64,000 bases of DNA, taken from contig NZ_MPIN01000002.1 of NCBI RefSeq assembly GCF_001887355.1, forward strand, positions 968,510-1,032,509. The letters are read 5' to 3'. The stretch comes from Cystobacter ferrugineus. Its GTDB lineage: Bacteria > Myxococcota > Myxococcia > Myxococcales > Myxococcaceae. The notes beneath the pieces were generated by a model. The model did no database searches, was not told the origin of the DNA, and saw only the letters and a list, made by a program, of their open reading frames with translations. A program made the translations under genes and the position numbers. Shown here in pieces: positions 1 through 64,000 of the stretch. Each line of letters begins with the position of its first letter. Position 1 is the first letter of the stretch.

Positions 1-2
1 CC

Positions 3-2000
3 GAAGGCCACTTGCGCCTGGGTGTGCTCTCCGTGCGCGACGTGACGGAGCGCCATCAGCTCCTGGAAAACGAAAAATCCGCTCGTCGCGAGGTGGAGAA
101 GAGCGAGGCCAAGTTCCGCTCGATCTTCAATCTCGTCGCCGTGGGCATCGCGAGGAGTGATCCCCGGAGCGGCCGCTTCCTCGAAGTGAATCGCCGTCTG
201 GAGGAGATCACCGGCTACTCCTCCGAGGAACTGTTGCGGCTGACCTATAGCGACATCACCCACCCCGAAGACTGGCAGCGGGACCAGGACGCCTTCCTTG
301 CCTTCTTGGGAGGGCGTACTGCCACCTTGCGCTCGCAGAAACGCTACGTGCGCAAGGATGGCCGCGTGGTCTGGGTCAATCTCGAGGCCGTGGCCGGTTC
401 CTGCGACCCGGCCGGCCGGCCGCTCGAGGCGATCGGCATCATGCAGGACATCACCGAGGAGAAGCAGGCCCTCCAGGCGGTGGAGGAAAGTGAGCGCCGC
501 TTCCGGGTGCTCGCCAACTCGATGCCGCAGATCGTCTGGATGGCACGCCCCGACGGAACGTTCGATTACTTCAACGAGCGCTGGTTCGAGTACACGGGCT
601 CTTCCACGGAGGCTCCTCTCGGCGCGGAGTCCTGCGAGGGGGTTCTGCATCCGGACGACTGCGCCAAGGTGCGGGAAGCCTGGCGGCTGTCGATTCGCAC
701 GGGCACTCCTCTCTACACGGAGTCTCGCCTGAGGCGCGGTTCCGATGGTGCGTACCACTGGTTTCTCACCCGGGCCACTCCGGTTCATGGCGATGACGGC
801 GCGGTCGTGCGCTGGTTCGGAACCTCGACCGATATCGACCAGCAGAAACGCGCCGAGGAGCTCCTCGCGCATTCCGGGGAGCTCTTCCGCCGCGTGACGG
901 AAACGATTCCCCAGGCCGTGTGGCGCACCCACCTGGACGGCTCGGCCGATTACTTCAGCCAGCGCTTCTACGAAATCGTGGGTTACAGCTCGGAGGATTT
1001 CCTCGGCTGGGGTTGGTCGGAGCTGCTCCATCCCGACGACAAGCACCGCGTGCTCCAGGAGTGGCAGCGCTGCCGCGAGGCGTTCATCCCCATTTCCTAC
1101 GAGTTCCGCCTGCTCGGCTCCGATGGCGGGTACCGCTGGTTCCTGACCCAGGGCAATCCCCACCGCAACGAGCGCGGCGAGGTGGACAAGTACTACGGGA
1201 CCTGGACGCAGATCGACGATCAGAAGCACGCCCAGGCCGAGCTGCTCGAGCTCACGGAGGAACTCCAGGCTTCCGTGCACGCCCGCGACGAGTTTCTTTC
1301 CCTCGCGAGCCACGAGCTGAAGACCCCGCTCACCACCCTCAAGCTCCAGGCCCAGTTGCTCCAGCGCGGGGTGGAACGGAACGACCTTCGCCTCATGGGC
1401 AAGGAGCGGCTGGGCCAGCTCGCGGAGCAGTCGAACCGGCAGATCGCGCGGCTCGAGCGGCTGATCGACGACATGCTCGACATTTCGCGCATCCGCACGG
1501 GTCGCCTCACCCTGCGGCCCGAGGAAGCGGATTTCGTCGGGCTCGTGCGCGAGGTGATTGAGCGGATGCAGCCCCAGTTCAGCGCCGCGCGCTTGCCGGC
1601 GCCGGAGTTCTCGGCGAGCGCCGCGATCGTCGGCCTCTTCGACTGGCTCCGCATGGAGCAGGTGATCACGAACCTGCTCACGAATGCGATCCGCTACGGT
1701 GGCGGGCAGCCCATCGCCGTCCGCGTGGCCGAAGCGGGAGCGCGGGTGCGCATCGAGGTGATGGACCGTGGTGTGGGGATCTCCCCGGAAGACCACGAGC
1801 GCATCTTCGAGCGCTTCGAGCGTGTGGAGAACCCCGCGGAGGTCAGTGGCCTGGGCCTCGGCCTCTTCATCACCCGGCAGATCGTGCGGGCGCACGGGGG
1901 CGACGTGCGAGTGGAGAGCCAGCTCGGGCACGGCTCCACCTTCATCGTGGAGCTTCCGCGCACCGCCGTGATCGCGGGCGAGGGCGTGCACGTGGTGTGA
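3..2000 (+). CDS. Multi-PAS sensor histidine kinase, 5' end outside window
   Basis: Sensor histidine kinase of a two-component system. The frame is open to the left edge and begins inside a PAS/PAC tail (GVLSVRDVTER), so the N-terminus lies outside the window. Three further PAS domains follow at about residues 35-150, 165-285 and 290-410, each ending in a PAC-type motif (DITEEK, DIDQQK, QIDDQK). Next come a HisKA domain with the phospho-acceptor in SLASHELKTPLTTLK (about residue 435) and an HATPase_c domain with N box (NLLTNAIRYGG), G1 (DRGVGI) and G2 (GLGLGLFI). No transmembrane segment is seen in the visible part and no receiver domain follows, so this portion looks soluble. The signal sensed and the partner regulator cannot be read from the sequence. 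Confidence 0.93.
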   Translation, partial: EGHLRLGVLSVRDVTERHQLLENEKSARREVEKSEAKFRSIFNLVAVGIARSDPRSGRFLEVNRRLEEITGYSSEELLRLTYSDITHPEDWQRDQDAFLAFLGGRTATLRSQKRYVRKDGRVVWVNLEAVAGSCDPAGRPLEAIGIMQDITEEKQALQAVEESERRFRVLANSMPQIVWMARPDGTFDYFNERWFEYTGSSTEAPLGAESCEGVLHPDDCAKVREAWRLSIRTGTPLYTESRLRRGSDGAYHWFLTRATPVHGDDGAVVRWFGTSTDIDQQKRAEELLAHSGELFRRVTETIPQAVWRTHLDGSADYFSQRFYEIVGYSSEDFLGWGWSELLHPDDKHRVLQEWQRCREAFIPISYEFRLLGSDGGYRWFLTQGNPHRNERGEVDKYYGTWTQIDDQKHAQAELLELTEELQASVHARDEFLSLASHELKTPLTTLKLQAQLLQRGVERNDLRLMGKERLGQLAEQSNRQIARLERLIDDMLDISRIRTGRLTLRPEEADFVGLVREVIERMQPQFSAARLPAPEFSASAAIVGLFDWLRMEQVITNLLTNAIRYGGGQPIAVRVAEAGARVRIEVMDRGVGISPEDHERIFERFERVENPAEVSGLGLGLFITRQIVRAHGGDVRVESQLGHGSTFIVELPRTAVIAGEGVHVV

Positions 2001-2038
2001 CGCCCGGGGACGTTCGCCCCTTGCTCCGGGTGCTCTCT

Positions 2039-2449
2039 CTAGACCGCCAGGAGCGGTCCAAAGAGCAAGCCTTGCGCTGTCTGGGGCTCCCCGAGACTCT
2101 GGCTCTGCCCGGTTCCTGTGTAGGGGTACACCAGGAACAGCGAGGAGGTGCGTGTCTCGACCTGGATGCCCATGCCGGATTCGCTTCCGGATTCGAGCGT
2201 GGTGACGAGTGCGATCGCCCCGATATCGCCCGAGTCGATGCATTGCTGGAGGTGCGCGAGGGTGGCTTCGATCAGCTCTTCCCAGGCCGCGCCTGGCAGT
2301 TGGTCCCGGGGAAAATAGGTTCGTGGGTTGTCGCCCGCCGGGTCGAGGGTCAGCCCGAAGGGGAGCACGGAGCCGTGCTTGCGAAGCAGGAACAGGCCCG
2401 CTTCCCTGGCCACGTGCAGCGTCTTCTCCAGCAACTCTTTGTCGTTCAT
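2039..2449 (-). CDS. Hypothetical protein, 136 aa
   Basis: Unrecognised 136-residue protein without a signal peptide or membrane segment. The N-terminal half is acidic and helical; the middle has a run giving GAIALVTTLESGSESGMG. Its ATG overlaps the stop codon of the upstream remnant (2446-2690) as ATGA, the usual sign of translational coupling, so it was probably the second gene of a two-gene unit. In myxobacteria such small coupled pairs are often toxin/immunity-like, but nothing in this protein shows that. It is convergent with the sensor kinase. Confidence 0.6.
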   Translation of the reverse strand: MNDKELLEKTLHVAREAGLFLLRKHGSVLPFGLTLDPAGDNPRTYFPRDQLPGAAWEELIEATLAHLQQCIDSGDIGAIALVTTLESGSESGMGIQVETRTSSLFLVYPYTGTGQSQSLGEPQTAQGLLFGPLLAV

Positions 2450-2690
2450 CGTCCGGCAAGGATGCCTTCAATCCGCGTCGGAGTGCCATCCAGAAACACA
2501 TCCTTCGAGAATCCCCGTGCCACGGTCCATCCTCCGGTCGTGGCACGGCCCTGGCCGATGCAGCCCACGAGGGACTTCCAGGAGCGCACCGCGCCGCCCA
2601 GGCGGGGTGAAATAGCTGCTCGAACGAGGTGGGCGCGATGCGGCTGTCGAGACAGGCGGGCACCTGGACCTGAAACCCGGACGCTCCCTT
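2446..2690 (-). pseudogene. Frameshifted remnant upstream of the 136-aa protein
   Basis: Two minus-strand frames each carry protein-like sequence that join at about 2600-2610: one gives FQVQVPACLDSRIAPTSFEQ, the next continues with LGGAVRSWKSLVGC and ends RIEGILAGR. Neither has a convincing upstream start. The last codon overlaps the ATG of the downstream gene (ATGA). The simplest reading is the 3' part of a gene that has lost its start and taken a frameshift. The family is not recognised, and a chance open frame in GC-rich DNA cannot be excluded. Confidence 0.35.
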
Positions 2691-2979
2691 CTTCGTTCCG
2701 GGGCCTCTGCGCCGGGAACTCTTCGGCGGATACAGCCACCGGCTGGAGGTGTTCGCGTGCATGAACACCAAGAGGCCAGGCCCGGCGAGTGCACTGGTGG
2801 GGTGCACTTCCCCTGGGCTCCTGTCAGCGGCCTTCCTCTGTCCTCCGTGTGGTGGAGTATTCCTCTGGGAGAGGCGGGTGGCTGGCCATCCTTCTCAGGC
2901 ACGCCGAGGAGCAACCGAGCCTCGACCTTCGAGGCCGTCCGCGAGCACGGGCGTCGCCCTGATCCATAACTTGTCTGTC

Positions 2980-4707
2980 ATGAGAACTTCTCCGCGCCAT
3001 CTGTTCTGGGTTGTGCTGCTGTTCTCCACCGCGGCTGTCGCGCAGTCTCGGCCTTCTGTCTGGGGAGAGATCGCGACGACGAAGATACGACCTGACGCCG
3101 AGCCAGGCCCCCATGCCGCGCTGCGGTTGGTCGCGGCACGCAACGAGTTCGTCTCCTTCCAGGTCGGGCTCCACGGAGGAGAAGCGGGGCTGACGGGGGT
3201 CCGCGCGCGCCTGACGGCACTGGAGGGGCCGAGCCGCATCGCGGGCGGCAATATCACGCTCTATCAGGAAACATTCCTCGACATCACCCAGCCCTCCACT
3301 CCGGACTCGGAGCCAGGTCGCTGGCCAGATGGGCTGATACCCGACGTGGACGAGAGCGTTGGAGAGAAGCGTCAGGCTTTTCCATTCAACGTCCCCGCGA
3401 GTGAGGCCCGCGCGATCTGGGTGGATGTCCTCGTCCCGATGGACGCACCTCCGGGCCGCTACAAGGGCACCGTCCAGGTGACGGCGAACGATGGGTATCG
3501 GTCGAAAGTGGAGGTCCACCTCACCGTCGTCGATGCACTCATGCCGAGCACGGCCTCGCTGAGGACGGCCTTCCTCCTCTGGCCGCCGCATGTCTGCCGC
3601 GCCTATACCGGCGCTCCGGAATGCAGCGAGCAGACACAAGTGCCGCTGCTTCAGATGTTCCACCGGATGGCGCTCGAGCACCGCATCTCCCTTGCCAGCG
3701 CCTTCCCCCGTCTGCCGGGTCAGGCCACATGGAGCCTGCCGGATTGGGAGACCTTCGTGGCGAATTGGGGTGCATTCCTCGACGGCACCATTCCCTTGCG
3801 GCTGCCAGGGGCCCGGATGACGAGTTGGCAGTATCTGGGCCCGGCCACGATCGAGAGCCTCGCGGAGTTCCAGGAGGAGGCCAGGAGGCGCGGCTGGCTG
3901 TCCCGCGCCTTCGACTACGTCGGTGACGAGCCGCCCTACGGCATTTCCTTCGAGGAGGTGGAGCAGCGCGCCACCTTGTCGCGGCAGGGCGCGCCCGAAG
4001 TGAGCACGCTCCTCACCTCCACGATAACGGATATGGAAGCGCACAACCTGGTCGGGCTCATCGACTCCAGCGTCGTGCTGGTCAACTACATGGACGGTAC
4101 CCAGCCGCCCTACGTGGGTCATCAGATGGAGCGCTACGCGGACTTCTTGTCGCTGCCCAACCGGGAACTCTGGCTGTACCAGAGCTGCATGTCCCATGGG
4201 TGCGTCGCCAACGAGTACGCCCCCGAGAATCAGCCGGGGCAGGGCTGGCCCTCCTACATGATTGATCGGCCGGCCACGAAAGCGCGCGCCCTGGAGTGGG
4301 TGTCCTTCCTGGCGGGCGCCACGGGTGAACTCTACTACCAGACGGTGGGGTTGCTCTCCACGGCCTGGACGAACCAGTTCCGATTCAACGGCAACGGGGA
4401 CGGGACGCTCTTCTATCCCGGGACACCTTCGAGCATTGGAGGGACCACGGCGGTTCCGTTGCCCTCCATCCGGCTCAAGCTCATCCGGCTCGGTATTCAG
4501 GATTACGAGTGGCTCAAGGCCGTGAGCGACGCGGGGGATCCGGAGTTTGCTCGGAGGGTGGCACGGGGGCTCCTCCCCACTGCCTGGCGCGTGCCCGATG
4601 ACGGGGCCGCCTTCGATGAGGCTCGTCTGTGTCTCATCCGACGGTACCTGCAGCTCACGGGAGCCAGACACATCAATGCGGACCTTTCCGCTCGATGTCC
4701 GCGGTGA
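2980..4707 (+). CDS. Secreted DUF4091-type protein
   Basis: Exported 575-residue protein. The ATG at 2980 gives a signal peptide (MRTSPRHLFWVVLLFSTAAVAQS) with probable cleavage after AVA; the frame is open further upstream but without signal-like sequence. An N-terminal beta-sandwich-like part (about residues 25-170, ending in PPGRYKGTVQVTAND) is followed by a barrel-like region with FDYVGDEPPYG, ELWLYQSC and a C-terminal IRLKLIRLGIQDYEWLKAV motif. That last motif is characteristic of DUF4091 proteins, which are treated as glycoside-hydrolase-like. The substrate is unknown. It stands alone, convergent with the MFS gene 46 bp downstream. Confidence 0.85.
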   Translation: MRTSPRHLFWVVLLFSTAAVAQSRPSVWGEIATTKIRPDAEPGPHAALRLVAARNEFVSFQVGLHGGEAGLTGVRARLTALEGPSRIAGGNITLYQETFLDITQPSTPDSEPGRWPDGLIPDVDESVGEKRQAFPFNVPASEARAIWVDVLVPMDAPPGRYKGTVQVTANDGYRSKVEVHLTVVDALMPSTASLRTAFLLWPPHVCRAYTGAPECSEQTQVPLLQMFHRMALEHRISLASAFPRLPGQATWSLPDWETFVANWGAFLDGTIPLRLPGARMTSWQYLGPATIESLAEFQEEARRRGWLSRAFDYVGDEPPYGISFEEVEQRATLSRQGAPEVSTLLTSTITDMEAHNLVGLIDSSVVLVNYMDGTQPPYVGHQMERYADFLSLPNRELWLYQSCMSHGCVANEYAPENQPGQGWPSYMIDRPATKARALEWVSFLAGATGELYYQTVGLLSTAWTNQFRFNGNGDGTLFYPGTPSSIGGTTAVPLPSIRLKLIRLGIQDYEWLKAVSDAGDPEFARRVARGLLPTAWRVPDDGAAFDEARLCLIRRYLQLTGARHINADLSARCPR

Positions 4708-4753
4708 GCGCGGTCGCGTGTGCCCTGGCGAGGGGAACTGGAGCGGGGTTGGT

Positions 4754-5992
4754 TCATCGAAGGGGCGCCGGCGTGGCGGTCATCGCGCGCGCCGCGAGCC
4801 GCAAGCGCTCCCACGCGAAAGCGAGCAGCAGGAACATCGCACCCACCGCGCAGACGCCGCGCCACGCGAAATGCTCCCATGCGGCCGTGCTGAGCCAGGA
4901 GCCGCACGCTCCGCCAGCGTAATAAAAGACTTTGTAGATGGTATTGAGCCGTGTCTGTGCTTCCGGGTGGATGTGGTAGAGCGCGGTCTGGTTCGAGACC
5001 GTCGCCGCCTGCGCGCCGAGATCCAGCAGGAGCACGCCGGTGATGAGCCCCGCCCACGTGGCGCCCAGGCCCGCGAACACCATCCAGGCGAGCAGCATCA
5101 GCAGGATGCTTCCCCGCACGAGCCTCCGGGCACCGATGCGCTCCACGTTGCGGCCGGTCAGGTTGGCGGCGAGCGCCCCGGCCGCGCCGATCAGACCGAA
5201 CATGCCCGCCGTCTCCGGGCCCATCCGGAAGGCATCGCTCTCCAGATAGAAGGCGAGCGAGGCCCAGAACGCCGAGAGCGCGGCGTACATCAGCGCGCCA
5301 GTCAGGGCGATCGCGCGCAGCTCGGGCAGGTCGCGAAAGAGGCTCCACACCGAGTGGAGCAGCCGCGGATACGACAGGCGCGTGGGCGGCTCGTGGCGTG
5401 GCAGCCCGAGCCGCAGCAGCACCGCGAGTGCGAACATGGTTGCGGAGGCCACGAAGAACACTCCACGCCAACCCAGGTGCGCGCCCACGAAGCCCGAGAG
5501 GGTGCGTGAAACGAGCACGCCGATCAGCGCCGCGCTCAACACCGTGCCGAGGTTGCGGCCGCGTTCCGCGGGCGTGCTCAACACCGCCACGAAGGGGATC
5601 AGGATCTGCACCAGCACCGCGGTGAGGCCGATCCCGAGGCACGCCGTGAGAAAGAGCGGGAACGTGGGCGCGATGCCAGCGGCCAGGAGCGCGAGCCCGG
5701 CGGAAACGAGCAGCACCACCAGCAGTCCGCGCTTCTCGAGCACGTCGCCGAGCGGGGCGAGGAAGAGCAGGCCGGCCACGTAGCCGAGCTGACTGAGCAT
5801 CGGGATGGTGCCGGTGCTCGACGCCGATTGCCGGAAGGACTGGGCGATCTCCCCGAGCAGCGGCTGGGAGTAGTAGATGTTACCCACCGCGAAGACGGTC
5901 GCCACGGTGAGCGTCCAGAGCAGCCGGCGGCTCATGTGGGCCGGAACGGCTCGCGTGCCGGCGGCCATGGCGTCGGTGGCGGTTGTTCCCAT
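4754..5992 (-). CDS. MFS transporter, drug/sugar efflux type
   Basis: Twelve-helix major facilitator protein of 412 residues in the inner membrane. The motif AVGNIYYSQPLLGEIA in helix 1 is typical of the arabinose-efflux-permease-like MFS group (YtbD/YnfM relatives). Loop 2-3 has LAPLGDVLEKRG in place of the canonical GxLaDrxGrr. ATG at 5992 (MGTTATDAMAAG) is preferred; upstream codons would run through the operator region. It is divergent from the LysR gene at 6070, with a perfect 17-bp palindrome between them, so control by that LysR is likely. The exported compound is not deducible. Confidence 0.88.
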   Translation of the reverse strand: MGTTATDAMAAGTRAVPAHMSRRLLWTLTVATVFAVGNIYYSQPLLGEIAQSFRQSASSTGTIPMLSQLGYVAGLLFLAPLGDVLEKRGLLVVLLVSAGLALLAAGIAPTFPLFLTACLGIGLTAVLVQILIPFVAVLSTPAERGRNLGTVLSAALIGVLVSRTLSGFVGAHLGWRGVFFVASATMFALAVLLRLGLPRHEPPTRLSYPRLLHSVWSLFRDLPELRAIALTGALMYAALSAFWASLAFYLESDAFRMGPETAGMFGLIGAAGALAANLTGRNVERIGARRLVRGSILLMLLAWMVFAGLGATWAGLITGVLLLDLGAQAATVSNQTALYHIHPEAQTRLNTIYKVFYYAGGACGSWLSTAAWEHFAWRGVCAVGAMFLLLAFAWERLRLAARAMTATPAPLR

Positions 5993-6017
5993 GGCGAAGA
6001 GATAGCGATTCGCCGCG

Positions 6018-6034
6018 CATATATCCAATATATG
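6018..6034. promoter_or_regulatory. Palindromic LysR-type operator candidate
   Basis: CATATATCCAATATATG is a perfect inverted repeat with 7-bp arms and a 3-bp spacer. It fits the LysR box pattern T-N11-A inside ATA-N9-TAT. It is an AT-rich island in GC-rich DNA, lying 25 bp from the MFS start and 35 bp from the LysR start, as expected for a regulator that represses itself and activates or represses the divergent gene. Confidence 0.7.
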
Positions 6035-6069
6035 GTTTGTCTGCGATCCATACGCGGGAGGTATCATTC

Positions 6070-6981
6070 GTGGAGCTACGACACCTGCGGTACTTCGTGG
6101 CCGTGGCCGAGGAACTGAGCTTCACGCGGGCGGCCCGCCGCCTGCACATCGCACAGCCGCCGCTCAGCCAGCAGATCCGTGCCCTGGAGGAGGAGCTGGG
6201 ATGCGAACTCTTCGAACGCTCCGGCCGGGCCGTGCTGCTCACCCGTGCCGGCAAGGAACTGCTGCCCGAGGCGCGGCAACTCCTCGAGAGCGCCGAGCGG
6301 CTGCGTGCGCGAGCGGCGCTGCGGGCGCGGGGAGAGCAGGGGTCGCTTTCGATCGCGCTCGTGACCTCGTTCGCGACGCCGAGGTTCGCGGCCATGTTGC
6401 GCCAGTTCCAGCGACGCTGCCCCGGTGTCCAGTTGTCCCTGGGCGATCACTCCTCCTCCTGGCAGCTCGAGGCCCTGACCCGCGGCGAGCTCGACGCCGG
6501 CTTCCTGCGTCCACCCGCGCGGATGCCCGCCCAGCTCGAGGCCCTCGTCGTCCGCCGCGAGCCGATGCGCCTGGCGGTTCCCTCGGCCCACCCGCTGGCG
6601 AAGCAGGGGACGGCGAGCTGGCGCGACCTGGCGGGCGAGCCGTTGATCCTCGTGGAGCCCGGCGTCACCCTGGCGGATTACTACAGCGCGTTCTTCGAGC
6701 ACTGCCGACAGGCCGGTGTCGAACTCACGGTGCGTCAGTACACGGGCAATGTCGCCACGCAGGTGTGGCTGGTCTCCGCGGGACTCGGTATCGCCCCACT
6801 GCCCAACGTGCCCGACCTCGAGCACCACCCCGGCGTCACGCTCATCGACCTGCCGCGCGATGCACCCGTGGGAGAGATTGTCCTCGCCTGGCGCCGCTCG
6901 GACACCTCTCCCACCTTGCAGCGCTTCATCGCCGTCGCGAAGGCGTCATTCGGGCCGCCACGGGGCGACCCGGGGACCTGA
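6070..6981 (+). CDS. LysR-family transcriptional regulator
   Basis: LysR-type regulator of 303 residues. The winged-helix N-terminus starts VELRHLRYFVAVAEELSFTR with helix-turn-helix residues in TRAARRLHIAQPPLSQQI; the C-terminal substrate-binding domain spans about residues 90-295. The GTG at 6070 is chosen because it places the conserved ELRHLRYF at the very N-terminus; a longer in-frame form from 5983 would begin inside the MFS gene. Divergent to the MFS gene across the 6018-6034 palindrome. The group resembles BenM/CatM-like regulators of efflux or catabolism, but the effector is unknown. Confidence 0.9.
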   Translation: MELRHLRYFVAVAEELSFTRAARRLHIAQPPLSQQIRALEEELGCELFERSGRAVLLTRAGKELLPEARQLLESAERLRARAALRARGEQGSLSIALVTSFATPRFAAMLRQFQRRCPGVQLSLGDHSSSWQLEALTRGELDAGFLRPPARMPAQLEALVVRREPMRLAVPSAHPLAKQGTASWRDLAGEPLILVEPGVTLADYYSAFFEHCRQAGVELTVRQYTGNVATQVWLVSAGLGIAPLPNVPDLEHHPGVTLIDLPRDAPVGEIVLAWRRSDTSPTLQRFIAVAKASFGPPRGDPGT

Positions 6982-7001
6982 CGGTCGCCGCTCGCCTCGG
7001 C

Positions 7002-8894
7002 TCAGTGCGTATAGGTGTAGTGGGGCGAGTCGTACTGGGGGCCGGACTTCTCGTAGGTGAACCAGTACTCGAGCCGGCTCCCCGCGCTCAGGCCCGCCAC
7101 GTCCTGCGTCCAGGTTCCGTTGGCGAGCGCCATCCGGAGGTTCTGCTGGCCGCCGCCATTGAGCGTGTAGTGCACGTCCACGTAGAGGGCGGAGGTGGTG
7201 GGCTTGAAGGAGATTCTCGCCTGGGTGCTGGAGGTCCGGGTGACGTTGGCGGTGTAGTCGGCCGTCGTGTGGCCGCCGTCGTTGCCCGCGGCGCTGGTGG
7301 TGGCGCTGACGGTGTTGCTCGCCGAGGAGGTGTTGCCGGCGGCGTCGCGCGCCTTGATGGAGAAGGAGTACGTGGTGCTGGCCGACAGGCCGCTCGCGGT
7401 GAAGGTGGTGGCCGAGCTGGAGCCGACCAGCGTCGAGCCCCGATAGATGTCGTAGCCCGCGACGCCGACGTTGTCCGTGGACGCCGTCCAGGACAGCGTC
7501 ACGCTGCTGCTCGTCGTGGACGAGACCTTCAGGGAGGACGGCGCGGAGGGGGCCTGGGTGTCGGCCGGGTTCCCGCCGCCATTCACCACGGAGCCGGTGA
7601 AGGGATTGAAGCGGTGGATGGCGAGGATGAGCCAGCCGGTGCTCGACACGCAGTTCTCCTGCGCCATGCGCCAGTAGTTGTTGCTGGTGCCCTTGAGGGA
7701 GTAGGGGACGCCGCCGAACAGCGAGCCGCTCGTGCCCTGCTTCTTGATGATTTCGTCGATGATGGAGTCGGCCTTGGCCGTGTTGCCATTCATGTAGTGG
7801 GCGACCGACATGAAGGCCGAGCCCTCGAACCAGATGTCCGCGCACCGGTCGCCGTTGTAGTTGCCGTTCTGATCATTGGCCCGGGCGCAGTCGTACTGCC
7901 AGTCGAAGTCGTAGGCGGTGATGGTGGTGTTCTCGTACGGCAGGGTGTGCACGTACCGGGGATCCGCGACGGTGCCAACGCCCCGGGCGTTGTCGACGGA
8001 GGCGAGCGAGGCCTTGTAGTCCCGGGTGCCCGACAAGCCGAGCGCGAGGACGCCCCAGGGATTGACGTCCATGGGAACGTTCGGGTCCAGCAGGCCGGTG
8101 TTGTTCTTCCACCCGCCATAGAAGCGCTTCGTGGTGTTGTTCCACATCACGTTGTCGAGGAACTGCTTCACGCCCTGGGCGGCGTCGTTGTACGCCGAGG
8201 TGCGGTCGGAGAACTTGCCCGCGTAGTAGCGGAAGAGGTTGTAGACGTCCTCGTTGTGCTCGGTGGAGCTCCAGACCTCGTCCGTCCAGACACCCTGGAT
8301 GTCCCAGGTGGTGCGTCCGCCGGAGATGGCGCCGTTGGGCTTCTTGAACGCGAGCATCCAGTCCAACGCCTTCCGGGCGGGGGTCCGGTAGGTGGTGGAG
8401 CCGTAGAGCTTCTCGTGGGTCATGAAGGCCATGGTGACCCAGGCCACCGGGCCCACGTGCTTGCGCAGCTCCTCGCCGTAGCCGTTCCACCAGTAGGAGT
8501 TGATCCACGAGCCGTCCGGATCCTGGATGGCGACGAGCTTGTCGAGCACCTTCTCGGCGCGTACGCGGTCGCCCTTGGCCATGAAGGCGATGGCGGCCAC
8601 GGCCTGATCGTAGGTGTAGACGATCTGCTTGCGCTCGGTGGCGTTCCACCAGTCATCGAAGCTGTCGACGAGACCGCTCAGGGCGCTCCCGTTCGTCAGA
8701 TCCTGCTGCGCCTTGAGCCACTGATACGCCCGGTCGGAGGCCTGCGCACGCTCCGTTGCACCCAACCCCTGGGTGGACTCGGCGGCTGACCCGGTCTCCT
8801 CCTCCATGCCGGGGCTGGGGCCCACTCCACAGCCGAGGGAGAACGCCAGCGTGCCCGCGATCAACTTCCGGACGGAGACGAGATTTCGAAACAT
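7002..8894 (-). CDS. Lipoprotein with alpha-barrel catalytic-like, FN3 and CBM56-like domains
   Basis: Surface or periplasmic lipoprotein of 630 residues: the signal ends in the lipobox FSLGC. ATG at 8894 has a good Shine-Dalgarno (AAGGTGAGG); an alternative GTG lies at 8906. Residues about 45-430 are Trp- and Gly-rich helical hairpins (DDWWNATERKQIVYTYDQA, GSWINSYWWNGYGEE) resembling six-hairpin glycosidases. A fibronectin type III domain follows at about 445-535 (TQAPSAPSSLKVSSTTSSSV). The last ~90 residues (YVDVHYTLNGGGQQNLRMAL ... YDSPHYTYTH) match my memory of CBM56, a beta-1,3-glucan-binding module. The role is probably binding and cleaving fungal or plant glucan. The catalytic residues are not assigned. 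Confidence 0.82.
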   Translation of the reverse strand: MFRNLVSVRKLIAGTLAFSLGCGVGPSPGMEEETGSAAESTQGLGATERAQASDRAYQWLKAQQDLTNGSALSGLVDSFDDWWNATERKQIVYTYDQAVAAIAFMAKGDRVRAEKVLDKLVAIQDPDGSWINSYWWNGYGEELRKHVGPVAWVTMAFMTHEKLYGSTTYRTPARKALDWMLAFKKPNGAISGGRTTWDIQGVWTDEVWSSTEHNEDVYNLFRYYAGKFSDRTSAYNDAAQGVKQFLDNVMWNNTTKRFYGGWKNNTGLLDPNVPMDVNPWGVLALGLSGTRDYKASLASVDNARGVGTVADPRYVHTLPYENTTITAYDFDWQYDCARANDQNGNYNGDRCADIWFEGSAFMSVAHYMNGNTAKADSIIDEIIKKQGTSGSLFGGVPYSLKGTSNNYWRMAQENCVSSTGWLILAIHRFNPFTGSVVNGGGNPADTQAPSAPSSLKVSSTTSSSVTLSWTASTDNVGVAGYDIYRGSTLVGSSSATTFTASGLSASTTYSFSIKARDAAGNTSSASNTVSATTSAAGNDGGHTTADYTANVTRTSSTQARISFKPTTSALYVDVHYTLNGGGQQNLRMALANGTWTQDVAGLSAGSRLEYWFTYEKSGPQYDSPHYTYTH

Positions 8895-9252
8895 GGACAC
8901 CCTCACCTTGGATGGGGCTGGCTGGGGCCAACCCGTTCATGCTCACAGAGATCCGATCCAGAAATAACGGGTTAAATAGCGATGGCGGATTTTTCCACTT
9001 TCACTCGGAGGGAAAATCCTTCTAAACACCGATCCGGACGGATGCGCGAGATCGCCTGGGGCACGGTGGCTCACTGCTCAACCATCGGCACCTTCGCCAC
9101 GCTGGGTGCCACGACTTTTGCCGTCTCTCCCATCGATGTTACCTCTCTGGTGTGGATGCTCCGGGATGGGGTCGGTTTTAGTGTCGCGAGGGGGTCAAAT
9201 TTGCTGTCGCTCTACAAGCCTGAATGCGCTACGTTCACCGGCAACTCCCTCC
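8895..9252. other. Intergenic region, divergent promoters only
   Basis: 358 bp between two divergently transcribed lipoprotein genes. It has an AT-richer stretch around 8960-9030 that may hold promoters. No convincing small gene, repeat or hairpin was seen. Confidence 0.5.
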
Positions 9253-9915
9253 ATGAATAAGCCTTCTATTCTGCAGAGGTTTGGCGCTTCATTGCTCGGC
9301 CTGCTCCTTGTTTCCTGTAGTGCAGCGCGATCCCCGTTCCCTGGTCCCACTGGGGCACGTGATCTGTCCAGGTACGTACTTGTCGTCGAGGAGGCGTCCG
9401 ATGGACGGGTGACTCACTCCTGGAAGCCTCTCAGGGACTTCGACCTGACGATGTATCCGAGGCAGGTGAACGCCGACGGTTTTCATGGGCGGCTTGAACA
9501 GGTCGTGTTCACGGACCAGGAATGTCACCATCAATACGAGGTCTGTGTCCCCACCTGCCTTGCAAGCACCAGGATATTCCAGGTGGATAAGTATGTATAT
9601 GATTCAAGTCAGTATGGTCAGTGGAGGATCGGGAAGAAGCGGTACTGCCCGGAGGCATGCATGAAGCAACTCTCCATGTGCCTTGCGCAGGCGGAGGCCA
9701 GTCCTGTGCGATTCGAAGCCATGGACATCGCGGTTGATTGGGTCAGGCGACATCGAACCAGGATCCTGGCCGGTACAGTCATCATCATTGCCGGCGTCGC
9801 CTTCGTCGCCGTGGTCGGCGCTTCAGGTGGGGCTGCGCTCGTCTTCGTACCGGCCGTGCTGGTGGCTTCCTCGGAGAACCCCTTGGGGGTCGAGCTGACG
9901 CCGGAGACACCGTGA
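9253..9915 (+). CDS. Myxobacterial lipoprotein, first gene of a coupled pair
   Basis: Lipoprotein of 220 residues starting at ATG 9253 with lipobox LLVSC. After the motif YVLVVEEASDGRVTHSWKP comes a cysteine-rich stretch (CHHQYEVCVPTC ... CPEACMKQLSMC) and then a hydrophobic segment (about residues 170-205) preceded by VDWVRRHRTR. From memory, this arrangement recurs in myxobacterial lipoproteins found beside toxin- or immunity-like genes. No toxin domain is visible here, and the function is unknown. The stop overlaps the GTG start of the next gene. Base composition is clearly lower in GC than the neighbours, suggesting a mobile or recently acquired pair. Confidence 0.8.
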   Translation: MNKPSILQRFGASLLGLLLVSCSAARSPFPGPTGARDLSRYVLVVEEASDGRVTHSWKPLRDFDLTMYPRQVNADGFHGRLEQVVFTDQECHHQYEVCVPTCLASTRIFQVDKYVYDSSQYGQWRIGKKRYCPEACMKQLSMCLAQAEASPVRFEAMDIAVDWVRRHRTRILAGTVIIIAGVAFVAVVGASGGAALVFVPAVLVASSENPLGVELTPETP

Positions 9916-10724
9916 CGATCTCCAAGCTGTTCTCCGCATCGGAAGCACTGGTTGCCGATCAGTGGCGGAAGCTCCAGCCGCCTGGTGACTCCAAGGCATA
10001 CCGTCTCCTGAAAGAGGCGGGCTTCTTCATTTGGCGGACAGGCCAGCTCTATCGCTTCGAGGACTACCTCTCACGCCCCTCAGCGGACCGTGCTGTCGAT
10101 GTGAGAACCTCCTGGTGTGGCGAGAATGGCGAGGAGGCCAGCGAGGCCTGGCAGACTCTCTCTCGAATTCGAGACACCTTGCGATCCGCGGAGAAGAAGA
10201 ATCTCATCCAGGTCGCCAGGGCTCAGCTCGAATTCATTGCTTCAACAGGCCAATGCGAGGAATTTCACGACTACCTGAAGACCTTCTACCGTAATCCTCC
10301 TCCGGTCATCGCCCGATTCGACACGCGCGACGAGGCGGAGACCTGGTTGAGGAACCTCCCCGAGCCGCCCAGCAGCGCATATATCCTGGTGGGGAATGAA
10401 TATCTGGAGGTCTTCTACTTTCGCGAGAGGGGTGTGCGTGCCCTCCGACGCGATTACGCACTGGAACGATTCATCGAGGCTGTCACGTCACGCGGGTTGC
10501 CTGCCCCGGCGGCCTCGTTCGACACCCATGCGGAGGCAGCGGCCTGGTGGAAGAGTCACCCTGCTCCATCCTTGTCGGCCTTCGTGCGGATCGCGGGCGA
10601 ACACCACCTCGCGGTGTATCACAAGAAGATCGATTACCGCTCGCTACACCCCCTCTCCATCCTGGAAGACTGGCGGAGGGAGCAGGAAAGAATCGCAGAG
10701 CAAGAGAAGACGCGGAGCAGGTGA
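9912..10724 (+). CDS. Duplicated-repeat protein, partner of the upstream lipoprotein
   Basis: Soluble 270-residue protein with no signal peptide. GTG at 9912 overlaps the previous stop (GTGA), so the two are co-translated. The C-terminal part contains two tandem units of about 65 residues: ARFDTRDEAETWLRN...EYLEVFYF and ASFDTHAEAAAWWKS...HHLAVYHK, an internal duplication. Such coupled cytoplasmic partners of myxobacterial lipoproteins could be immunity-like or regulatory. The sequence shows no catalytic motif. GC is lower than in the flanking genes. Confidence 0.78.
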   Translation: MTISKLFSASEALVADQWRKLQPPGDSKAYRLLKEAGFFIWRTGQLYRFEDYLSRPSADRAVDVRTSWCGENGEEASEAWQTLSRIRDTLRSAEKKNLIQVARAQLEFIASTGQCEEFHDYLKTFYRNPPPVIARFDTRDEAETWLRNLPEPPSSAYILVGNEYLEVFYFRERGVRALRRDYALERFIEAVTSRGLPAPAASFDTHAEAAAWWKSHPAPSLSAFVRIAGEHHLAVYHKKIDYRSLHPLSILEDWRREQERIAEQEKTRSR

Positions 10725-10730
10725 TTGTCC

Positions 10731-10880
10731 ATGTCACCGTCGTCGCCCGTGGCACGCGCCTCGTATGGACGCATCGAGCATCAAGTGCGCTCCGGCACCA
10801 CGGTCATCGTGGCCGAAGATGCCGCGCTCTTCGGTGCTGCCGGCGTCCCTACCGTGACCACGCCCGACATGCACGCCTGA
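10731..10880 (+). pseudogene. Small ORF or gene fragment, 49 aa
   Basis: An ATG-started 49-codon frame encodes IEHQVRSGTTVIVAEDAALF and GAAGVPTVTTPDMHA. It reads like the inside of an alpha/beta protein rather than random GC-rich codons. It begins 6 bp after the preceding stop and ends before any complete domain. It is most likely a remnant; a genuine small protein is possible. The family is not recognised. Confidence 0.3.
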
Positions 10881-10929
10881 CTGCGCTCGCACGCGGCCCT
10901 CGTCGTCGGAATGATGACGGTGGGTTGTC

Positions 10930-11070
10930 GGGCCTCCGCGCCATCTTGATACGGCGATAGTTGTAGAACGGCGCCTCGACGGCTTCAGTCCGTGCTTTTT
11001 GCGCAACTCGCGATGATAGACGAGGTACACGAGGTCGAGCGCGGCGTCCGCCAGCCCTGGCTGAAGCTAG
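10930..11070 (-). pseudogene. Gene remnant in two frames
   Basis: The minus strand carries LADAALDLVYLVYHRELRKK followed one frame over by VEAPFYNYRRIKMARRPDN, with a stop just upstream of the first piece at about 11070. Both pieces look like coding sequence of one protein split by a frameshift near 10985. The family is unknown. Together with the fragment at 10731 and the broken DeoR gene this makes 10.7-11.9 kb a patch of gene decay. Confidence 0.3.
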
Positions 11071-11175
11071 CGGAATGTTGTTCGAGTCGCGGTGACCCGC
11101 GAGCCAGCACTTCAGTTCGCCGTGGGCCTGGGCGCGACGGCTCCGTGTCGCCTCGGGCCGGCGCCGGGCGGCTCT

Positions 11176-11887
11176 TCACCCCCGCACGATGTCCAGCCCC
11201 GCGTGGGTGAGGGTGAGGATTACCTCGTCGGACGCGGCCCGGTCCGTCACCAGCCGGTCGACGATGGACAGCGGCCCCACGAGGAACGGCGCCGTGGTGC
11301 CCAACTTCTCTCCCGCGGCGACCACCATGACCTCCGCGGCGGCGCCCACCATCGCCCGTTTGACCTCGGCGTCCTCGTGGCTGAACACGCCCAGGCCGAT
11401 GTCCGGGTGCACGCTCGCGGTCCCCAACACGCACAGGTCCGCGCGCACCGAGCGGTAGCCCAGGAGCGTCTCGGCGCCCGCCATGGAGCGCGACTCCTTG
11501 ACGAGCCGTCCTCCGAGCACGATGACCTCCACCGTCGGATGCTCCGCCAGCGCCGATGCGACCGGCAGGCCGTGGGTGACGACGGTCAGCGGCGATCCCT
11601 CGGCACGTGCGTGGCGACGGCCAGGGCCGTGGTCCCCGCGTCGAAGAACACCACCTGGCCGGCGCGCAGGAAGCCGGCCGCGGTGGTGGCGATGACGCTC
11701 TTGGCCTCCACCGATTCGTGGTGCCGCCCCTCATAGGTGGGCGAGGCCGGCGTCCGGGGCACGGCCCCTCCGTACACCCGGCGCAGCAGTCCGCCAGGGC
11801 GTCCAGGATGCGCTTGCGCCGCTCCCGGGTGAGCGTGCGTCCCGCCTCCCGGCCCTTTTCGGGCTCTGAATCCGACGAATCGTGCAT
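11176..11887 (-). pseudogene. DeoR-family regulator, HTH deleted and frameshifted
   Basis: The N-terminal LTRERRKRILDALA runs directly, at about 11795, into a different frame giving GLLRRVYGGAVPRTP, so the segment that normally encodes the helix-turn-helix (about 40 residues) is missing and the frame is lost. The sugar-phosphate-sensing domain follows (AGFLRAGQVVFFDAGTTALA), then near 11593 a single missing base ends the frame (AVATHVPRDRR-stop) where relatives continue DLPLTVVTHGLP. The rest (VEVIVLGGRLVKESRSMAG) is intact to 11176. DeoR proteins repress sugar-phosphate genes; the HAD phosphatase gene diverging at 11989 was the likely target and may now be unregulated. Confidence 0.82.
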
Positions 11888-11988
11888 GTCGTGCCTCCCG
11901 TCGCTGGACTCCATGCCTGATTCGGCGGCTAGATGCCCCAGCAACGTGCGCGAACGTGCGGATTCGTGAACCTCCCAGGAGTGCCCCC

Positions 11989-12663
11989 ATGCAGCCAGGA
12001 ACCTCGCGTCCCTACCCATTCGACGCCGTCCTGTTCGACCTGGACGGCGTCATCATCGACACGACGGCCCTCCACTACCGGGTGTGGGACACGTTCGCGC
12101 GTGCGCGGGGCCATGTGCCCACCCCGGCCGAGCTCCTCGCCACCAACGGACGCCGGTGCGCGGAGACGCTCCAGGCATGGTTCGGACCGGGGCTCGCGGA
12201 GAGCGACATCGCGGCCTTCACGCATGAACTCGAAGCCATGGTCCAGCACCAGCTCGCCACCGAGCCGGTATCGGCGGTGCCCGGGGTGCACCGCTTCCTG
12301 GAGGAGCTGCGACGCGCGGGGGTGCCCTGGGCCCTGGGCACGAGCGCGACGGCGGCGAACGCCGAGCTGTCCCTGTCCCGGCTGGGGTTGGGCGAGCTGT
12401 TCCCGGTCCGGGTGACGGCGGCGGACGTCACCCGGGGCAAGCCCGATCCCGAGGTGTACCTGAAGGCGGCCGCGGCCCTGGGGGTGGCGCCCTCCGCCTG
12501 CGTGGTGATCGAGGACTCGGTGCTCGGGCTGCGAGCGGGCCGGGCCGCGGGTGCCCGGTGTCTGGCATTGAGCACCACGTTCCCGCGCGACGTCCTGGTG
12601 AACGAAGCTCCCACGTGGCTCGCGGAGGACTTCCGCGCGCTGCCCTTTTCCGTCTCTCCCTGA
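11989..12663 (+). CDS. HAD-family phosphatase, beta-phosphoglucomutase-like
   Basis: Cytoplasmic HAD hydrolase of 224 residues. Motif I is VLFDLDGVIIDT with the two catalytic Asp residues, motif II TSAT near residue 120, motif III the Lys in RGKPDPEVY, and motif IV VIEDSVLGLRAG. An alpha-helical C1 cap lies between motifs I and II, as in beta-phosphoglucomutase or sugar-phosphate phosphatases. ATG at 11989 places the domain 12 residues in. It is divergent from a DeoR pseudogene, consistent with a sugar-phosphate substrate; the exact substrate is unknown. Confidence 0.88.
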   Translation: MQPGTSRPYPFDAVLFDLDGVIIDTTALHYRVWDTFARARGHVPTPAELLATNGRRCAETLQAWFGPGLAESDIAAFTHELEAMVQHQLATEPVSAVPGVHRFLEELRRAGVPWALGTSATAANAELSLSRLGLGELFPVRVTAADVTRGKPDPEVYLKAAAALGVAPSACVVIEDSVLGLRAGRAAGARCLALSTTFPRDVLVNEAPTWLAEDFRALPFSVSP

Positions 12664-12838
12664 AACCTGCTTCAACCCGTGACGTGAATCCTCCCTCCCG
12701 TCCGCGCTCGACAGCGCTCGGCGGAGCCCTGTCTGTCCTATCGCTGTTCACGAGTACCCATTCGAGCCGCTCGACGCGATTCGGCGGCGCTTCCCCCGTC
12801 TAGGATTGCCGGAACAAAATCTCCCTGGGGGGTACGAC

Positions 12839-14359
12839 ATGATGAAGCGAGGGTATTGGCTCTCATCCTTGTTGTTGGTGGTCCTCGCCATCCAGTCCTG
12901 TTCGGGCGGGAACCCGGAGCCCCCCACGACACCCTCGAGGGACGCCCCCGTCGTCATCGTCGGCGCGGGTCTGACGGGGCTGACCCTGGCCTACGAGCTG
13001 AACAAGGCGGGCATCAACTCACTGCTCCTCGAGGCGGCTCCGCGCCTGGGCGGCCGCGTCCAGACGATCACCTTCGCCGACGGCGCCACCGCCGAGGCTC
13101 ACATGGAGGAGTTCTTCGAGCGCAGCCCCGCGGTGGCGCTGCTGCGGGAGCTCAACCTCCCCTTGAGCGAGGACGTCGCCCACTCGTCCGTGCGGCTCGA
13201 TGGGCGGATCCATCCCTACCAGGGTGAAGGGGCACGCGACACGTACCTCGCGGGGATCTTCAACGAAGAGGAGCGCGCGGCGTTCCTCCGGTGGAACACC
13301 AAGGCCTGGAACCTCTACTCCCAGCTACACGCCAGCCATGAGGCGGGAACGCCGCTGACGCCGGAGCTGGACGCGCTCATGCACATCAACTTCGCGGAGT
13401 TCATCGCCCGCGACGAACTTCCGCACAAGGTCAGTGAGTGGATCCGCGTCACGCTGGAGCCCGAGATCGCCATCGAGTGGGACAAGATCTCCGCGCTCGA
13501 CGGCCTCGACGAGATGCGCCTCTTCCTGGATTCACCGGAGGGGTTCGGCGAGAAGAACTACCACGTCCTCGGGGGCAACACGCTTTTCACCGAGGGGCTC
13601 GCCGCCCACCTGCGTCCTGGCCAGCTCATGACCCAGGCCCGCGTCACCGCCATCGAGCAGACGGACTCGGGCGTGAAGGTGAGGGTCCTCCAGGATGACC
13701 GCCAGTTCCTCGACATCACCGGGCGGATGGTGGTGGTCACCGTGCCGGTCAATGTCCTGGGGAGGATCCAGTTCTCGCCTTCGCTCAGCCGCGAGAAGTG
13801 GCGGGCCATCCAGACAACGAGGATGGGGAGCTACGTCAAGGTGCACTTCCGTGTCGCGCCCGAGGCGTCCCCGTTGTGGGAGGTGAATGGTGAGAACGTC
13901 CTGACGCTGCTCTCGGACTCGCCGGCCGGCAGCATCTACGACGTGACGGATCTTCAGGAGGACGAGCAGGAGCCTCGGGATCGCGTCCTCACCCTGCTCC
14001 TGCACGCCCGGTTCGCGCGCGATGTCATGAACCTGCCGGTCGACGAGATGCGCGAGAAGAGCGCGGAGGCCCTCGACAACCTCTTCCCGGGCATCCGCCA
14101 GCACATCCGCTCCGCGGAGATCTTCGTCTACCCGCAGGCGGTGGCCTACTGGCCCTTGGAGCTCGGGCGCTCCCGCTTCGATGCCCTCGCGAACGAGCTG
14201 CGCCGTCCCCAGGGCCGCCTCTACATCGGAGGCGACACGACGGAGAACAGCCACTCGGAAGGGGCCGTTATCGCCGGGCTCCGGATCGCGCGGCAGATCA
14301 TCGAGCGTCGGGGCGAGCTGCGGGAGCGAGTGGATTCTCCCCGGGCCGCCGCGCGGTAG
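12839..14359 (+). CDS. Flavin-containing amine oxidase, lipoprotein
   Basis: FAD-dependent amine oxidoreductase (monoamine oxidase/phytoene desaturase superfamily), 506 residues. The Rossmann motif VVIVGAGLTGLTLAYELNKA is followed by LLLEAAPRLGGRVQT; a C-terminal FAD motif is LYIGGDTTENSHSEGAVIAGL. The N-terminus (MMKRGYWLSSLLLVVLAIQSC) is a lipoprotein signal, so the enzyme is exported, which is less usual for this family. ATG at 12839 follows a GGGGGG Shine-Dalgarno; a second ATG is the next codon. The substrate amine cannot be named. Confidence 0.9.
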   Translation: MMKRGYWLSSLLLVVLAIQSCSGGNPEPPTTPSRDAPVVIVGAGLTGLTLAYELNKAGINSLLLEAAPRLGGRVQTITFADGATAEAHMEEFFERSPAVALLRELNLPLSEDVAHSSVRLDGRIHPYQGEGARDTYLAGIFNEEERAAFLRWNTKAWNLYSQLHASHEAGTPLTPELDALMHINFAEFIARDELPHKVSEWIRVTLEPEIAIEWDKISALDGLDEMRLFLDSPEGFGEKNYHVLGGNTLFTEGLAAHLRPGQLMTQARVTAIEQTDSGVKVRVLQDDRQFLDITGRMVVVTVPVNVLGRIQFSPSLSREKWRAIQTTRMGSYVKVHFRVAPEASPLWEVNGENVLTLLSDSPAGSIYDVTDLQEDEQEPRDRVLTLLLHARFARDVMNLPVDEMREKSAEALDNLFPGIRQHIRSAEIFVYPQAVAYWPLELGRSRFDALANELRRPQGRLYIGGDTTENSHSEGAVIAGLRIARQIIERRGELRERVDSPRAAAR

Positions 14360-14493
14360 GCGACCGCGGCGCGTGGGCTTCATCCGCATCCCCTCAGCCC
14401 ATGAATTCGCCAGGAGTGACAGGGCGGCGGCTCGCCCCTTCTCCCCAGGACCCGGCTAGGCTCGCGCGACCAGAGCCCTTGGGAGAACGTCCG

Positions 14494-15411
14494 ATGAAAC
14501 CGCTCCACCTCGTCGCCGCGAGCCTCGCCCTCATCCTCGCCCTGCCTTCGTCCGCCCAGCCGGCGGCCCCCACCCCGCCGGCCGCGCGCGACCGGCCGTC
14601 GAACTGGAACACGCCCACCAAGCCGTTCCGGATCATCGACAACATCTATTACGTCGGCACCGAGGGCCTCGGCTCCTACCTCTTCGTGACACCGGAGGGC
14701 CACATCCTGCTCGACGGCGCGCTGCCGGAGTCCGCCCCGCTCATCGAGGCCAACATCCAGAAGCTCGGCTTCAAGCTCTCGGACATCAAGTACCTGCTCA
14801 ACAGCCACGCGCACTTCGACCACTCGGGGGGCCTGGCTCAGTTGAAGAAGGACACTGGCGCCACGCTGATCGCGAGCGAGCGCGACCAGTCGGCGCTCGA
14901 GGGCGGCTTCTACCTGGGCAACGAGGACGAGGGAGCGACCGTGCCCAAGGTGAAGGTCGACCGCGCCATCCAGGATGGCTACCAGTTGAAGCTCGGCGGC
15001 CGCACCTTCACGGCCCACCTGACGCCCGGGCACTCGCGCGGCTGCACCTCGTGGGGCTTCGAGGCGAAGGACGGGGGAAAGACCCATCCGGGGCTCGTCT
15101 TCTGCTCGGCCACCATCGCGGCCAACCGGCTGGTGGAGCGGCCGCAGTATGAGGGCATCGTCGGCGACTACCGCTCCACTTTCCAGAAGGCCGCCCGGCT
15201 GAAGGTCGATGTCTTCCTCGCCCCCCATCCGGAGTTCTTCGACCTGTCCGGCAAGCGCGTGAAGCTGGCGGCGGGCGCCCGTCCCAACCCGTTCATCGAC
15301 CCGGCGGGCTACCAGGGCTTCATCGCCAGGCTGAAGGCGGCCTTCGAGGTGGGCCTGAAGGAGCAGCAGGACGCGGCGGCGGCCAAGGCGGTCAAGGCCA
15401 AGGGGCCGTGA
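14494..15411 (+). CDS. Subclass B3-like metallo-beta-lactamase
   Basis: Periplasmic MBL-fold zinc hydrolase of 305 residues with a signal peptide ending SSA-QPA. Zinc ligands are visible in LLNSHAHFDHSGG (HxHxDH), TPGHSRGCTSW and the late His in APHPEFF. The layout (HAHFDHSGG, GHSRGCTSW, HPEFF) is that of subclass B3 beta-lactamases such as L1/THIN-B. ATG at 14494 follows GGGAGAACGTCCG. Many environmental B3 proteins hydrolyse beta-lactams, but actual activity is inferred. It stands downstream of, and in the same direction as, the amine oxidase, 134 bp apart. Confidence 0.88.
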   Translation: MKPLHLVAASLALILALPSSAQPAAPTPPAARDRPSNWNTPTKPFRIIDNIYYVGTEGLGSYLFVTPEGHILLDGALPESAPLIEANIQKLGFKLSDIKYLLNSHAHFDHSGGLAQLKKDTGATLIASERDQSALEGGFYLGNEDEGATVPKVKVDRAIQDGYQLKLGGRTFTAHLTPGHSRGCTSWGFEAKDGGKTHPGLVFCSATIAANRLVERPQYEGIVGDYRSTFQKAARLKVDVFLAPHPEFFDLSGKRVKLAAGARPNPFIDPAGYQGFIARLKAAFEVGLKEQQDAAAAKAVKAKGP

Positions 15412-15496
15412 ACCGCCTCCAGGCGTATAAGAAAACACCCTGCTGGACCAGGTCATCGCCTGGGCGGCGCCTTGAAGCCCCTGCGCCAGGGCTGAA

Positions 15497-16234
15497 TCAC
15501 CGCCGCTCGGGCGGGGGGACGAACACGCCGAACACGCGCGTCTCCTCGCCGGCCTCGGCATCCTGCTCCTCGGTCGCCACCATCCACCCCTTGGGGAAGG
15601 CACGCAGCTCCAGCAGGGGCTCGCCTCCCGCGTATCCCTGTGCCGTGGGCTGGAGTTGTGCCCGGCGAGGCCCCTCCTCCCGCCCCAGTCCCGTCCACAG
15701 CCGCCCCTGCCACCGCGGCTCCGGCGGCTCGCCCTGGCCCCGGAAGTAGTGGTTGTCGAGCTGCTCACTCGCCGAGCCCAGGTAGTCGATGTCGGACTCG
15801 CTCTCCGGCCACTGCTCGAAGAGCGTCACGCGCAGGCCCCCGTCCGCGGTGGGCGACAGCTCGATCGACGCCAGGAGGATGTGCTGCTGGCGCCGCTCCG
15901 CCCCCTTGTATCGCTCCCGGAAGGTCATCCCCCACAAGCGGACGGTGTGGGTGGGTGCCTGGCCCCGCCGTGCGTCCCCGAAGGCGGCGGCCGCCAGACA
16001 CACGCCCTTGTAGTTGGAGGGTGTCTCCGGAACACAGTTGTCGCTGGTGGCCAGCGCCTTCACCCACCCGGCCCGGTGGGCAGCGCCGGGCGCCTCTTTC
16101 ACGGCCAGGGGTCTCTGGGTCGCCTCGGTCGCCTGGGTCGTCTCGGTCGCCTCGGACTGCTTCCTCTTCGTGCATCCCGCGGCGCCCAGGGCCACCGCGC
16201 AGCTCACCGCCATTCCCGCCAGAAACAGCCTCAC
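15497..16234 (-). CDS. Hypothetical lipoprotein, 245 aa
   Basis: Lipoprotein with signal MRLFLAGMAVSCAVALGAAGC starting at GTG 16234, with a strong GGAGGGG Shine-Dalgarno 7 bp upstream. A Thr/Glu/Ala-rich linker (SEATETTQATEATQ) precedes a globular domain containing LWGMTFRERYKGAERRQQH and LRVTLFEQWPESESDIDYLG. No family is recognised and no catalytic motif is evident. Convergent with the beta-lactamase-like gene. Confidence 0.75.
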   Translation of the reverse strand: MRLFLAGMAVSCAVALGAAGCTKRKQSEATETTQATEATQRPLAVKEAPGAAHRAGWVKALATSDNCVPETPSNYKGVCLAAAAFGDARRGQAPTHTVRLWGMTFRERYKGAERRQQHILLASIELSPTADGGLRVTLFEQWPESESDIDYLGSASEQLDNHYFRGQGEPPEPRWQGRLWTGLGREEGPRRAQLQPTAQGYAGGEPLLELRAFPKGWMVATEEQDAEAGEETRVFGVFVPPPERR

Positions 16235-16267
16235 GTCACGCCCCTCCGTTCGCGTTCGCTCGAAGCG

Positions 16268-16329
16268 TATAAAAGGAGGGGAGGCCTGTGGCGGGGGAGG
16301 GGAGGAGCGGAGGGGCCGAGGAGGGCCGC
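16268..16329. repeat. Dispersed ~62-bp repeat, copy 1
   Basis: Begins TATAAAAGGAGGGGAGGCCT and ends GGAGGGGCCGAGGAGGGCCG. A second copy is at 49531-49593 and a shorter, weaker one at 19374-19418. The last 21 bases are identical in the two full copies. It lies in the divergent intergenic region between two lipoprotein genes. Confidence 0.75.
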
Positions 16330-16479
16330 TGAAGGGAGCCGCCCGTGCCGCCTTCGGCGTCGGTGGTGAAACCCACGCCGGAGGTGATACGGAACAAGGA
16401 GGAGCTCAACTTCCGGCGTGGAGCTGGAATCAGGTACCCTGCCGAGCGGAGGCCGCACTCGGCAGTCCTGGAGCACTCC

Positions 16480-16971
16480 ATGCTTCGCATCCTCAGCAGC
16501 GTACTGGTTGTCCTCACCCTGAGCGGCTGTGCGGCAGCGCCTCCTCGCCAACCCGCGACCACCCCGCCCACAGGAGCCGCACCCATGCACCTCGGCAACT
16601 TTTCCGTCAGCCTCTCCGTCAAGGACCTCGCCGTCTCCCGCGCGTTCTACGAGAAGCTCGGCTTCCGTGCCATCGGCGGTGACCAGGCCCAGAACTGGCT
16701 CATCATGCAGAACGAGACCAGCACCATCGGCCTCTTCCAAGGCATGTTCGACAAGAACATCCTGACGTTCAACCCGGGCTGGGACCGCAATGCCAATCCA
16801 CTCGCCGACTTCGACGACGTCCGCGAGCTCCAGCGGACCCTCCAGGCCCGCGGCCTCACCCTCACCTCCGCCGCCGACGAGTCCTCCACTGGCCCCGCGA
16901 GCCTCATGCTCATCGACCCCGATGGCAACCCCATCCTGATTGATCAGCACGTCCCGAAGCCGAAGCGCTGA
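16480..16971 (+). CDS. VOC-family protein with lipoprotein signal
   Basis: Vicinal-oxygen-chelate (glyoxalase/bleomycin-resistance fold) protein of 163 residues. The domain starts HLGNFSVSLSVKDLAVSRAF and ends LIDPDGNPILIDQH, with the usual two beta-alpha-beta-beta-beta halves. The ATG at 16480 adds a lipoprotein signal (MLRILSSVLVVLTLSGC). The ATG at 16585 (MHLGNF) would give an ordinary cytoplasmic VOC protein. The lipoprotein signal is intact and well formed, so export of a VOC domain looks real. Substrate unknown. Confidence 0.82.
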   Translation: MLRILSSVLVVLTLSGCAAAPPRQPATTPPTGAAPMHLGNFSVSLSVKDLAVSRAFYEKLGFRAIGGDQAQNWLIMQNETSTIGLFQGMFDKNILTFNPGWDRNANPLADFDDVRELQRTLQARGLTLTSAADESSTGPASLMLIDPDGNPILIDQHVPKPKR

Positions 16972-16989
16972 GGACGTGCGCACGGCCCA

Positions 16990-19236
16990 TCAATACAACA
17001 AGGAGCGAATGGGGGTAGGTGATCTTCCGGGATGCCCATGGCCCAGTTGGCCGTGGGGATTGTTCCCCCAGGAGCGCAAGGAGCCGTCGGCGCCCACCGC
17101 CAGCGTATGGAGGGCGCCAGCGGCCACGGTCTCCACCCCGCTCAGCTCCAGCACCTGTACCGGCGCGAAGCGGGTGCTCGTGGTCCCGTCCCCCAACTGG
17201 CCGAAGGTGTTGATGCCCCAGGCCCACGCGGAGCCGTCGGTACTCACCACCAGCGAGTGGTTGAGGCCAGCGGACACGGCCGTCACCGCGCTCAGCCCTC
17301 GCACCCGTACCGGCACGGAGCTGTTACTCGTGGTCCCATCTCCCAGTTGACCGGAGTAGTTGGCCCCCCAGGCCCACACGCCGCCATCGGAGAGCCTCGC
17401 CACCGAGTGGTTGAAGCCAATGGAGATGCTCTCCACCCCACTCAACCCCAGCACCCGCACCGGCGCCAGGGCATTGCTCGTGGTTCCATCTCCCAATTGG
17501 CCAAAGGAATTGCCACCCCAGGCCCACACGCTGCCATCGGAGAGCCTCGCCACCGAGTGGTTGAGGCCAGCGGATACGGCAACCACGGCGCTCAGCCCTT
17601 GCACCCGCACCGGCACGGAACTGTTGCTCACGCTGCCATCCCCCAACTGGCCCTGTCTGTTGTAACCCCAGGTCCACACCGAGCCATCGGAGAGAACCGC
17701 CAGGGAGTGGGCGGAACCCGCGGCCACGGCCACCACCCCGCTCAGCTCTCGCACATGCAACGGCACGGGGCTGGCGTTCGTGGAGCCATGCCCGAGCTGG
17801 CCATCATAATTGTAGCCCCAGGTCCAGACGGTGCCGTCGGCGCGCAGCGCGAGCGAGTGGCCATCCCCCGCGGCCACGGCCACCACCCCGCTCAACTCCG
17901 GCACCCGCACCGGTGTGTCGCGATCCATCTGGGTCCCATCCCCCAGTTGGCCGTAGTAGTTGGCCCCCCAGGCCCACACGGTGCCGTCCGCGCGCAACGC
18001 CAGGGAGTGGGCGGAACCCGCGGCCACGGCCACCACTCCGCTCAACCCGCGCACCCGCACCGACGAGGAGAGATGGGTCGTGGAGCCATCTCCCCGCTGT
18101 CCATATTCGTTGGAACCCCAGGCCCACAGGGTGCCATCGAGGCGCAGCGCCAGCGAATAGAGCCCGCCAGCCGCCACGGCCACCACTCCGCGCAGGCCTT
18201 GCACCTGCCCCGGCAGGGCGCCGTATCCCACCGAGATGCCATTGCCCAGCTGGCCGGAGGTGTTGTTACCCCAGGCCCAGACGGTACCGTCGGAGAGCGC
18301 CACCATGGAGTGGGCCCAGCCCGCGGATACGGCCACCACCCCGCTCAACCCCTGGACCTGTTGCGGCAGCCAGCGGGTGGTCAGGATGTTTCCGTCTCCC
18401 AACTGGCCGGCGAAGTTGTCGCCCCAGGCCCACACGGTGCCGTCCGAGCGCACCGCCAGGGAGTGGTCGCCCCCCGCGGCCACGGCCACCACCCCACTCA
18501 GGTCCTCCAACCGCCAGGGTACGAAGTAACTCTGCTCTCCAGGGGCTCCACCCAGTTGGTCGAGGCTGTTGTCACCCCAGGCCCAGACGGAGCCATCGGA
18601 GCGCAGCGCCAGCGAGTGGTAGTCTCCCGCGGCCACGGCCACCACTCCACTCAACCCTTGCACCCGCACCGGCTCGGAGTGACTGTCCGACGTTCCATCT
18701 CCCAACTGGCCGGAGCTGTTGCCACCCCAGGCCCACACGGTGCCGTCATGGCGCAGCGCCAACGAATGGCTCTCGCCCGCGGACACGGCCACCACGCCGC
18801 GCAAACCTCGCACCCGCACCGGCTCGGAGTGGCTGTCCGACGTTCCATCCCCCAGTTGGCCGGAGCTGTTGCCACCCCAGGCCCAGACGGTGCCGTCATG
18901 GCGCAGCGCCAGCGAATGATTGGAGCCAGCGGCCACGGCCGCAATCCCTCTCAGCCCTTGTACCCGCACCGGCACATGGCGCGAAATCGTGGTCCCATCC
19001 CCCAATTGGCCGTCCGAGTTGTTACCCGCCGCCCAGACCGTCCCATCCAGACGCACGACCAGGGAATGATGCGTTCCCGCCGCGACACGGGCTCGAGCCC
19101 ACGAGTTCAGCAGAGAAGAGTCCTGCACCTCCAGCTCTTCGGAGACGCCGCCCGACTGCCCGCAGCCAACCACCAGCAAGACTCCGAGCCAGACTCCCAA
19201 CAGTCTGGTCATCCACCACGGCGTGCTGCTTTGCAT
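16990..19236 (-). CDS. RCC1-repeat lipoprotein with fourteen repeats (A)
   Basis: Exported 748-residue lipoprotein (signal ends VVGC). From about residue 50 the chain is fourteen RCC1 repeats of about 50 residues, each of the form AAGxxHSLALRxDGTVWAWG-N-GQLGDG. Fourteen is exactly two seven-bladed propellers, as in eukaryotic RCC1-type folds; in bacteria the role is probably binding or adhesion at the cell surface, but no ligand is known. Repeats 2 and 3 share nearly identical DNA (18661-18810 and 18811-18960), a recent duplication. A paralogue with the same layout is at 44032-46266. Start supported by AGGAGT 8 bp upstream. Confidence 0.92.
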   Translation of the reverse strand: MQSSTPWWMTRLLGVWLGVLLVVGCGQSGGVSEELEVQDSSLLNSWARARVAAGTHHSLVVRLDGTVWAAGNNSDGQLGDGTTISRHVPVRVQGLRGIAAVAAGSNHSLALRHDGTVWAWGGNSSGQLGDGTSDSHSEPVRVRGLRGVVAVSAGESHSLALRHDGTVWAWGGNSSGQLGDGTSDSHSEPVRVQGLSGVVAVAAGDYHSLALRSDGSVWAWGDNSLDQLGGAPGEQSYFVPWRLEDLSGVVAVAAGGDHSLAVRSDGTVWAWGDNFAGQLGDGNILTTRWLPQQVQGLSGVVAVSAGWAHSMVALSDGTVWAWGNNTSGQLGNGISVGYGALPGQVQGLRGVVAVAAGGLYSLALRLDGTLWAWGSNEYGQRGDGSTTHLSSSVRVRGLSGVVAVAAGSAHSLALRADGTVWAWGANYYGQLGDGTQMDRDTPVRVPELSGVVAVAAGDGHSLALRADGTVWTWGYNYDGQLGHGSTNASPVPLHVRELSGVVAVAAGSAHSLAVLSDGSVWTWGYNRQGQLGDGSVSNSSVPVRVQGLSAVVAVSAGLNHSVARLSDGSVWAWGGNSFGQLGDGTTSNALAPVRVLGLSGVESISIGFNHSVARLSDGGVWAWGANYSGQLGDGTTSNSSVPVRVRGLSAVTAVSAGLNHSLVVSTDGSAWAWGINTFGQLGDGTTSTRFAPVQVLELSGVETVAAGALHTLAVGADGSLRSWGNNPHGQLGHGHPGRSPTPIRSLLY
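18661..18960. repeat. 150-bp tandem repeat inside RCC1 gene A
   Basis: Two adjacent 150-bp units each encode one propeller blade with the shared peptide SGQLGDGTSDSHSEPVRV. The unit size equals one RCC1 repeat, so blade number can change without loss of frame. Confidence 0.8.
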
Positions 19237-19495
19237 TCCACGACTCCTGGTTCAACGGGGTTGGATGGAAACTCCCCCGTAGATAAAACAGGAAGCAGTG
19301 CAATACGAGACTTCCTATTTAATATCAAATTCTAAACAATTGAATTCCAATCCCATCACATTCCTCTGCGTGCAAGAAGGAGGGGAGGGTGAGGGAAGGA
19401 GCGGAGGGGCCGGGCGGCTGCGGGGGCCGTCCCTTCGCGCGCCGCGCCCGGGTGTGTAGAGTCGTGCCCCCCAACGAAGGGGGAGAGAAGACCGC
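19237..19495. promoter_or_regulatory. AT-rich divergent promoter region
   Basis: The bases at about 19300-19360 are strongly AT-rich (TATTTAATATCAAATTCTAA), in sharp contrast to their surroundings, and sit between the RCC1 gene and the divergent HExxH lipoprotein. This suggests promoter elements for one or both. A degenerate copy of the GGAGGGGCCG-type repeat lies at 19374-19418. Confidence 0.5.
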
Positions 19496-20779
19496 ATGCA
19501 CGGAATCGATGGAGCCGCTTCACGGGGGCTCCGACGCCTGTCGGCGCTCGCCCTGGCCCTCTTCCTGGCGACAGGGTGTCCCGGGGAAGAAGAGCCGCAG
19601 CCGACACCCGCCGGCGCGGTGACCGTCCAAGGCCAGGTGACGTACGACTTCGTCCCGGCCACCTATTGCTACACGGCCACCAGGCGCCTCGCGGCCCCCT
19701 TCGCCATCCTCGATTCCATGTACACCGCCTCGCGCGCGTTCCTGGCGGTGCGCCCCGTCACCCTCCCTCCCCTCAAGGTGAGCTGGAGCCCCAACAACGT
19801 CCCCCAGGAGGGGGATCCGGCGCTGGGCTTCATCACCACCTCGCGCTTCTCGGCGAGGGAGAATAAAATCTACATCCTGGGCAAGGCGGGCGCGGATACC
19901 GACGAGTTCGACTCCCACGTCATCGTCCACGAGTGGGGCCACTTCTTCGAGCAGAGCCTGTCGCGCGCGGACAGTCCGGGCGGCTTCCATGGCGCGGGGG
20001 ACATGTTGGATCCGCGCGTCGCCTTTGGCGAGGGTTATGGCAACGCGCTCGCGGCGATGCTCCTGCCGGAGTCCATCTACGCGGACACGGCTTGGCTCGG
20101 GCCCGGGGGAACCCTGAGCGCCTCCGGCTTCGATGCCGAGACCGAGCCGAGCCCCACGGATGATCCCCACCCCGGACCCTTCTCCGAGATGAGCATCCAG
20201 CGCCTTCTCTATGATCTGTACGACAGCGGCACGAGCGAGGCACATGACCGGATGACGGTGGACCTCGGAACGCTCTACGACGTGCTGGTGGGCCCCCAGA
20301 AGACAACGGAGGCCATGACGACCATCGGCTCGTTCGTGGCAGGGCTCAAGGACCAGCCGGGCGTGGACACGGCGGCGGTGGATGCCCTGCTCGCGCACTA
20401 CGAGATCGGCCCCATCACCACGCCCTGGGGCGACGGGGACTCGAAACTGAGCGATATGTACACCCCGGTCAGCCTGCTTCCCTACGCCGGCAGCGCCAAC
20501 CTGGACGGCGGCTATGAGTTCAACAAGAGGCAGCAGAACCAATACTTCGTGTTCTCGGGCAGTGGCGACCGGGTGACCGTGTCGGCTACGTCCGATGATG
20601 ACGTGAGCATCGCCGTCTACCACAAGGGCGCATGGGTGGCCGGAGCGGACCAGAGCCTCAGCGGCACGGAGACCTTCGACTTCCACGCCCAGACGGGCAG
20701 GCGCTATGTCGTGGTGCTGACGGGCTTCAAGTCGAGCCCGGGCGGCTACCCCGTCTCCGTCTCCATCACGAGCCCGTGA
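19496..20779 (+). CDS. Secreted lipoprotein with HExxH zinc-protease motif
   Basis: Lipoprotein of 427 residues (signal ends LFLATGC). The sequence VIVHEWGHFFEQSLSR at about residue 143 contains HExxH, the zinc-binding and catalytic motif of metallopeptidases, and is followed by AFGEGYGNALAAMLL, where a Glu could be the third ligand (gluzincin-like). The C-terminal ~110 residues are a beta-rich domain resembling the PPC/bacterial prepeptidase type (GSGDRVTVSATSDDDVSIAVY). Probable role: extracellular proteolysis during predation or nutrient release. The exact peptidase family is not assigned. It is followed after 34 bp by another lipoprotein gene in the same direction. Confidence 0.82.
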   Translation: MHGIDGAASRGLRRLSALALALFLATGCPGEEEPQPTPAGAVTVQGQVTYDFVPATYCYTATRRLAAPFAILDSMYTASRAFLAVRPVTLPPLKVSWSPNNVPQEGDPALGFITTSRFSARENKIYILGKAGADTDEFDSHVIVHEWGHFFEQSLSRADSPGGFHGAGDMLDPRVAFGEGYGNALAAMLLPESIYADTAWLGPGGTLSASGFDAETEPSPTDDPHPGPFSEMSIQRLLYDLYDSGTSEAHDRMTVDLGTLYDVLVGPQKTTEAMTTIGSFVAGLKDQPGVDTAAVDALLAHYEIGPITTPWGDGDSKLSDMYTPVSLLPYAGSANLDGGYEFNKRQQNQYFVFSGSGDRVTVSATSDDDVSIAVYHKGAWVAGADQSLSGTETFDFHAQTGRRYVVVLTGFKSSPGGYPVSVSITSP

Positions 20780-20813
20780 CCGGGCGCGCCCCCCAACAAG
20801 GACAGGACCACCG

Positions 20814-21296
20814 ATGAATCACATGACCTGGGTCATCCTCGCGAGTTGCCTGGCACTGGGAGCGTGCGCTCCCGCGGCGAAGTCCACCCCTCCCGTCGAG
20901 CCCGTGCAGGGCAAGATGGAGGCCCCGGTGACGGTGCGGACGGAGTGGGGAGAGCGAAGCGCGCGGGTCACCCTGCGCTTCAACGCGCCGGCCAGCGACG
21001 TCCGGGTGAGCGTGCGGGGCGTGGACGGGCTGAGCGTGGGCGGTGAGCCGACGCTCGTCGAGGGCGCCCGCTTCGACACGGGTGCGACCGCCCACTTCGA
21101 CGTGGCCTACACCCCGGGCAAGGGCTGCTCCCACCTGGTCGTCGCCGTGGTGGGCTCGTTCCAGGGCACCTCCCTCTCGCGCGTGGCCAGCTTCGCGGTG
21201 GGCTCGCCCACGGTCGAGCAGCAGCGGCGCTCGGGCAGCGTCATCACCGACAGCGAGGGCGAGCGCATCAAGGTGATGCCGGGCGGCGAGCGGTAG
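20814..21296 (+). CDS. Small lipoprotein downstream of HExxH lipoprotein
   Basis: Lipoprotein of 160 residues (signal MNHMTWVILASCLALGAC). The mature part looks like a single Ig-like or beta-sandwich domain (VTVRTEWGERSARVTLRFNA) with no catalytic residue pattern. The 34-bp gap to the HExxH gene with an AAGGACAGGACC ribosome site indicates one operon; it could be a partner or chaperone of that protease, which is inference only. Confidence 0.75.
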   Translation: MNHMTWVILASCLALGACAPAAKSTPPVEPVQGKMEAPVTVRTEWGERSARVTLRFNAPASDVRVSVRGVDGLSVGGEPTLVEGARFDTGATAHFDVAYTPGKGCSHLVVAVVGSFQGTSLSRVASFAVGSPTVEQQRRSGSVITDSEGERIKVMPGGER

Positions 21297-21320
21297 GGTC
21301 CCTGCCGCCGGGCTGGCCCG

Positions 21321-23939
21321 CTAGGGCAGGAACTCGACGTACCCTTCCGTTCCATGCACGCGGATGCGTTGCCCATCCTGGATCAGCCTGGTCGCCTGCT
21401 CCACGCCGACGACGGCCGGCAAGCCGTATTCCCGGGCGATCACCGCGCCATGGGTCATCAGTCCCCCCACCTCGGTCACCAGGCCCTTGATGGACACGAA
21501 CAAGGGCGTCCAGCTCGGGTCCGTGAAGGAGGTGACCAAGATATCCCCCTCTGCCAGATCAGCGTCGGCCATGTCCAAGAGGACGCGGGCTCGTCCCTCC
21601 ACCACGCCGGAGGAGACCGGTAGACCGACGAGGGCTCCGGCGGGGAGATCGGCTCGTTTGTACGCACCTGCGACGATTTCACCATCGGACGTGATGACCC
21701 GCGGTGGCGTCAGCTTCCGGTATCGTTCGTGCTCGTCCTTTCGTCGGCTGACGATCTGGCCATCCAGCCGGTTCGTGCGCACGACTTCGCGAAGCTCCTG
21801 GAAGGTGAGATAGTAGATGTCTTCCTTTTCATGGAGCACGTGGGCCCGCACGAGCTGATCGGCTTCCTTCAGCAAGGCCTGCTTGCAGAGGAAGTAGTGA
21901 TTGACGATGAAGTATTTCGGGTACTCACGGTAGCCGATGAAGTTCCGGAGCCGGCTGATCATCCGTTGCGCTTCTCCGGCTTTTTGCTCCCCATCCGGCA
22001 ATTGCTTCAATCGCGCCAGGAGTTCCTGTTCCTTCTTCGAGGCCTCCTGCCGCCCCTGCTCGAACTTCCGGCTGCCGGCCCCGGGCTCGAAGGTCTTGAT
22101 GTTGCTGAGGAGCAAGGGGACGAGGGTCGTGGGTCTTTCGCGCCAACGCGTCCTCGTCACATCGATTTCCCCGACGCATCGCATGCCAAACCTGTCGAGA
22201 TAAGCGGAGATGGCGTCGTGGGCTGCCTGTCCACTCTCCAACCGGGCCAGGCCCTCCAAGAAGCCCTCATCCTTGGTATTTCGCAGGTATTCGACCACCT
22301 CCGGATGAGGCCGGATCGCGTCCGCGACGTCCAGCAGCGCCAGCCCCATTTCCGAGGTGATGTTGTTCGGCACGGATTGAGAGAGGGTGTCCGCGGCGTT
22401 CTTCTCGCCCAACCACGCCATCATCTTCTCGTTGATCCAAGACGAAGCGTTCATGCCTGCCATGATCACGCTGAAGCTCCGTGGTTCGAGCAAGCTCTTC
22501 CTCAAGTGCTGAATGTCTTCCAGGATGAAATCCAGTAGTTCCATTCCGGATTTCGTTTGGATGTTCCGCTTCAGCGCTTCGATCGACGTCTGGCTGTGCG
22601 CGATCAAATCGGCGACGATCGCCGGATCGTCGTCGATAGGCGGGTGGGAACCCGCGGGCGACATACCTGGCTTGCCTTGAGCGGGACCCGGTGCTGGTGG
22701 ATCCGCGGGCGACGGTTCGATGAAATCGCCCCGCTCGATGAGGGTCATGAGGGCGTCCTTGATGAGCGGATCGGATCGGCCCAGGACATCCAACACGACG
22801 CCCCGGCTGGCCGGTGAAGCCAGCTCCTTCGTGACATCGACGAACAACCTCCCACCCGCCGCATACATGGGGCGAGCGGCGGTCAACTGCCACAAGGACA
22901 GCCCCAAGGGCTTCATGGGGTCGGTCATCATTTGTTGATGGCCGACGGATATGAAGACGTGGTTGCCTCGATCGCCCACATCCGGGATGGGGTACAGGGT
23001 CGTGATGGGCCGGCTCTGGACGATGTAGAACGCGTCGTCGACCAGGCACCATTCGATGTCCTGGGGATGACCGAAGTGCCCTTCGATCCGCCTGCCCAGG
23101 CGCTCGAGCCGCACGAGCTGCTCATCCGTCAGCACGGGGCTGTTCTGCCGCTCGGGCTCGAGCGCCCGTTCCTGCGTACCGCCATCCGCCAAGGCCCAGG
23201 TAGCCAGCTTCTTGGTGGCGACCGTCTTCTCGGTGACCTGGCCGTTGCGCACCTTGTAGCCATCGGCGTTCACCAGGCCGGAGACCAAGGCCTCACCGAG
23301 GCCGAAGCCAGCCTCGATGGATGACACCTTCCGGTTCGATGTCATTGGATCGGCCGTGAACAAGGTTCCGGCCGCCTGCGGGACGACCATTTTCTGCACC
23401 ACCACCGCCATGTGGACCTTGCGGTGGTCGAAGCCGTGTCGAAGGCGGTAGGTGACCGCCCGCTCGGTGAAGAGCGACGCCCAGCACCGGCTGACGTGCG
23501 TCAGGATCGCCGGCTTCCCGATGACGTTCAGGTACGTGTCCTGCTGGCCCGCGAAGGAAGCCGTCGGCAAATCCTCCGCCGTCGCGCTGGACCGGACGGC
23601 ATAGGCAGCTTGCTCGCCAAGCCTGGAAAGGAAGCGGGTGATCGCTTCCTGAACGTCTTCAGGGATGGCCATCCCTTCGATGATCGTGCGGATCTCCGCG
23701 CTGAGCTCCCGGATTCCATCCCGGTCTTCCGCCTTCAGACGCGACAATCGATCGAGCCATTCGCCCATCGTCGGCGCTTCTCCCAGGATCCGTTTGAAGG
23801 CCTCGGTCGAAACGCAAAAGCCATCCGGCACGCGGATCCCTTCCAGACTGGAAAGTTCCCCCAGGCTCGCGCCTTTCCCCCCGACAACCATGATTCGGGT
23901 TCGGTCGACCTCCTGGAAACCAAGCACGTAAGCTCGCAT
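21321..23939 (-). CDS. rph: Rifampicin phosphotransferase
   Basis: ATP-dependent enzyme of the PEP-synthase superfamily that phosphorylates and inactivates rifamycins. It has 872 residues against about 865 for characterised Rph. The N-terminal ATP-binding domain starts YVLGFQEVDRTRIMVVGGKG and includes YAVRSSATAEDLPTASFAGQ; a rifamycin-binding middle region follows; the swivelling His domain has GGLMTHGAVIAREYGLPAVV with the phospho-histidine at residue 830, and the chain ends GQRIRVHGTEGYVEFLP. ATG at 23939 has a GGAGGAGAAGG ribosome site. GC looks lower than in the neighbours, suggesting acquisition. It is monocistronic. Myxobacteria share habitat with rifamycin-producing actinomycetes. Confidence 0.93.
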   Translation of the reverse strand: MRAYVLGFQEVDRTRIMVVGGKGASLGELSSLEGIRVPDGFCVSTEAFKRILGEAPTMGEWLDRLSRLKAEDRDGIRELSAEIRTIIEGMAIPEDVQEAITRFLSRLGEQAAYAVRSSATAEDLPTASFAGQQDTYLNVIGKPAILTHVSRCWASLFTERAVTYRLRHGFDHRKVHMAVVVQKMVVPQAAGTLFTADPMTSNRKVSSIEAGFGLGEALVSGLVNADGYKVRNGQVTEKTVATKKLATWALADGGTQERALEPERQNSPVLTDEQLVRLERLGRRIEGHFGHPQDIEWCLVDDAFYIVQSRPITTLYPIPDVGDRGNHVFISVGHQQMMTDPMKPLGLSLWQLTAARPMYAAGGRLFVDVTKELASPASRGVVLDVLGRSDPLIKDALMTLIERGDFIEPSPADPPAPGPAQGKPGMSPAGSHPPIDDDPAIVADLIAHSQTSIEALKRNIQTKSGMELLDFILEDIQHLRKSLLEPRSFSVIMAGMNASSWINEKMMAWLGEKNAADTLSQSVPNNITSEMGLALLDVADAIRPHPEVVEYLRNTKDEGFLEGLARLESGQAAHDAISAYLDRFGMRCVGEIDVTRTRWRERPTTLVPLLLSNIKTFEPGAGSRKFEQGRQEASKKEQELLARLKQLPDGEQKAGEAQRMISRLRNFIGYREYPKYFIVNHYFLCKQALLKEADQLVRAHVLHEKEDIYYLTFQELREVVRTNRLDGQIVSRRKDEHERYRKLTPPRVITSDGEIVAGAYKRADLPAGALVGLPVSSGVVEGRARVLLDMADADLAEGDILVTSFTDPSWTPLFVSIKGLVTEVGGLMTHGAVIAREYGLPAVVGVEQATRLIQDGQRIRVHGTEGYVEFLP

Positions 23940-24017
23940 TCCTTCTCCTCCCTCATCGAATGGCGCCACTATAGGCCCGAGGGGGCTCGCGTGCCGGGGC
24001 CAGCCTCGCACCTGTGG

Positions 24018-24554
24018 CTAAGGTATCCAGCCGGGCAACGCGGCGGCCTGCTTCACCCAGGCTGCCACCTGGGCCTCGTCGAGCCCGTCGTCTTCGCGGA
24101 TGTCGAGGTAGCGCGTGTTCTTGTCCTTGCTGGTGCCGGGCGGGAGCGGTCTCAGTGACGTGCCGCGGAAGAAGGTCACCTTGACGTAGTGGGTGAAGAC
24201 GTGGAACCCCAGGAACCAGCCCTGGCCTTCGATGCCGTACAACGGCGTGTTCCACTTCACGGCCTTGCGCACGTTGGGCACGTTCCGCACGATGAGCGCG
24301 TCGAGCCAGCGCCCGACGTCACTCTTCCAGCCCGGCATCGCGGCGATGTACGCCTGCACCGGGGCGTCGCCGTCGGCCTTCGCGATTTGCGGATTGCCGC
24401 CTGAAAGGAGTTTCACCGGCCTGGCCTCACTCGCACGGGGCCTGGCCTTGGTGCCTGCCTTCGGCGTGGACTTGGAGCTGGTGGCTGGCTTGCGCGGCTT
24501 GCTTGCGCGCGACGTGCCCTTGGCCTTGGGCTTCGCCTTGCTCTCGGTCATCAT
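24018..24554 (-). CDS. DUF1801 domain protein
   Basis: Cytoplasmic protein of 178 residues. A Lys/Ala/Pro-rich, positively charged N-terminal tail (about residues 1-55) leads to a DUF1801 (YdhG-like) domain with YIAAMPGWKSDVGRWLDALI, KAVKWNTPLYGIEGQGWFLG and a C-terminal DIREDDGLDEAQVAAWVKQA. ATG at 24554 (or 24551) follows AAAGGGACGA. The frame is open to a GTG at 24623 whose extra residues (DEHLEQLEKHLTRKGR) would overlap the LysR gene end, so the true start could be further upstream. Function of DUF1801 is unknown. Confidence 0.82.
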   Translation of the reverse strand: MMTESKAKPKAKGTSRASKPRKPATSSKSTPKAGTKARPRASEARPVKLLSGGNPQIAKADGDAPVQAYIAAMPGWKSDVGRWLDALIVRNVPNVRKAVKWNTPLYGIEGQGWFLGFHVFTHYVKVTFFRGTSLRPLPPGTSKDKNTRYLDIREDDGLDEAQVAAWVKQAAALPGWIP

Positions 24555-24612
24555 TCGTCCCTTTCTCGTCAGATGTTTCTCGAGTTGCTCCAGGTGTTCA
24601 TCCCAGAGCCGT

Positions 24613-25500
24613 TCATCGTACACCCAGCATGATGGAGCGTGATTCCTCGAACCGCTCGGCGAGGAAGCCCATCAACGCGCGTACCCGCGGCACCTTCCGG
24701 GCCTCGCGCGAGGCCACGAGCCATACGTCCTCCAGGGGCAGCTCCACCTCCGGGAGGACGGGCCGCAGTTCCGGGTGGAGAATGGCCAGCGCGCAAGGCA
24801 GCGCCGCCACGCCCTGATGGGCGACCACCGCGCCCGCCACGGCCACGGCCGCGTTGCTGCGAAAGACGAAGCGCCCGGCACCCCACTCCTCCAACCAGCG
24901 CAACTGCGGCATGCGCGAGAGCGCCGCGTCGAAGCCCACCACCTGATGGTTCGCCAGATCTCCCGGTGAGCGCAGGGGCGCGGCGCGCTCCAGGTAGCGT
25001 GAGCTGGCGTAGAGCCTCCACGCGAGCTGCCCCGTCTTGCGAGCCACCAGTGAGCTCCCCTTGGGTCGCACCGTGCGCACGCCCAGGTCCGCCTCCTGGC
25101 GCGTCAGGTCCAGCAGCCGCGTGTCGGTGGACAACTCCACGCGCACCCCCGGGTGGCGCTCCCGGAAGCGTGCCAGCCAGGGATTGAGGAACGCGACGAA
25201 GCCATCTCCGGTGGTCAGGCGCACCGGCCCCTCGAGCAGTCCCTCCTCGTGCTTCAGCCCACGCTCGGCGCTGTGGAGCTGGGACTCGATGGCCGCGGCG
25301 GTGCGCACCAGCGCCCGGCCCTCGGGCGTCAGCCGGACGCCCTCGGGGACACGGGCGAGCAGCCGGGTGCCCAGGCGCCGCTCCAGCGCCGTCATCCGGC
25401 GGCCCACGGTGGAGGTGACGACGCCCAGCGCGCGAGCCGCCGCGGACAGCGAGCCGGCCCGCTCCACGGTGAGGAGGTAACGGAGATCATCCCAGTTCAT
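24613..25500 (-). CDS. LysR-family regulator divergent from an epimerase
   Basis: LysR regulator of 295 residues. Starts MNWDDLRYLLTVERAGSLSA at ATG 25500, with the helix-turn-helix in SAAARALGVVTSTVGRRMTA; the effector domain runs from about residue 90 to the end. It lacks the usual SxxLTxA pattern only slightly. Divergent, with 125 bp between starts, from the NAD-dependent epimerase gene at 25626, which it probably controls. Confidence 0.88.
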   Translation of the reverse strand: MNWDDLRYLLTVERAGSLSAAARALGVVTSTVGRRMTALERRLGTRLLARVPEGVRLTPEGRALVRTAAAIESQLHSAERGLKHEEGLLEGPVRLTTGDGFVAFLNPWLARFRERHPGVRVELSTDTRLLDLTRQEADLGVRTVRPKGSSLVARKTGQLAWRLYASSRYLERAAPLRSPGDLANHQVVGFDAALSRMPQLRWLEEWGAGRFVFRSNAAVAVAGAVVAHQGVAALPCALAILHPELRPVLPEVELPLEDVWLVASREARKVPRVRALMGFLAERFEESRSIMLGVR

Positions 25501-25625
25501 TCGGAGGCCCTTGCATGGATGCAACACCAGTTTGCCCGTGTGGCGTGTGATGCAACAGGGGCGATACCCAGGAGGCCCACGAGGGCGGCCCACGCCGGGC
25601 GCCCACGCACACGGAGGCACCATCC

Positions 25626-26690
25626 ATGAAGACGGCATTCGTCACCGGCTCCACCGGACTGCTCGGCAACAACCTGGTTCGCCTGCTCACGTCTCGAGGA
25701 GTGAGGGTGAAAGCGCTGATTCGCTCGCCCGAAAGGGCGCGGAAGCTGCTGGCCGGCGTGCCGGTGGAGCTCGTCGAGGGCGACCTGGAGAACGTGGAGT
25801 CCTTCGCGCCCGCGATGCGGGAGGCGGACGTGCTCTTCCACACCGCCGCCTACTTCCGGGACAGCTACAAGGGAGGCAGCCACGCCGCGGGGTTGATGCG
25901 CATCAACGTGGAGGGCACGCGCGCACTGCTGGAGGCAGCGTACCGGCAAGGCGTGCGGCGGGTGGTGCACACCAGCTCCATCGCCGTGCTGGCGCCCCGT
26001 CCAGGCCACCCGCTCATCAACGAAACGATGCGGCGCGACGCGGAGCTCGAGCCGGACGCCTATTACCGTTCGAAAATCCTCGCGGACCAGGAGGTGGACG
26101 CCGCCCTGGAGCGCCACCCGGATCTGCACGCCTCGCTGGTGCTGCCAGGCTTCATGAACGGACCGGGCGATTCGGGCCCCACGACGGCGGGACAGCTCGT
26201 CCTGGACTTCCTGCACGGCCGGTTGCCCGGCGTCATCAACACGCGCTTCGCCTACGTGGATGCGCGGGACGTGGCCGCCGCACTGGTGGCCGCCGCCGAG
26301 AAGGGATTGCGAGGCGAGCGCTACCTGGCGGCGGGCAGGGACCTGCACGTGGGTGAAGCGCTCGCGGTGCTCTCTTCGGTGACGGGACTCCCGGCGCCGG
26401 AGCGGCAGGTCCCGGATGTGCTGCTGGGGACGCTGGCATTGCTGAACGAGACCTGGGCAAGGCTCTCCGGGCGCCCGGTGCTGGTGAGCTGGCAGGGCTT
26501 CCGCACGCTGCGCCGCGAGCGGACGAACACGGCCTTCGACTCATCCAAGGCCGAGCGACTCCTGGGCATCCGCTTCCGGCCACTCGAAGAAACCTTCACG
26601 GATGCCGTGGAGTGGTTCGCCACGAACGGATACGTGGACCGAGCGCGCCTGCCTCGGGCCGTCGCCTCGCCCGTTCCGCGGGTGTCCTGA
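25626..26690 (+). CDS. NAD(P)-dependent epimerase/dehydratase (extended SDR)
   Basis: Extended short-chain dehydrogenase of 354 residues resembling dihydroflavonol-4-reductase/HpnA-type proteins. The cofactor motif TGSTGLLGNNLVRLL is at the N-terminus; Arg in LIRSPERAR suggests NADP preference; the active site has HTSSIAVL (Ser) and YYRSK (YxxxK). GGAGG lies 9 bp before ATG 25626. The substrate is unknown; divergent LysR control is likely. Confidence 0.9.
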   Translation: MKTAFVTGSTGLLGNNLVRLLTSRGVRVKALIRSPERARKLLAGVPVELVEGDLENVESFAPAMREADVLFHTAAYFRDSYKGGSHAAGLMRINVEGTRALLEAAYRQGVRRVVHTSSIAVLAPRPGHPLINETMRRDAELEPDAYYRSKILADQEVDAALERHPDLHASLVLPGFMNGPGDSGPTTAGQLVLDFLHGRLPGVINTRFAYVDARDVAAALVAAAEKGLRGERYLAAGRDLHVGEALAVLSSVTGLPAPERQVPDVLLGTLALLNETWARLSGRPVLVSWQGFRTLRRERTNTAFDSSKAERLLGIRFRPLEETFTDAVEWFATNGYVDRARLPRAVASPVPRVS

Positions 26691-26746
26691 GCCGAGCCAC
26701 CGGGGCTACGCCATGCGCACGTTCCCGGCGTGCTATGTCCACCCGC

Positions 26747-28297
26747 ATGGCCCAGGGGTCCGACACCTTCTCCGAGCTCTCGCAGTACACCCTCGACCGC
26801 CACTCCATGCGGCTGCTCCCGGAGCCGTTCTGCCGCCGCCATTCCGTGGTGGTGTTGGGGAAGATCGACGCGCAGGCGTCCGACACGCCCGTCACCATCG
26901 GCATGACGGATCCGGACAACCAGACCCTGCGCTTCCGGATCTCCGACTTCCTGCAGCGGGCCATCCAGCCGGTGAAGCTCAACCGCTACGAGATCGACAC
27001 GGCCCTCCGCACGGGCTTCGGTGCCGGGCCCCAGACGAAGTCGGATCTCGTCATCCGCGAGCGCCCGCCCTCGCGGCAGCCGCCCTCGTCCGTCGAGCTG
27101 GTGGATGACATCCTCGCCGGGGCCATCGAGCGCGAGGCCTCGGACATCCACATCGAGAGCTACCGCGACGACGTGGACCTGCGCTACCGCATCGACGGCA
27201 TCCTGCATCAGGCCTACACGGACATGGATCCGGAGTCCGTGCAGGAGGTGGTCAGCCGCATCAAGATCCTCGCCGGAATGGACATCACCGAGCGCCGCCG
27301 GCCCCAGGACGGCCGCATCCGCGCCGTCATCGTCCAGGGCGAGGAGCACAAGGTCGTCGACTACCGCGTGAGCGTGGTGCCGAGCCCGGGTGGTGAGGAC
27401 GTGGTCATCCGCGTGCTCGACTCGAGCGAGGGGCTCGTCCCCGTGAGCAAGCTGGGGATGAGCCCGGACACGGAGCGGGTCTTCCTCAACCTGCTCTCCA
27501 ACCCCGAGGGCCTCATCCTCGTCACCGGCCCCACGGGCAGCGGGAAGACGACCACCCTCTATGGGGCGCTCGCGCAGCTCAACGATGGGCGCAAGAAGAT
27601 CATCACCGCCGAGGACCCCATCGAGTACTACGTCCCCAAGGTGAACCAGAAGGAGGTCACCCCGCAGATGTCGCACGCGCTGCTGCTGCGCGCGCTGCTG
27701 CGGCAGGACCCCAACGTGATGCTCGTGGGGGAGATCCGCGACCTGGAGACGGGCAGCATGGCGCTCACCGCCGCGGCCACCGGGCACGTGGTGCTCGGCA
27801 CGCTCCACACCGCCGATGCAGTGGGCGCCGTGGGCCGGCTGCGCGGCCTGGAATTGGATGACGCCGACATCGCGGACTCGCTGCTCGCGGTGCTGGCCCA
27901 GCGGCTCGTGCGCCGCATCTGCCCCAGATGTGTGGCCCCCGCCGAACCCACCCGGAAGCAGAAGGATCTGCTCGGTCCGCTGCTGGACGGCATCCAGCCC
28001 CAGACGGGCGTCGGGTGCGAGGAGTGCCGCCACACCGGCTACCGCGGGCGCACCGGCATCTACGAGCTCCTGGTGGTGGACTCGGGGCTGCAGGAGCTGA
28101 TCGCCCAGGGGGCCCACAGCGCACAGCTCCGCCGCCACGCGCGGGTGCACGGCTTCCGCACCCTCGTGGAGAACGCGCTGGAGAAGATCGCCTCCGGGCA
28201 GACCACGCTCGCGGAGCTGGTGCGCGTCATTCCCTTCCGACAGCTCAGGACCGCCCGCGAGGAGCATCAGCCGAAAAAGGTGTCAGACGACTCGTAG
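26747..28297 (+). CDS. PilB/GspE-type secretion ATPase
   Basis: Type II secretion/type IV pilus assembly ATPase of 516 residues, hexameric and cytoplasmic by family. N1D region at about residues 110-240, Walker A GPTGSGKTTTLYG, Asp box ITAEDPIEYY, Walker B VMLVGEIRDLETGSMAL, His box GHVVLGTLHTADAVGA, and a zinc site (CPRC and CEEC about 40 residues apart). It is shorter at the N-terminus than PilB. ATG at 26747 is chosen; 26735 is an alternative. No pilin, PilC or PilT gene is nearby. The last codons (KKVSDDS) lie in a dispersed repeat also present at 49621, so the C-terminus may have been replaced. Confidence 0.9.
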   Translation: MAQGSDTFSELSQYTLDRHSMRLLPEPFCRRHSVVVLGKIDAQASDTPVTIGMTDPDNQTLRFRISDFLQRAIQPVKLNRYEIDTALRTGFGAGPQTKSDLVIRERPPSRQPPSSVELVDDILAGAIEREASDIHIESYRDDVDLRYRIDGILHQAYTDMDPESVQEVVSRIKILAGMDITERRRPQDGRIRAVIVQGEEHKVVDYRVSVVPSPGGEDVVIRVLDSSEGLVPVSKLGMSPDTERVFLNLLSNPEGLILVTGPTGSGKTTTLYGALAQLNDGRKKIITAEDPIEYYVPKVNQKEVTPQMSHALLLRALLRQDPNVMLVGEIRDLETGSMALTAAATGHVVLGTLHTADAVGAVGRLRGLELDDADIADSLLAVLAQRLVRRICPRCVAPAEPTRKQKDLLGPLLDGIQPQTGVGCEECRHTGYRGRTGIYELLVVDSGLQELIAQGAHSAQLRRHARVHGFRTLVENALEKIASGQTTLAELVRVIPFRQLRTAREEHQPKKVSDDS

Positions 28298-28298
28298 G
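28277..28298. repeat. Dispersed 22-bp repeat overlapping a stop codon, copy 1
   Basis: AAGGTGTCAGACGACTCGTA followed by GG, 21 of 22 bases identical to 49621-49642. It contains the last codons of the PilB-like ATPase and its TAG stop. A partial copy, GAGGTGTCAGATCG, follows at about 28316. Both full copies would encode KVSDDS-stop in the same frame. Confidence 0.8.
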
Positions 28299-28354
28299 CG
28301 CGACATGGAGATCGAGAGGTGTCAGATCGGCTGAAAGTACTCACCGATAGAACC

Positions 28355-28368
28355 TTTGCGCATGCAAA
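28355..28368. promoter_or_regulatory. Short inverted repeat upstream of giant membrane protein
   Basis: TTTGC-GCAT-GCAAA, arms of 5 bp around a 4-bp spacer, in an AT-richer island (28330-28385) about 170 bp before the giant membrane protein gene. It could be an operator or part of the promoter region; no regulator is adjacent. Confidence 0.35.
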
Positions 28369-28538
28369 TGAGCGAATTTTCTCGGACAGGGGCGTGCGTG
28401 CGTCGCTTCGCACTTGTGAAGTAGGCTGCACGCGCGCGGGAGGTTCTGTGTCGTTCCGGTGGCACCCCCCCCACGCCAGGTTCCCGTTTCCCGGAGCCCT
28501 TCCGCCCGGCACGGTCGTTGTAGAGGGGTCGTCCCACC

Positions 28539-31500
28539 ATGTATTGCTCGTCCTGTCGCCAGGAGCGGCTTGGAGGTCAGCTCTGCGCCGCGTGCGGCAA
28601 GCCCATGACCGCGCGCTCCCGCGAGGCCCTCCAGCAGGAACTGGCCCATGTCCAGTTCCTCCTCGATGAACTCCCCCATTGGGACGCATCGTCCGTCCCC
28701 AAGGGCGCGCGCAACTACCTGACCCAGCGCTACGAGCGGCAGGTGCGCATCCTCCGCCTCGTCATCCCCGACGCGGCCGCCGCCGTGTCTCCCGCCCCCG
28801 TGGCGCCCGTCGCCGCTCCCGAGGTCGTGGCCCCGGCGCCCGCCGTCGAGCCCGCGGGGGTCGCCGAACCGCCCGCCGCGCAGGCCGCCTCCGAGCCCGC
28901 TGCCTCCGAGTCCGCCCCCTCCGAGCCCCGGGGCGGTGGTTGGGATGCCGCGCCGGCTCCCCCCCCAGAGCGCTTCTCCTCCGAGGAGTCCACGCGCGAG
29001 GAGACGCACGAGGCGGAGCAGGAGGACGCACAGCAGGACGAGACGCCCCTGCCGCTGCCCCCCCTCGCCGCCGAGCCCCTCTTCGACGCGCCCGCCCCCC
29101 GCACCGCCACCGCGCGGCTCGTCGAGGAGGTCTCCACCTGGGACACCCTCTGGAAGCCCTTCCTCTACGAGAGCATCGGCTGGTTCATCGGCGCCTTCCT
29201 CATCGTCGCCGGCTCGCTCTACCTCGCCTTCGATAGTTGGGCTGGGCTCACCTCCTTCTCGCGCTCGCTCGTCGTCTTCGGCATGACCGCGGGCTACTCC
29301 GCCGCCTTCTCCATCTGCGGCTCCCTGCTCGCCCGCCGCGAGACCCTCGTCGGCGCCGGCCGCATCCTCGGGCTCATCGGGGCCGCCGTCGCTCCCTTCG
29401 CCGGCATCGCGCTCGGTCCCGTCGCCAGTCTCGAGCTCGAGGGCATCCCCCTCGCGCTCCTCCTCCCGCTGCTGCTGGGCTGGTCCGCCGGCGCCGCCGT
29501 GCTCGCGCGCAAGCCCGCCGAGTCCTTCGACGCCCCCTCGCGCCCCTTCGTCCAGCTCGCGCTGATGGGCACCACCTTCATGATGGGCTGCGCGCCCCTC
29601 TTCGCCCACCTCGGCGGCGGCGCCTTCTGGCTCGACGTGCTGCCGTGTGTCCTCTTCTTCCTCCTCGCCCGGCAGCCCCTCCCCGAGCCCCGGAGTGGCC
29701 GGGCCCTCACCTTCGCCCTGGCCGCGCCCCTCTACCTGCTGGTCCTCTACTTCGTGCGTCTGCACCTGGCCCTGCGCTTCGTCGGCATTCCGCCCGCGCT
29801 CGGCAGCTACGCGCCGTTGCTCTCCTTCCTGCTCGTCGCCGCCCTGCGCCTGCGTCCCCTCCCGCCGGAGAAGGCCGCCGATGCGCTCACCGTGGGCGCC
29901 GTCGCCCTCCAGGCGGGCTGCCTCGCGCTCGCGGCCACCGGCAAGCCCCCCGCCTTCTTCCTCACCGCCGCCATCTTCACCTGGAGCGTGCTCGGGCTCG
30001 GGCGGGGCGAGGGGCTCCGCGTGAGCTGGCTCTACCCCGCCTACGCGGGCGCCTACCTCTCCTATACTTCCTCCAGTCAGCTCATCCCCGGCATGGTGAA
30101 GGCGCTCATCGAGGCCCTCAAGGCCCGCCTCGGCTACGCCGCCTCCGGCAAGCTGCCGTTCAACTACGGCGCCACCTCCGCCGTGCCCTTCGTCCTCGCC
30201 GGGGTGCTCCTCGCCGCCTGGTTGCAGGCGCGCGCCCGGCGGACCTCCTCCGCCCTGGACGAGGCCCGCACCGAGGTGCTCCTGCGCTCCACCGCCGTCG
30301 CCAGCCTCGTGTTCGTCCTCCTCGGGCACGCGGGCCCGGATCAGCGCCCGGCCTTCTGGACCACGCTCGGCCTCATGACCCTGTGCGTGGTCAGCGGCCT
30401 GCGCTTCGAGCGGCCCTACCTCTCCATCGTCGGTTCCGTGCTGAGCTTCTTCCTCACCGTCTCCGCCGGCCTGCTCTTCGGCGCCGGGACGGTCTCGCTG
30501 CTCCTTGGCGCGGTGGCGCTCGGCTTCGCCGGGCTCGCGCGGGGACGCACGGGCCCCACCCTCACCGCCTTCAGCGCGGCGGCGGGCTGGCTGTCCCTCG
30601 CGGGCTTCACCTTCAGCCTGTCCGCGGGCAACTCCGTGGCCGCTCTCGGGGGCATGGCCCTGGTAGGGGCCGCCGCGCTCCTCGTGGCGTGGAACCTCGC
30701 CCACCCCGTCCTGTTCGCCATCGCGACCGCGACCGCGACCGCCCTGGTGCCCCGGCTCGCGGGCTTCGTGGACCCCTCGTGGGTGCCCCTGGCGCTCGCC
30801 GTGTCCGGCCTGGGCCTCGCCTTCCTGGGAGGGCGTGGGGGCCTCGTGCGCCATGTGGGCCTGGCCGGCGTGGCGTATGCCCTCCTGGCGTTCGTCTGGG
30901 GTTTGAGCCTCCTGCTTCCCTGGTTCGGCATCATCGTGCTCCTGGCCGCCGCCGCCGTGGCCGTGGCCTCGCGTGCCACCCCCGAGGTGGGGCCGATCGC
31001 CGTCATCCTCGCGGGCATCGCCCTCCTGCCGCGTGTGGCCGCCTTCTCCGTCTGGCCATGGATGACGCCCTCGCTGTCCATGGCGCTGCTCGTCCTCTGG
31101 TCCTTGGGGGCCTCGGTGGCCGCCGCGCGCTGGGGCCGCAACTCGAATACCCTCACCGCGGGGCTCGTGGCGCTCGGCTTCCCCATGCTGGTGGTGCTCT
31201 CGGCCGCGGGACGGCAGTCGGATGCCCTGATGCTCGGCGCGGCGCTCGCGGCCCTCCTCACCGCGCGGGCGCTGCACCCCACCGTCAGCCTCCTCGCTGC
31301 CTCCTTCTGGGCGGGCCTGTCGCTGCTCCTTCACCTGGATGCCCCGCGCGCGCTGGTCATGGCCACCCTGTTCAGCGGCCTCGCGCTGCTCGAGTCGCAC
31401 CCCAGGGCCTTCCGGGTGCTCGCCGGTGAGCGCCGCTTCGCGCGCGTGGCGAGCCTGTGCGCGCTGCCCTTCCTGCTCGTGGCCTGTGGCTGGTCGAGGG

Positions 31501-33980
31501 GCCTCGCGACGCCCGTCGTCCTCGTGGGCGCCATGGTGCTGCCGCTGGCGTGGACACGGGCCAACCGCCAGCCCTTCTTCGCGTCCCTCGCGCCGCTGTA
31601 CGTCCTCCTGCTCGGGAGCGAGTCCACGCAGCTCCGGCCCGGCATCTACCTGCTGCCCCTGGTCGCGCTCGCGGTGGCGCGGGCCGTGGAGGACAAGCAG
31701 GCCATCCGCCGGCTGGTGCTGGGGGGGGACGAGGAGCCGCCCGTTCGGGAGCTCTCGTGGTGGATGCAGGTCGCGCTGGGGGGCGTGGGCGTGGCGATGA
31801 CGGTGGGCGGCTCGCCCGAGTGGTCATTCGTGCCGCTGGTGGCCTCGCTCGTCCTGCTGCCCGGGCCGATGCCCTCGGTGCGCGTGGGGGTCGGCGTGGC
31901 GGTGCTGGCGGCGCACCTGTCGCTCCATCCCGGCGCCATCCTCCTGCTGCTGGGGCTGGGCTTCCTCACGCACCATGTCCCGGCGCGGCTGTGGACCCTG
32001 TTCCGCGCGCCCCCGGACTCGCACCTGCGGCTCGTGGCCGTGCTGGGGGCGCTCGGCCTCGCGGTGTGGACGAACATGGCGCGGACGCCGACGCCCGGGT
32101 CGCTCCTCCTGCTGGCCGGTGTGTTGGGCGTGAGTGCCTTCCTGCTGTCCCGCTCCTTCCTGCTGACCGCCTCGCTGCTCACGCTCGCCGGCGCCTCGCT
32201 GGGCCGGACGCCCGAGCACGGCTTCCTGATCTGGACGACGGAGGCCGCGCTGGCCTTCGCCGGGGTGGGGCTCGGCGCGGCGGTGCTCTCCGCGATCTGC
32301 CAGGTGGGGAGCATCCAGCGCTCGCTCTCGCGGTGGAGCGAGCGGCTGTCCCCGGGGCTGCCCGGCACGTGGAGCGAGCCGCTGTGGGACGCGGGGTCGC
32401 TCGCCACGCTCGTGCCCCTGTTGCAGCACCTGCTGGACGAGGGGCCGGGGGCGCTGCCGTTGCCGGTGGCGGCGCTCGCGGGGCTCGCCGCGCTGGTGCT
32501 CATGGTGACGCGCGAGCGCGTCAGGGCGAACCTGGCCACGGCGCTGCTGGCCGGGGTGATCCTCGCGGCGGTGCCGCCGCTCTGGTCTCCGGCGGTGGTG
32601 GCCGTCACGGGCCTGGTGCTGTGCCTGGTGGGCACGTGGGTGGAGCGGCGTGGCGCGGACGTGGGCGCGGCCCTCCACCACGCCGGATGGGTGCTGTCGC
32701 TGCTGTCCTTCCTCGGGCTGCGGAGCCTCACGCACCCGGGCGTCGCGGTGTGTCTGGTCGCGAGCCTGGGCGCGGCGTGGACGGTGGTGTACCGGCGCCG
32801 CGAGCGCGAGGCGATGGGCTGGTGGGCCTCGTTGCTGGTGGTGCACGGACTGCTCGTGCACGTGGGTGCCATCTACTCCACGGGCCGGGGAGCCGCCTTC
32901 CTCTTCCCCTACTTCGGGGCGCTCAGCGCGCTGCTGGCCACGCTGGTGCTCTCCGTGGCGGGCGCGTCCGTGCGCCGGCGGGTGGGGCATGCCTTCGCGG
33001 GGCTGGCCCTGGCGGAGGTACTGGCCGGACTGGTGCTGGTGCCCGGGGCCGCCGGAGTGGTGCGCGAGGCCCTCGTCGACTGCGTGTGTCTGACGGTGCT
33101 CTTCTTCGCGCTCGTGCGCCGGGGTGTGCGCGAGCGGGACGAGGGCTCGGCCTTCCTCGCGCAGGGGACGCTGGTGCTGGGCTATCTGGCGGTGCGGCTG
33201 CACGCGCTGGCCTCGGGGCTGGGCACGGCGGACAGTCTCGCGGCGCTGGTGGGCGGCGTGCTCTTCTCCGGACTGCATGTCTTCGTCCAGCGCGAGGGGG
33301 CGGGGCTGCCCGCCTTCCGCCGGCCCGCGCTGTGGGGGGCCTACCTCTTCCCGCTCGCGGGTCTGCTCACCGCGCCGTGGAGCGAGCCCCTGGTCGTGGC
33401 GGCCCTGCTGGTGGGCTACGCGGCGCACTTCGCGGCGCTGGCGGCCCAGCCCTCGCAGCGGGGCATGGGCTCGCTGGTGTCGGCGGGCGCCTTCAACACG
33501 GCGCTCTTCTTCGTCTGGCTGGGCACGGGGTCGGGGGAGCCGCAGTACTATGTCATCCCCGCGGGCCTGTCCCTGCTGGTGCTGCTGCGCGTCTTCCACG
33601 ACACGCTCGAGCCCGACACGCGGGTGAAGCTGCGCGCGCTGGCCATCACCCTCGTCTACGTGGCCGGGGCGTGGAAGCCGCTGCTGTTCCAGGACGGCCG
33701 GGCCATGCTGGTGTGCGTGGCGCTGTGCGTGGTGGGCGTGGCGGCCGGCATGGCGCTGCGCATCCGCTCCTACGTGTACCTGGGCAGCGCCTTCATGGTG
33801 ACGTGCGTCGTGGCCAACCTGGCGCGCTTCGGCATCCAGGAGCACCGCCTGGGCGCCGCCTTCCTGTCGCTGCTGGGCGTGGGCGTGGTGGGCTTCATGG
33901 TGCTCTTCACCGCGAAGCGCGCCGAGTTGCTCGAGCGCTACGAACGGGTGCGCGCGATGATGGCCACCTGGGAGGGGTAG
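28539..33980 (+). CDS. Giant polytopic membrane protein with N-terminal zinc ribbon
   Basis: Single open frame of 1813 residues. The N-terminus has a zinc-ribbon pattern (CSSC at 3-6 and CAAC at 16-19), then a helical region, then an Ala/Pro/Glu-rich low-complexity linker (about residues 85-190). From about 205 to the end the chain is hydrophobic segments in close succession, by eye several dozen transmembrane helices, broken by a soluble-looking stretch near 1245-1290. It resembles DUF2157/DUF2339-type large bacterial membrane proteins only in general form. No catalytic motif is seen and its function is unknown. It stands alone with no operon partner. Long antisense frames across it are GC artefacts. 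Confidence 0.85.
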   Translation: MYCSSCRQERLGGQLCAACGKPMTARSREALQQELAHVQFLLDELPHWDASSVPKGARNYLTQRYERQVRILRLVIPDAAAAVSPAPVAPVAAPEVVAPAPAVEPAGVAEPPAAQAASEPAASESAPSEPRGGGWDAAPAPPPERFSSEESTREETHEAEQEDAQQDETPLPLPPLAAEPLFDAPAPRTATARLVEEVSTWDTLWKPFLYESIGWFIGAFLIVAGSLYLAFDSWAGLTSFSRSLVVFGMTAGYSAAFSICGSLLARRETLVGAGRILGLIGAAVAPFAGIALGPVASLELEGIPLALLLPLLLGWSAGAAVLARKPAESFDAPSRPFVQLALMGTTFMMGCAPLFAHLGGGAFWLDVLPCVLFFLLARQPLPEPRSGRALTFALAAPLYLLVLYFVRLHLALRFVGIPPALGSYAPLLSFLLVAALRLRPLPPEKAADALTVGAVALQAGCLALAATGKPPAFFLTAAIFTWSVLGLGRGEGLRVSWLYPAYAGAYLSYTSSSQLIPGMVKALIEALKARLGYAASGKLPFNYGATSAVPFVLAGVLLAAWLQARARRTSSALDEARTEVLLRSTAVASLVFVLLGHAGPDQRPAFWTTLGLMTLCVVSGLRFERPYLSIVGSVLSFFLTVSAGLLFGAGTVSLLLGAVALGFAGLARGRTGPTLTAFSAAAGWLSLAGFTFSLSAGNSVAALGGMALVGAAALLVAWNLAHPVLFAIATATATALVPRLAGFVDPSWVPLALAVSGLGLAFLGGRGGLVRHVGLAGVAYALLAFVWGLSLLLPWFGIIVLLAAAAVAVASRATPEVGPIAVILAGIALLPRVAAFSVWPWMTPSLSMALLVLWSLGASVAAARWGRNSNTLTAGLVALGFPMLVVLSAAGRQSDALMLGAALAALLTARALHPTVSLLAASFWAGLSLLLHLDAPRALVMATLFSGLALLESHPRAFRVLAGERRFARVASLCALPFLLVACGWSRGLATPVVLVGAMVLPLAWTRANRQPFFASLAPLYVLLLGSESTQLRPGIYLLPLVALAVARAVEDKQAIRRLVLGGDEEPPVRELSWWMQVALGGVGVAMTVGGSPEWSFVPLVASLVLLPGPMPSVRVGVGVAVLAAHLSLHPGAILLLLGLGFLTHHVPARLWTLFRAPPDSHLRLVAVLGALGLAVWTNMARTPTPGSLLLLAGVLGVSAFLLSRSFLLTASLLTLAGASLGRTPEHGFLIWTTEAALAFAGVGLGAAVLSAICQVGSIQRSLSRWSERLSPGLPGTWSEPLWDAGSLATLVPLLQHLLDEGPGALPLPVAALAGLAALVLMVTRERVRANLATALLAGVILAAVPPLWSPAVVAVTGLVLCLVGTWVERRGADVGAALHHAGWVLSLLSFLGLRSLTHPGVAVCLVASLGAAWTVVYRRREREAMGWWASLLVVHGLLVHVGAIYSTGRGAAFLFPYFGALSALLATLVLSVAGASVRRRVGHAFAGLALAEVLAGLVLVPGAAGVVREALVDCVCLTVLFFALVRRGVRERDEGSAFLAQGTLVLGYLAVRLHALASGLGTADSLAALVGGVLFSGLHVFVQREGAGLPAFRRPALWGAYLFPLAGLLTAPWSEPLVVAALLVGYAAHFAALAAQPSQRGMGSLVSAGAFNTALFFVWLGTGSGEPQYYVIPAGLSLLVLLRVFHDTLEPDTRVKLRALAITLVYVAGAWKPLLFQDGRAMLVCVALCVVGVAAGMALRIRSYVYLGSAFMVTCVVANLARFGIQEHRLGAAFLSLLGVGVVGFMVLFTAKRAELLERYERVRAMMATWEG

Positions 33981-34016
33981 GCGCGCGTCCGGGTCACGTC
34001 CCGGGCGCGTCGAGCA

Positions 34017-34047
34017 GGAGCGCGGCCAGGGCCGGCGTGTACCCCAT
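34017..34047. repeat. 31-bp direct repeat, copy 1
   Basis: Starts GGAGCGCGGCCAGGGCCGGC and ends GTGTACCCCAT. It differs by one base from 37674-37704. On the minus strand both copies read MGYTPALAAL; here the frame continues LLDAPGT-stop, so this copy looks like the 3' end of a lost gene. Confidence 0.6.
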
Positions 34048-34103
34048 CGTGCCGGTTCCGCCGCGAGACGTGACACACTCCCAGTCCAAGAGGTGAGCGA
34101 ATC

Positions 34104-35453
34104 ATGTCCAAACGTGCAGAAGCGATGATGACCTTGGTTTTCCTGGTCGGAGGGATCGTCGGCTTCACGCCGACGGAGACGAGAGCGGCGGGAGCGAATC
34201 TCACCGTCAATCCCGGCTTCGAACAGAACCTGAGCGGATGGACGAACTGGGGAGGCGTGAGCGTCGTCACGAGTCCGGTAGGCGGCGGCGCGAAAGCCGC
34301 CCGGATGGGACCCGGCGAAAGCGGCGCTGGCCAGATCGTCGAAGGCGTTGGTCCGAACGGAAACTACGTATTGAGCGGAAGTGGAGCGGTAAGCAACAGC
34401 AACGAAATCGCGATCATCGGCGTCGATCTGATGGACGCGAACGGCGCGAAACTGCCGAACGGCAAGTTCGAACTCCGCTTCGACGGAGGAAGTTACACGA
34501 AGAAGTCGCTCGCCTTCACGACCGTTCCTGGCACCGCGAAGATCCAGATTTATATCTACAAGAATCCGAACGCCGGCGGGTATGCCTATACCGACGATAT
34601 CTCCTTGTCGTCCGTATTGAACGACCTGCCCAACGGCGTGAAGGCGATGTGGGTATGGGATCTGGCGGATACAGCCACCGCCGCGAAGCGCGGCGAGTTG
34701 ATCAGCTTCAGCCTGACGAAGGGCGTCAATCTGCTGTATCTCTACACGGGGAACGCCCTGGTCACCTATCCGGACCGCTATCGCGCGTTGATCGCGCTCG
34801 CTCATGCGAACGGCATCCGCGTCGAAGCGCTCGACGGCCAATCCGACTGGGTGCGCGGCGCGAATCATGGCTACCCGCTCGAACGCATCCGGCAGGTGAT
34901 GAGCTATAACGGCGCTTCGGCGGCGAATGAGCGGTTCGACGGCATTCATCACGACAACGAGCCGCATACGCTGCCAGACTGGGAAACGAACAAGCAGTCG
35001 CTCGGCTCCGATTATGTCGATCTGGCGCGCAAGTCCGTCGGGCTGCTGCGCAGTGGCGGTTCACCGATGACCTACTCGGGCGACATCCCGTTCTGGTACG
35101 AGACGGTGACGATCACCTACGCCGGCGCCACCAAGGAGTTGTACAAACATATCCTGGACGCCATGGATTATGTAACGCTCATGGACTATCGCGATTACGC
35201 GGAAGGCGCGGACGGCATCATCCAGAACGGCGCCAACGAAATCGCCTACGGCAGGACTCTCGGCAAGAAGGTGGTGCTCGGCGTGGAGACATACGACGTG
35301 CCCGGCAATCCGGAATTCGTCACCTTCTATCAGGAAGGCGAAGCATTCATGAACGCGGAGTTGGCGAAGGTGAACGCTTATTACGCGGCTTCGCCCAATT
35401 ACGCGGGATACGCCGTGCATTATTACACCACTTACAAGACCATGCTGCCTTGA
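34104..35453 (+). CDS. Secreted protein with CBM-like and TIM-barrel-like domains
   Basis: Exported protein of 449 residues with signal peptide (cleavage near TRA-AGA). Residues about 30-170 form a carbohydrate-binding-like jelly roll (LTVNPGFEQNLSGWTNWGG). The C-terminal 270 residues look like a glycosidase barrel: KAMWVWDLADTATAAKRGEL, FDGIHHDNEPHTLPDW, YVTLMDYRDYAEG, KVVLGVETYD. Acidic residues in HHDNEPH and MDYRDY are candidates for catalysis. Codon choice (many GAA, TAT, AAT codons) and lower GC differ from the neighbours, and the protein resembles Firmicute (Paenibacillus-like) exoproteins, so transfer is likely. Start supported by AGAGGTGAGC before ATG 34104. Confidence 0.8.
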   Translation: MSKRAEAMMTLVFLVGGIVGFTPTETRAAGANLTVNPGFEQNLSGWTNWGGVSVVTSPVGGGAKAARMGPGESGAGQIVEGVGPNGNYVLSGSGAVSNSNEIAIIGVDLMDANGAKLPNGKFELRFDGGSYTKKSLAFTTVPGTAKIQIYIYKNPNAGGYAYTDDISLSSVLNDLPNGVKAMWVWDLADTATAAKRGELISFSLTKGVNLLYLYTGNALVTYPDRYRALIALAHANGIRVEALDGQSDWVRGANHGYPLERIRQVMSYNGASAANERFDGIHHDNEPHTLPDWETNKQSLGSDYVDLARKSVGLLRSGGSPMTYSGDIPFWYETVTITYAGATKELYKHILDAMDYVTLMDYRDYAEGADGIIQNGANEIAYGRTLGKKVVLGVETYDVPGNPEFVTFYQEGEAFMNAELAKVNAYYAASPNYAGYAVHYYTTYKTMLP

Positions 35454-35552
35454 CTTGGAAGACCCGGACGAGCGCGGTGACATGCCCATCGCGCGACCTG
35501 GTCGACGGGTTTGGGGGCGCCCCTCATCGTCTCCACAGGCCTTCCACCCTTC

Positions 35553-35960
35553 CTATGCTCCTTTATCCCCCTGCGCCAACGCCGTCCGGGTCGACAGGGT
35601 CAGTGGTTCGGGCAGGGCATCCAGCGCGAACCAGCCCACCTCGGCCAGGGCCGCCGGTTCGCGGTTGATCGGCTCGCCCCGGACGATGTGGGCCCGGTAC
35701 ACCGGCGCCACCCAATGGGTGCCCGCCGGCACGTCGATCTGATCGACGAGGCACAGCAGCCCGTCGAGGGCGATCTCCACGCCCAGCTCCTCGGCGATCT
35801 CCCGGACCACGGCGGCTCGCAGCGTCTCGCCGAAGTCGACCTTGCCGCCCGGCAGCCCCCAATGGTCCGCCTCGGGCATGCGCCGGCGCCGCACCAGCAG
35901 CAGTCTCCGGTCCGGGTCCTGGATGAATGCGCCGACACCCACACGGGGTTGAGGGTCCAT
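35553..35960 (-). CDS. NUDIX hydrolase
   Basis: NUDIX pyrophosphohydrolase of 135 residues. The Nudix box GGKVDFGETLRAAVVREIAE plus ELGV fits GX5EX7REUXEEXGU, binding Mg2+ through the Glu residues. The start MDPQPRVGVGAFIQDPDRRL is at ATG 35960. The similarity to ADP-ribose/MutT-type short proteins suggests a nucleotide-diphosphate substrate, unspecified. Monocistronic. Confidence 0.9.
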   Translation of the reverse strand: MDPQPRVGVGAFIQDPDRRLLLVRRRRMPEADHWGLPGGKVDFGETLRAAVVREIAEELGVEIALDGLLCLVDQIDVPAGTHWVAPVYRAHIVRGEPINREPAALAEVGWFALDALPEPLTLSTRTALAQGDKGA

Positions 35961-36295
35961 GTGTCGCTCCTCTCGGGGTTGAAGCCGGGGCGACCATTAC
36001 CCGAGAAGCCCTCTCGTGCGAGTTGAAAAAACAGCGGGTCGCCCGGCTCCAGGAGTACGGGGCCGTCTCCACGCCGTTGGTCAGCATGCTGTCGCCGGTG
36101 GGGCCCAGGGTGTACGTGCCCGTCAGAGCCACGGCTACGCTCGAGCTCCCTGTCTCGCAGTCCCGCGCTGACAGGGCGGCCCACCCGCCCAGCCCGGAAA
36201 AAGGAGCCGGTTTATTAACCCTCGTCAATGCAGGCGAGGGCGCCTCCCCCTACTCTCGAGGCCACAATGTCGCTGAACGTTCTGGAACCCTCGCG

Positions 36296-36961
36296 ATGAA
36301 CACCACCCGCCTTCACTCCCGCACCCTGGGAATTCTCTTTCTCCTTCCGTTCTTCGCCTACGGCATCGGCACCGCGCTCGTCACCTCCGTCCTGAAGGAT
36401 CCGGAGCACCTGGCCGTAGTGACCGGTCAGAGGACGCCGTTCGTCGGGGGCGCGCTGCTGCTCCTGTTGAACTCCATCACCGTCGTCGGGATTGGCGTGC
36501 TGTTCTTTCCGATACTCCGCGAGCGGAACCCGATCATCGCCGTCGCGTACGTCTGCACGCGGGTCATGGAGGCGCTGATCCTCATCGTCGGAGTGGTGTT
36601 CCTTCTGTGCATCCTTCAGCTCGGAGAATCCGCGCGAGGGCAGACGACGCCGGAGCTGGTGACCCTGTTCAAACTTCTCTCGAAGGGGAACTTCTGGGCG
36701 TACCAGCTCGCGATGATCATCCTGGGGGCCGGCAGCGTGGCGTTCTGCCTGTCGCTGTACCGCTCCCGGCTTCTTCCCTCGTTGCTCCCGCTGGTGGGCG
36801 CGGTGGGCTACGGGCTTCTGGCGCTGGGGTCCGTGCTCGAGCTCTTCGGGCTGCCGTGGGGCACCTTCTTCTCCGGGCCCGGGGGCCTGTTCGAGCTGTT
36901 CCTCGGCGGCTGGCTCATCGCCAAGGGGTTCCGGACGGTCACGCCTTCCGTCGCGGCGTAG
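36296..36961 (+). CDS. DUF4386 membrane protein
   Basis: Inner-membrane protein of 221 residues with six predicted helices, matching DUF4386 in size and pattern (LGILFLLPFFAYGIGTALV, SLYRSRLLPSLLPLVGAVGY). ATG at 36296. It overlaps by 23 bp, tail to tail, with a Crp/Fnr-type gene; DUF4386 genes are commonly found beside such regulators. Function unknown. Confidence 0.83.
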   Translation: MNTTRLHSRTLGILFLLPFFAYGIGTALVTSVLKDPEHLAVVTGQRTPFVGGALLLLLNSITVVGIGVLFFPILRERNPIIAVAYVCTRVMEALILIVGVVFLLCILQLGESARGQTTPELVTLFKLLSKGNFWAYQLAMIILGAGSVAFCLSLYRSRLLPSLLPLVGAVGYGLLALGSVLELFGLPWGTFFSGPGGLFELFLGGWLIAKGFRTVTPSVAA

Positions 36962-37544
36962 CCGGCTTGCCACGCGTGGCGATACGCTTTCGGATCCGGC
37001 TCAGCGACTCGGGCTTCACGCCGATGTAGCTGGCCAGTTGGTACTGGGGAATCCGCTGGAGGATGTCCGGCCGCGTCTGCGAGAGCTTGAGGTAGCGCTG
37101 CTCCGGGGTATCGGTGAGATAGGAAGCGAACCGCTCCTGCTGTTCCGCCAGGACCTTCTGCATCACCATCCGGGAGATGCTCTCGAAGCGAGGGAAGCGT
37201 CGATACAGGTCCCCCTCGCGTTGCCCGGTGCCCACCACCAGCGTGGTGTCTTCCGCGCAGACCAGGAAGTGATCCGCCGGGGTCTGGTTCATCATGCTGT
37301 GAATCGAGAGGACCCATTCGTCCTCGGTGAAGAACCCGTTGCTCCGCTCTTCACCGTCGACGACGTAGTACTGGCGGACGCAGCCCCGGAGGACGAAGTA
37401 GGCCTCGGTGCTGACCTGGCCCGCCATGAGCAGGTGCGTGCCTTTCGGACAGGCCTTCACCACCATGCTGTCCAGGATGGCCTGGGCTTCCTCGTCCGAC
37501 AGAGGAGAGATGCGGCGGAAGTAGTCGACGAGCTTGTGGTTCAT
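36939..37544 (-). CDS. Crp/Fnr-type cyclic-nucleotide-binding regulator
   Basis: Regulator of 201 residues. Cyclic-nucleotide-binding-like beta-barrel at about residues 20-130 (CPKGTHLLMAGQVSTEAYFV, RGCVRQYYVVDGEER) and a C-terminal winged helix (PQYQLASYIGVKPESLSRIR). The phosphate-binding cassette of true CAP (RxS) is not evident, so the ligand may not be cAMP. The C-terminal codons overlap the end of the DUF4386 gene on the other strand; the two genes probably belong together functionally. Confidence 0.88.
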   Translation of the reverse strand: MNHKLVDYFRRISPLSDEEAQAILDSMVVKACPKGTHLLMAGQVSTEAYFVLRGCVRQYYVVDGEERSNGFFTEDEWVLSIHSMMNQTPADHFLVCAEDTTLVVGTGQREGDLYRRFPRFESISRMVMQKVLAEQQERFASYLTDTPEQRYLKLSQTRPDILQRIPQYQLASYIGVKPESLSRIRKRIATRGKPATPRRKA

Positions 37545-37673
37545 GGGAGCACTGCGCGACCGGCGGGAGCCCCATCATCCCACCGGCTCGGCGGACGTGG
37601 CCCGAAAAAAAACCCATGTAGCGCAGGCAGGGGCTCCACGGGGGCCAAGAGAGCCAGGCCCCTGCCGTGCATG

Positions 37674-37704
37674 GGAGCGCGGCCAGGGCCGGAGTGTACC
37701 CCAT
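37674..37704. repeat. 31-bp direct repeat, copy 2
   Basis: Copy of 34017-34047 with one mismatch. It again reads MGYTPALAAL on the minus strand but then diverges. It lies in the 260-bp gap between the Crp/Fnr gene and the XRE regulator, where no intact gene was seen. Confidence 0.6.
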
Positions 37705-37804
37705 GGGGCTGCGCGGCCTGTCCACCGGCCGGGCGCATCACTCGGGCGGCCCTGTCCGTGGCCCTCCTCCGCCGTTGCGCTCCAGTCCGCCACTTCTCTC
37801 GGCG

Positions 37805-38608
37805 CTACTCGGCAAGCTCGCGGAGCAGCTGTTCGACCCCACGCGCGGAAGCGTCGTCCACCGGTGACAAGACAAACATGCTGAGGCCGTCGCTGTCGTC
37901 GACGGAAAACACCGACGTCTCGAACACGAGCTCGCCGACATTCGGTCGGACGAGTCGCCTGTACCTCACACCGTGCGTGTACAGCTCATTCTCGGCCCAC
38001 AGCCGGCGAAAGTCCGCGCTCGTCTCCATCAGCTCGTCGACGAGCGCGGCGGCTTCTTCTGATGCTCCCGCACGCGCGATGTCGACGCGAAACGCGGCGA
38101 GGCACGTGCGATGCATGTCATCGGCATGCGGCAGGAACGCGGCGGCTTCGGGATGAAAGACCCGGCGCAGCATGTTGCGGTCGCGCTCGGGAATCGCGGC
38201 GTAATCGCTGATCACCGCCACGGCGGCGCGATTCCACGCGACGATCTGAAACGTCGGCGTCTTCACGAACGCGGGCACGTGCAGGTTGTCGAGCACGCGC
38301 TGCAGCGCCGGCGTGACCTTGGCGGGCGGCGTGTGGCGGCGCGGTGGCGGACGAGCGTGAGCGAGCAGGAACAGCATCTCGCGATTCGTGTCGTCGAGCT
38401 CGAGTGCGCGAGCGAGGCGTTCGAGCACGTCGTCGGACGGCACGCCGCCGCGACCTTGTTCGAGCCACGTGTACCAGGTGACGCTCACGCCGGCGCGCGC
38501 CGCGACTTCCTCGCGACGAAGTCCGGGAGTGCGACGCCGCTCGGTCGATTCGGGGTGAAGCCGCTCGCGGCGAGCGCGGAGAAATTCGGGGAGGGTGGTA
38601 GTCGCCAT
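37805..38608 (-). CDS. XRE/MmyB-type transcriptional regulator
   Basis: Regulator of 267 residues. N-terminal helix-turn-helix (about residues 10-70: PGLRREEVAARAGVSVTWYT with WLEQGRG) and C-terminal MmyB-like ligand-binding domain (about 95-265: TPTFQIVAWNRAAVAVISDY). ATG at 38608 places the HTH at the N-terminus; the frame remains open to 38719 but would then enter the divergent gene. Divergent from the glutathione S-transferase gene at 38710 and probably its regulator, a common pairing for MmyB regulators and redox enzymes. Confidence 0.88.
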   Translation of the reverse strand: MATTTLPEFLRARRERLHPESTERRRTPGLRREEVAARAGVSVTWYTWLEQGRGGVPSDDVLERLARALELDDTNREMLFLLAHARPPPRRHTPPAKVTPALQRVLDNLHVPAFVKTPTFQIVAWNRAAVAVISDYAAIPERDRNMLRRVFHPEAAAFLPHADDMHRTCLAAFRVDIARAGASEEAAALVDELMETSADFRRLWAENELYTHGVRYRRLVRPNVGELVFETSVFSVDDSDGLSMFVLSPVDDASARGVEQLLRELAE

Positions 38609-38709
38609 ACCGGTATGCGGGCACGCCTTTTCTAGCTGACTCGCGCAGCTTACGGTTCGCGCATGACCAGGACAATGCTTCGGGCAAGGGAGTTCAGAGC
38701 GGAGCGCAT

Positions 38710-39363
38710 ATGCTGACACTGCATCATCTCGGACGTTCGCAATCGGAGCGGATCGTCTGGCTCTGTGAGGAGCTCGGGCTCGACTATGAGCTGAAGCGCT
38801 ATCCGCGACGGGCAGACAACCGACTGGCCCCGCCGGAATACAAGGCGCTTCATCCGATGGGCACGGCGCCGATCCTCACCGACGGCGACCTCGTCCTCGG
38901 GGAGTCCGGGGCGATCTGCGAGTATCTGCTCCAGACCCATGGCAATGGCCGGCTCGCTGTGACGCGCGGCGAACCCGGTTTCACCGACTATCTCTACTGG
39001 TTCCACTTCGCCAACGGGACGCTGCAACCGGTCGTCTTGCAGGTGAGGAGTCTGGAGCGCGTCGATCCTTCGGACAAGAACGCGCCGCTGCAGGCGGCCA
39101 AGGACCGGTTCAAGCTGGTCTTCTCGACCTTGGAGAAGCGGCTGGGGGAGGCGCCCTATCTGGCCGGCAAGGAGTTGACGGCGGCGGATATCATGACCGT
39201 GTTCTCGTTGACCACGATGCGGCTGTTCAAGCCGTATGATCTCTCGCCCTGGCCGAACATCCTCGCCTATCTGCAACGCATCGGCGCGCGGCCGGCTTAT
39301 CGTCGGGCGATGCAGAAGGCCGATCCGGATTTGACGCCGGTACTGGGGGCCGTCCCGGAATAA
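38710..39363 (+). CDS. Glutathione S-transferase
   Basis: Cytoplasmic GST of 217 residues. Thioredoxin-like N-domain begins MLTLHHLGRSQSERIVWLCE (Ser in SQSER is the candidate catalytic residue) with the cis-Pro and GSH-binding MGTAPILTDGDLVLGESGAI; helical C-domain with ELTAADIMTVFSL. GGAGCGCAT precedes ATG 38710. Divergent from an MmyB-type regulator 101 bp away. Substrate unknown. Confidence 0.92.
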   Translation: MLTLHHLGRSQSERIVWLCEELGLDYELKRYPRRADNRLAPPEYKALHPMGTAPILTDGDLVLGESGAICEYLLQTHGNGRLAVTRGEPGFTDYLYWFHFANGTLQPVVLQVRSLERVDPSDKNAPLQAAKDRFKLVFSTLEKRLGEAPYLAGKELTAADIMTVFSLTTMRLFKPYDLSPWPNILAYLQRIGARPAYRRAMQKADPDLTPVLGAVPE

Positions 39364-39528
39364 GAGCGCATTTCAAAAATGGACCAGGAAGGTCGGGTGA
39401 CACGACCCGCCTCTGCGGCTCGTTTAGAGTTTGTGGGGGATGCGATCGGCCAGGACAACGATCCTCCGTTGCCCTGGCCGCAAGCCGTGAGCATCAAGGT
39501 TGCCGTGCTCACTGCTCAGAAGAGGCCG

Positions 39529-40074
39529 TCACAGGGTCTCGCGAGTGAACACGAAGGACCAGTAGTCGCCCCCGTTGCCCGAGTAGTCGATGCGTCCCGT
39601 GACCACCAACTGATTCTGCTGGCCGGGGTAGCAAACGACGTCCTGCAACTTCATCCAGGAGCCGTTCCAGGTGATGGAGCGGAGCCAGAAGTTTCCGCCT
39701 CGCCCGACCCACAGGGAGGTGCGGTCCTCGTCGCCGTTGCCACGGTCGGTGAACACCTCGGTGACTTCCCCCGTGAACACGTCCGACGCAGCGTCGTACC
39801 CGAGCGCGAAAACCGCGCTCTTGGGGGACGCCGCCGTGTGAAGCGGAGTCGCCTCGATCTGATAACCCTGCGCCATCGTGAAGTGCACGAAGCCAAGGCT
39901 TCCACTGGTGGTCACGGCGGACCCGATGCCCAGAAGCCGCCTGCCGTCGGACCGCGAGGCGCTCAAGAAGGAATCGACGCGGGTTTCGCACGCAATGGGC
40001 GCATTCGCGTACGCAGGCGACGCGGACAGGGCAATGGCCAGAGCAGCACCCGAAATGCTTGATACGACGTTCAT
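39529..40074 (-). CDS. Secreted hypothetical protein, 181 aa
   Basis: Exported protein with signal peptide MNVVSSISGAALAIALSASP (cleavage after AYA). ATG 40074 follows GGAGGAAG. The mature part looks beta-rich (GIGSAVTTSGSLGFVHFTMA, LWVGRGGNFWLRSITWNGSW) and contains two cysteines (IACET and VVCYPG) that could form a disulphide. No family was recognised. The 165 bp between it and the GST hold no gene I can support. Confidence 0.72.
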   Translation of the reverse strand: MNVVSSISGAALAIALSASPAYANAPIACETRVDSFLSASRSDGRRLLGIGSAVTTSGSLGFVHFTMAQGYQIEATPLHTAASPKSAVFALGYDAASDVFTGEVTEVFTDRGNGDEDRTSLWVGRGGNFWLRSITWNGSWMKLQDVVCYPGQQNQLVVTGRIDYSGNGGDYWSFVFTRETL

Positions 40075-40345
40075 ATAAACTTCCTCCAAAACTGCATCGA
40101 CATTGGATGGGACTTCACTCTCACCGATGACCCACCCTCCTCACCCTCGAGGCCTCAACTCGTGGGTACCGGTGGAGTGGGCGCTTGCATACGTCGACCG
40201 GCGTGACGGCAGCGTGACCAGCCGTGGCCGCGGAACAAGACGTCGACGCGCTGAGCTTCTACAGCCAGGCGCTCGAGGTCTCACCGCCCAGACCAGACTC
40301 ACCACACAGAAGGAGTTCCCCCAAGCAGGTGGGGAGGAGAGGCGC

Positions 40346-40624
40346 GTGAAGCGCCCCCAGGTAGGAGAAGAGGAGGCGAGCGTGGCGCCTGAGGCAGGGG
40401 CGAGGCAGGAGAGGACGCCGCCAGGAGACCAGGCAGGGCTGCTGCGCAGGAGATTCGTGCTGGACGGGCTTCGCCTGCGTCAGGTGTGGAGGCTGGAGAG
40501 GGGTGCTGGCGGACGTGAATCAAGCGGGAGGGGTGAGAGCGATTGTGGAGCACCTGGGGCTGCCCCCGGCGCAGGTGCGAGCCTGAGCCCGGCGCGTGCG
40601 CCCCCCCAGGGCGCCTGGTGTTGA
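40346..40624 (+). pseudogene. IS91-like transposase 3' remnant, copy 1
   Basis: C-terminal piece of an IS91-family (rolling-circle, Y2-type) transposase. One frame gives LLRRRFVLD and a shifted frame, beginning at 40458, gives GFACVRCGGWRGVLADVNQA then GGVRAIVEHLGLPPA, the usual C-terminal CxxC and EHLGLP of these transposases. A further frame change near 40575 leads to SPARAPPQGAWC-stop. Bases 40458-40624 are nearly identical to 48351-48515. All catalytic parts are missing. Confidence 0.75.
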
Positions 40625-40704
40625 GGCTTCCGCCGCCCCAGCCAAGCTCGTTTCCCGAGCGAGGTCCAAAGTCCCGGCGCGTGGCCCCTGGGTCGGCCGA
40701 GGCA

Positions 40705-42600
40705 TCACGGCGGCGCGGCGTCGAGCGCGGCGCCCGTCACGAGCGCCGCGCCGTAGAAGTCGCAAAACTCCGATTCCACCCGCGCGCGCACGCGCAGCGT
40801 CACCTGGTCGATCGGCCGCGAGCCCTTCAGGTGCACGCGCCACGCGCCCAGGTTCGCCTCCAGCCGGGCCTCGTCCGCGCCGGGCGCCTCCACCTCGATG
40901 CCCTCGGGCGGCGTCCGCGAGGCCACGAGCAGCAGGCCCCGCTCGACGGGCCGCTCGAAGTGGACGGTGACGGAGGCGCCGGCCTCGCACGGCTTGAAGC
41001 CCCGCTCGGGCGCGAGCCGCACGGGCACGGTGTGCCGCGTCTCGTTCACGTAGCGCGCCACCTGGAAGGGGGGGGCCAGCACCGCATGGGCCTCGGCGAG
41101 CCGCAGCACCGTGCCGTACTGAATCAACCACGGAGGGGCGGTCGCGGTGCGCGCCTCTTCTCCCTCCCGCCGGAAGACGACCCAGGCCCCCGGGCCCTCC
41201 CGCAGGTCGCGCGTCCAGAAGGGGGTGCGCAGGTACTCGCCCTTGAACACCACCGTGGGAATCCGCCCCAGGGGATCCAGGGCGCCCACGAGATAGCTGT
41301 CCCAATAGCCGCCGAGCAGCACGTGGCCGGGCTCCCGCTCCACGAGGGCGTTCGCGACGACGTAGGCCTGCTCCAGGAGGGGATCGCGCGGCATGGGCTC
41401 CCGGGCGAAGACGTAGCCGCCGAGCAGCAGGCCCGAGGCGAGCAGCGCGCCGAGCCCCTTCATGTGCGCGCGGAGCGCGGGCACCCACGAGAGCAGGAAG
41501 AGCACGCCCATGGCCAGAGCCAGGCAGCCGAACACGAAGGTGGGCACGAGATAGCGGGCCTCGTAGCCGTTGAGCCGCACGTGCGTCACCAGCACGGTCA
41601 GCAGCGCATTGGCCACGGAGCCGGCGGTGAACATCAGCGTGAGCGCCGCCAGGCGGGCCAGGTCGGACCGGGTGTCCAGGGTGCGTCGGCGCGCCTGACC
41701 CACGAGGAAGGCCAGGGCCACGAGTCCCAGACCCCAGCCGACCAGCACCCACGGGCCCGGGGCGGCCGTCCGCAGCCGCTCGAGGATGGCGTGGGTGTTC
41801 TCGCCCAGGTAGCCCAGGTCCATCTGTATGTTCGTGCCATAGCGTTGCCCGAAGTGCTTCCTGGCGAAGTGGTGGTAGCGGTTGCGGAGAATCACCTCGG
41901 TGACGATGCCGACCCCCACCGGCAGCACGCTCCACAGCAGCCGCCACCGGGCGCGTCCGGCGGGGCCCTGGAAGGCCACGAACAGCCCCCAGACGCTCAG
42001 GAACGCGAGCAGCATCGGACCCGACGTGGGCGAGGACCAGCAGGCGAGGGCGGCGAAGAGGGCGGCCCCGGCTCCCCAGCGCCTCGCCCCGGAGGCGACC
42101 GGCGTGGGCCCGGCGAGCGCCTCGAGCATGCGGGCCAGGGCCCACCAGGACACCAGCATCGCGGTGGTCTGCCACCCGAAGGCATGGCCGAGCGCGAACA
42201 TGTGCTCCACGTTCTGCCCGGGCAGCACCATCAGCAGCGCGGCGTAGGCGGCGGCGAGCACCCAACCTCCCCAGCGGTGCAGCCGCAACAGCGCGAAGCA
42301 GGCCGCGCACGTCCAGAGGGTGTGCCAGAGGATCAGGGCGTGGACGGTCCAGCCCCCGCCAGACAACGGGCGCGCCGCCTGCATGAGCATCCAGGGCCAC
42401 GCGCCGAGCCGATCCTGGCCGTAGTAGTAGAACCGGAACGGGTTGATGACGGCATCGTTGATCTGGAGCACGGGGATGGCCATGTCCGAGTTCCAGCCCA
42501 CCCAGCAGGCCCCCGGCGGCATCAAGGACAGCACCCGCGTCACGACGAGCACCCACAGGCCGACGAGGAGAACCTGGAGGAGGGATTCACGGCGGATCAT
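40705..42600 (-). CDS. Polytopic membrane protein, GT-C glycosyltransferase-like
   Basis: Inner-membrane protein of 631 residues with about ten to twelve helices in the first 430 residues and a soluble C-terminal domain of about 200 residues. An early loop between helices 1 and 2 carries GWNSDMAIPVLQINDAVINP, with acidic residues in the place where GT-C enzymes keep the catalytic Asp. The C-terminal part has GGYWDSYLVGALDPLGRIPT and beta-rich sequence. The layout suggests a lipid-linked sugar glycosyltransferase; the assignment rests on overall form. The gene stops 80 bp from an IS91-like remnant. Confidence 0.7.
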   Translation of the reverse strand: MIRRESLLQVLLVGLWVLVVTRVLSLMPPGACWVGWNSDMAIPVLQINDAVINPFRFYYYGQDRLGAWPWMLMQAARPLSGGGWTVHALILWHTLWTCAACFALLRLHRWGGWVLAAAYAALLMVLPGQNVEHMFALGHAFGWQTTAMLVSWWALARMLEALAGPTPVASGARRWGAGAALFAALACWSSPTSGPMLLAFLSVWGLFVAFQGPAGRARWRLLWSVLPVGVGIVTEVILRNRYHHFARKHFGQRYGTNIQMDLGYLGENTHAILERLRTAAPGPWVLVGWGLGLVALAFLVGQARRRTLDTRSDLARLAALTLMFTAGSVANALLTVLVTHVRLNGYEARYLVPTFVFGCLALAMGVLFLLSWVPALRAHMKGLGALLASGLLLGGYVFAREPMPRDPLLEQAYVVANALVEREPGHVLLGGYWDSYLVGALDPLGRIPTVVFKGEYLRTPFWTRDLREGPGAWVVFRREGEEARTATAPPWLIQYGTVLRLAEAHAVLAPPFQVARYVNETRHTVPVRLAPERGFKPCEAGASVTVHFERPVERGLLLVASRTPPEGIEVEAPGADEARLEANLGAWRVHLKGSRPIDQVTLRVRARVESEFCDFYGAALVTGAALDAAPP

Positions 42601-42871
42601 GGTGCGCGCGTCTTCAACATGAGCCGCCCGGGACTGTCACCCGTTTTCACGCAGACGAACACGTCCAGGGCGGACGTCCTGCGTAGCGGCCCGGCCTGGT
42701 CCAAGCGTGCGGTTCCAGGTGACCTTCAGCCCGGTGAGTGTGGGTTTCATCTCGACTACCCTGACTCTCACCACCGCGGATCCACTCAACCAACCGGCGC
42801 CATGCCGTGAACGCGTCAGTCCGTCCAGGTAGAGCCAGTCGATGAGCCCCGCCCACGCCGCATCCGGGCCC
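42601..42871. other. Gap between membrane protein and GST, no gene seen
   Basis: About 270 bp. A minus-strand frame reads LIDWLYLDGLTRS and KPTLTGLKVTWNRTLGPG, which could be a decayed fragment, but it has no start and no recognisable family. Confidence 0.3.
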
Positions 42872-43501
42872 TCAGGCGGCCGCCACGTGCGCGTTGGCGG
42901 AGTATGGCGCCAGCGCTCCGATGTGACCGGGCAGGGCTTTGACTCGCTCCAGCCATGCGGACACGGCGGGGGAGCGCTCCAGGGAGAAGCCGCCCTCGGG
43001 CGCCACGTGCGTGTACGCATACAGCGCGATGTCTGCGACGGTGGGACGCTCGCCCACGAGGAACGTGCGCCCGCGAAGGTGCCGCTCCAGGGCCGCGAGC
43101 GCCTCATGGCCTCGCTCCACGCGCAGGCGGAAGGTCTCCGGGTAGCGGGACGCGCGGCCCGTCAGGTGCCAGAAGCGCACGGTGCCCACGTTGGGCTCCA
43201 AGCTGTTCTGCTCGAAGAAGAGCCATTGGTCGACCTGGGCGCGCTCGAAGGCGTCCTCCGGCAGGTACCGGGTGCCCCGCGCGAGGTAGAGGAGGATGGC
43301 GTTGGACTCCGCCAGGAAGCGGCCCGGGTCGGGCTCGAGCACGGGGATGCGCCCGTCGGGATTCTTCCGAAGGAAGTCCTCCGTGCGGCTCTCGCCGGCG
43401 AAGATGTCCACGGGCACCAGCTCATAGGGCCTGCCCAGCCAGGAGAGCAGGAGCCGGACCTTGTAGCCATTGGCGGAGGGGAGATAGTCGTGGAGACGCA
43501 T
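42872..43501 (-). CDS. Glutathione S-transferase (second)
   Basis: GST of 209 residues starting MRLHDYLPSANGYKVRLLLS at ATG 43501; the upstream open frame has no GST-like residues. N-domain with Ser/Asn near SANGYK, cis-Pro segment DGRIPVLEPDPGRFLAESNA, and a C-domain with TVADIALYAYTHVAPEGGF. It resembles the Ure2/YfcG-like or beta-type bacterial GSTs. It is not a close copy of the GST at 38710. Monocistronic. Confidence 0.9.
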   Translation of the reverse strand: MRLHDYLPSANGYKVRLLLSWLGRPYELVPVDIFAGESRTEDFLRKNPDGRIPVLEPDPGRFLAESNAILLYLARGTRYLPEDAFERAQVDQWLFFEQNSLEPNVGTVRFWHLTGRASRYPETFRLRVERGHEALAALERHLRGRTFLVGERPTVADIALYAYTHVAPEGGFSLERSPAVSAWLERVKALPGHIGALAPYSANAHVAAA

Positions 43502-43559
43502 CGAAGCTCCAGGAGTGGGTGGCACGCGGGGCAGGATGGGGAGACACGCACCGGGCGGA

Positions 43560-43673
43560 CCACCCGCTTCTTGCTACATTCGGTGGTGCGAGGGATCGCA
43601 AGAATCGGGTTGCTCCCGCGCGACCCGGTGGCCATACGCCCAGGTGCAGGTCGCTCAGAATGACTGTTCGCAT
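43560..43673 (-). pseudogene. Stub of a calcineurin-like phosphoesterase
   Basis: On the minus strand an ATG at 43673 starts MRTVILSDLHLG, which is the N-terminal metal-binding strand (D-x-H) of calcineurin-like phosphoesterases such as LpxH. After about 15 residues the resemblance ends and the frame enters the GST upstream region. Probably a 5' fragment left by a deletion. The rest of the 43502-44031 gap holds the RCC1 promoter region. Confidence 0.4.
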
Positions 43674-43919
43674 GGCGAGGCCTCGTGAAGGAGATGGCGC
43701 TGTCAGGACTCACTTGCAGCTCATCCGCGTGAGCGCAGCCGGTTTCTCCGAGAGGGTCCGCTGACCAGCCAGGGCCCTGGGGGATTGGTGGGCCTGTCCG
43801 TGCCCGCGAGGGTCTTCTCCACGCCAGGCACCATGCTCTCAGGCAGGTTGGCTGGGTTTCGATGCCTCGTCCGCTCGCGGAAGATTTTCACCACCTCGCT
43901 TCACCACCCGCCTGGAATC

Positions 43920-44031
43920 CGCGCCGGGCCCAGGTGCGGTGTCTTTGTGAAATTGACTTTGATAATCGATTTCATCTAGGACGTGGCCGTCTTTTCCGTC
44001 CCTGGAGACCGCTTCAACCTGGAGGCCTCGA
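43920..44031 (+). promoter_or_regulatory. Promoter and leader region of RCC1 gene B
   Basis: An AT-rich stretch (TGAAATTGACTTTGATAATC, near 43948) lies about 70 bp before the start. The last ~35 bp before the ATG (GCTTCAACCTGGAGGCCTCG) resemble the leader of RCC1 gene A on the other strand (CGTTGAACCAGGAGTCGTGG), and the first codons after the ATG (CAAAGCAGCACG) are the same. Confidence 0.5.
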
Positions 44032-46266
44032 ATGCAAAGCAGCACGAGGTGGTGCATGAATAGACTGTTGGGTGTCTGGCTTGGCGTCTTGCTGTTGGCC
44101 GGCTGTGGTCGGTCTGGAGGCGCTTCAGGTGAGCAGGGGATGCGCGCCTCTTCACTGGGGGAGGCGCGGGCGCCGGCCCGTATCGCGACGGGAGGTTCTC
44201 ATTCCCTGTCCGTGCACCAGGATGGCACGGTCTGGGCCGTGGGCGGCAACTCCGTCGGCCAGTTGGGAGATGGGACCACGAGCCTTCGCCGGGTACCGGT
44301 GCGGGTGCTGGGCTTGAGCGGGGTGGTGACCGTGGCCGCCGGTGGGGGCCACTCGCTGGCGGTGAGCGCCGACGGCACCGTGTGGGCCTGGGGCAACAAT
44401 TCCTCCGGCCAGTTGGGGGACGGGTCCTTCGACAACCGCGCCGAGCCGGTGCGAGTGCGGGGCTTGAGTGGGGTGGTGGCCGTGGCGGCGGGCGGGTATC
44501 ACTCGCTGGCGGTGAGCGCCGACGGCACCGTGTGGGCCTGGGGCAACAATTCCTCCGGCCAGTTGGGGGACGGGTCCTTCGACAACCGCGCCGAGCCGGT
44601 GCGGGTGCGGGGCTCGAGCGGGGTGGTGGCCGTGGCGGCGGGCGGGGCTCACTCGCTGGCGGTACGCTCCGACGGCATCCTGTGGGCCTGGGGTGACAAC
44701 CTCTATGGCCAGCTGGGCAACAAGGGCGAGTTCAACTCTTCCGAGCCGGTGCAGGTGCTACGGGTGACCGGAGGGGTGAGCGTGTCCGCTGGCGCCAACC
44801 ACTCGCTGGCGGTGAGCGCCGATGGCACCGTGTGGGCCTGGGGGGACAACAGCTATGGCCAGCTGGGCATTGCCAGAACCACACCGTTGCTGTCGATTCC
44901 AGGGCGGGTCCCGGAAGTGCGCGGGAGCGTGGCCATGGCCGCTGGCGACAACCACTCGCTGGCGGTGAGCGCCGACGGCACCGTGTGGGCCTGGGGCTCC
45001 AACGGCCATGGCCAGCTCGGCAATGGCTTCATGGTCGACAACTCCGAGCCGGGGCGGGTGCCAGGGCTGGAAGGTGTGGGGGCGGTGGCCGCGGGCAGCA
45101 GTCACTCGCTGGCGGTGCGCGACGACGGCACCGTGTGGGCCTGGGGCTCCAACGTGGAGGGCCAGCGGGGGGATGGGACCACGGGCCAGCTCTCCGCGCC
45201 GACGCGGGTGCCTGGGGTGAGCGGAGTGGTGGGGGTGGCCGCGAACGTCTTCCACTCGCTGGCGGTGAGCGCCGATGGCTCCGCGTGGGCCTGGGGCCAC
45301 AACAGCCATGGCGAACTGGGGGATGGCTCCACGCGCAACAGCCTGGCTCCCGTGCGGGTGGGGGGGCTGAAAGAGGTGGTGGCCGTGGCCGCGGGCAGCA
45401 GTCACTCGCTGGCGCTGCTCGCCGAGGGCACCGTGTTGGCCTGGGGGGACAACACCTTTGGCCAGCTCGGGGATGGCACCCGGGCCAGCCACTCCGTGCC
45501 CGCACAGGTGCGAGGGCTGCGAGGGGTGGTGGCCGTGGCCGCGGGCAGCAGTCACTCGCTGGCGCTGCTCGCCGATGGCACCGTGTGGACCTGGGGTTAC
45601 AACCTGAACGGCCAGTTGGGCGATGGCACCACCACCTACCGCTACGAGCCGGTGGCGGTGAAGGGGCTGCAAGGGGTGGTGGCCGTGGCCGCGGGCGGCA
45701 ACCACTCGTTGGCGGTGCGCTCCGACGGCACCGCCTGGGCCTGGGGGGAGAACGTCAAGGGCCAGCTCGGGGATGGCACCCTGACCAGTCGCCCGGCGCC
45801 CGTGGAAGTGAAGGCCGCGGGCAAGGCCGTGGCGGCGGCCCTTGGCCTCTCGCTGGCGGTGGGCTCCGACGGCTTCCCGTGGGCCTGGGGCAACAACTCC
45901 TCCGGACAGCTGGGGGATGGTTCCACGATCTCTCGCCCGGTGCCGATGCGGGTGCAGGGGACGGGCGAGGTGGTGGCCGTGGCCGCGGGCAATGGCCACT
46001 CGCTGGCGCTGAGCCCCGAGGGGGGCGTGTGGGCCTGGGGCCAGAACACCCGGGGGCAGTTGGGCGAGGGCACCCTGGACAGACGCCTCGCGCCCACGCG
46101 GGTGCAGGGCTTGAGCGGGGTGGTGGCCGTGGCCGCGGGCGGTGCCTTCTCGCTGGCGGTGCGCGACGATGGCTCCGTGTGGTCCTGGGGCGACAACGCC
46201 TTCGGCCAGCTCGGCAATGCACCGCCCGTGTATGCGACCTTCGTCGTTCGCTCCCTGCTGGAGTGA
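44032..46266 (+). CDS. RCC1-repeat lipoprotein with fourteen repeats (B)
   Basis: Exported 744-residue lipoprotein (signal ends LLLAGC). Fourteen RCC1 repeats of about 50 residues, as in gene A at 16990-19236; the signal peptides are also alike (RLLGVWLGVLL in both). Repeats 2 and 3 are about 97 percent identical in DNA (44351-44500 and 44501-44650). Two seven-bladed propellers are expected. Probable surface binding protein; partner unknown. CTGGAGG precedes the ATG. An IS91-like remnant starts 20 bp after the stop. Confidence 0.92.
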   Translation: MQSSTRWCMNRLLGVWLGVLLLAGCGRSGGASGEQGMRASSLGEARAPARIATGGSHSLSVHQDGTVWAVGGNSVGQLGDGTTSLRRVPVRVLGLSGVVTVAAGGGHSLAVSADGTVWAWGNNSSGQLGDGSFDNRAEPVRVRGLSGVVAVAAGGYHSLAVSADGTVWAWGNNSSGQLGDGSFDNRAEPVRVRGSSGVVAVAAGGAHSLAVRSDGILWAWGDNLYGQLGNKGEFNSSEPVQVLRVTGGVSVSAGANHSLAVSADGTVWAWGDNSYGQLGIARTTPLLSIPGRVPEVRGSVAMAAGDNHSLAVSADGTVWAWGSNGHGQLGNGFMVDNSEPGRVPGLEGVGAVAAGSSHSLAVRDDGTVWAWGSNVEGQRGDGTTGQLSAPTRVPGVSGVVGVAANVFHSLAVSADGSAWAWGHNSHGELGDGSTRNSLAPVRVGGLKEVVAVAAGSSHSLALLAEGTVLAWGDNTFGQLGDGTRASHSVPAQVRGLRGVVAVAAGSSHSLALLADGTVWTWGYNLNGQLGDGTTTYRYEPVAVKGLQGVVAVAAGGNHSLAVRSDGTAWAWGENVKGQLGDGTLTSRPAPVEVKAAGKAVAAALGLSLAVGSDGFPWAWGNNSSGQLGDGSTISRPVPMRVQGTGEVVAVAAGNGHSLALSPEGGVWAWGQNTRGQLGEGTLDRRLAPTRVQGLSGVVAVAAGGAFSLAVRDDGSVWSWGDNAFGQLGNAPPVYATFVVRSLLE
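44351..44650. repeat. 150-bp tandem repeat inside RCC1 gene B
   Basis: Two adjacent 150-bp units differ at about five positions. Each encodes one complete blade containing GQLGDGSFDNRAEPVRVRG. It is independent of the tandem duplication in gene A because the variable part of the blade differs. Confidence 0.88.
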
Positions 46267-46286
46267 GCGCGGGGCCTCAGAGGAGC

Positions 46287-46373
46287 GTGAAGCGCCCCCA
46301 GGTAGGAGCAGAGGAGGCGGGCGTGGAGCCTGAGGAAGGGGCGAGCCTGAGCCTGGGGCGAGCGCCCCCCCAC
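46287..46373 (+). pseudogene. IS91-like transposase remnant, copy 2 (internally deleted)
   Basis: Starts GTGAAGCGCCCCCAGGTAGG as in copy 1 (40346), encoding VKRPQVGAEEAGVEPEEG, then jumps to ASLSLGRAPP, the extreme C-terminus seen in the 48351 copy (GASLSPGRAPPQGAWC). The zinc-ribbon and EHLGLP part between them is missing, so this is a deletion product of the same element. It lies immediately after RCC1 gene B. Confidence 0.6.
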
Positions 46374-46415
46374 CCGGTCCTTGTTTTCCTGGTGATCGCC
46401 ATGGATCGGGGGCGA

Positions 46416-47021
46416 TCAAACAATCGTGCACACTTCCTCGAAAGCCAGGCGCGGTCCCCGCGGGTAGAGCTTCGAACTGTCACCGTACCCGAGCGTGCAG
46501 ATGAAGTTCGATTTGAGGGCCGTGCCCGAGAAGAAGACCCTGTCCACTTCCGCATTGTCGAAGCCTGACATGGGGCAGACGCCCAAGCCCAGCGCGCGGG
46601 CCGCGAAAATCAAGTAGGCGCCCTGGAGGGAGCTGTTGCGGAAGGCGGTGTCGTAGCTGAACTTGGGATCATTGGTGAAGAAAGGCCTCGCATCATAGCT
46701 CGGAAAGAGCCGGGGCAGATCTTCGTAGAACTTCTCATTGTAGGCGATGATTGCCGTCACGGGGGCCGATTTCACCTGCTCGATGTTGGACCCCATCAAG
46801 GCGGGATAGAGTCTGGCCTTCTCCGACTCACTCCGCACGAACACGATCCTCGCTGGCGCGGAGTTCACCGACGTGGGTCCCCATTTCATCAGCTCGTAGA
46901 GCTCCCGCAGGGTCTGCTCCGAGATGGGCTTGTTCTGCCAGAAATGGTGGGTGCGGGCTTCGGTAAAGAGTTGCTGGATGGATTCCTTCGCAATGGTCTT
47001 GGTCATCGGGGTCTCGCTCAT
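46416..47021 (-). CDS. Nitroreductase-family protein, RutE/HadB-like
   Basis: FMN-dependent NAD(P)H oxidoreductase of 201 residues. EARTHHFWQNKPISEQTLRE and LMKWGPTSVNSAPARIVFVR match malonic-semialdehyde reductase (RutE)-type nitroreductases, with FMN-binding later in ALGLGVCPMSGFDNAEVDR and FICTLGYGD. ATG 47021 (MSETPMTK) or 47006 (MTKTIAKE). Divergent from a LysR gene 79 bp away, the common arrangement for stress-induced nitroreductases. No rut operon is present, so a pyrimidine role is not supported. Confidence 0.88.
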   Translation of the reverse strand: MSETPMTKTIAKESIQQLFTEARTHHFWQNKPISEQTLRELYELMKWGPTSVNSAPARIVFVRSESEKARLYPALMGSNIEQVKSAPVTAIIAYNEKFYEDLPRLFPSYDARPFFTNDPKFSYDTAFRNSSLQGAYLIFAARALGLGVCPMSGFDNAEVDRVFFSGTALKSNFICTLGYGDSSKLYPRGPRLAFEEVCTIV

Positions 47022-47100
47022 TGGATACCCCCATTCTTGGCCCGACGGACTCCCTTGAGAAGGGCGAAGAATCTCAATATATTTTCCGGATAGGCGAAAA

Positions 47101-48009
47101 ATGAATCCGGATTTGAATGCAGCGCTGATCTTCGTGAACGTGGTGAGGGCGGGAAGCTTCAGCAAGGCCGCTCGGAGCCTCGGTCTCTCCGTCTCCACCG
47201 TGAGTGACCGGGTGGTTGGCCTGGAAAGGACCCTGGGGGTGAGTCTCCTGACCCGGACCACCCGGAAGTTGAAACTGACGGACGAGGGCGCCGCCTTCTT
47301 CAAGGAATCCGAAGTCGCGATCCAGACCCTGGTGGGTGCCTTCGAGGGAGCCACGGCGACCCGGCGGCAGCCCACCGGTACCTTGAGGATCAGCGCGCCC
47401 GCGGATTTTCCGTGCTCGGAGGTCTCCGCCGCCGTGAGCGAGTTTCGGAACAAGTATCCTCAGGTCAAGGTGGAGACCCATATAAGCAATCGCTACGTGG
47501 ACCTCATCACCGAGGGATTCGATATCGCCATCCGGGGAGGGCACCTGGAAGATTCCAGCCTGCGCTCCAAGCGCCTCGGGGTGGGAAGCTCGGTCGTGGT
47601 GGCGAGCTCCCGCTATCTCCAGGGCGCCTCGGCCATTCAGCACCCGCGAGACCTCGTGGCGCATCCGTGCATCGGCTTCGTGCTCAAGGAGGGCAACAAG
47701 GGCGACATGCCGTGGCACCTTCGCTCGGCGGGCGGAGAGGCCGTCCGGCTGAGGCCGGATTTCGTGGTCTCGTCCACGTCCTTCTCCTGGATCCTGAGCC
47801 TCGTGAGGCTCGGGGCGGGGTTGGCCTTGGTGCCCCAACCCCTGCTCAAGGAAGACTTCACCAGGAAGCGGCTCGTCCGGGTACTTCCGGATTGGGCCAC
47901 GGAGGATGCGCCGGTGCACCTTGTCTATCCTCCTCAGCGCTTTTCTTCGCCCAAGGTGAGGGAAATGATTCCCATCCTGGAGAGGCACCTGCGTGGGCTG
48001 TTTGCGTAG
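47101..48009 (+). CDS. LysR-family regulator (AaeR/DmlR-like)
   Basis: LysR regulator of 302 residues starting MNPDLNAALIFVNVVRAGSF; helix-turn-helix in SKAARSLGLSVSTVSDRVVG; effector domain with GTLRISAPADFPCSEVSAAV and VSNRYVDL-type motifs typical of the AaeR/DmlR branch. Probable regulator of the divergent nitroreductase. GC is lower than in the region as a whole for both genes. Confidence 0.9.
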   Translation: MNPDLNAALIFVNVVRAGSFSKAARSLGLSVSTVSDRVVGLERTLGVSLLTRTTRKLKLTDEGAAFFKESEVAIQTLVGAFEGATATRRQPTGTLRISAPADFPCSEVSAAVSEFRNKYPQVKVETHISNRYVDLITEGFDIAIRGGHLEDSSLRSKRLGVGSSVVVASSRYLQGASAIQHPRDLVAHPCIGFVLKEGNKGDMPWHLRSAGGEAVRLRPDFVVSSTSFSWILSLVRLGAGLALVPQPLLKEDFTRKRLVRVLPDWATEDAPVHLVYPPQRFSSPKVREMIPILERHLRGLFA

Positions 48010-48059
48010 AGACAGGTCGGCGAAGCGGGCGCCGTGCGGGGCCGGTGTTCCCACGACAA

Positions 48060-48314
48060 GCACTGGCGTGTGCATCCCTGCATTGCGTCGAAAGCGGCCA
48101 GCAGTCGCGCTGCCTCGCCCTGCAGCGGGCGCCCGGCCTTCGTGAGGTCGACCCCCTTGGGATGGCGGCGGAAGAGGGGCGCGCCGATCTCCGCTTCCAG
48201 CGCGCCGATCTGCTACGACAGCGGCGGCGGTTGCATGCCGGGCGCTTCGGCTGCCCGCGTGATCTGGCCCGCCTCCGCGACGGCGAGGAAGTAGCGGAGG
48301 TGGCGCAGTTCCAT
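48060..48314 (-). pseudogene. LysR regulator stub with premature stop
   Basis: ATG 48314 starts MELRHLRYFLAVAEAGQITR, a standard LysR N-terminus, then AAEAPGMQPPPLS is followed by TAG where relatives have Gln (LSQQI). After the stop the same frame continues QIGALEAEIGAPLFRRHPKG and AGRPLQGEAARLLAAFDAM, then ends in unrelated sequence. Only the DNA-binding domain is left. The right end is 37 bp from the IS91-like remnant at 48351. Confidence 0.85.
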
Positions 48315-48350
48315 ATGCAGGAAGTATGAAATCGAGATTGTAGACATCTG

Positions 48351-48515
48351 TGCTGGACGGGCTTCGCCTGCGTCAGGTGTGGAGGCAGGAGAGGGGTGCT
48401 GGCGGACGTGAAGCAAGCGGGAGGGGTGAGAGCGATTGTGGAGCACCTGGGGCTGCCCCCGGCAGGTGCGAGCCTGAGCCCGGGGCGTGCGCCACCCCAG
48501 GGCGCCTGGTGTTGA
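48351..48515 (+). pseudogene. IS91-like transposase 3' remnant, copy 3
   Basis: Fifty-four uninterrupted codons and a TGA: CWTGFACVRCGGRRGVLADV, KQAGGVRAIVEHLGLPPAGA, then SLSPGRAPPQGAWC-stop. This is the C-terminal zinc-ribbon tail of an IS91-family transposase and the best preserved of the three copies here. The following glycosyltransferase is in the same reading frame directly after the stop. Confidence 0.8.
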
Positions 48516-49418
48516 GGCTTCCTGCCGCACCAGCTGCGGCAGCTCGCGTCCTCCGTGGACGAGGTACTGCTCGTGCTGGACCTGCACCGCAGCGAGGGCC
48601 ATCGTTTCGCGGCGGCGTGGGAGGAGCGCCGTCCGGGAATGGAGGCCCTGCTCTCGGAGTGGTGCGCGCGGTACCCCCAGGCGAAGGTGCGCGAGGTGGA
48701 TTACTCGCCCGCCACCGCCTCCGCCATGGCCGAGCGCTTCTTCGGCGGAAGGCCCATCCCCCTGAAGGACTCGCGCGGCGGGCCTTACTACTCGTACTTC
48801 TACGGGCTGCACGCGGCGACGCACGACCACATCCTCCATCTCGACGCGGACATCCTCCTCGGAGGCGGCTCGCCCACGTGGGTGTTCGAGGCCGTACGGC
48901 TGCTGGCCTCGCGGCCGGAGCTCCTCTACTGCGCGCCCCACCCTGCCCCCCCCATGGCCGACGGGCGCCTGCGCATCCACCTGCGCGGTGGCATCGAGCC
49001 GGATCCCTCCGTGCCCGCCGGATTCCTCATGCGGCGCTTCAGCACCCGCGTCTTCCTGATGGACCGGCACAGGCTCCTCGAACGGCTCGCGCCCCTGAAG
49101 CGCAAGCTGGCGCCCCCCATCCACCTGCTGCGGGCGCTGCGCGCGGGCAATCCCCCGTACCGCGAGCCGGAGAACATCCTCACCCGGGCCATGGCGCGCG
49201 AGGGCCTGCGGCGGCTCGACTTCCTGGGCCAGTCGCCGGGGCTGTGGAGCCTGCACCCGAAGTGGCGCTCCAAGGAGTTCTACGACGCGCTCCCCGAGGT
49301 CATCCGCCGGGTGGAGTCGGGCGACATGCCCGAGGCCCAACGTGGCGATGACGACCTCAACGACAGCCTCGTGGATTGGACGAGTGCCCGGGCCGCACGG
49401 CGCCAGCGCAAGTCCTGA
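48516..49418 (+). CDS. Glycosyltransferase-like protein, N-terminus truncated by IS91 end
   Basis: GT-A-type glycosyltransferase-like protein. The frame opens immediately after the IS91-like stop with LPHQLRQLASSVDEVLLVLD, which corresponds to the interior of the first Rossmann-like unit, so perhaps 15-30 N-terminal residues have been lost. A D-x-D type motif appears in DHILHLDADILLGGG. Later segments include RFSTRVFLMDRHRLLERLAP and FLGQSPGLWSLHPKWRSKEF. A GTG at 48555 could start a shortened product. Without the first beta strand it may be inactive, so it is best treated as a probable 5'-truncated gene. Confidence 0.72.
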   Translation, partial: GFLPHQLRQLASSVDEVLLVLDLHRSEGHRFAAAWEERRPGMEALLSEWCARYPQAKVREVDYSPATASAMAERFFGGRPIPLKDSRGGPYYSYFYGLHAATHDHILHLDADILLGGGSPTWVFEAVRLLASRPELLYCAPHPAPPMADGRLRIHLRGGIEPDPSVPAGFLMRRFSTRVFLMDRHRLLERLAPLKRKLAPPIHLLRALRAGNPPYREPENILTRAMAREGLRRLDFLGQSPGLWSLHPKWRSKEFYDALPEVIRRVESGDMPEAQRGDDDLNDSLVDWTSARAARRQRKS

Positions 49419-49421
49419 CGC

Positions 49422-49520
49422 TCAGTGCGCGAACTCGCGCATCAGGCGCGCGGGCATCATGGAGTCGTGCTCGCCCTCGACGAGCAGCACGGGGACCCGG
49501 GGCACCGGCGCCTTCGTCGT
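49422..49520 (-). pseudogene. C-terminal remnant of an alpha/beta hydrolase
   Basis: Minus strand reads VPRVPVLLVEGEHDSMMPAR followed by LMREFAH and a TGA at 49422. LVEGEHDxMMP is the acid-residue strand of alpha/beta hydrolases (the Asp of the catalytic triad). Upstream (above about 49520) the sequence changes to the dispersed repeats, so only the 3' end survives. Confidence 0.6.
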
Positions 49521-49530
49521 GGCCCCGGAG

Positions 49531-49593
49531 TATAGGAAGGATGGGAGGCCTGTTGAAGGCGAGGAAGAGCGCGGAGGGGCCGAGGAGGGCCGC
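49531..49593. repeat. Dispersed ~62-bp repeat, copy 2
   Basis: Begins TATAGGAAGGATGGGAGGCC and ends GGAGGGGCCGAGGAGGGCCG; matches 16268-16329 at about four positions in five with small gaps. Followed within 30 bp by the KVSDDS-type repeat. Confidence 0.75.
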
Positions 49594-49620
49594 GACAGAG
49601 GCCTCAGAAGGTGTCCTCAG

Positions 49621-49676
49621 AAGGTGTCAGACGATTCGTAGGAGACGAGATGTCGGAACGAGTCCTTTGACACCTT
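49621..49676. repeat. KVSDDS-type repeat, copy 2, with inverted end
   Basis: 49621-49642 is the second copy of the 22-bp repeat at 28277-28298. Nine bases at its left end (AAGGTGTCA) are repeated in inverse at 49668-49676 (TGACACCTT), so the whole unit can form a stem around a 38-base loop. An extra AAGGTGTC lies just before it at about 49608. The region 49680-49834 to its right shows no gene. Confidence 0.75.
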
Positions 49677-49834
49677 CCCGCGGTCCCCACCACCACGTCA
49701 GGCGTTGATGGAGTTGCGCGATCGGTACCGTGCCTCGGTCGCGGTATTCCGAGAGGCAGCGGCTCGAATGAGGGGACGGCTCGGGGCTGGAATGAGAACA
49801 GGATACCGCTACCGCTCGCTATCGCCAGAGCCGC

Positions 49835-51202
49835 TCAGCGTGTCGATTCATCCACTCGCTCTTTCTGACTCCGGGCGTCCAGGACCACCTGTCCGTCCTT
49901 CATCACGAACCGCACTTGCTTCAGCGCCCCGATGTCCTTCAGCGGGTCGCCCTCCACCGCGAGCAGGTCCGCGAGCTTGTTCGGCTCGAGCGAGCCAATC
50001 TGGTCGTGCATGCGGAGCAACTCCGCCGCGTTCACTGTCGCCGCGCGCAGGACGTCCACGGGCTTGAGGCCGGCCTCGGCATAGGCGCTGAACGACTTCA
50101 CGCTGGCCTGTCCTCGCGTCAGCCCTGGCATCGCTTCGTACATGTCCGAGCCTGCGGCAATCCGCACGCCCGCTGCCACCGCGCGGCGGAGCCGGTCATG
50201 GGCCTTGGTGATGGTCTTGATGCAGCGCTCCTTCATCTTGCGCTGGCGCTCCGCGTTGCTCGTTTTGGCATCGAAGGAGTCACACACGTCCAGCGGGCCG
50301 TCGGTAGGCACCAGGAAGATGCGCTTGCGGACCATGGGCGCCAGCACGTCATCTGGCAGGGAGTACCCGTGCTCGATGGAGTCCACGCCCGCCTGGACCG
50401 CGATGCGAATGCTCTCGTCGGTGGTGGTGTGCGCCGCCACCGGGCGCTTCTTGCGGTGGGCCTCCTCGGCGATGACCTTCAGCTCCTCCAGCGAGAGGAG
50501 GTTGTGCCCGTTGTCGACGATGACCTTGATGCAGTCCGCGCCGTCGGAGATGGCCTGCCGTACGGCGCGCCGGGCCTCCTCCACGCCGGAGATGGTGACG
50601 TACTCCTGCTCGATGAGGGCCTGAGCTGGCGGTTGGAGCGTGGGGAACTGCCCGCCATGTGGTGCGAGCGCGCGGGTGCAGGCGGAGATGCGCGGGCCCT
50701 GCACCCAGCCACGCTGGATGGCGTCGCGCAGCGCCACGTCCCCGTTGAGCCCGGAGTTGCCGAGGTCGCGAACCGTGGTGACACCAGCCTCGAGCATTTC
50801 GCGGCCCAGCTTCGCTCCCAGGAGCGCGCGCTCGGCGGTACTCCTCTGGGCGACGGTGGAGATCAGGCTGTCGCCGCCGCTCTCCGTGTCGACCTCCAGC
50901 AGCAGGTGCGAGTGCGCGTCGATCAGCCCAGGCAGCAGGGTGACGTCGCCCAGGTCGATGACCCGTGCTCCCGAGGGGATGGAGAGGCCGGTGCCCACGG
51001 CCTGGATGCTCGAGCCTTCGATGAGCATGACCGCATCCGCCAGAACCCTGTCACTCTTCCCATCGAAGAGCCGCGCGGCGCGCAGGGCGATGCGCGTGGG
51101 CTCCGGGGAGGCGGGAGCCTGGGCCCATGACGGCATGGGAAGGCTCCACAGCAGGACGGTACCCATGACAGTCGTGAAGAGTCGCCGGGATGGGGAGGGC
51201 AA
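49835..51202 (-). CDS. Secreted amidohydrolase (imidazolonepropionase/prolidase-like)
   Basis: Exported metal-dependent amidohydrolase of 455 residues. Signal peptide SRRLFTTVMGTVLLWSLPMP cleaved after AQA; the TTG at 51202 keeps the basic n-region and has CAGGAG upstream, ATG 51166 is the alternative. Metal ligands: LLPGLIDAHSHLLLE (HxH), the Lys in CIKVIVDNGHN, PVAAHTTTDESIR, SIEHGYSL and the Asp in GVRIAAGSDMYEA. C-terminal IGSLEPNKLADLLAVEGDPL is typical. The family includes secreted Xaa-Pro and aryldialkyl-type hydrolases; substrate unknown. Monocistronic. Confidence 0.9.
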   Translation of the reverse strand: MPSPSRRLFTTVMGTVLLWSLPMPSWAQAPASPEPTRIALRAARLFDGKSDRVLADAVMLIEGSSIQAVGTGLSIPSGARVIDLGDVTLLPGLIDAHSHLLLEVDTESGGDSLISTVAQRSTAERALLGAKLGREMLEAGVTTVRDLGNSGLNGDVALRDAIQRGWVQGPRISACTRALAPHGGQFPTLQPPAQALIEQEYVTISGVEEARRAVRQAISDGADCIKVIVDNGHNLLSLEELKVIAEEAHRKKRPVAAHTTTDESIRIAVQAGVDSIEHGYSLPDDVLAPMVRKRIFLVPTDGPLDVCDSFDAKTSNAERQRKMKERCIKTITKAHDRLRRAVAAGVRIAAGSDMYEAMPGLTRGQASVKSFSAYAEAGLKPVDVLRAATVNAAELLRMHDQIGSLEPNKLADLLAVEGDPLKDIGALKQVRFVMKDGQVVLDARSQKERVDESTR

Positions 51203-51229
51203 GGAGTGGCTCCTGGGCGCGAGGTGCTG

Positions 51230-51427
51230 AGCCACCGCACGGTCGCCGTCCTGTCTCAGGAAGGCAAGATCGCGTCCGCGAACCTGGAGACGGACTCGCC
51301 CGAGGACGCGCTGCTGTCGTGGCGGGTGGCGGCCAGCCGGGGATGGTTGAGCCCGCGCTGGCGGGTGGACGTGCCCGACCCGTGGCAGACCCCGGCGCAT
51401 CCAGGAACTGATGGAGGGGCACACTGA
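51230..51427 (+). pseudogene. Possible 3' gene remnant
   Basis: Plus-strand frame gives TVAVLSQEGKIASANLETDS and PEDALLSWRVAASRGWLSPR, ending DPWQTPAHPGTDGGAH-stop. It looks more protein-like than random frames nearby but has no start (it begins inside the amidohydrolase leader) and no family that I recognise. Confidence 0.3.
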
Positions 51428-51495
51428 GGGCACAGGCGGAAACGAGGGCAAAGAAAAAGCCCAGCAACCCCTCGGGACTGCTGAACTGCCGAGTG

Positions 51496-51583
51496 TGGAG
51501 GCGGCGGGAATCGAACCCGCCGCTCGGGAGCTTCCGGCAAAAGGGTACGGCACTCCCATAGCGGGCCTGGTTCGCCCGCCCCC
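51496..51583 (-). other. tRNA/tmRNA-like 3' end, possible attachment-site remnant
   Basis: On the minus strand GCGGG-TTCGATT-CCCGC (51520-51504) is a perfect T-arm, followed by CGCCTCC and A (51503-51496), a 3' acceptor strand. GGGGGCG at 51583-51577 would pair with it with one G-U pair. Between them there is no normal D-arm or anticodon arm, so it is not a standard tRNA. The T-arm and acceptor match the 3' end seen in many tmRNAs. No encoded CCA follows. Integrative elements commonly use such 3' ends as attachment sites. Confidence 0.4.
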
Positions 51584-51594
51584 CTTCGCGCGCT

Positions 51595-51672
51595 CCGGCG
51601 CCTACAGCAGCTTGTCGATCGTGATGGGCAGTTCACGCACGCGCTTGCTCGTGGCGTGGAAGATGGCGTTGG
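51595..51672. repeat. 78-bp direct repeat of the paoC 3' end, copy 1
   Basis: Same orientation as 53965-54042 and identical at 73 of 78 positions. The match ends abruptly at TTGG on the right and at CCGGCG on the left, next to the tRNA-like element. Confidence 0.85.
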
Positions 51673-51943
51673 GGGAGACCTGCTCCCGGGCGAGTGCCTG
51701 TCTGTCATTGGCCTGCTCGCCGGGGGCTGCTTCCCCGGGTCCGGCGTGCCGCTTTTCCGGACCCGAGGCTCGTCGCTGGAGCGAGGTGAGGGTCTCCTCG
51801 GAGATCCGGCCGCGCTCCCGGAGGAGTTCCAAGGGGCCACGCCCCAGGCGGCGGGCCTCTTCTCGTATGGAGTCCTCCTCTTGCCGTGTGAGAATGCCCT
51901 CCTCGAGGGCAATCCAGATCTCCGTCTCGTGGTCAGCGTGCAT
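51602..51943 (-). CDS. Chimeric ORF: kinase-like N-terminus fused to molybdoenzyme C-terminus
   Basis: The frame of 113 residues begins MHADHETEIWIALEEGILTR and continues RISEETLTSLQRR, the style of N-terminal segments that precede myxobacterial Ser/Thr kinase domains. It then switches, after EQV, to [24 protein letters not shown], which is the C-terminus of the paoC-type gene ending at 53972 ([20 protein letters not shown]). The matching DNA is 51595-51672 against 53965-54042, 78 bp with five mismatches. An AGGAGA ribosome site precedes ATG 51943. Whether the fusion protein is made or useful is unknown; it may be a scar of recombination. Confidence 0.6.
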   Translation of the reverse strand: MHADHETEIWIALEEGILTRQEEDSIREEARRLGRGPLELLRERGRISEETLTSLQRRASGPEKRHAGPGEAAPGEQANDRQALAREQVSPNAIFHATSKRVRELPITIDKLL

Positions 51944-52246
51944 GGATTGGCTCTCCTGGGGACGCGCCCGCGCGCAGGTGCTCGGCCACCGGCCCGCGAA
52001 TTATAGCTGGGGGAGGGGCCCTCCTGCGAGCGACGGGCTGGTGCCGAGAGGCAGAGGCACGCCGTTCCGGCCCTCTCCTGGCACCCGCGCCAAGCAAGGT
52101 GTGGAGGCCCGGCCCGTCAGGCTTGATCCCGCGTTGGAGCGCTCCCTCATGCCGCGATGGGCTTCCAGACGCGCTCGTAGGTACCCGTCCGAAGTTCGAC
52201 GTGGAGGTAGCGGCTTATGGTGCCCACCTTCCAGTCGCGAATCCTT
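51944..52246. other. Gap between immunity-like gene and chimeric ORF
   Basis: About 300 bp. A minus-strand frame ends VGTISRYLHVELRTGTYERV-WKPIAA at 52147, which looks like the tail of a lost gene; nothing else is supportable. Confidence 0.3.
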
Positions 52247-52708
52247 CTACTCCAACTCCTTCCATATGTGCTCCAATGAATCATTAGGCCGACCCATGAA
52301 GGCATCAAGCAGACGTTCCTCGACACCGTGGGACTCCCAAACAGCCGCTGGCTCAAGCCCAATACATTCTTGAGGGGACGCCTCTCTCGAGTTGCCGAGG
52401 CTGTCGAAAACCCAGCAGCGGCGGAGCGGGCCCACTTCCATTCTGAATTGGACAATGGGTTGAGTCAGACGTTCCTCAATCTCTCTCCACCCAATAGGCT
52501 CCCACGATTTCGGGTATGGATGCTTGACGGCAATCCTGAAAAGAATGGGCTTTGATGCGATCTTGTCCAAGTCCGAGTCTGGGCTGGTGGTCCTGTAGTT
52601 ATAGAAGGCGTCAAATGGTAGTTCGAGAGCCCTGCCATAGCCAAAGGAGCCGTCTGCCAGGGGGATTCTCAAGAATGAACCTGGTTTATGTGCTGGCCGT
52701 AGGCGCAT
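52247..52708 (-). CDS. Imm26-like immunity protein
   Basis: Cytoplasmic protein of 153 residues. The N-terminus KPGSFLRIPLADGSFGYGRA has the signature of Imm26-type immunity proteins (G-FxIPL-DG-xGYGR). ATG 52708 lies 3 bp from the stop of the toxin-like frame, so the two are co-translated in the order expected for a toxin and its immunity protein. By analogy it protects the producer and kin by binding the toxin domain. GC is well below the neighbourhood average. Confidence 0.75.
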   Translation of the reverse strand: MRLRPAHKPGSFLRIPLADGSFGYGRALELPFDAFYNYRTTSPDSDLDKIASKPILFRIAVKHPYPKSWEPIGWREIEERLTQPIVQFRMEVGPLRRCWVFDSLGNSREASPQECIGLEPAAVWESHGVEERLLDAFMGRPNDSLEHIWKELE

Positions 52709-52711
52709 GTC

Positions 52712-53266
52712 CTAATATCCTGTGTAATGGTGAATCTCGCCCCAGCGAGCTGTAGCAGCGTCGTGAAACCGCCTGCCTCGTGGGTTGTCTTTTGCCACGG
52801 CACGCACGATATTCTCGGTTCGATAAGGTGTGCCTGTGTCGGACTGGGCGCTCCCATGGAAATCTATCAACTGTTGCTCTCTTCCGCGAATCCTCCAATA
52901 TGCTGGGTCATCATATCGCAAATTGTAGTCGACGGCGTTTCCGATGTCGAAGACATCGAGTAGTGCTTTGGCGAATGAAATATCCTTCGGGTCTTCGTTC
53001 TCGTCAATATGATGACTCATGTCTCGGAATTGAATGGCCAGCTGTGCCTGGAGTTCAAGGGGCAGGCCGGGATCAACGATCATGCTGGTTCGCCCCGAGT
53101 AGTAGAGCTTGGTTTTTTTGTTGAGCTTTCTGTAGGTCACATAGAGACGGCCACGTTTGTTTTTGCTTTCCCTGTCGGATTCCGCATCTGGCCGTCCACT
53201 GGGAGAAGCGCGAGGAGAGGACACCGAGCCAGGTTGGGCCATGGGCGCGCTTGTCGTGACTGCCAC
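52712..53266 (-). CDS. Toxin-like C-terminal domain, GIY-YIG-like
   Basis: Frame of 184 residues with GRLYVTYRKLNKKTKLYYSG followed by RTSM, then DMSHHIDENEDP, DDPAYWRIRGREQQLIDFHG and DNPRGRRFHDAATARWGE. The pattern Y-SGRTS ... HH ... RGREQQLID recurs at the C-termini of bacterial polymorphic toxins and resembles a GIY-YIG-type nuclease fold. It overlaps the lipoprotein frame by 130 bp in a different frame. A GTG at 53266 with GAGG just before it could start it separately, but a stop lies 9 bp upstream. Either a frameshift separates one ancestral lipoprotein-toxin into two, or it is expressed by frameshifting or re-initiation. Confidence 0.7.
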   Translation of the reverse strand: MAVTTSAPMAQPGSVSSPRASPSGRPDAESDRESKNKRGRLYVTYRKLNKKTKLYYSGRTSMIVDPGLPLELQAQLAIQFRDMSHHIDENEDPKDISFAKALLDVFDIGNAVDYNLRYDDPAYWRIRGREQQLIDFHGSAQSDTGTPYRTENIVRAVAKDNPRGRRFHDAATARWGEIHHYTGY

Positions 53267-53877
53267 TGTGCCTCAGGCGCCTGGTGAACGAGGATTTCTA
53301 TCTCGATGGTGCGCGAATTCGCAGAGCCCTTTGGAGGATACCGACCCCGAACCCATCCAGAGACATCGCCGAAGTGTGTGTCGTAGAACTTGTCCGCGAT
53401 GTCGATGGGGGTTTGCTCCCCGGCCACAACCGCTTTGACGGTGAAGCAAAGCAGCAGAACGCTGCCTACAGCCGCAACCACCGCGCCACCCGTGACCAGG
53501 GCTTCTCCTACCGCAGCACCGCCAGTGCCTGTTCCTGCCGCAGTCGTGCCGCCTTGCGGCACCGGGCGGAGAATGCCGCGGGGCACCCCATCCCCTGCTC
53601 CTCCGCCAGGAAGCCCTCGCATCGGTAGTGGGGAAGGGGTATGTGGAACCGTCGGCGAGCCCGCCCCCGACGCAGGCGTGGCGGCAGATGCTCCACCTTG
53701 TTCTGCCTGCTCAAAGTCGTTGCTCGGGACGTAGACGCAGTACCTTGTCTGTCCTGAGGTAGGGAGAGCGCTCCGGGGGGCGCTGCTACACCCCACAAGC
53801 AACATGCATGTCAGCAGAGCCACCCCTCTTGGCACCTGGCGCCTCCTGGCATGGGCTCCGCTCGCAAGGCGCCCCAT
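53137..53877 (-). CDS. Lipoprotein carrier part of a myxobacterial toxin
   Basis: Lipoprotein of 246 residues (signal ends CMLLVGC). After TRYCVYVPSNDFEQAEQGGA, a motif recurrent in myxobacterial toxin lipoproteins, comes a Pro/Gly-rich linker, a hydrophobic segment (ALVTGGAVVAAVGSVLLLCF) and IADKFYDTHFGDVSGWVRGR. The last ~43 codons (after 53266) have random-looking composition (CPLLALLPVDGQMRNPTGKA) while the overlapping frame encodes the toxin domain, which supports a frame change near 53200-53290. GC is lower than in the paoC gene next door. Confidence 0.72.
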   Translation of the reverse strand: MGRLASGAHARRRQVPRGVALLTCMLLVGCSSAPRSALPTSGQTRYCVYVPSNDFEQAEQGGASAATPASGAGSPTVPHTPSPLPMRGLPGGGAGDGVPRGILRPVPQGGTTAAGTGTGGAAVGEALVTGGAVVAAVGSVLLLCFTVKAVVAGEQTPIDIADKFYDTHFGDVSGWVRGRYPPKGSANSRTIEIEILVHQAPEAQWQSRQARPWPNLARCPLLALLPVDGQMRNPTGKAKTNVAVSM

Positions 53878-53964
53878 ACGGGATTACAGGAAGGCCGAAC
53901 GGCCGTGTCAACCATGGGACAGCGAACGCGAGGGGCAGTGGTGAGCCTGCCCCCCCCCCGTTCC

Positions 53965-54042
53965 CCGGCGCCTACAACAGCTTGTCGAGCGTGATGGGCA
54001 GCTCCCGCACGCGCTTGCCCGTGGCGTGGAAGATGGCGTTGG
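53965..54042. repeat. 78-bp direct repeat of the paoC 3' end, copy 2
   Basis: Native copy covering the last 23 codons and stop of the molybdenum subunit gene. The two copies bracket the toxin/immunity locus. Confidence 0.85.
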
Positions 54043-56203
54043 CGATGGCCGCCGCCACTCCGACGATGCCAATCTCCCCCAGGCCCTTGGCGCCCAGCGG
54101 GTTGACGATCGTATCCTCCTCGTCGACGAAGATGACGTCGATGTCGTGCACGTCGGCGTTCACGGGGACGTGGTACTCGGCGAGATCGTGGTTCATGAAG
54201 CGGCCGAGCTTCTGGTCCAGCAACGTCTCCTCCTCCAGCGCCATGCCGATTCCCCAGACGATGCCGCCGATGATCTGACTGCGCGCCGTCTTGGGGTTGA
54301 GCACGCGCCCGCCGGCGATCGCGCTCACCACGCGGGTGACCTTCACCACGCCCAGGTCCTCGTCCACCTTCACCTCGGCGAACACGGCGGAGTGTGCGGC
54401 GCGTGTGTATTGCAGTTGCTTGGGATTGGGCAGCCCCATCGCCTGCTCCTCCACGTGGAGCACGCCCGCGTGGCGCATGGCCTCGGTGAGGGACACCGCG
54501 CGCGACGGATCCGACTTGAGCCGGATGTGGCCTCCGCTGAACGTCACCTCGTCCAGCTCCGCCTTGGCCAGCGGCGAGTGGTGCACCTTGCGCGCGAACG
54601 CGAACACCTGCTCGCGCACCTTCTCGCAGACCTCCTTCACCGCCGTGCCCACCGAGGACACCGTCCACGAGCCACCCTCGATGGGGGACTTGGGCAGCGA
54701 GGAGTCACCCAGCTTGAAGGTCACCGCGTCCAGGGGCAGGCCGAGCGTCTCCGCGGCGATCTGCGTCATGACGGTATAGGTGCCGGTGCCGATGTCCGCG
54801 GTGGCGCTGCTGACGGTGAGCGTGCCATCGATGCTCAGCACCGCCTTGGCGGCGGCCTGCTGCTGCATCGCTTCCCAGATGCCCGTGGCCACGCCCCAGC
54901 CGATGAGCTGCTTGCCCTCGCGCATCGAGCGCGGCGCGGCGCTCCTCCTGGCCCAGCCGAAGCGCTCGGCGCCCTGATAGTAGCACGCCTTGAGCTCCTT
55001 GCTGGAGAAGGGCTTGTCCTGGTTCTGGTCGCGCTCCGCGTAGTTCTTGAACCGCAGCTCGAGTGGATCCACGCCGGCCTTGTACGCGAGCTCGTCCATC
55101 GCGCACTCCAGCGCGTAGACGCCGAGCACCGCGCCGGGGGCGCGCATGTCGATGGGCGTGTACTGGTCCAGCGGCGCTACCTTGTAGTCGAGCCGCACGT
55201 TCTCGCACTGGTAGAGCAGGCCGGACCAGTTGACGACGACCTCGCAGTAGTCCTCGAAGCGCGACGTCTCGCTGAGCGCCTCGTGGATGACGGACAGGAG
55301 CGTGCCGTCCGGGGCCGCGCCGAGCGCCACGTGCTGACGTGTCTCGGGGCGGTGGCCGAAGGTGAACATCTGCTGGCGCGTGAGCGTCACGCGCACCGAG
55401 CGCTTGAGCTCGCGCGCCGCCATGACGGCGAGGAACAACTGGTATTGCGGCCGCAGCCCCGAGCCGAACGCGCCGCCGACGAAGGGCGAGCGCACGCGCA
55501 CCTGATCCTTGTCGAGCTTGAAGACGCGCGAGACGTAGTCGTAGCTGTTCTGCACGCCCTGGATCTTGTCGTAGATGGTGAGCGTGCCGTCGTCCTCGTG
55601 GATGACGGTGGAGGCGTGGGTCTCCATGGGGTTGTGGTGCTCGACGGGCGTGGAGTACTCGGCGTCCACCTGGATGGGGGCGCTCTTGAAGGCCTTGTCC
55701 GGATGACCGCGGGGCTTGGGCGGAGGCTCGTAGCCGCCCTTGCCAGGAGCGGGCGAGTGGGCCTTGTGGCGCTGCGCGGCCAGGTCCGTCTCGTGCTCCT
55801 TGGTCTTGTACTCCACGCGGATGAGGGAGGCGGCATGGCGGGCGAGCTCGAAGGTCTCGGCGACGACGAGCGCGATGGGCTGGCCGCTGTAGACGATGTC
55901 CGCGCCATCCAGCGGCCGGAAGGGAGAGCCGGCGGGAGCGTCCTCGTCCTTGTAGTTGCGGTCGAACCAGGCGGTGCTCGGCCGGTTCTCGTGCGTGAAG
56001 ACGTGCAGGACGCCCGGGAGCGCGAGCGCCGCGCTGGCGTCGATCTTCTGGATGCGGCCCCGGGCGATGGTGCTCGACAGGACGTGGCCGTAGGTGAGGC
56101 CCGGGACGTTGAACTCCCCGGCGTACTTCGCTCGTCCGGTCACCTTGAGGGGCCCATCCACGCGGCTGATGGGTTGTCCGAGCAGAGAGGAGGGCGTCGT
56201 CAT
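53972..56203 (-). CDS. paoC: Aldehyde oxidoreductase molybdenum-binding subunit
   Basis: Large subunit (743 residues) of a xanthine-oxidase-family enzyme, PaoC/YagR type, which oxidises aromatic or other aldehydes at a molybdenum-cytosine-dinucleotide cofactor. Visible: [20 protein letters not shown] at the N-terminus, the cofactor loop [40 protein letters not shown] and GAKGLGEIG with the catalytic base Glu near residue 690. Last gene of paoABC; its ATG overlaps the paoB stop (ATGA). The 3' 78 bp are duplicated at 51595-51672. Confidence 0.93.
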
Positions 56204-57191
56204 GGGGAGTGCTCCAGTCCGGCGGCCCGCGAGAGGGCGCGCACGATGGTGCGCCGGGCCAGTTCGATCTTGAAGGTGTTGTGACCAAAGCCCCGCGCGT
56301 CCTGGAGCAACGCATCCGCCACGGGCTGGAAGTTCTCCGGCGTGGCGGGCTTGCCCTGGAGCAAGGCCTCGGCGCTGGGGACTCGCCAGGGTTTGTGCGC
56401 CACGCCGCCGAGCGCCACACGGGCCTCGCGGATGGTGCCGCCGTCCAGGTCGAGCGCGGCGGCGACGGACACGAGGGCGAAGGCATAGGACTGACGGTCG
56501 CGCACCTTCAGGTAGGTGCAGTGCGAGGCGAAGCCCTGGGGAGGCAGCTCCACGGCGGTGATGAGTTCACCGGGCTCGAGGTTGGAGTCGCGCTCGGGTG
56601 TGTCACCGGGCAGCCGGTGGAAGTCGGCGAAGGCGAGGGTGCGCTCGCCCCGGGGCCCGGTGATGTGCACGGTGGCGGCGAGCGCCGCGAGCGCCACGCA
56701 CATGTCCGAGGGGTGGGTGGCGATGCACTGGTCACTGGTGCCGAGGATGGCGTGGATGCGGTTGATGCCGTCACGCGCGCCGCAGCCGCTGCCGGGCTCG
56801 CGTTTGTTGCAGGGCGTGCCCGGGTCGTAGAAGTAGTAGCAACGCGTGCGCTGCAGGAGGTTGCCGCCCGTGGTGGCCATGTTGCGCAGTTGCGCCGAGG
56901 CGCCCGCGAGGATGGCCTGGGCGAGCAGCGGATAGCGCCGCTCCACCTGGGGGTGGTAGGCGGTGTCCGCGTTGGTCACGAGCGCGCCGATGCGCAGGCC
57001 GCCCTCCTTCGTCTCCTCGATGGTGTCGAGCGGCAGGCGGGACAGGCCGATGAGCCGCTCGGGGCGCACGACGTTGGCCTTGAGCAGGTCCACGAGGTTG
57101 GTCCCGCCGGCGATGAACCAGGCCGAGGGCGTCTGGCTCGCCGCGCTCACGGCCCCGGCGATGGTGTCCGCCCGTTCGTAGCTGAAGCGGT

Positions 57192-57195
<4 letters not shown>
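56200..57195 (-). CDS. paoB: Aldehyde oxidoreductase FAD subunit
   Basis: FAD-binding subunit of 331 residues. FAD pyrophosphate loop [20 protein letters not shown] and second loop [13 protein letters not shown]. Like PaoB it carries an extra 4Fe-4S site: cysteines in [20 protein letters not shown] and CGARDG. ATG 57195 overlaps the paoA stop; its own stop overlaps the paoC start. It passes electrons from molybdenum to an acceptor together with PaoA. Confidence 0.93.
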
Positions 57196-57728
<533 letters not shown>

Positions 57729-57989
57729 GTCGAACACGCTCCTGGGTTGAGCACAGCGGGCGTGCAATCTCCGTCCGGCCGCGCGGGGGGGCGCGGGTTT
57801 CCCTCGGGAATGAGTGGCTCTATCGGGTAGTCGATAAGAGGCGCGGGACGTGGCGCGGCGATGTGTGGACTAGCGAAAAACCGGCCGCTCGAGACGCCTC
57901 GTTGGAGGGCGGCCGGACGTGCCTTGCCCTCGTGGGGCGCCTTGGCGAGCCCTCATGCGATGAACGGGGGGCGTTCCTAATTTGAGGGT

Positions 57990-58565
57990 ATGCGTCGCCG
58001 GACGAGCCTCGTGCTCCTCAACACCTTCTCGCTGTGCCGCCTGCCGTTGGCCGCCGCCTTCGTGTTGTGGGAGGCCTCGCTCGTGCGCGTGGGGCTGGTG
58101 GTGGCCGCGGCCCTGTCGGACTTCCTGGATGGGTGGATCGCCCGGCGCAAGCACCTGGAGTCGTATTGGGGCGCGCTCATCGATCCGCTCGCGGACCGCG
58201 GTTTCGTGATGGTGGCGCTGCTGACGTACGTGCTGGAGGGGCGGCTGTCGCTGGCGGCCTTCTGTGTGCTCGTGGTGCGCGACGTGGCGACGGGGCTGGG
58301 TTTCCTCGTGGCCCGGGTGGTGCCCAGGTTCAGGCCGGTGAAGTTCCAGGCACGGATGCTGGGCAAGGTGGTGACGACGCTCCAGCTCGGGGCGCTGCTC
58401 GCCGTGCTGGTGGTGCCGGTGCTCGTCCCGCTGCTGGTGGCGGCGGTGGGCTTGACGGCGCTCGCCTCGGTGGTGGACTACACGGCGGCCGTGTTGCGGT
58501 CGGCGGCACGTCATGCCGCCAAGGTCGAACACCTGCCCGAGTCCTCGCGTCAGCGGGTGGCCTAG
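57990..58565 (+). CDS. CDP-alcohol phosphatidyltransferase
   Basis: Inner-membrane phospholipid synthase of 191 residues with about five helices. The family signature DG-x2-AR-x8-G-x3-D-x3-D is seen as DGWIARRKHLESYWGALIDP followed by LAD, binding the metal and CDP. Such enzymes transfer a phosphatidyl group to glycerol-phosphate, inositol or a similar alcohol; the acceptor is not deducible. ATG 57990. Convergent with the cysteine-rich protein gene, 12 bp apart. Confidence 0.92.
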   Translation: MRRRTSLVLLNTFSLCRLPLAAAFVLWEASLVRVGLVVAAALSDFLDGWIARRKHLESYWGALIDPLADRGFVMVALLTYVLEGRLSLAAFCVLVVRDVATGLGFLVARVVPRFRPVKFQARMLGKVVTTLQLGALLAVLVVPVLVPLLVAAVGLTALASVVDYTAAVLRSAARHAAKVEHLPESSRQRVA

Positions 58566-58577
58566 GGCAGGCGGGCT

Positions 58578-59714
58578 TCATTCGAACGCCGACGGACGGC
58601 AGCCCCACTGGGACAGGTCCTCGGAGACGGTGGCGCACATCCAGCCCTCGCCGCACGAGTCGATCCGCTTGGGATCGCACTGACGGAAGCAGGCGCTGGT
58701 GGTGCCGCCCGCCCAGCCGCAGACGTGTCCCGGGCCACAGCTTCCGGGGCGGAACGGCTCGCACTCGCGGGCGCACCAGAACGAGCCCCGGCCGCGTCCT
58801 CCGTCCATGAGACAGCGCTCACCTTGCGCGCAGGGCGTCTCCGGACAGGTGCCCGTCACCCGGGCCAGACACCGGTTGCCGCCGTTCGGCAGGCGTTTGC
58901 ATTGCTCCCCCGGGGCGCAGCCGAGCTGTTCGCAGTCGGGGACGCAGCCGGCACCATCCGAGTCGTCCGTGCAGGTGTGGCCTCGGGGGCAGCTCGTGGG
59001 ATCGCCGAGCTGACAGGGCAGGGTACAGACCTGGTTGAGACAACGCATGCCCTCGCGGCAGGCCCCGGAGCGGGAGATGTAGTCGGGATCGCAGCTCTCG
59101 CCCACGTCGCGCTCGCCCACGGGCATGCACCGGCGGACGGCGGCGTTGCTGGTGCCCGTCTTGAGCTCACGGCAGGTGGTGCCGGGAAAGCAGTGCGCGT
59201 CCTCCTCGCACTCGGACGCCATGCATTCCAGGCGGCGTGTCTCGCGGTTGATGAGGCAGCCCTGGTCCTGGGGACAGTCCGCGCTGCTCTGACAGCTTCC
59301 GCACTTGAGCACGTCGCCTTCCCAATGGCAGCGCGTGGCGGCGGCGGGCAGTCCATCGGACGAGATGTCCTTGGAGGCCAGGGGCAGGAGCGAGGCGTCC
59401 ACCGAGGCGTTCGGGGTGGTGCTGGTGAGCAGGGGGTCGGGGGGCGGTGGAGCGGTGGACCAGGAGTCGGAAGGGGGAGCCGTGGCCCGCGGCGCCACCG
59501 CTTCCCGGGAGATGTCCTGGGGAAGCGGTGGAGCGGGCGGGAGGACGTGACGGGCGGAAGGAATGCCCGTGACGGCCGACTCGCAGGGCTCATCAAGGAA
59601 CTCACCGGCTGCATCCGGGATGGAGGGGGAGAGCCAGAGCAGGAGCCCCAGCCCGAGTATCATCACCGCCGATACCCTCCAGCCCGCATGGGAAAGGTCA
59701 CGCCGCATGCGCAC
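58578..59714 (-). CDS. Cysteine-rich secreted or anchored protein
   Basis: Protein of 378 residues with an N-terminal signal or anchor (WRVSAVMILGLGLLLWLS), a Pro/Ala/Ser linker to about residue 115, and then about 260 residues with more than thirty cysteines in EGF- or Dickkopf-like spacing (CGSCQSSADCPQDQGCLINR, MRCLNQVCTLPCQLGDPTSC, CGPGHVCGWAGG). Extracellular disulphide-bonded domains are expected, often used for adhesion. Start at ATG 59714 or 59708. It lies 18 bp downstream of a small cysteine-rich peptide gene in the same direction, probably one operon. Confidence 0.85.
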   Translation of the reverse strand: MRMRRDLSHAGWRVSAVMILGLGLLLWLSPSIPDAAGEFLDEPCESAVTGIPSARHVLPPAPPLPQDISREAVAPRATAPPSDSWSTAPPPPDPLLTSTTPNASVDASLLPLASKDISSDGLPAAATRCHWEGDVLKCGSCQSSADCPQDQGCLINRETRRLECMASECEEDAHCFPGTTCRELKTGTSNAAVRRCMPVGERDVGESCDPDYISRSGACREGMRCLNQVCTLPCQLGDPTSCPRGHTCTDDSDGAGCVPDCEQLGCAPGEQCKRLPNGGNRCLARVTGTCPETPCAQGERCLMDGGRGRGSFWCARECEPFRPGSCGPGHVCGWAGGTTSACFRQCDPKRIDSCGEGWMCATVSEDLSQWGCRPSAFE

Positions 59715-59732
59715 GTTCTCCCGGCGTTGGGA

Positions 59733-59894
59733 TCAGCAGTATTCGGAGCAATAGATATAGCTGCCGTCCGCGTCACATCCACATGCGAAGACCCGGATGC
59801 ATCTGGGTTCGGCGGATGCCACTTCGCCCATGAGTAACGTCGTGGTCCCCGCGAGGCTCAACCACCGCAGCCATCTCTTCTGACCAATGCTCAT
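59733..59894 (-). CDS. Small secreted cysteine-rich peptide, 53 aa
   Basis: A 53-codon gene with a strong ribosome site (AGGGGGG, 6 bp spacing) before ATG 59894. It encodes MSIGQKRWLRWLSLAGTTTL, continuing LMGEVASA as a signal peptide with an AxA cleavage site, and a mature part of about 25 residues, EPRCIRVFACGCDADGSYIY-CSEYC, with five cysteines. It precedes the 378-residue cysteine-rich gene by 18 bp. It could be a small structural or signalling peptide, or a bacteriocin-like product. No modification enzyme or transporter is next to it. Confidence 0.7.
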   Translation of the reverse strand: MSIGQKRWLRWLSLAGTTTLLMGEVASAEPRCIRVFACGCDADGSYIYCSEYC

Positions 59895-60026
59895 GATATC
59901 CCCCCTGTGTGTCGTGAATCGTCAGGGAAGATGGACCTACTCATGGGGTTCAGTCTACTGTCCGCTCGAACAGATATGGGGCCGTGTCGGCTCGGAGACG
60001 GCCCCTACCCGTGGAGTGTCCGCCCG

Positions 60027-62090
60027 TCATGACGCATCGAGATATGCGCGATAGGCGTCGAAGCCGTGGGGCCGGCCGAGGAAGTCTTTCACCAGCTCCG
60101 CGGCGGGCTTGGAGCCACCGGGCTCGAGCACCGTGCGGCGGTACTTCATCGTGGTGGCCGGGTCGAGGTAGCCCTGCTTCTGGAACTCGGTCTCCAGGTC
60201 CTTGGCGATGACGAGTGACCAGAGATACGTGTAGTACGCGGCCGAGTAGCCCTCCAGGTGGCCAAAGGCCAGTTCGAAGTGCGCTCCCTCGCGGTGCTCG
60301 TGGCGGAAGGGGCTGTATTGCTCCTGCAGCCGCGCGAGCACCTGGGTGGTGTCGAAGCCAGGCGGCAGCGAGTAGTACTCGAGCGACACCGCGGACAGGA
60401 AGAGCTGCCGGCGTGTCCACAGGCCCTTGCCGGACTCCCGGGCCGCGCGGAGCTTCTCCACGAGCGCGGTGGGGATGGGCTCTCCTGTCTGGTGATGGCG
60501 GGCGAACTGCTGGAGGATGGCGGGCTGGCTGGCCCACTGCTGCAGGAGCATGGAGGGCGTCTCCACGAAATCCCACTCGGTGGAGATGCCGCTGATGCCC
60601 TTCCATTTCTGCCGGCCCGAGAAGACGTGATGCAGCAGGTGGCCGAACTCGTGGAAGAACGTCTCCACCTCGTCTGGCGTCATCAGCTCGCCGGGGCGCG
60701 GGAAGTTGCACACGAGCGCGCCCTCGGGAAGGCGTTTGCCGGCCTGGCCCGTGACGACGTCGAACTGGGCGGCGTGTTTGTATTTGTCCTCGCGCGGGTG
60801 CATGTCGAGGAAGACGCGGCCGAGCCGCTCGCCGTGGTCGGTGACGTCATAGGCTTCCACGTCGGGATGCCACACGGCGGCGTCCTTCACGGGCTCGAAG
60901 GTGATGCCCCACATGCGCGAGGTGATGTCCATCACCCCCTGCTTCACGCGTGCGTACTCGAGGTAGGGCCGCAGGGCCTGGGAGTCGAAGCCGAAGCGCT
61001 CCGTGCGCGACTGGTCCTCGTAGTAGTCGTGGTCCCAGGGCTCCACGCGGGTGGCCGCCGGCTCATCCCGCCGCTTGCGCGCGAGCAGCCGCTCCGCTTC
61101 CTCCTTCGCGCGTGCCTTGGACGTGGCGGCCACCCGGGCGAGGAAGTCCGCGGCCACCTGGGGGGTGCGCGTCATCTTGGTCTCGGTGACGTAGGCGGCC
61201 CAGGAGGCGTAGCCGAGCAGCGTGGCCAGCTCGTGGCGCCGGGCGATGAGCTGGGTGAGCACCTGCTCGTTCTGGGGAAAGGCGCGCTGGTGGTAGACGC
61301 GCCAGAGCTTCTCGCGCGCCTTGGCGTCGCGCGCGTACGTCATGAAGGGGAAGTAGTCCGGGTAGTTGGTGGTGAGCACCACGCGGCCGTTGGCTCCCGG
61401 CGGGTGCGCGCGCACGAAGTCCTCGGGCAGGCCCGCCAGCTCCCGTGGCTCCAGCTCCACCCGGCGCACGTCCTCGGCGATGTTCCGGTTGAACGTCTGG
61501 CCGAGCTCGAGGATGGTCTTGTTGAGCGCCTGGATCCGCTCGCGCGTGGGGTCGTCGCGGTCCACGCCGGCGCGGCGGAAGTCGAGCAGCGTGCGCTCCA
61601 TCCAATAGCGCGTGGGGGCATCCGCCTGGGACAGGTCCACCGCGCTCAGGGCGTCGTACACGGCCCGGTCCTGGGAGATGGAGACCTGGAGGGCATCGGC
61701 CCGCTGCTCGCACTCGCGCGCGGCGTCGCGGAAGGCGGCCTGGGGATGGACCTCGCGCGCGAGCCCGGCCAGGCTGGTGCAGCCCCCGAGCGCCGCCGTG
61801 GCCTCGTCATAGGCCTCGAGCACCGCGGGGCCCTCGCGCGAGGGCGAGAGTGTCTTGAGGTGGGCGATCCGCTCGCGCGCCCGCTCGAGCCCGGTGGAGC
61901 AGGTCCGCGTGAAGTCCTCGAGCGAGCCGGCCAGGGGCCGGGAGCCCTCGGGCGGGGCCACGGGAGTGGAGGCGAGGGAGGGGGGCCCGGACTTCCACGA
62001 GGGGGAGTGGGCACATCCCACGGATGAGGCGAGCACGGCCGCGAGGCCACATGCCGCGAGTCTGAGGACAACCGCCGGCCTGGAATTCAT
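60027..62090 (-). CDS. M3-family metallopeptidase lipoprotein (thimet oligopeptidase-like)
   Basis: Zinc oligopeptidase of 687 residues. Signal with lipobox SSVGC, so it is an exported lipoprotein. Central zinc site ETFFHEFGHLLHHVFSGRQ (HEFGH near residue 478) with the third ligand Glu about 25 residues later in STEWDFVETPS, as in M3 peptidases. C-terminal FAYSY-like substrate loop: GYSAAYYTYLWSLVIAKDLE. It digests oligopeptides of up to about 15-20 residues. Export in a myxobacterium fits use in predation. Monocistronic. Confidence 0.93.
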   Translation of the reverse strand: MNSRPAVVLRLAACGLAAVLASSVGCAHSPSWKSGPPSLASTPVAPPEGSRPLAGSLEDFTRTCSTGLERARERIAHLKTLSPSREGPAVLEAYDEATAALGGCTSLAGLAREVHPQAAFRDAARECEQRADALQVSISQDRAVYDALSAVDLSQADAPTRYWMERTLLDFRRAGVDRDDPTRERIQALNKTILELGQTFNRNIAEDVRRVELEPRELAGLPEDFVRAHPPGANGRVVLTTNYPDYFPFMTYARDAKAREKLWRVYHQRAFPQNEQVLTQLIARRHELATLLGYASWAAYVTETKMTRTPQVAADFLARVAATSKARAKEEAERLLARKRRDEPAATRVEPWDHDYYEDQSRTERFGFDSQALRPYLEYARVKQGVMDITSRMWGITFEPVKDAAVWHPDVEAYDVTDHGERLGRVFLDMHPREDKYKHAAQFDVVTGQAGKRLPEGALVCNFPRPGELMTPDEVETFFHEFGHLLHHVFSGRQKWKGISGISTEWDFVETPSMLLQQWASQPAILQQFARHHQTGEPIPTALVEKLRAARESGKGLWTRRQLFLSAVSLEYYSLPPGFDTTQVLARLQEQYSPFRHEHREGAHFELAFGHLEGYSAAYYTYLWSLVIAKDLETEFQKQGYLDPATTMKYRRTVLEPGGSKPAAELVKDFLGRPHGFDAYRAYLDAS

Positions 62091-62359
62091 GACGCCGGAC
62101 TCTAGCGCTCACCCCGGGGGCGCAGCCCCTACCCGTGTGGCGAGGTTTCGTTGGTTTCCTGACGTTTTCCTTGATTCACGGTGAACACCGTTCATTCTAG
62201 AGTACAGGTTGCTGACGTTCAGCAACAGTGAGGGACTCGAACGGCTGGCCCAAGGGGGGACGACCACTCCAGCCTACGTGTGGGTTGTTCGTACGGTGCC
62301 GTTGAAGAATTCTCTCCGGAGTCTTCAAAGGGAAGCGTGGGCTCCACGTGGGGAGCGCC

Positions 62360-63433
62360 ATGCGAGGTGCCTCGATGCAACAACGCACCAGCAAGTCCGC
62401 TCCTGGTGTAGCGCTCGTGCAGGAGTCCTGTGTGGAGGGGCCGAGTCTGTCGCTGCTGCGCCTGCCCGCGGCGTTGCCGTGCGAGCCGAGCCTGTACGCG
62501 GCGGCGATGGAGCGCGGCACGCGCAGGCGGGTGTTGGCGCTCGAGCTGCTGCGGCACGAGCCGGCGCAGGTGCGGCGCTTCGACGCGAGCCAGTTCGGCC
62601 TGCTCACGGCTCATGTCTATCCACGGGGCACCAGGGAGCGGCTGGAGCTGTGCAATGACTGGCACGTGTGGTTGTTCCTCTTCGACGACGAGGTCGACGA
62701 GCTGGTGGAGGTGGGCCAGCGGCCGGCGTACCTGAAGGCGTACGTGGACGCGTGCCTCGCGGTGTGGCGCGGCGGCGCGCTGAGGGCCGAGGCCACGCCG
62801 CTCGAGCGCTTCACGTGGGATTTGCGCCGGCGCATGGGCCGCCTGGCGAGCGAGCCGTGGATGGAGCGCTTCGTCCACGACGTGGAGGACTACCTCTACC
62901 GGGGCACGCTCCTGGCGGCGCGCCACTGGACGGAGGGCACGGTGCCGGACCTCGAGTCCTATATCGAGCAGCGTGCCCTGGACTCGGGGGTGTTCACGGC
63001 GGAGAACCTGGTGGAGTTCGCCGAGCCGGGACAGGAGCTGCCCGAGGAGCTGTTCCGCCTGCCGCTGGTGCAGCGGCTGCGGCTGCTGTGCACCCGGGTG
63101 GTGGCGTTGACCAATGATCTCTTCTCCTTCGAGAAGGAGGTCCTCTGGCACCGCAACCCGAACAACTTCATCCATGTCCTGCGGGTGAACCAGGGGCTGG
63201 GCCTGCGCGAGGCCATCCTCACGGCGATCGACGTCATCAACGCGGACACGGACGCGTTCGTCGCCTGCGAGGAGCTGCTCCATGCGTCCCGGTTGGCGGA
63301 CCCTCGGCTTCTCGGGTACGTGGAGGGCCTGAAGGCGTGGATCTGCGGCAACGTGCACTGGTCGCTGAGGACAGGGCGCTACAGCTCGCCCACCTCGCCG
63401 TTTCCGGAGCTGCGCCGCCAGGCGTCCCCCTGA
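62360..63433 (+). CDS. Class I terpene synthase
   Basis: Ionisation-initiated terpene cyclase of 357 residues. Metal-binding motifs are both present: FLFDDEVDE (DDxxD type, near residue 108) and NDLFSFEKE (NSE triad, near 251); the C-terminal RY pair is in TGRYSS. This set is that of bacterial sesquiterpene-type cyclases such as pentalenene or germacradienol synthases; the product is unknown. No prenyltransferase, P450 or methyltransferase is next to it, so it is an orphan. Start ATG 62360 (GGGGAG upstream) or 62375 (GAGG upstream). Confidence 0.92.
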   Translation: MRGASMQQRTSKSAPGVALVQESCVEGPSLSLLRLPAALPCEPSLYAAAMERGTRRRVLALELLRHEPAQVRRFDASQFGLLTAHVYPRGTRERLELCNDWHVWLFLFDDEVDELVEVGQRPAYLKAYVDACLAVWRGGALRAEATPLERFTWDLRRRMGRLASEPWMERFVHDVEDYLYRGTLLAARHWTEGTVPDLESYIEQRALDSGVFTAENLVEFAEPGQELPEELFRLPLVQRLRLLCTRVVALTNDLFSFEKEVLWHRNPNNFIHVLRVNQGLGLREAILTAIDVINADTDAFVACEELLHASRLADPRLLGYVEGLKAWICGNVHWSLRTGRYSSPTSPFPELRRQASP

Positions 63434-63439
63434 GCCGGG

Positions 63440-63784
63440 TCAGGCCGGGGGCAGGTGATCCCGGATGACACCGAGCCAGTACTCGCGCCCGTAGTACTGG
63501 CTCATCTTCCCGATGCGCTCGCCGTTGCGGAACAGGAGGAAGGTGGGGATGCCGTACAGGCCGAAGCGCCGCGCGAGCTCCTCGTGCTCGTAGGCGTTCA
63601 CCTTGACCACGCGCATGCGCGCGCCCTCCAGCTCGGCCAGGAGCGAGGGTTCGGCGGCGGCGTAGATGTCGCAGTTGGGGCAGCCGGGCCCCCAGAAGTC
63701 CACCACGACCAGCTCGTCCCGGGGCTCCAGCACCAGGGCATCGAAGGTCTGCGGCGTCGCGTCGTAGCTCACGGGATGTGCCAT
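63440..63784 (-). CDS. Thioredoxin-fold protein
   Basis: Thioredoxin of 114 residues. Active site VVDFWGPGCPNCDIY has CPNC in place of CGPC, and the cis-proline is in LYGIPTFLLFRNGERIGKMS. Trx-like redox activity is expected; the altered dipeptide between the cysteines changes its redox potential. Cytoplasmic, no signal peptide. Convergent with the terpene synthase, 6 bp apart. Confidence 0.92.
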   Translation of the reverse strand: MAHPVSYDATPQTFDALVLEPRDELVVVDFWGPGCPNCDIYAAAEPSLLAELEGARMRVVKVNAYEHEELARRFGLYGIPTFLLFRNGERIGKMSQYYGREYWLGVIRDHLPPA

Positions 63785-63964
63785 GCCGGCTCGGTCTAAC
63801 GGCGGCGGGCCGGTGATTCAACCGCGCGCGAGGGGGAGCCAGGGGGGGCCCGCGCGGAAAGGATGTCCGTTGGGAAGCGGGGCCGTGCACAATACGGGGT
63901 GAGGCGTACTGCATTGCGAAGCTGGGCGCCATAAGTTGGGTCCATCGACGTACGTGGAGGGCAC

Positions 63965-64000
63965 ATGCACGAGTGGCTGGAGGGACTTCAGAAGTCGGCG
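63965..64000 (+). CDS. Start of a gene cut by the right edge
   Basis: ATG at 63965 with GGAGGG 4 bp upstream, followed by twelve open codons (MHEWLEGLQKSA) to the window end. Too short to identify. The 180 bp before it contain nothing recognised. Confidence 0.5.
   Translation, partial: MHEWLEGLQKSA

Follow-up and report, generated by a model that had tools for sequence, protein, structure and literature searches.

The 64,000-nucleotide stretch of Cystobacter ferrugineus DNA analysed here (the window) carries three consecutive open reading frames on its minus strand: a lipoprotein ORF, a toxin-like ORF, and an Imm26-like ORF. The lipoprotein and toxin-like ORFs overlap in different frames over 130 bp (53137-53266), and the Imm26-like ORF starts 3 bp past the toxin ORF stop, all as the sequence-only reading of this DNA had described. 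Residues 26-30 of the lipoprotein ORF form a lipobox-like LLVGC motif, and GAGG lies a few bases 5' of the GTG at 53266. The GC content is 0.52-0.58 across the toxin and immunity genes, whereas most of the 10 kb around them lies at 0.64-0.72. The features of the locus and its surroundings are listed below; L018 is a 387-aa relative encoded in the same genome, and G001 and G003 are two related genomes.

53877-53137, minus strand: lipoprotein ORF, 246 aa
53272..53877, minus strand: 5' part of the split gene, in frame with L018 residues 1-201
53137..53271, minus strand: out-of-frame tail of the lipoprotein ORF past the frameshift
53266-52712, minus strand: toxin-like ORF, 184 aa, GTG start
52712..53269, minus strand: 3' part of the split gene, consisting of a linker and a putative URI/GIY-YIG-type toxin domain (toxin core about 53158-52745)
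52708-52247, minus strand: Imm26-like ORF, 153 aa
52247..52708, minus strand: the same frame as Imm26 immunity gene (Pfam PF15428), ORF intact, aligned with five relatives
51673..53929, no strand: inserted segment, limits approximate, missing between the corresponding sequences of G001 and G003
53930..54042, no strand: right direct-repeat copy, the 3' end of an aldehyde-oxidoreductase-type gene (56203-53972) with some 40 bp of downstream sequence
51559..51672, no strand: left direct-repeat copy, the 3' end of the same gene, 88% identical over a 93-nt core
51671..51943, minus strand: passenger fragment matching part of a 1246-aa open frame on contig C26 at 92% identity, kinase-like by eye

The earlier recognition of an Imm26-like gene is borne out by its match to Pfam PF15428 (E 2.7e-10, 40.9 bits, above the curated cut-off of 23.3). 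Neither the lipoprotein ORF nor the 184-aa ORF has a Pfam match, and in the NCBIfam scan only the lipoprotein ORF matched, to a lysis-lipoprotein model and well under the cut-off.

The inserted segment, which includes the passenger fragment, has on either side about 114 bp from the aldehyde-oxidoreductase-type gene's 3' end. The G001 counterpart of that gene encodes a 97% identical protein; its 3' end is present once, with no cassette beside it, and G003 likewise lacks the cassette at the corresponding place. The low GC content, the flanking 3'-end repeats, and the absence of the segment from the same place in two relatives agree with the mobility proposed earlier, and fit a segment that would have been acquired horizontally or translocated. 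A search for a tRNA gene as insertion target with ARAGORN found none in the window, in L090, or in 28 other loci.

Several further features adjoin the insertion. A chimeric ORF (51602-51943, minus strand) joins the piece of the C26 1246-aa frame to a copy of the last residues of the aldehyde-oxidoreductase-type gene. Next to the insertion, positions 51493-51583 (minus strand) resemble the 3' end of a tmRNA (RF00023, 29.1 bits, below the gathering score of 47); the RF00023 model also matched archaeal controls, so weak Rfam hits of this kind are not specific. The remnant-like sequence also occurs at the cassette-free G001 locus and has 25 DNA matches in the genome, including itself and the true tmRNA gene. 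Within 1.5 kb of such a piece lie 2 of 12 toxin/Imm26-family loci and 3 of 59 SitA5 loci (65 rows minus 6 second gene pieces), where uniform placement predicts about 0.09 and 0.42, respectively; when Rfam sites are used instead, the counts are 1 and 2 (expected 0.08 and 0.39), and the true tmRNA gene is excluded from the remnant lists throughout. Remnants of this type may mark former integration sites. Another broken family copy, at L084 (G002:C1:6882000-6888000), adjoins a relative (81% DNA identity over 1.26 kb) of the amidohydrolase gene found next to the cassette in the window.

The two pieces in the window are a single gene whose frame was broken near codon 201 by a net deletion of one nucleotide, because four relatives in the same 12.05-Mb draft genome (42 contigs) join lipoprotein and toxin in a single frame. 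These relatives (387, 387, 532, and 414 aa when called from the first start) align over their length, and the two window pieces match L018 at 79% identity over residues 1-201 and 81% over residues 202-387 (E 2e-165, far beyond chance). In the nucleotide alignment with the closest intact relative (the best of 11 tried), a single frame-breaking change, net -1 nt near codon 201, is accompanied by one in-frame insertion, and there is otherwise no lesion in about 388 codons. The 5' part of the gene encodes a lipoprotein signal, a Pro/Ala/Gly-rich region, a hydrophobic segment, and a YDTHFGD motif. Carrier and toxin also share one frame at 13 of the 21 non-Flavobacterium loci found in a scan of named genomes, one of which (L111) is in one frame from residue 85 onward only. 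The proposal in the sequence-only reading that lipoprotein and toxin were once one protein and are now parted by an indel is upheld both by the four single-frame relatives and by alignment with full-length homologues, the suggested means of locating the join, which places it near codon 201. That reading had set against such a fusion the case of two frames kept as separate complete proteins, an arrangement not seen among the homologues. The frame change looks like an ordinary indel.

Pairwise comparison with six intact relatives gives dN/dS values of 0.17-0.22 for the toxin half of the window gene and 0.35-0.65 for the carrier half. The low values of the toxin half suggest that the toxin was constrained until recently, and the break is probably recent. 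In the same six comparisons (52715-53877), dS is lower in the carrier half (0.16-0.28) than in the toxin half (0.55-0.70), which suggests that carrier parts have been exchanged between copies.

The scan of named genomes found the domain at 24 loci in Archangium, Hyalangium, three metagenome-assembled genomes, and three Flavobacterium. In a lake Deltaproteobacterium (L113), a domain with 60% identity to that of the window forms the C-terminus of a 1462-aa RHS-repeat protein and is followed by an Imm26-like gene (40% identity; Pfam 14.7 bits, below the 23.3 cut-off). In Hyalangium (L112), the toxin domain is borne on a different N-terminus, with Imm26 next to it. Two Flavobacterium loci were opened: in L121 the domain starts inside an ORF, in L119 an ORF precedes it, and both ORFs look Rhs-like by eye; Pfam named no family in the L121 ORF. 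By these comparisons the toxin half qualifies as a polymorphic-toxin domain, because the same toxin-immunity module sits behind different carriers (lipoprotein, RHS-repeat protein, and the L112 N-terminus).

The published Tox-URI1 motif consists of Y, YxG, R, [RK]xxE, and N, and Imm26 is listed among the Tox-URI1 immunities, so the pairing itself is already on record (PMC3482391). Y42, Y56, G58, R81, H85, R127, and E130 are invariant over 19 aligned rows, and N152 is invariant in a five-row set, the Flavobacterium rows not reaching N152; the Tox-URI1 set is matched by Y42, Y56/G58, R81, R127..E130, and N152. In the AlphaFold model of the toxin (mean pLDDT 69.5, better in the core), two strands are followed by a helix, a strand, and two helices. 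The first five VIA-align rows are I-TevI (Z 6.0 and 5.9, 85 residues) and a 5hmC-specific restriction endonuclease (Z 5.4-5.5), followed by a row at Z 3.5, where values below 8 can reflect chance arrangement. Both enzymes belong to the GIY-YIG group. Foldseek against the PDB gave no match at E <= 0.001, with I-TevI at rank 13. No Pfam toxin model recognises the window domain, and one of 20 family members matched GIY_YIG_2 weakly (E 0.16); neither the toxin profile nor the Imm26 profile matched any solved-structure sequence (E 10 and E 1). The toxin half is read as a probable URI/GIY-YIG nuclease. The toxin identity first proposed for the 184-aa ORF is borne out by the Tox-URI1 motifs and by the presence of the domain at the C-terminus of an RHS-repeat protein whose gene adjoins an Imm26-like one. 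The toxin family appears narrow, occurring in at least 13 of 96 genomes and at least 4 of 26 genera of the bacterial family when up to 35 candidates per genome are scored. The consulted parts of the publications surveyed mention no lipoprotein-borne URI toxin with Imm26 in myxobacteria.

The N-terminal carrier of the window copy, like that of four intact relatives, has a lipobox with neither Lys at +2 nor Ala at +7 (by eye), which is the pattern of the outer-membrane sorting rule (PMC5562445) and of SitA proteins. Myxobacterial SitA lipoproteins with C-terminal nucleases pass from cell to cell by outer membrane exchange and act on recipients that lack the immunity protein (PMC5562445, PMC8546572), and Cystobacter, Archangium, and relatives are reported to carry traAB alleles (PMC6372800). 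The genome of the window has 65 SitA5_escort matches, 33 of them above the cut-off. Assignment of the carrier itself to SitA5 was tried and rejected: 4 of 13 members matched at E <= 0.1 (best 0.0019), no listed result approaches the 160-bit cut-off for member 1, and a profile comparison gave 13% probability over 31 columns, in the lipobox region. No SitA model other than SitA5 appeared for the carrier in the NCBIfam scans. The carrier part measures about 200 aa versus the approximately 375 aa given for SitA escorts, and in the model of a full-length intact relative (mean pLDDT 43.9) it is uninterpretable. By its sequence features, the carrier is best described as a SitA-like lipoprotein outside the SitA5 family; by analogy, the protein would be delivered by outer membrane exchange.

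The sequence-only reading had also raised the prospect that programmed ribosomal frameshifting joins both frames and holds toxin output low. Consistent with this idea are the otherwise undamaged toxin frame of the window, with its dN/dS of 0.17-0.22 against the six intact relatives, and the location of the break in the linker in three of six aligned frameshifted copies (window codon 201, L080 172, L099 210). However, the toxin lies in one frame at 14 of the 30 genus loci with full-length Imm26, and the breaks in the six aligned copies, a subset of all such copies, are scattered over codons 89, 172, 201, 210, 316, and 324, with sizes in the same order of -1, -2, -1, +1, -8, and +8. The sixth aligned copy, L078, has no clear homology in its first 107-139 residues, and the five frame-breaking indels that it seems to carry are unreliable. 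The window copy would require a shift opposite in direction to those of L080 and L099, and there is no in-register X_XXY_YYZ sequence from 53290 to 53137, the lone heptamer being out of register. With the shift site not conserved and no in-register slippery sequence, programmed frameshifting of the window copy finds no support, and frameshifting as a limit on the toxin is extremely improbable; the single-piece copies elsewhere suggest ordinary gene decay rather than new toxin control.

A 184-aa ORF that is now a separate intracellular gene, with its own GTG start and a toxin-antitoxin-like pairing with Imm26, would account for the GAGG before position 53266 and for the undamaged state of that ORF. 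L080 and L099 are also split in the linker, and each keeps an undamaged toxin half in its own frame (259 and 181 aa). Yet in most of the other broken copies that have Imm26, part of the toxin domain, often the larger part, is gone, the nearest Imm26 in L099 is 1.7 kb away, and a stand-alone toxin gene is seen in no relative except through such a frameshift, so that this arrangement is very unlikely. Somewhat less so, though still unlikely, is an error of sequencing or assembly that hides a gene whole in the living strain: the frame-breaking lesion is the only one in about 388 codons, and the genome is a 42-contig draft. Against an error, the break site is not a homopolymer, and decayed copies are not unusual, many being present in several genomes (one of them a single contig) with larger lesions or deletions. 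The preferred reading remains an ordinary indel, and the window locus belongs to a known kind of toxin, here broken and with its immunity gene retained. The frameshift question is closed as far as sequence allows.

Toxin loss with retention of Imm26 has occurred repeatedly. Among the 67 full-length Imm26 genes of 13 genomes, 34 lie behind an intact toxin, 31 lie behind a broken one or have none before them, and 2 are ambiguous; an intact toxin without Imm26 was found in none of these genomes. The four genus genomes contribute 30 full-length genes (14 after an intact toxin, 16 after a broken or missing one), a count that excludes a divergent Imm26-like match (G000:C2:869859, 75.8 bits), and nine further genomes of the family contribute 37 (20 intact, 15 broken or absent, 2 ambiguous). 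A toxin was called intact in the genus when one open frame spans toxin domain and carrier by tblastn, and in the nine other genomes when the full toxin domain lies in an open frame 360 aa or longer with no internal stop; the calls rest on open frames rather than on individually verified starts or lipoboxes, and one of the 20 intact copies (G041:C10) matches in the toxin part only. The frameshifted L099 copy in G006 has a full toxin domain and no Imm26 within 100 bases, the nearest being 1.7 kb on.

The asymmetry of 16 to 0 in the genus has P of about 0.005 if hits scale with gene length and 1.5e-5 at equal odds; it is by itself no proof of selection for Imm26, because an intact toxin without immunity is presumably lethal. 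At four loci paired between species by their flanks (L083/L023, L021/L073, L081/L074, and L077/L092), the toxin is intact in one member and broken in the other, with full-length Imm26 in both; the pairing of L083 with L023 is less sure, since L023 is a 9.6-kb contig whose flanks partly match L071 too. In a fifth pair (L024/L085), the toxin is broken and Imm26 kept in both, with an Imm26 dN/dS of 0.20. Across copies, Imm26 dN/dS relative to the two nearest neighbours of each is 0.00-0.53, values that mostly average time preceding toxin loss. Imm26 is partial or absent at G000 C3, C10, and C35, G001 C65, G002 3371k, and others. The comparisons suggest that immunity often outlasts the toxin; retention is not absolute, because several loci have lost Imm26 too.

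Orphan immunity after effector loss is known from Vibrio T6SS arrays (PMC5361080) and rAID (PMC12247911). The orphan Imm26 genes L093, L094, and L086, from three genomes, form a clade but have little sequence in common, sharing about 540-590 bp around Imm26 and short scattered pieces only, and are thus no proof of a single ancestral loss of the toxin. L077 (G002:C1:6563500-6571500) has two tandem intact toxin-Imm26 pairs versus the single Imm26 of L092 (G001:C66:558000-566000), where the toxin is almost fully deleted, as if a tandem of the L077 type had collapsed by recombination. In Archangium, L103 and L104 have an intact toxin followed by two tandem Imm26 genes, perhaps the start of a small immunity array. 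A tentative wider interpretation, to which we give somewhat less than even odds, is a dispersed archive of Imm26: lipoprotein URI toxins, with a carrier outside the described SitA families, would have been lost repeatedly, and immunity would be kept by selection because relatives keep the toxin at the same loci, the window being a fresh entry.

We favour, with a probability of roughly 0.8, a contact-delivered lipoprotein nuclease with Imm26 immunity, of which the window copy has decayed by frameshift while its Imm26 frame stays open. The intact relatives would produce one secreted lipoprotein composed of a lipidated N-terminal carrier and a C-terminal URI/GIY-YIG-type nuclease, and Imm26, encoded directly downstream, would protect the producer and its kin. 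The lipoprotein would most likely reside in the outer membrane and be passed on contact to neighbouring myxobacteria in the manner of SitA, and the transferred toxin would cut nucleic acid in recipients without Imm26; it probably serves to kill close relatives. In the window, the small frameshifting deletion near codon 201 parts carrier from toxin, and no delivered toxin would be expected. The Imm26 frame, if expressed, could still protect against relatives that have the toxin. With this locus, the likely contact-toxin repertoire of Archangium-group myxobacteria gains a URI/GIY-YIG-type toxin that is borne on a lipoprotein and paired with Imm26, and orthologous loci that are either intact or toxin-dead and immunity-open provide natural allele pairs, with which the selective value of an orphan immunity gene can be put to a direct test.

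In their structural aspect, the best matches of the predicted toxin core are I-TevI (PDB 1ln0, 1mk0) and the 5hmC-specific restriction endonuclease (9u7u, 9u7z, 9u75), which differ from it in role and share 10-16% identity at moderate Z (5.4-6.0). Among toxin systems, Tox-URI1 with Imm26 (Zhang et al. 2012, PMC3482391) is similar in the order of the URI/GIY-YIG motifs, the C-terminal position, the Imm26 gene directly downstream, and the RHS carrier among relatives; in contrast, the carrier here is mostly a myxobacterial lipoprotein, and no current Pfam toxin model fits the domain. SitAI (PMC5562445, PMC8546572) shares the lipoprotein N-terminus without Lys+2 or Ala+7, the C-terminal nuclease-type toxin, the immunity gene directly downstream, and many copies per genome, whereas the N-terminal part here is about 200 aa rather than about 375 aa and its homology to the SitA5 escort is confined to the lipobox region. 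The Vibrio T6SS arrays (PMC5361080) and rAID (PMC12247911) likewise keep immunity after or apart from the toxin; here, in contrast, the loci are mostly scattered single lipoprotein-toxin loci, and orthologous loci differ in state between species.
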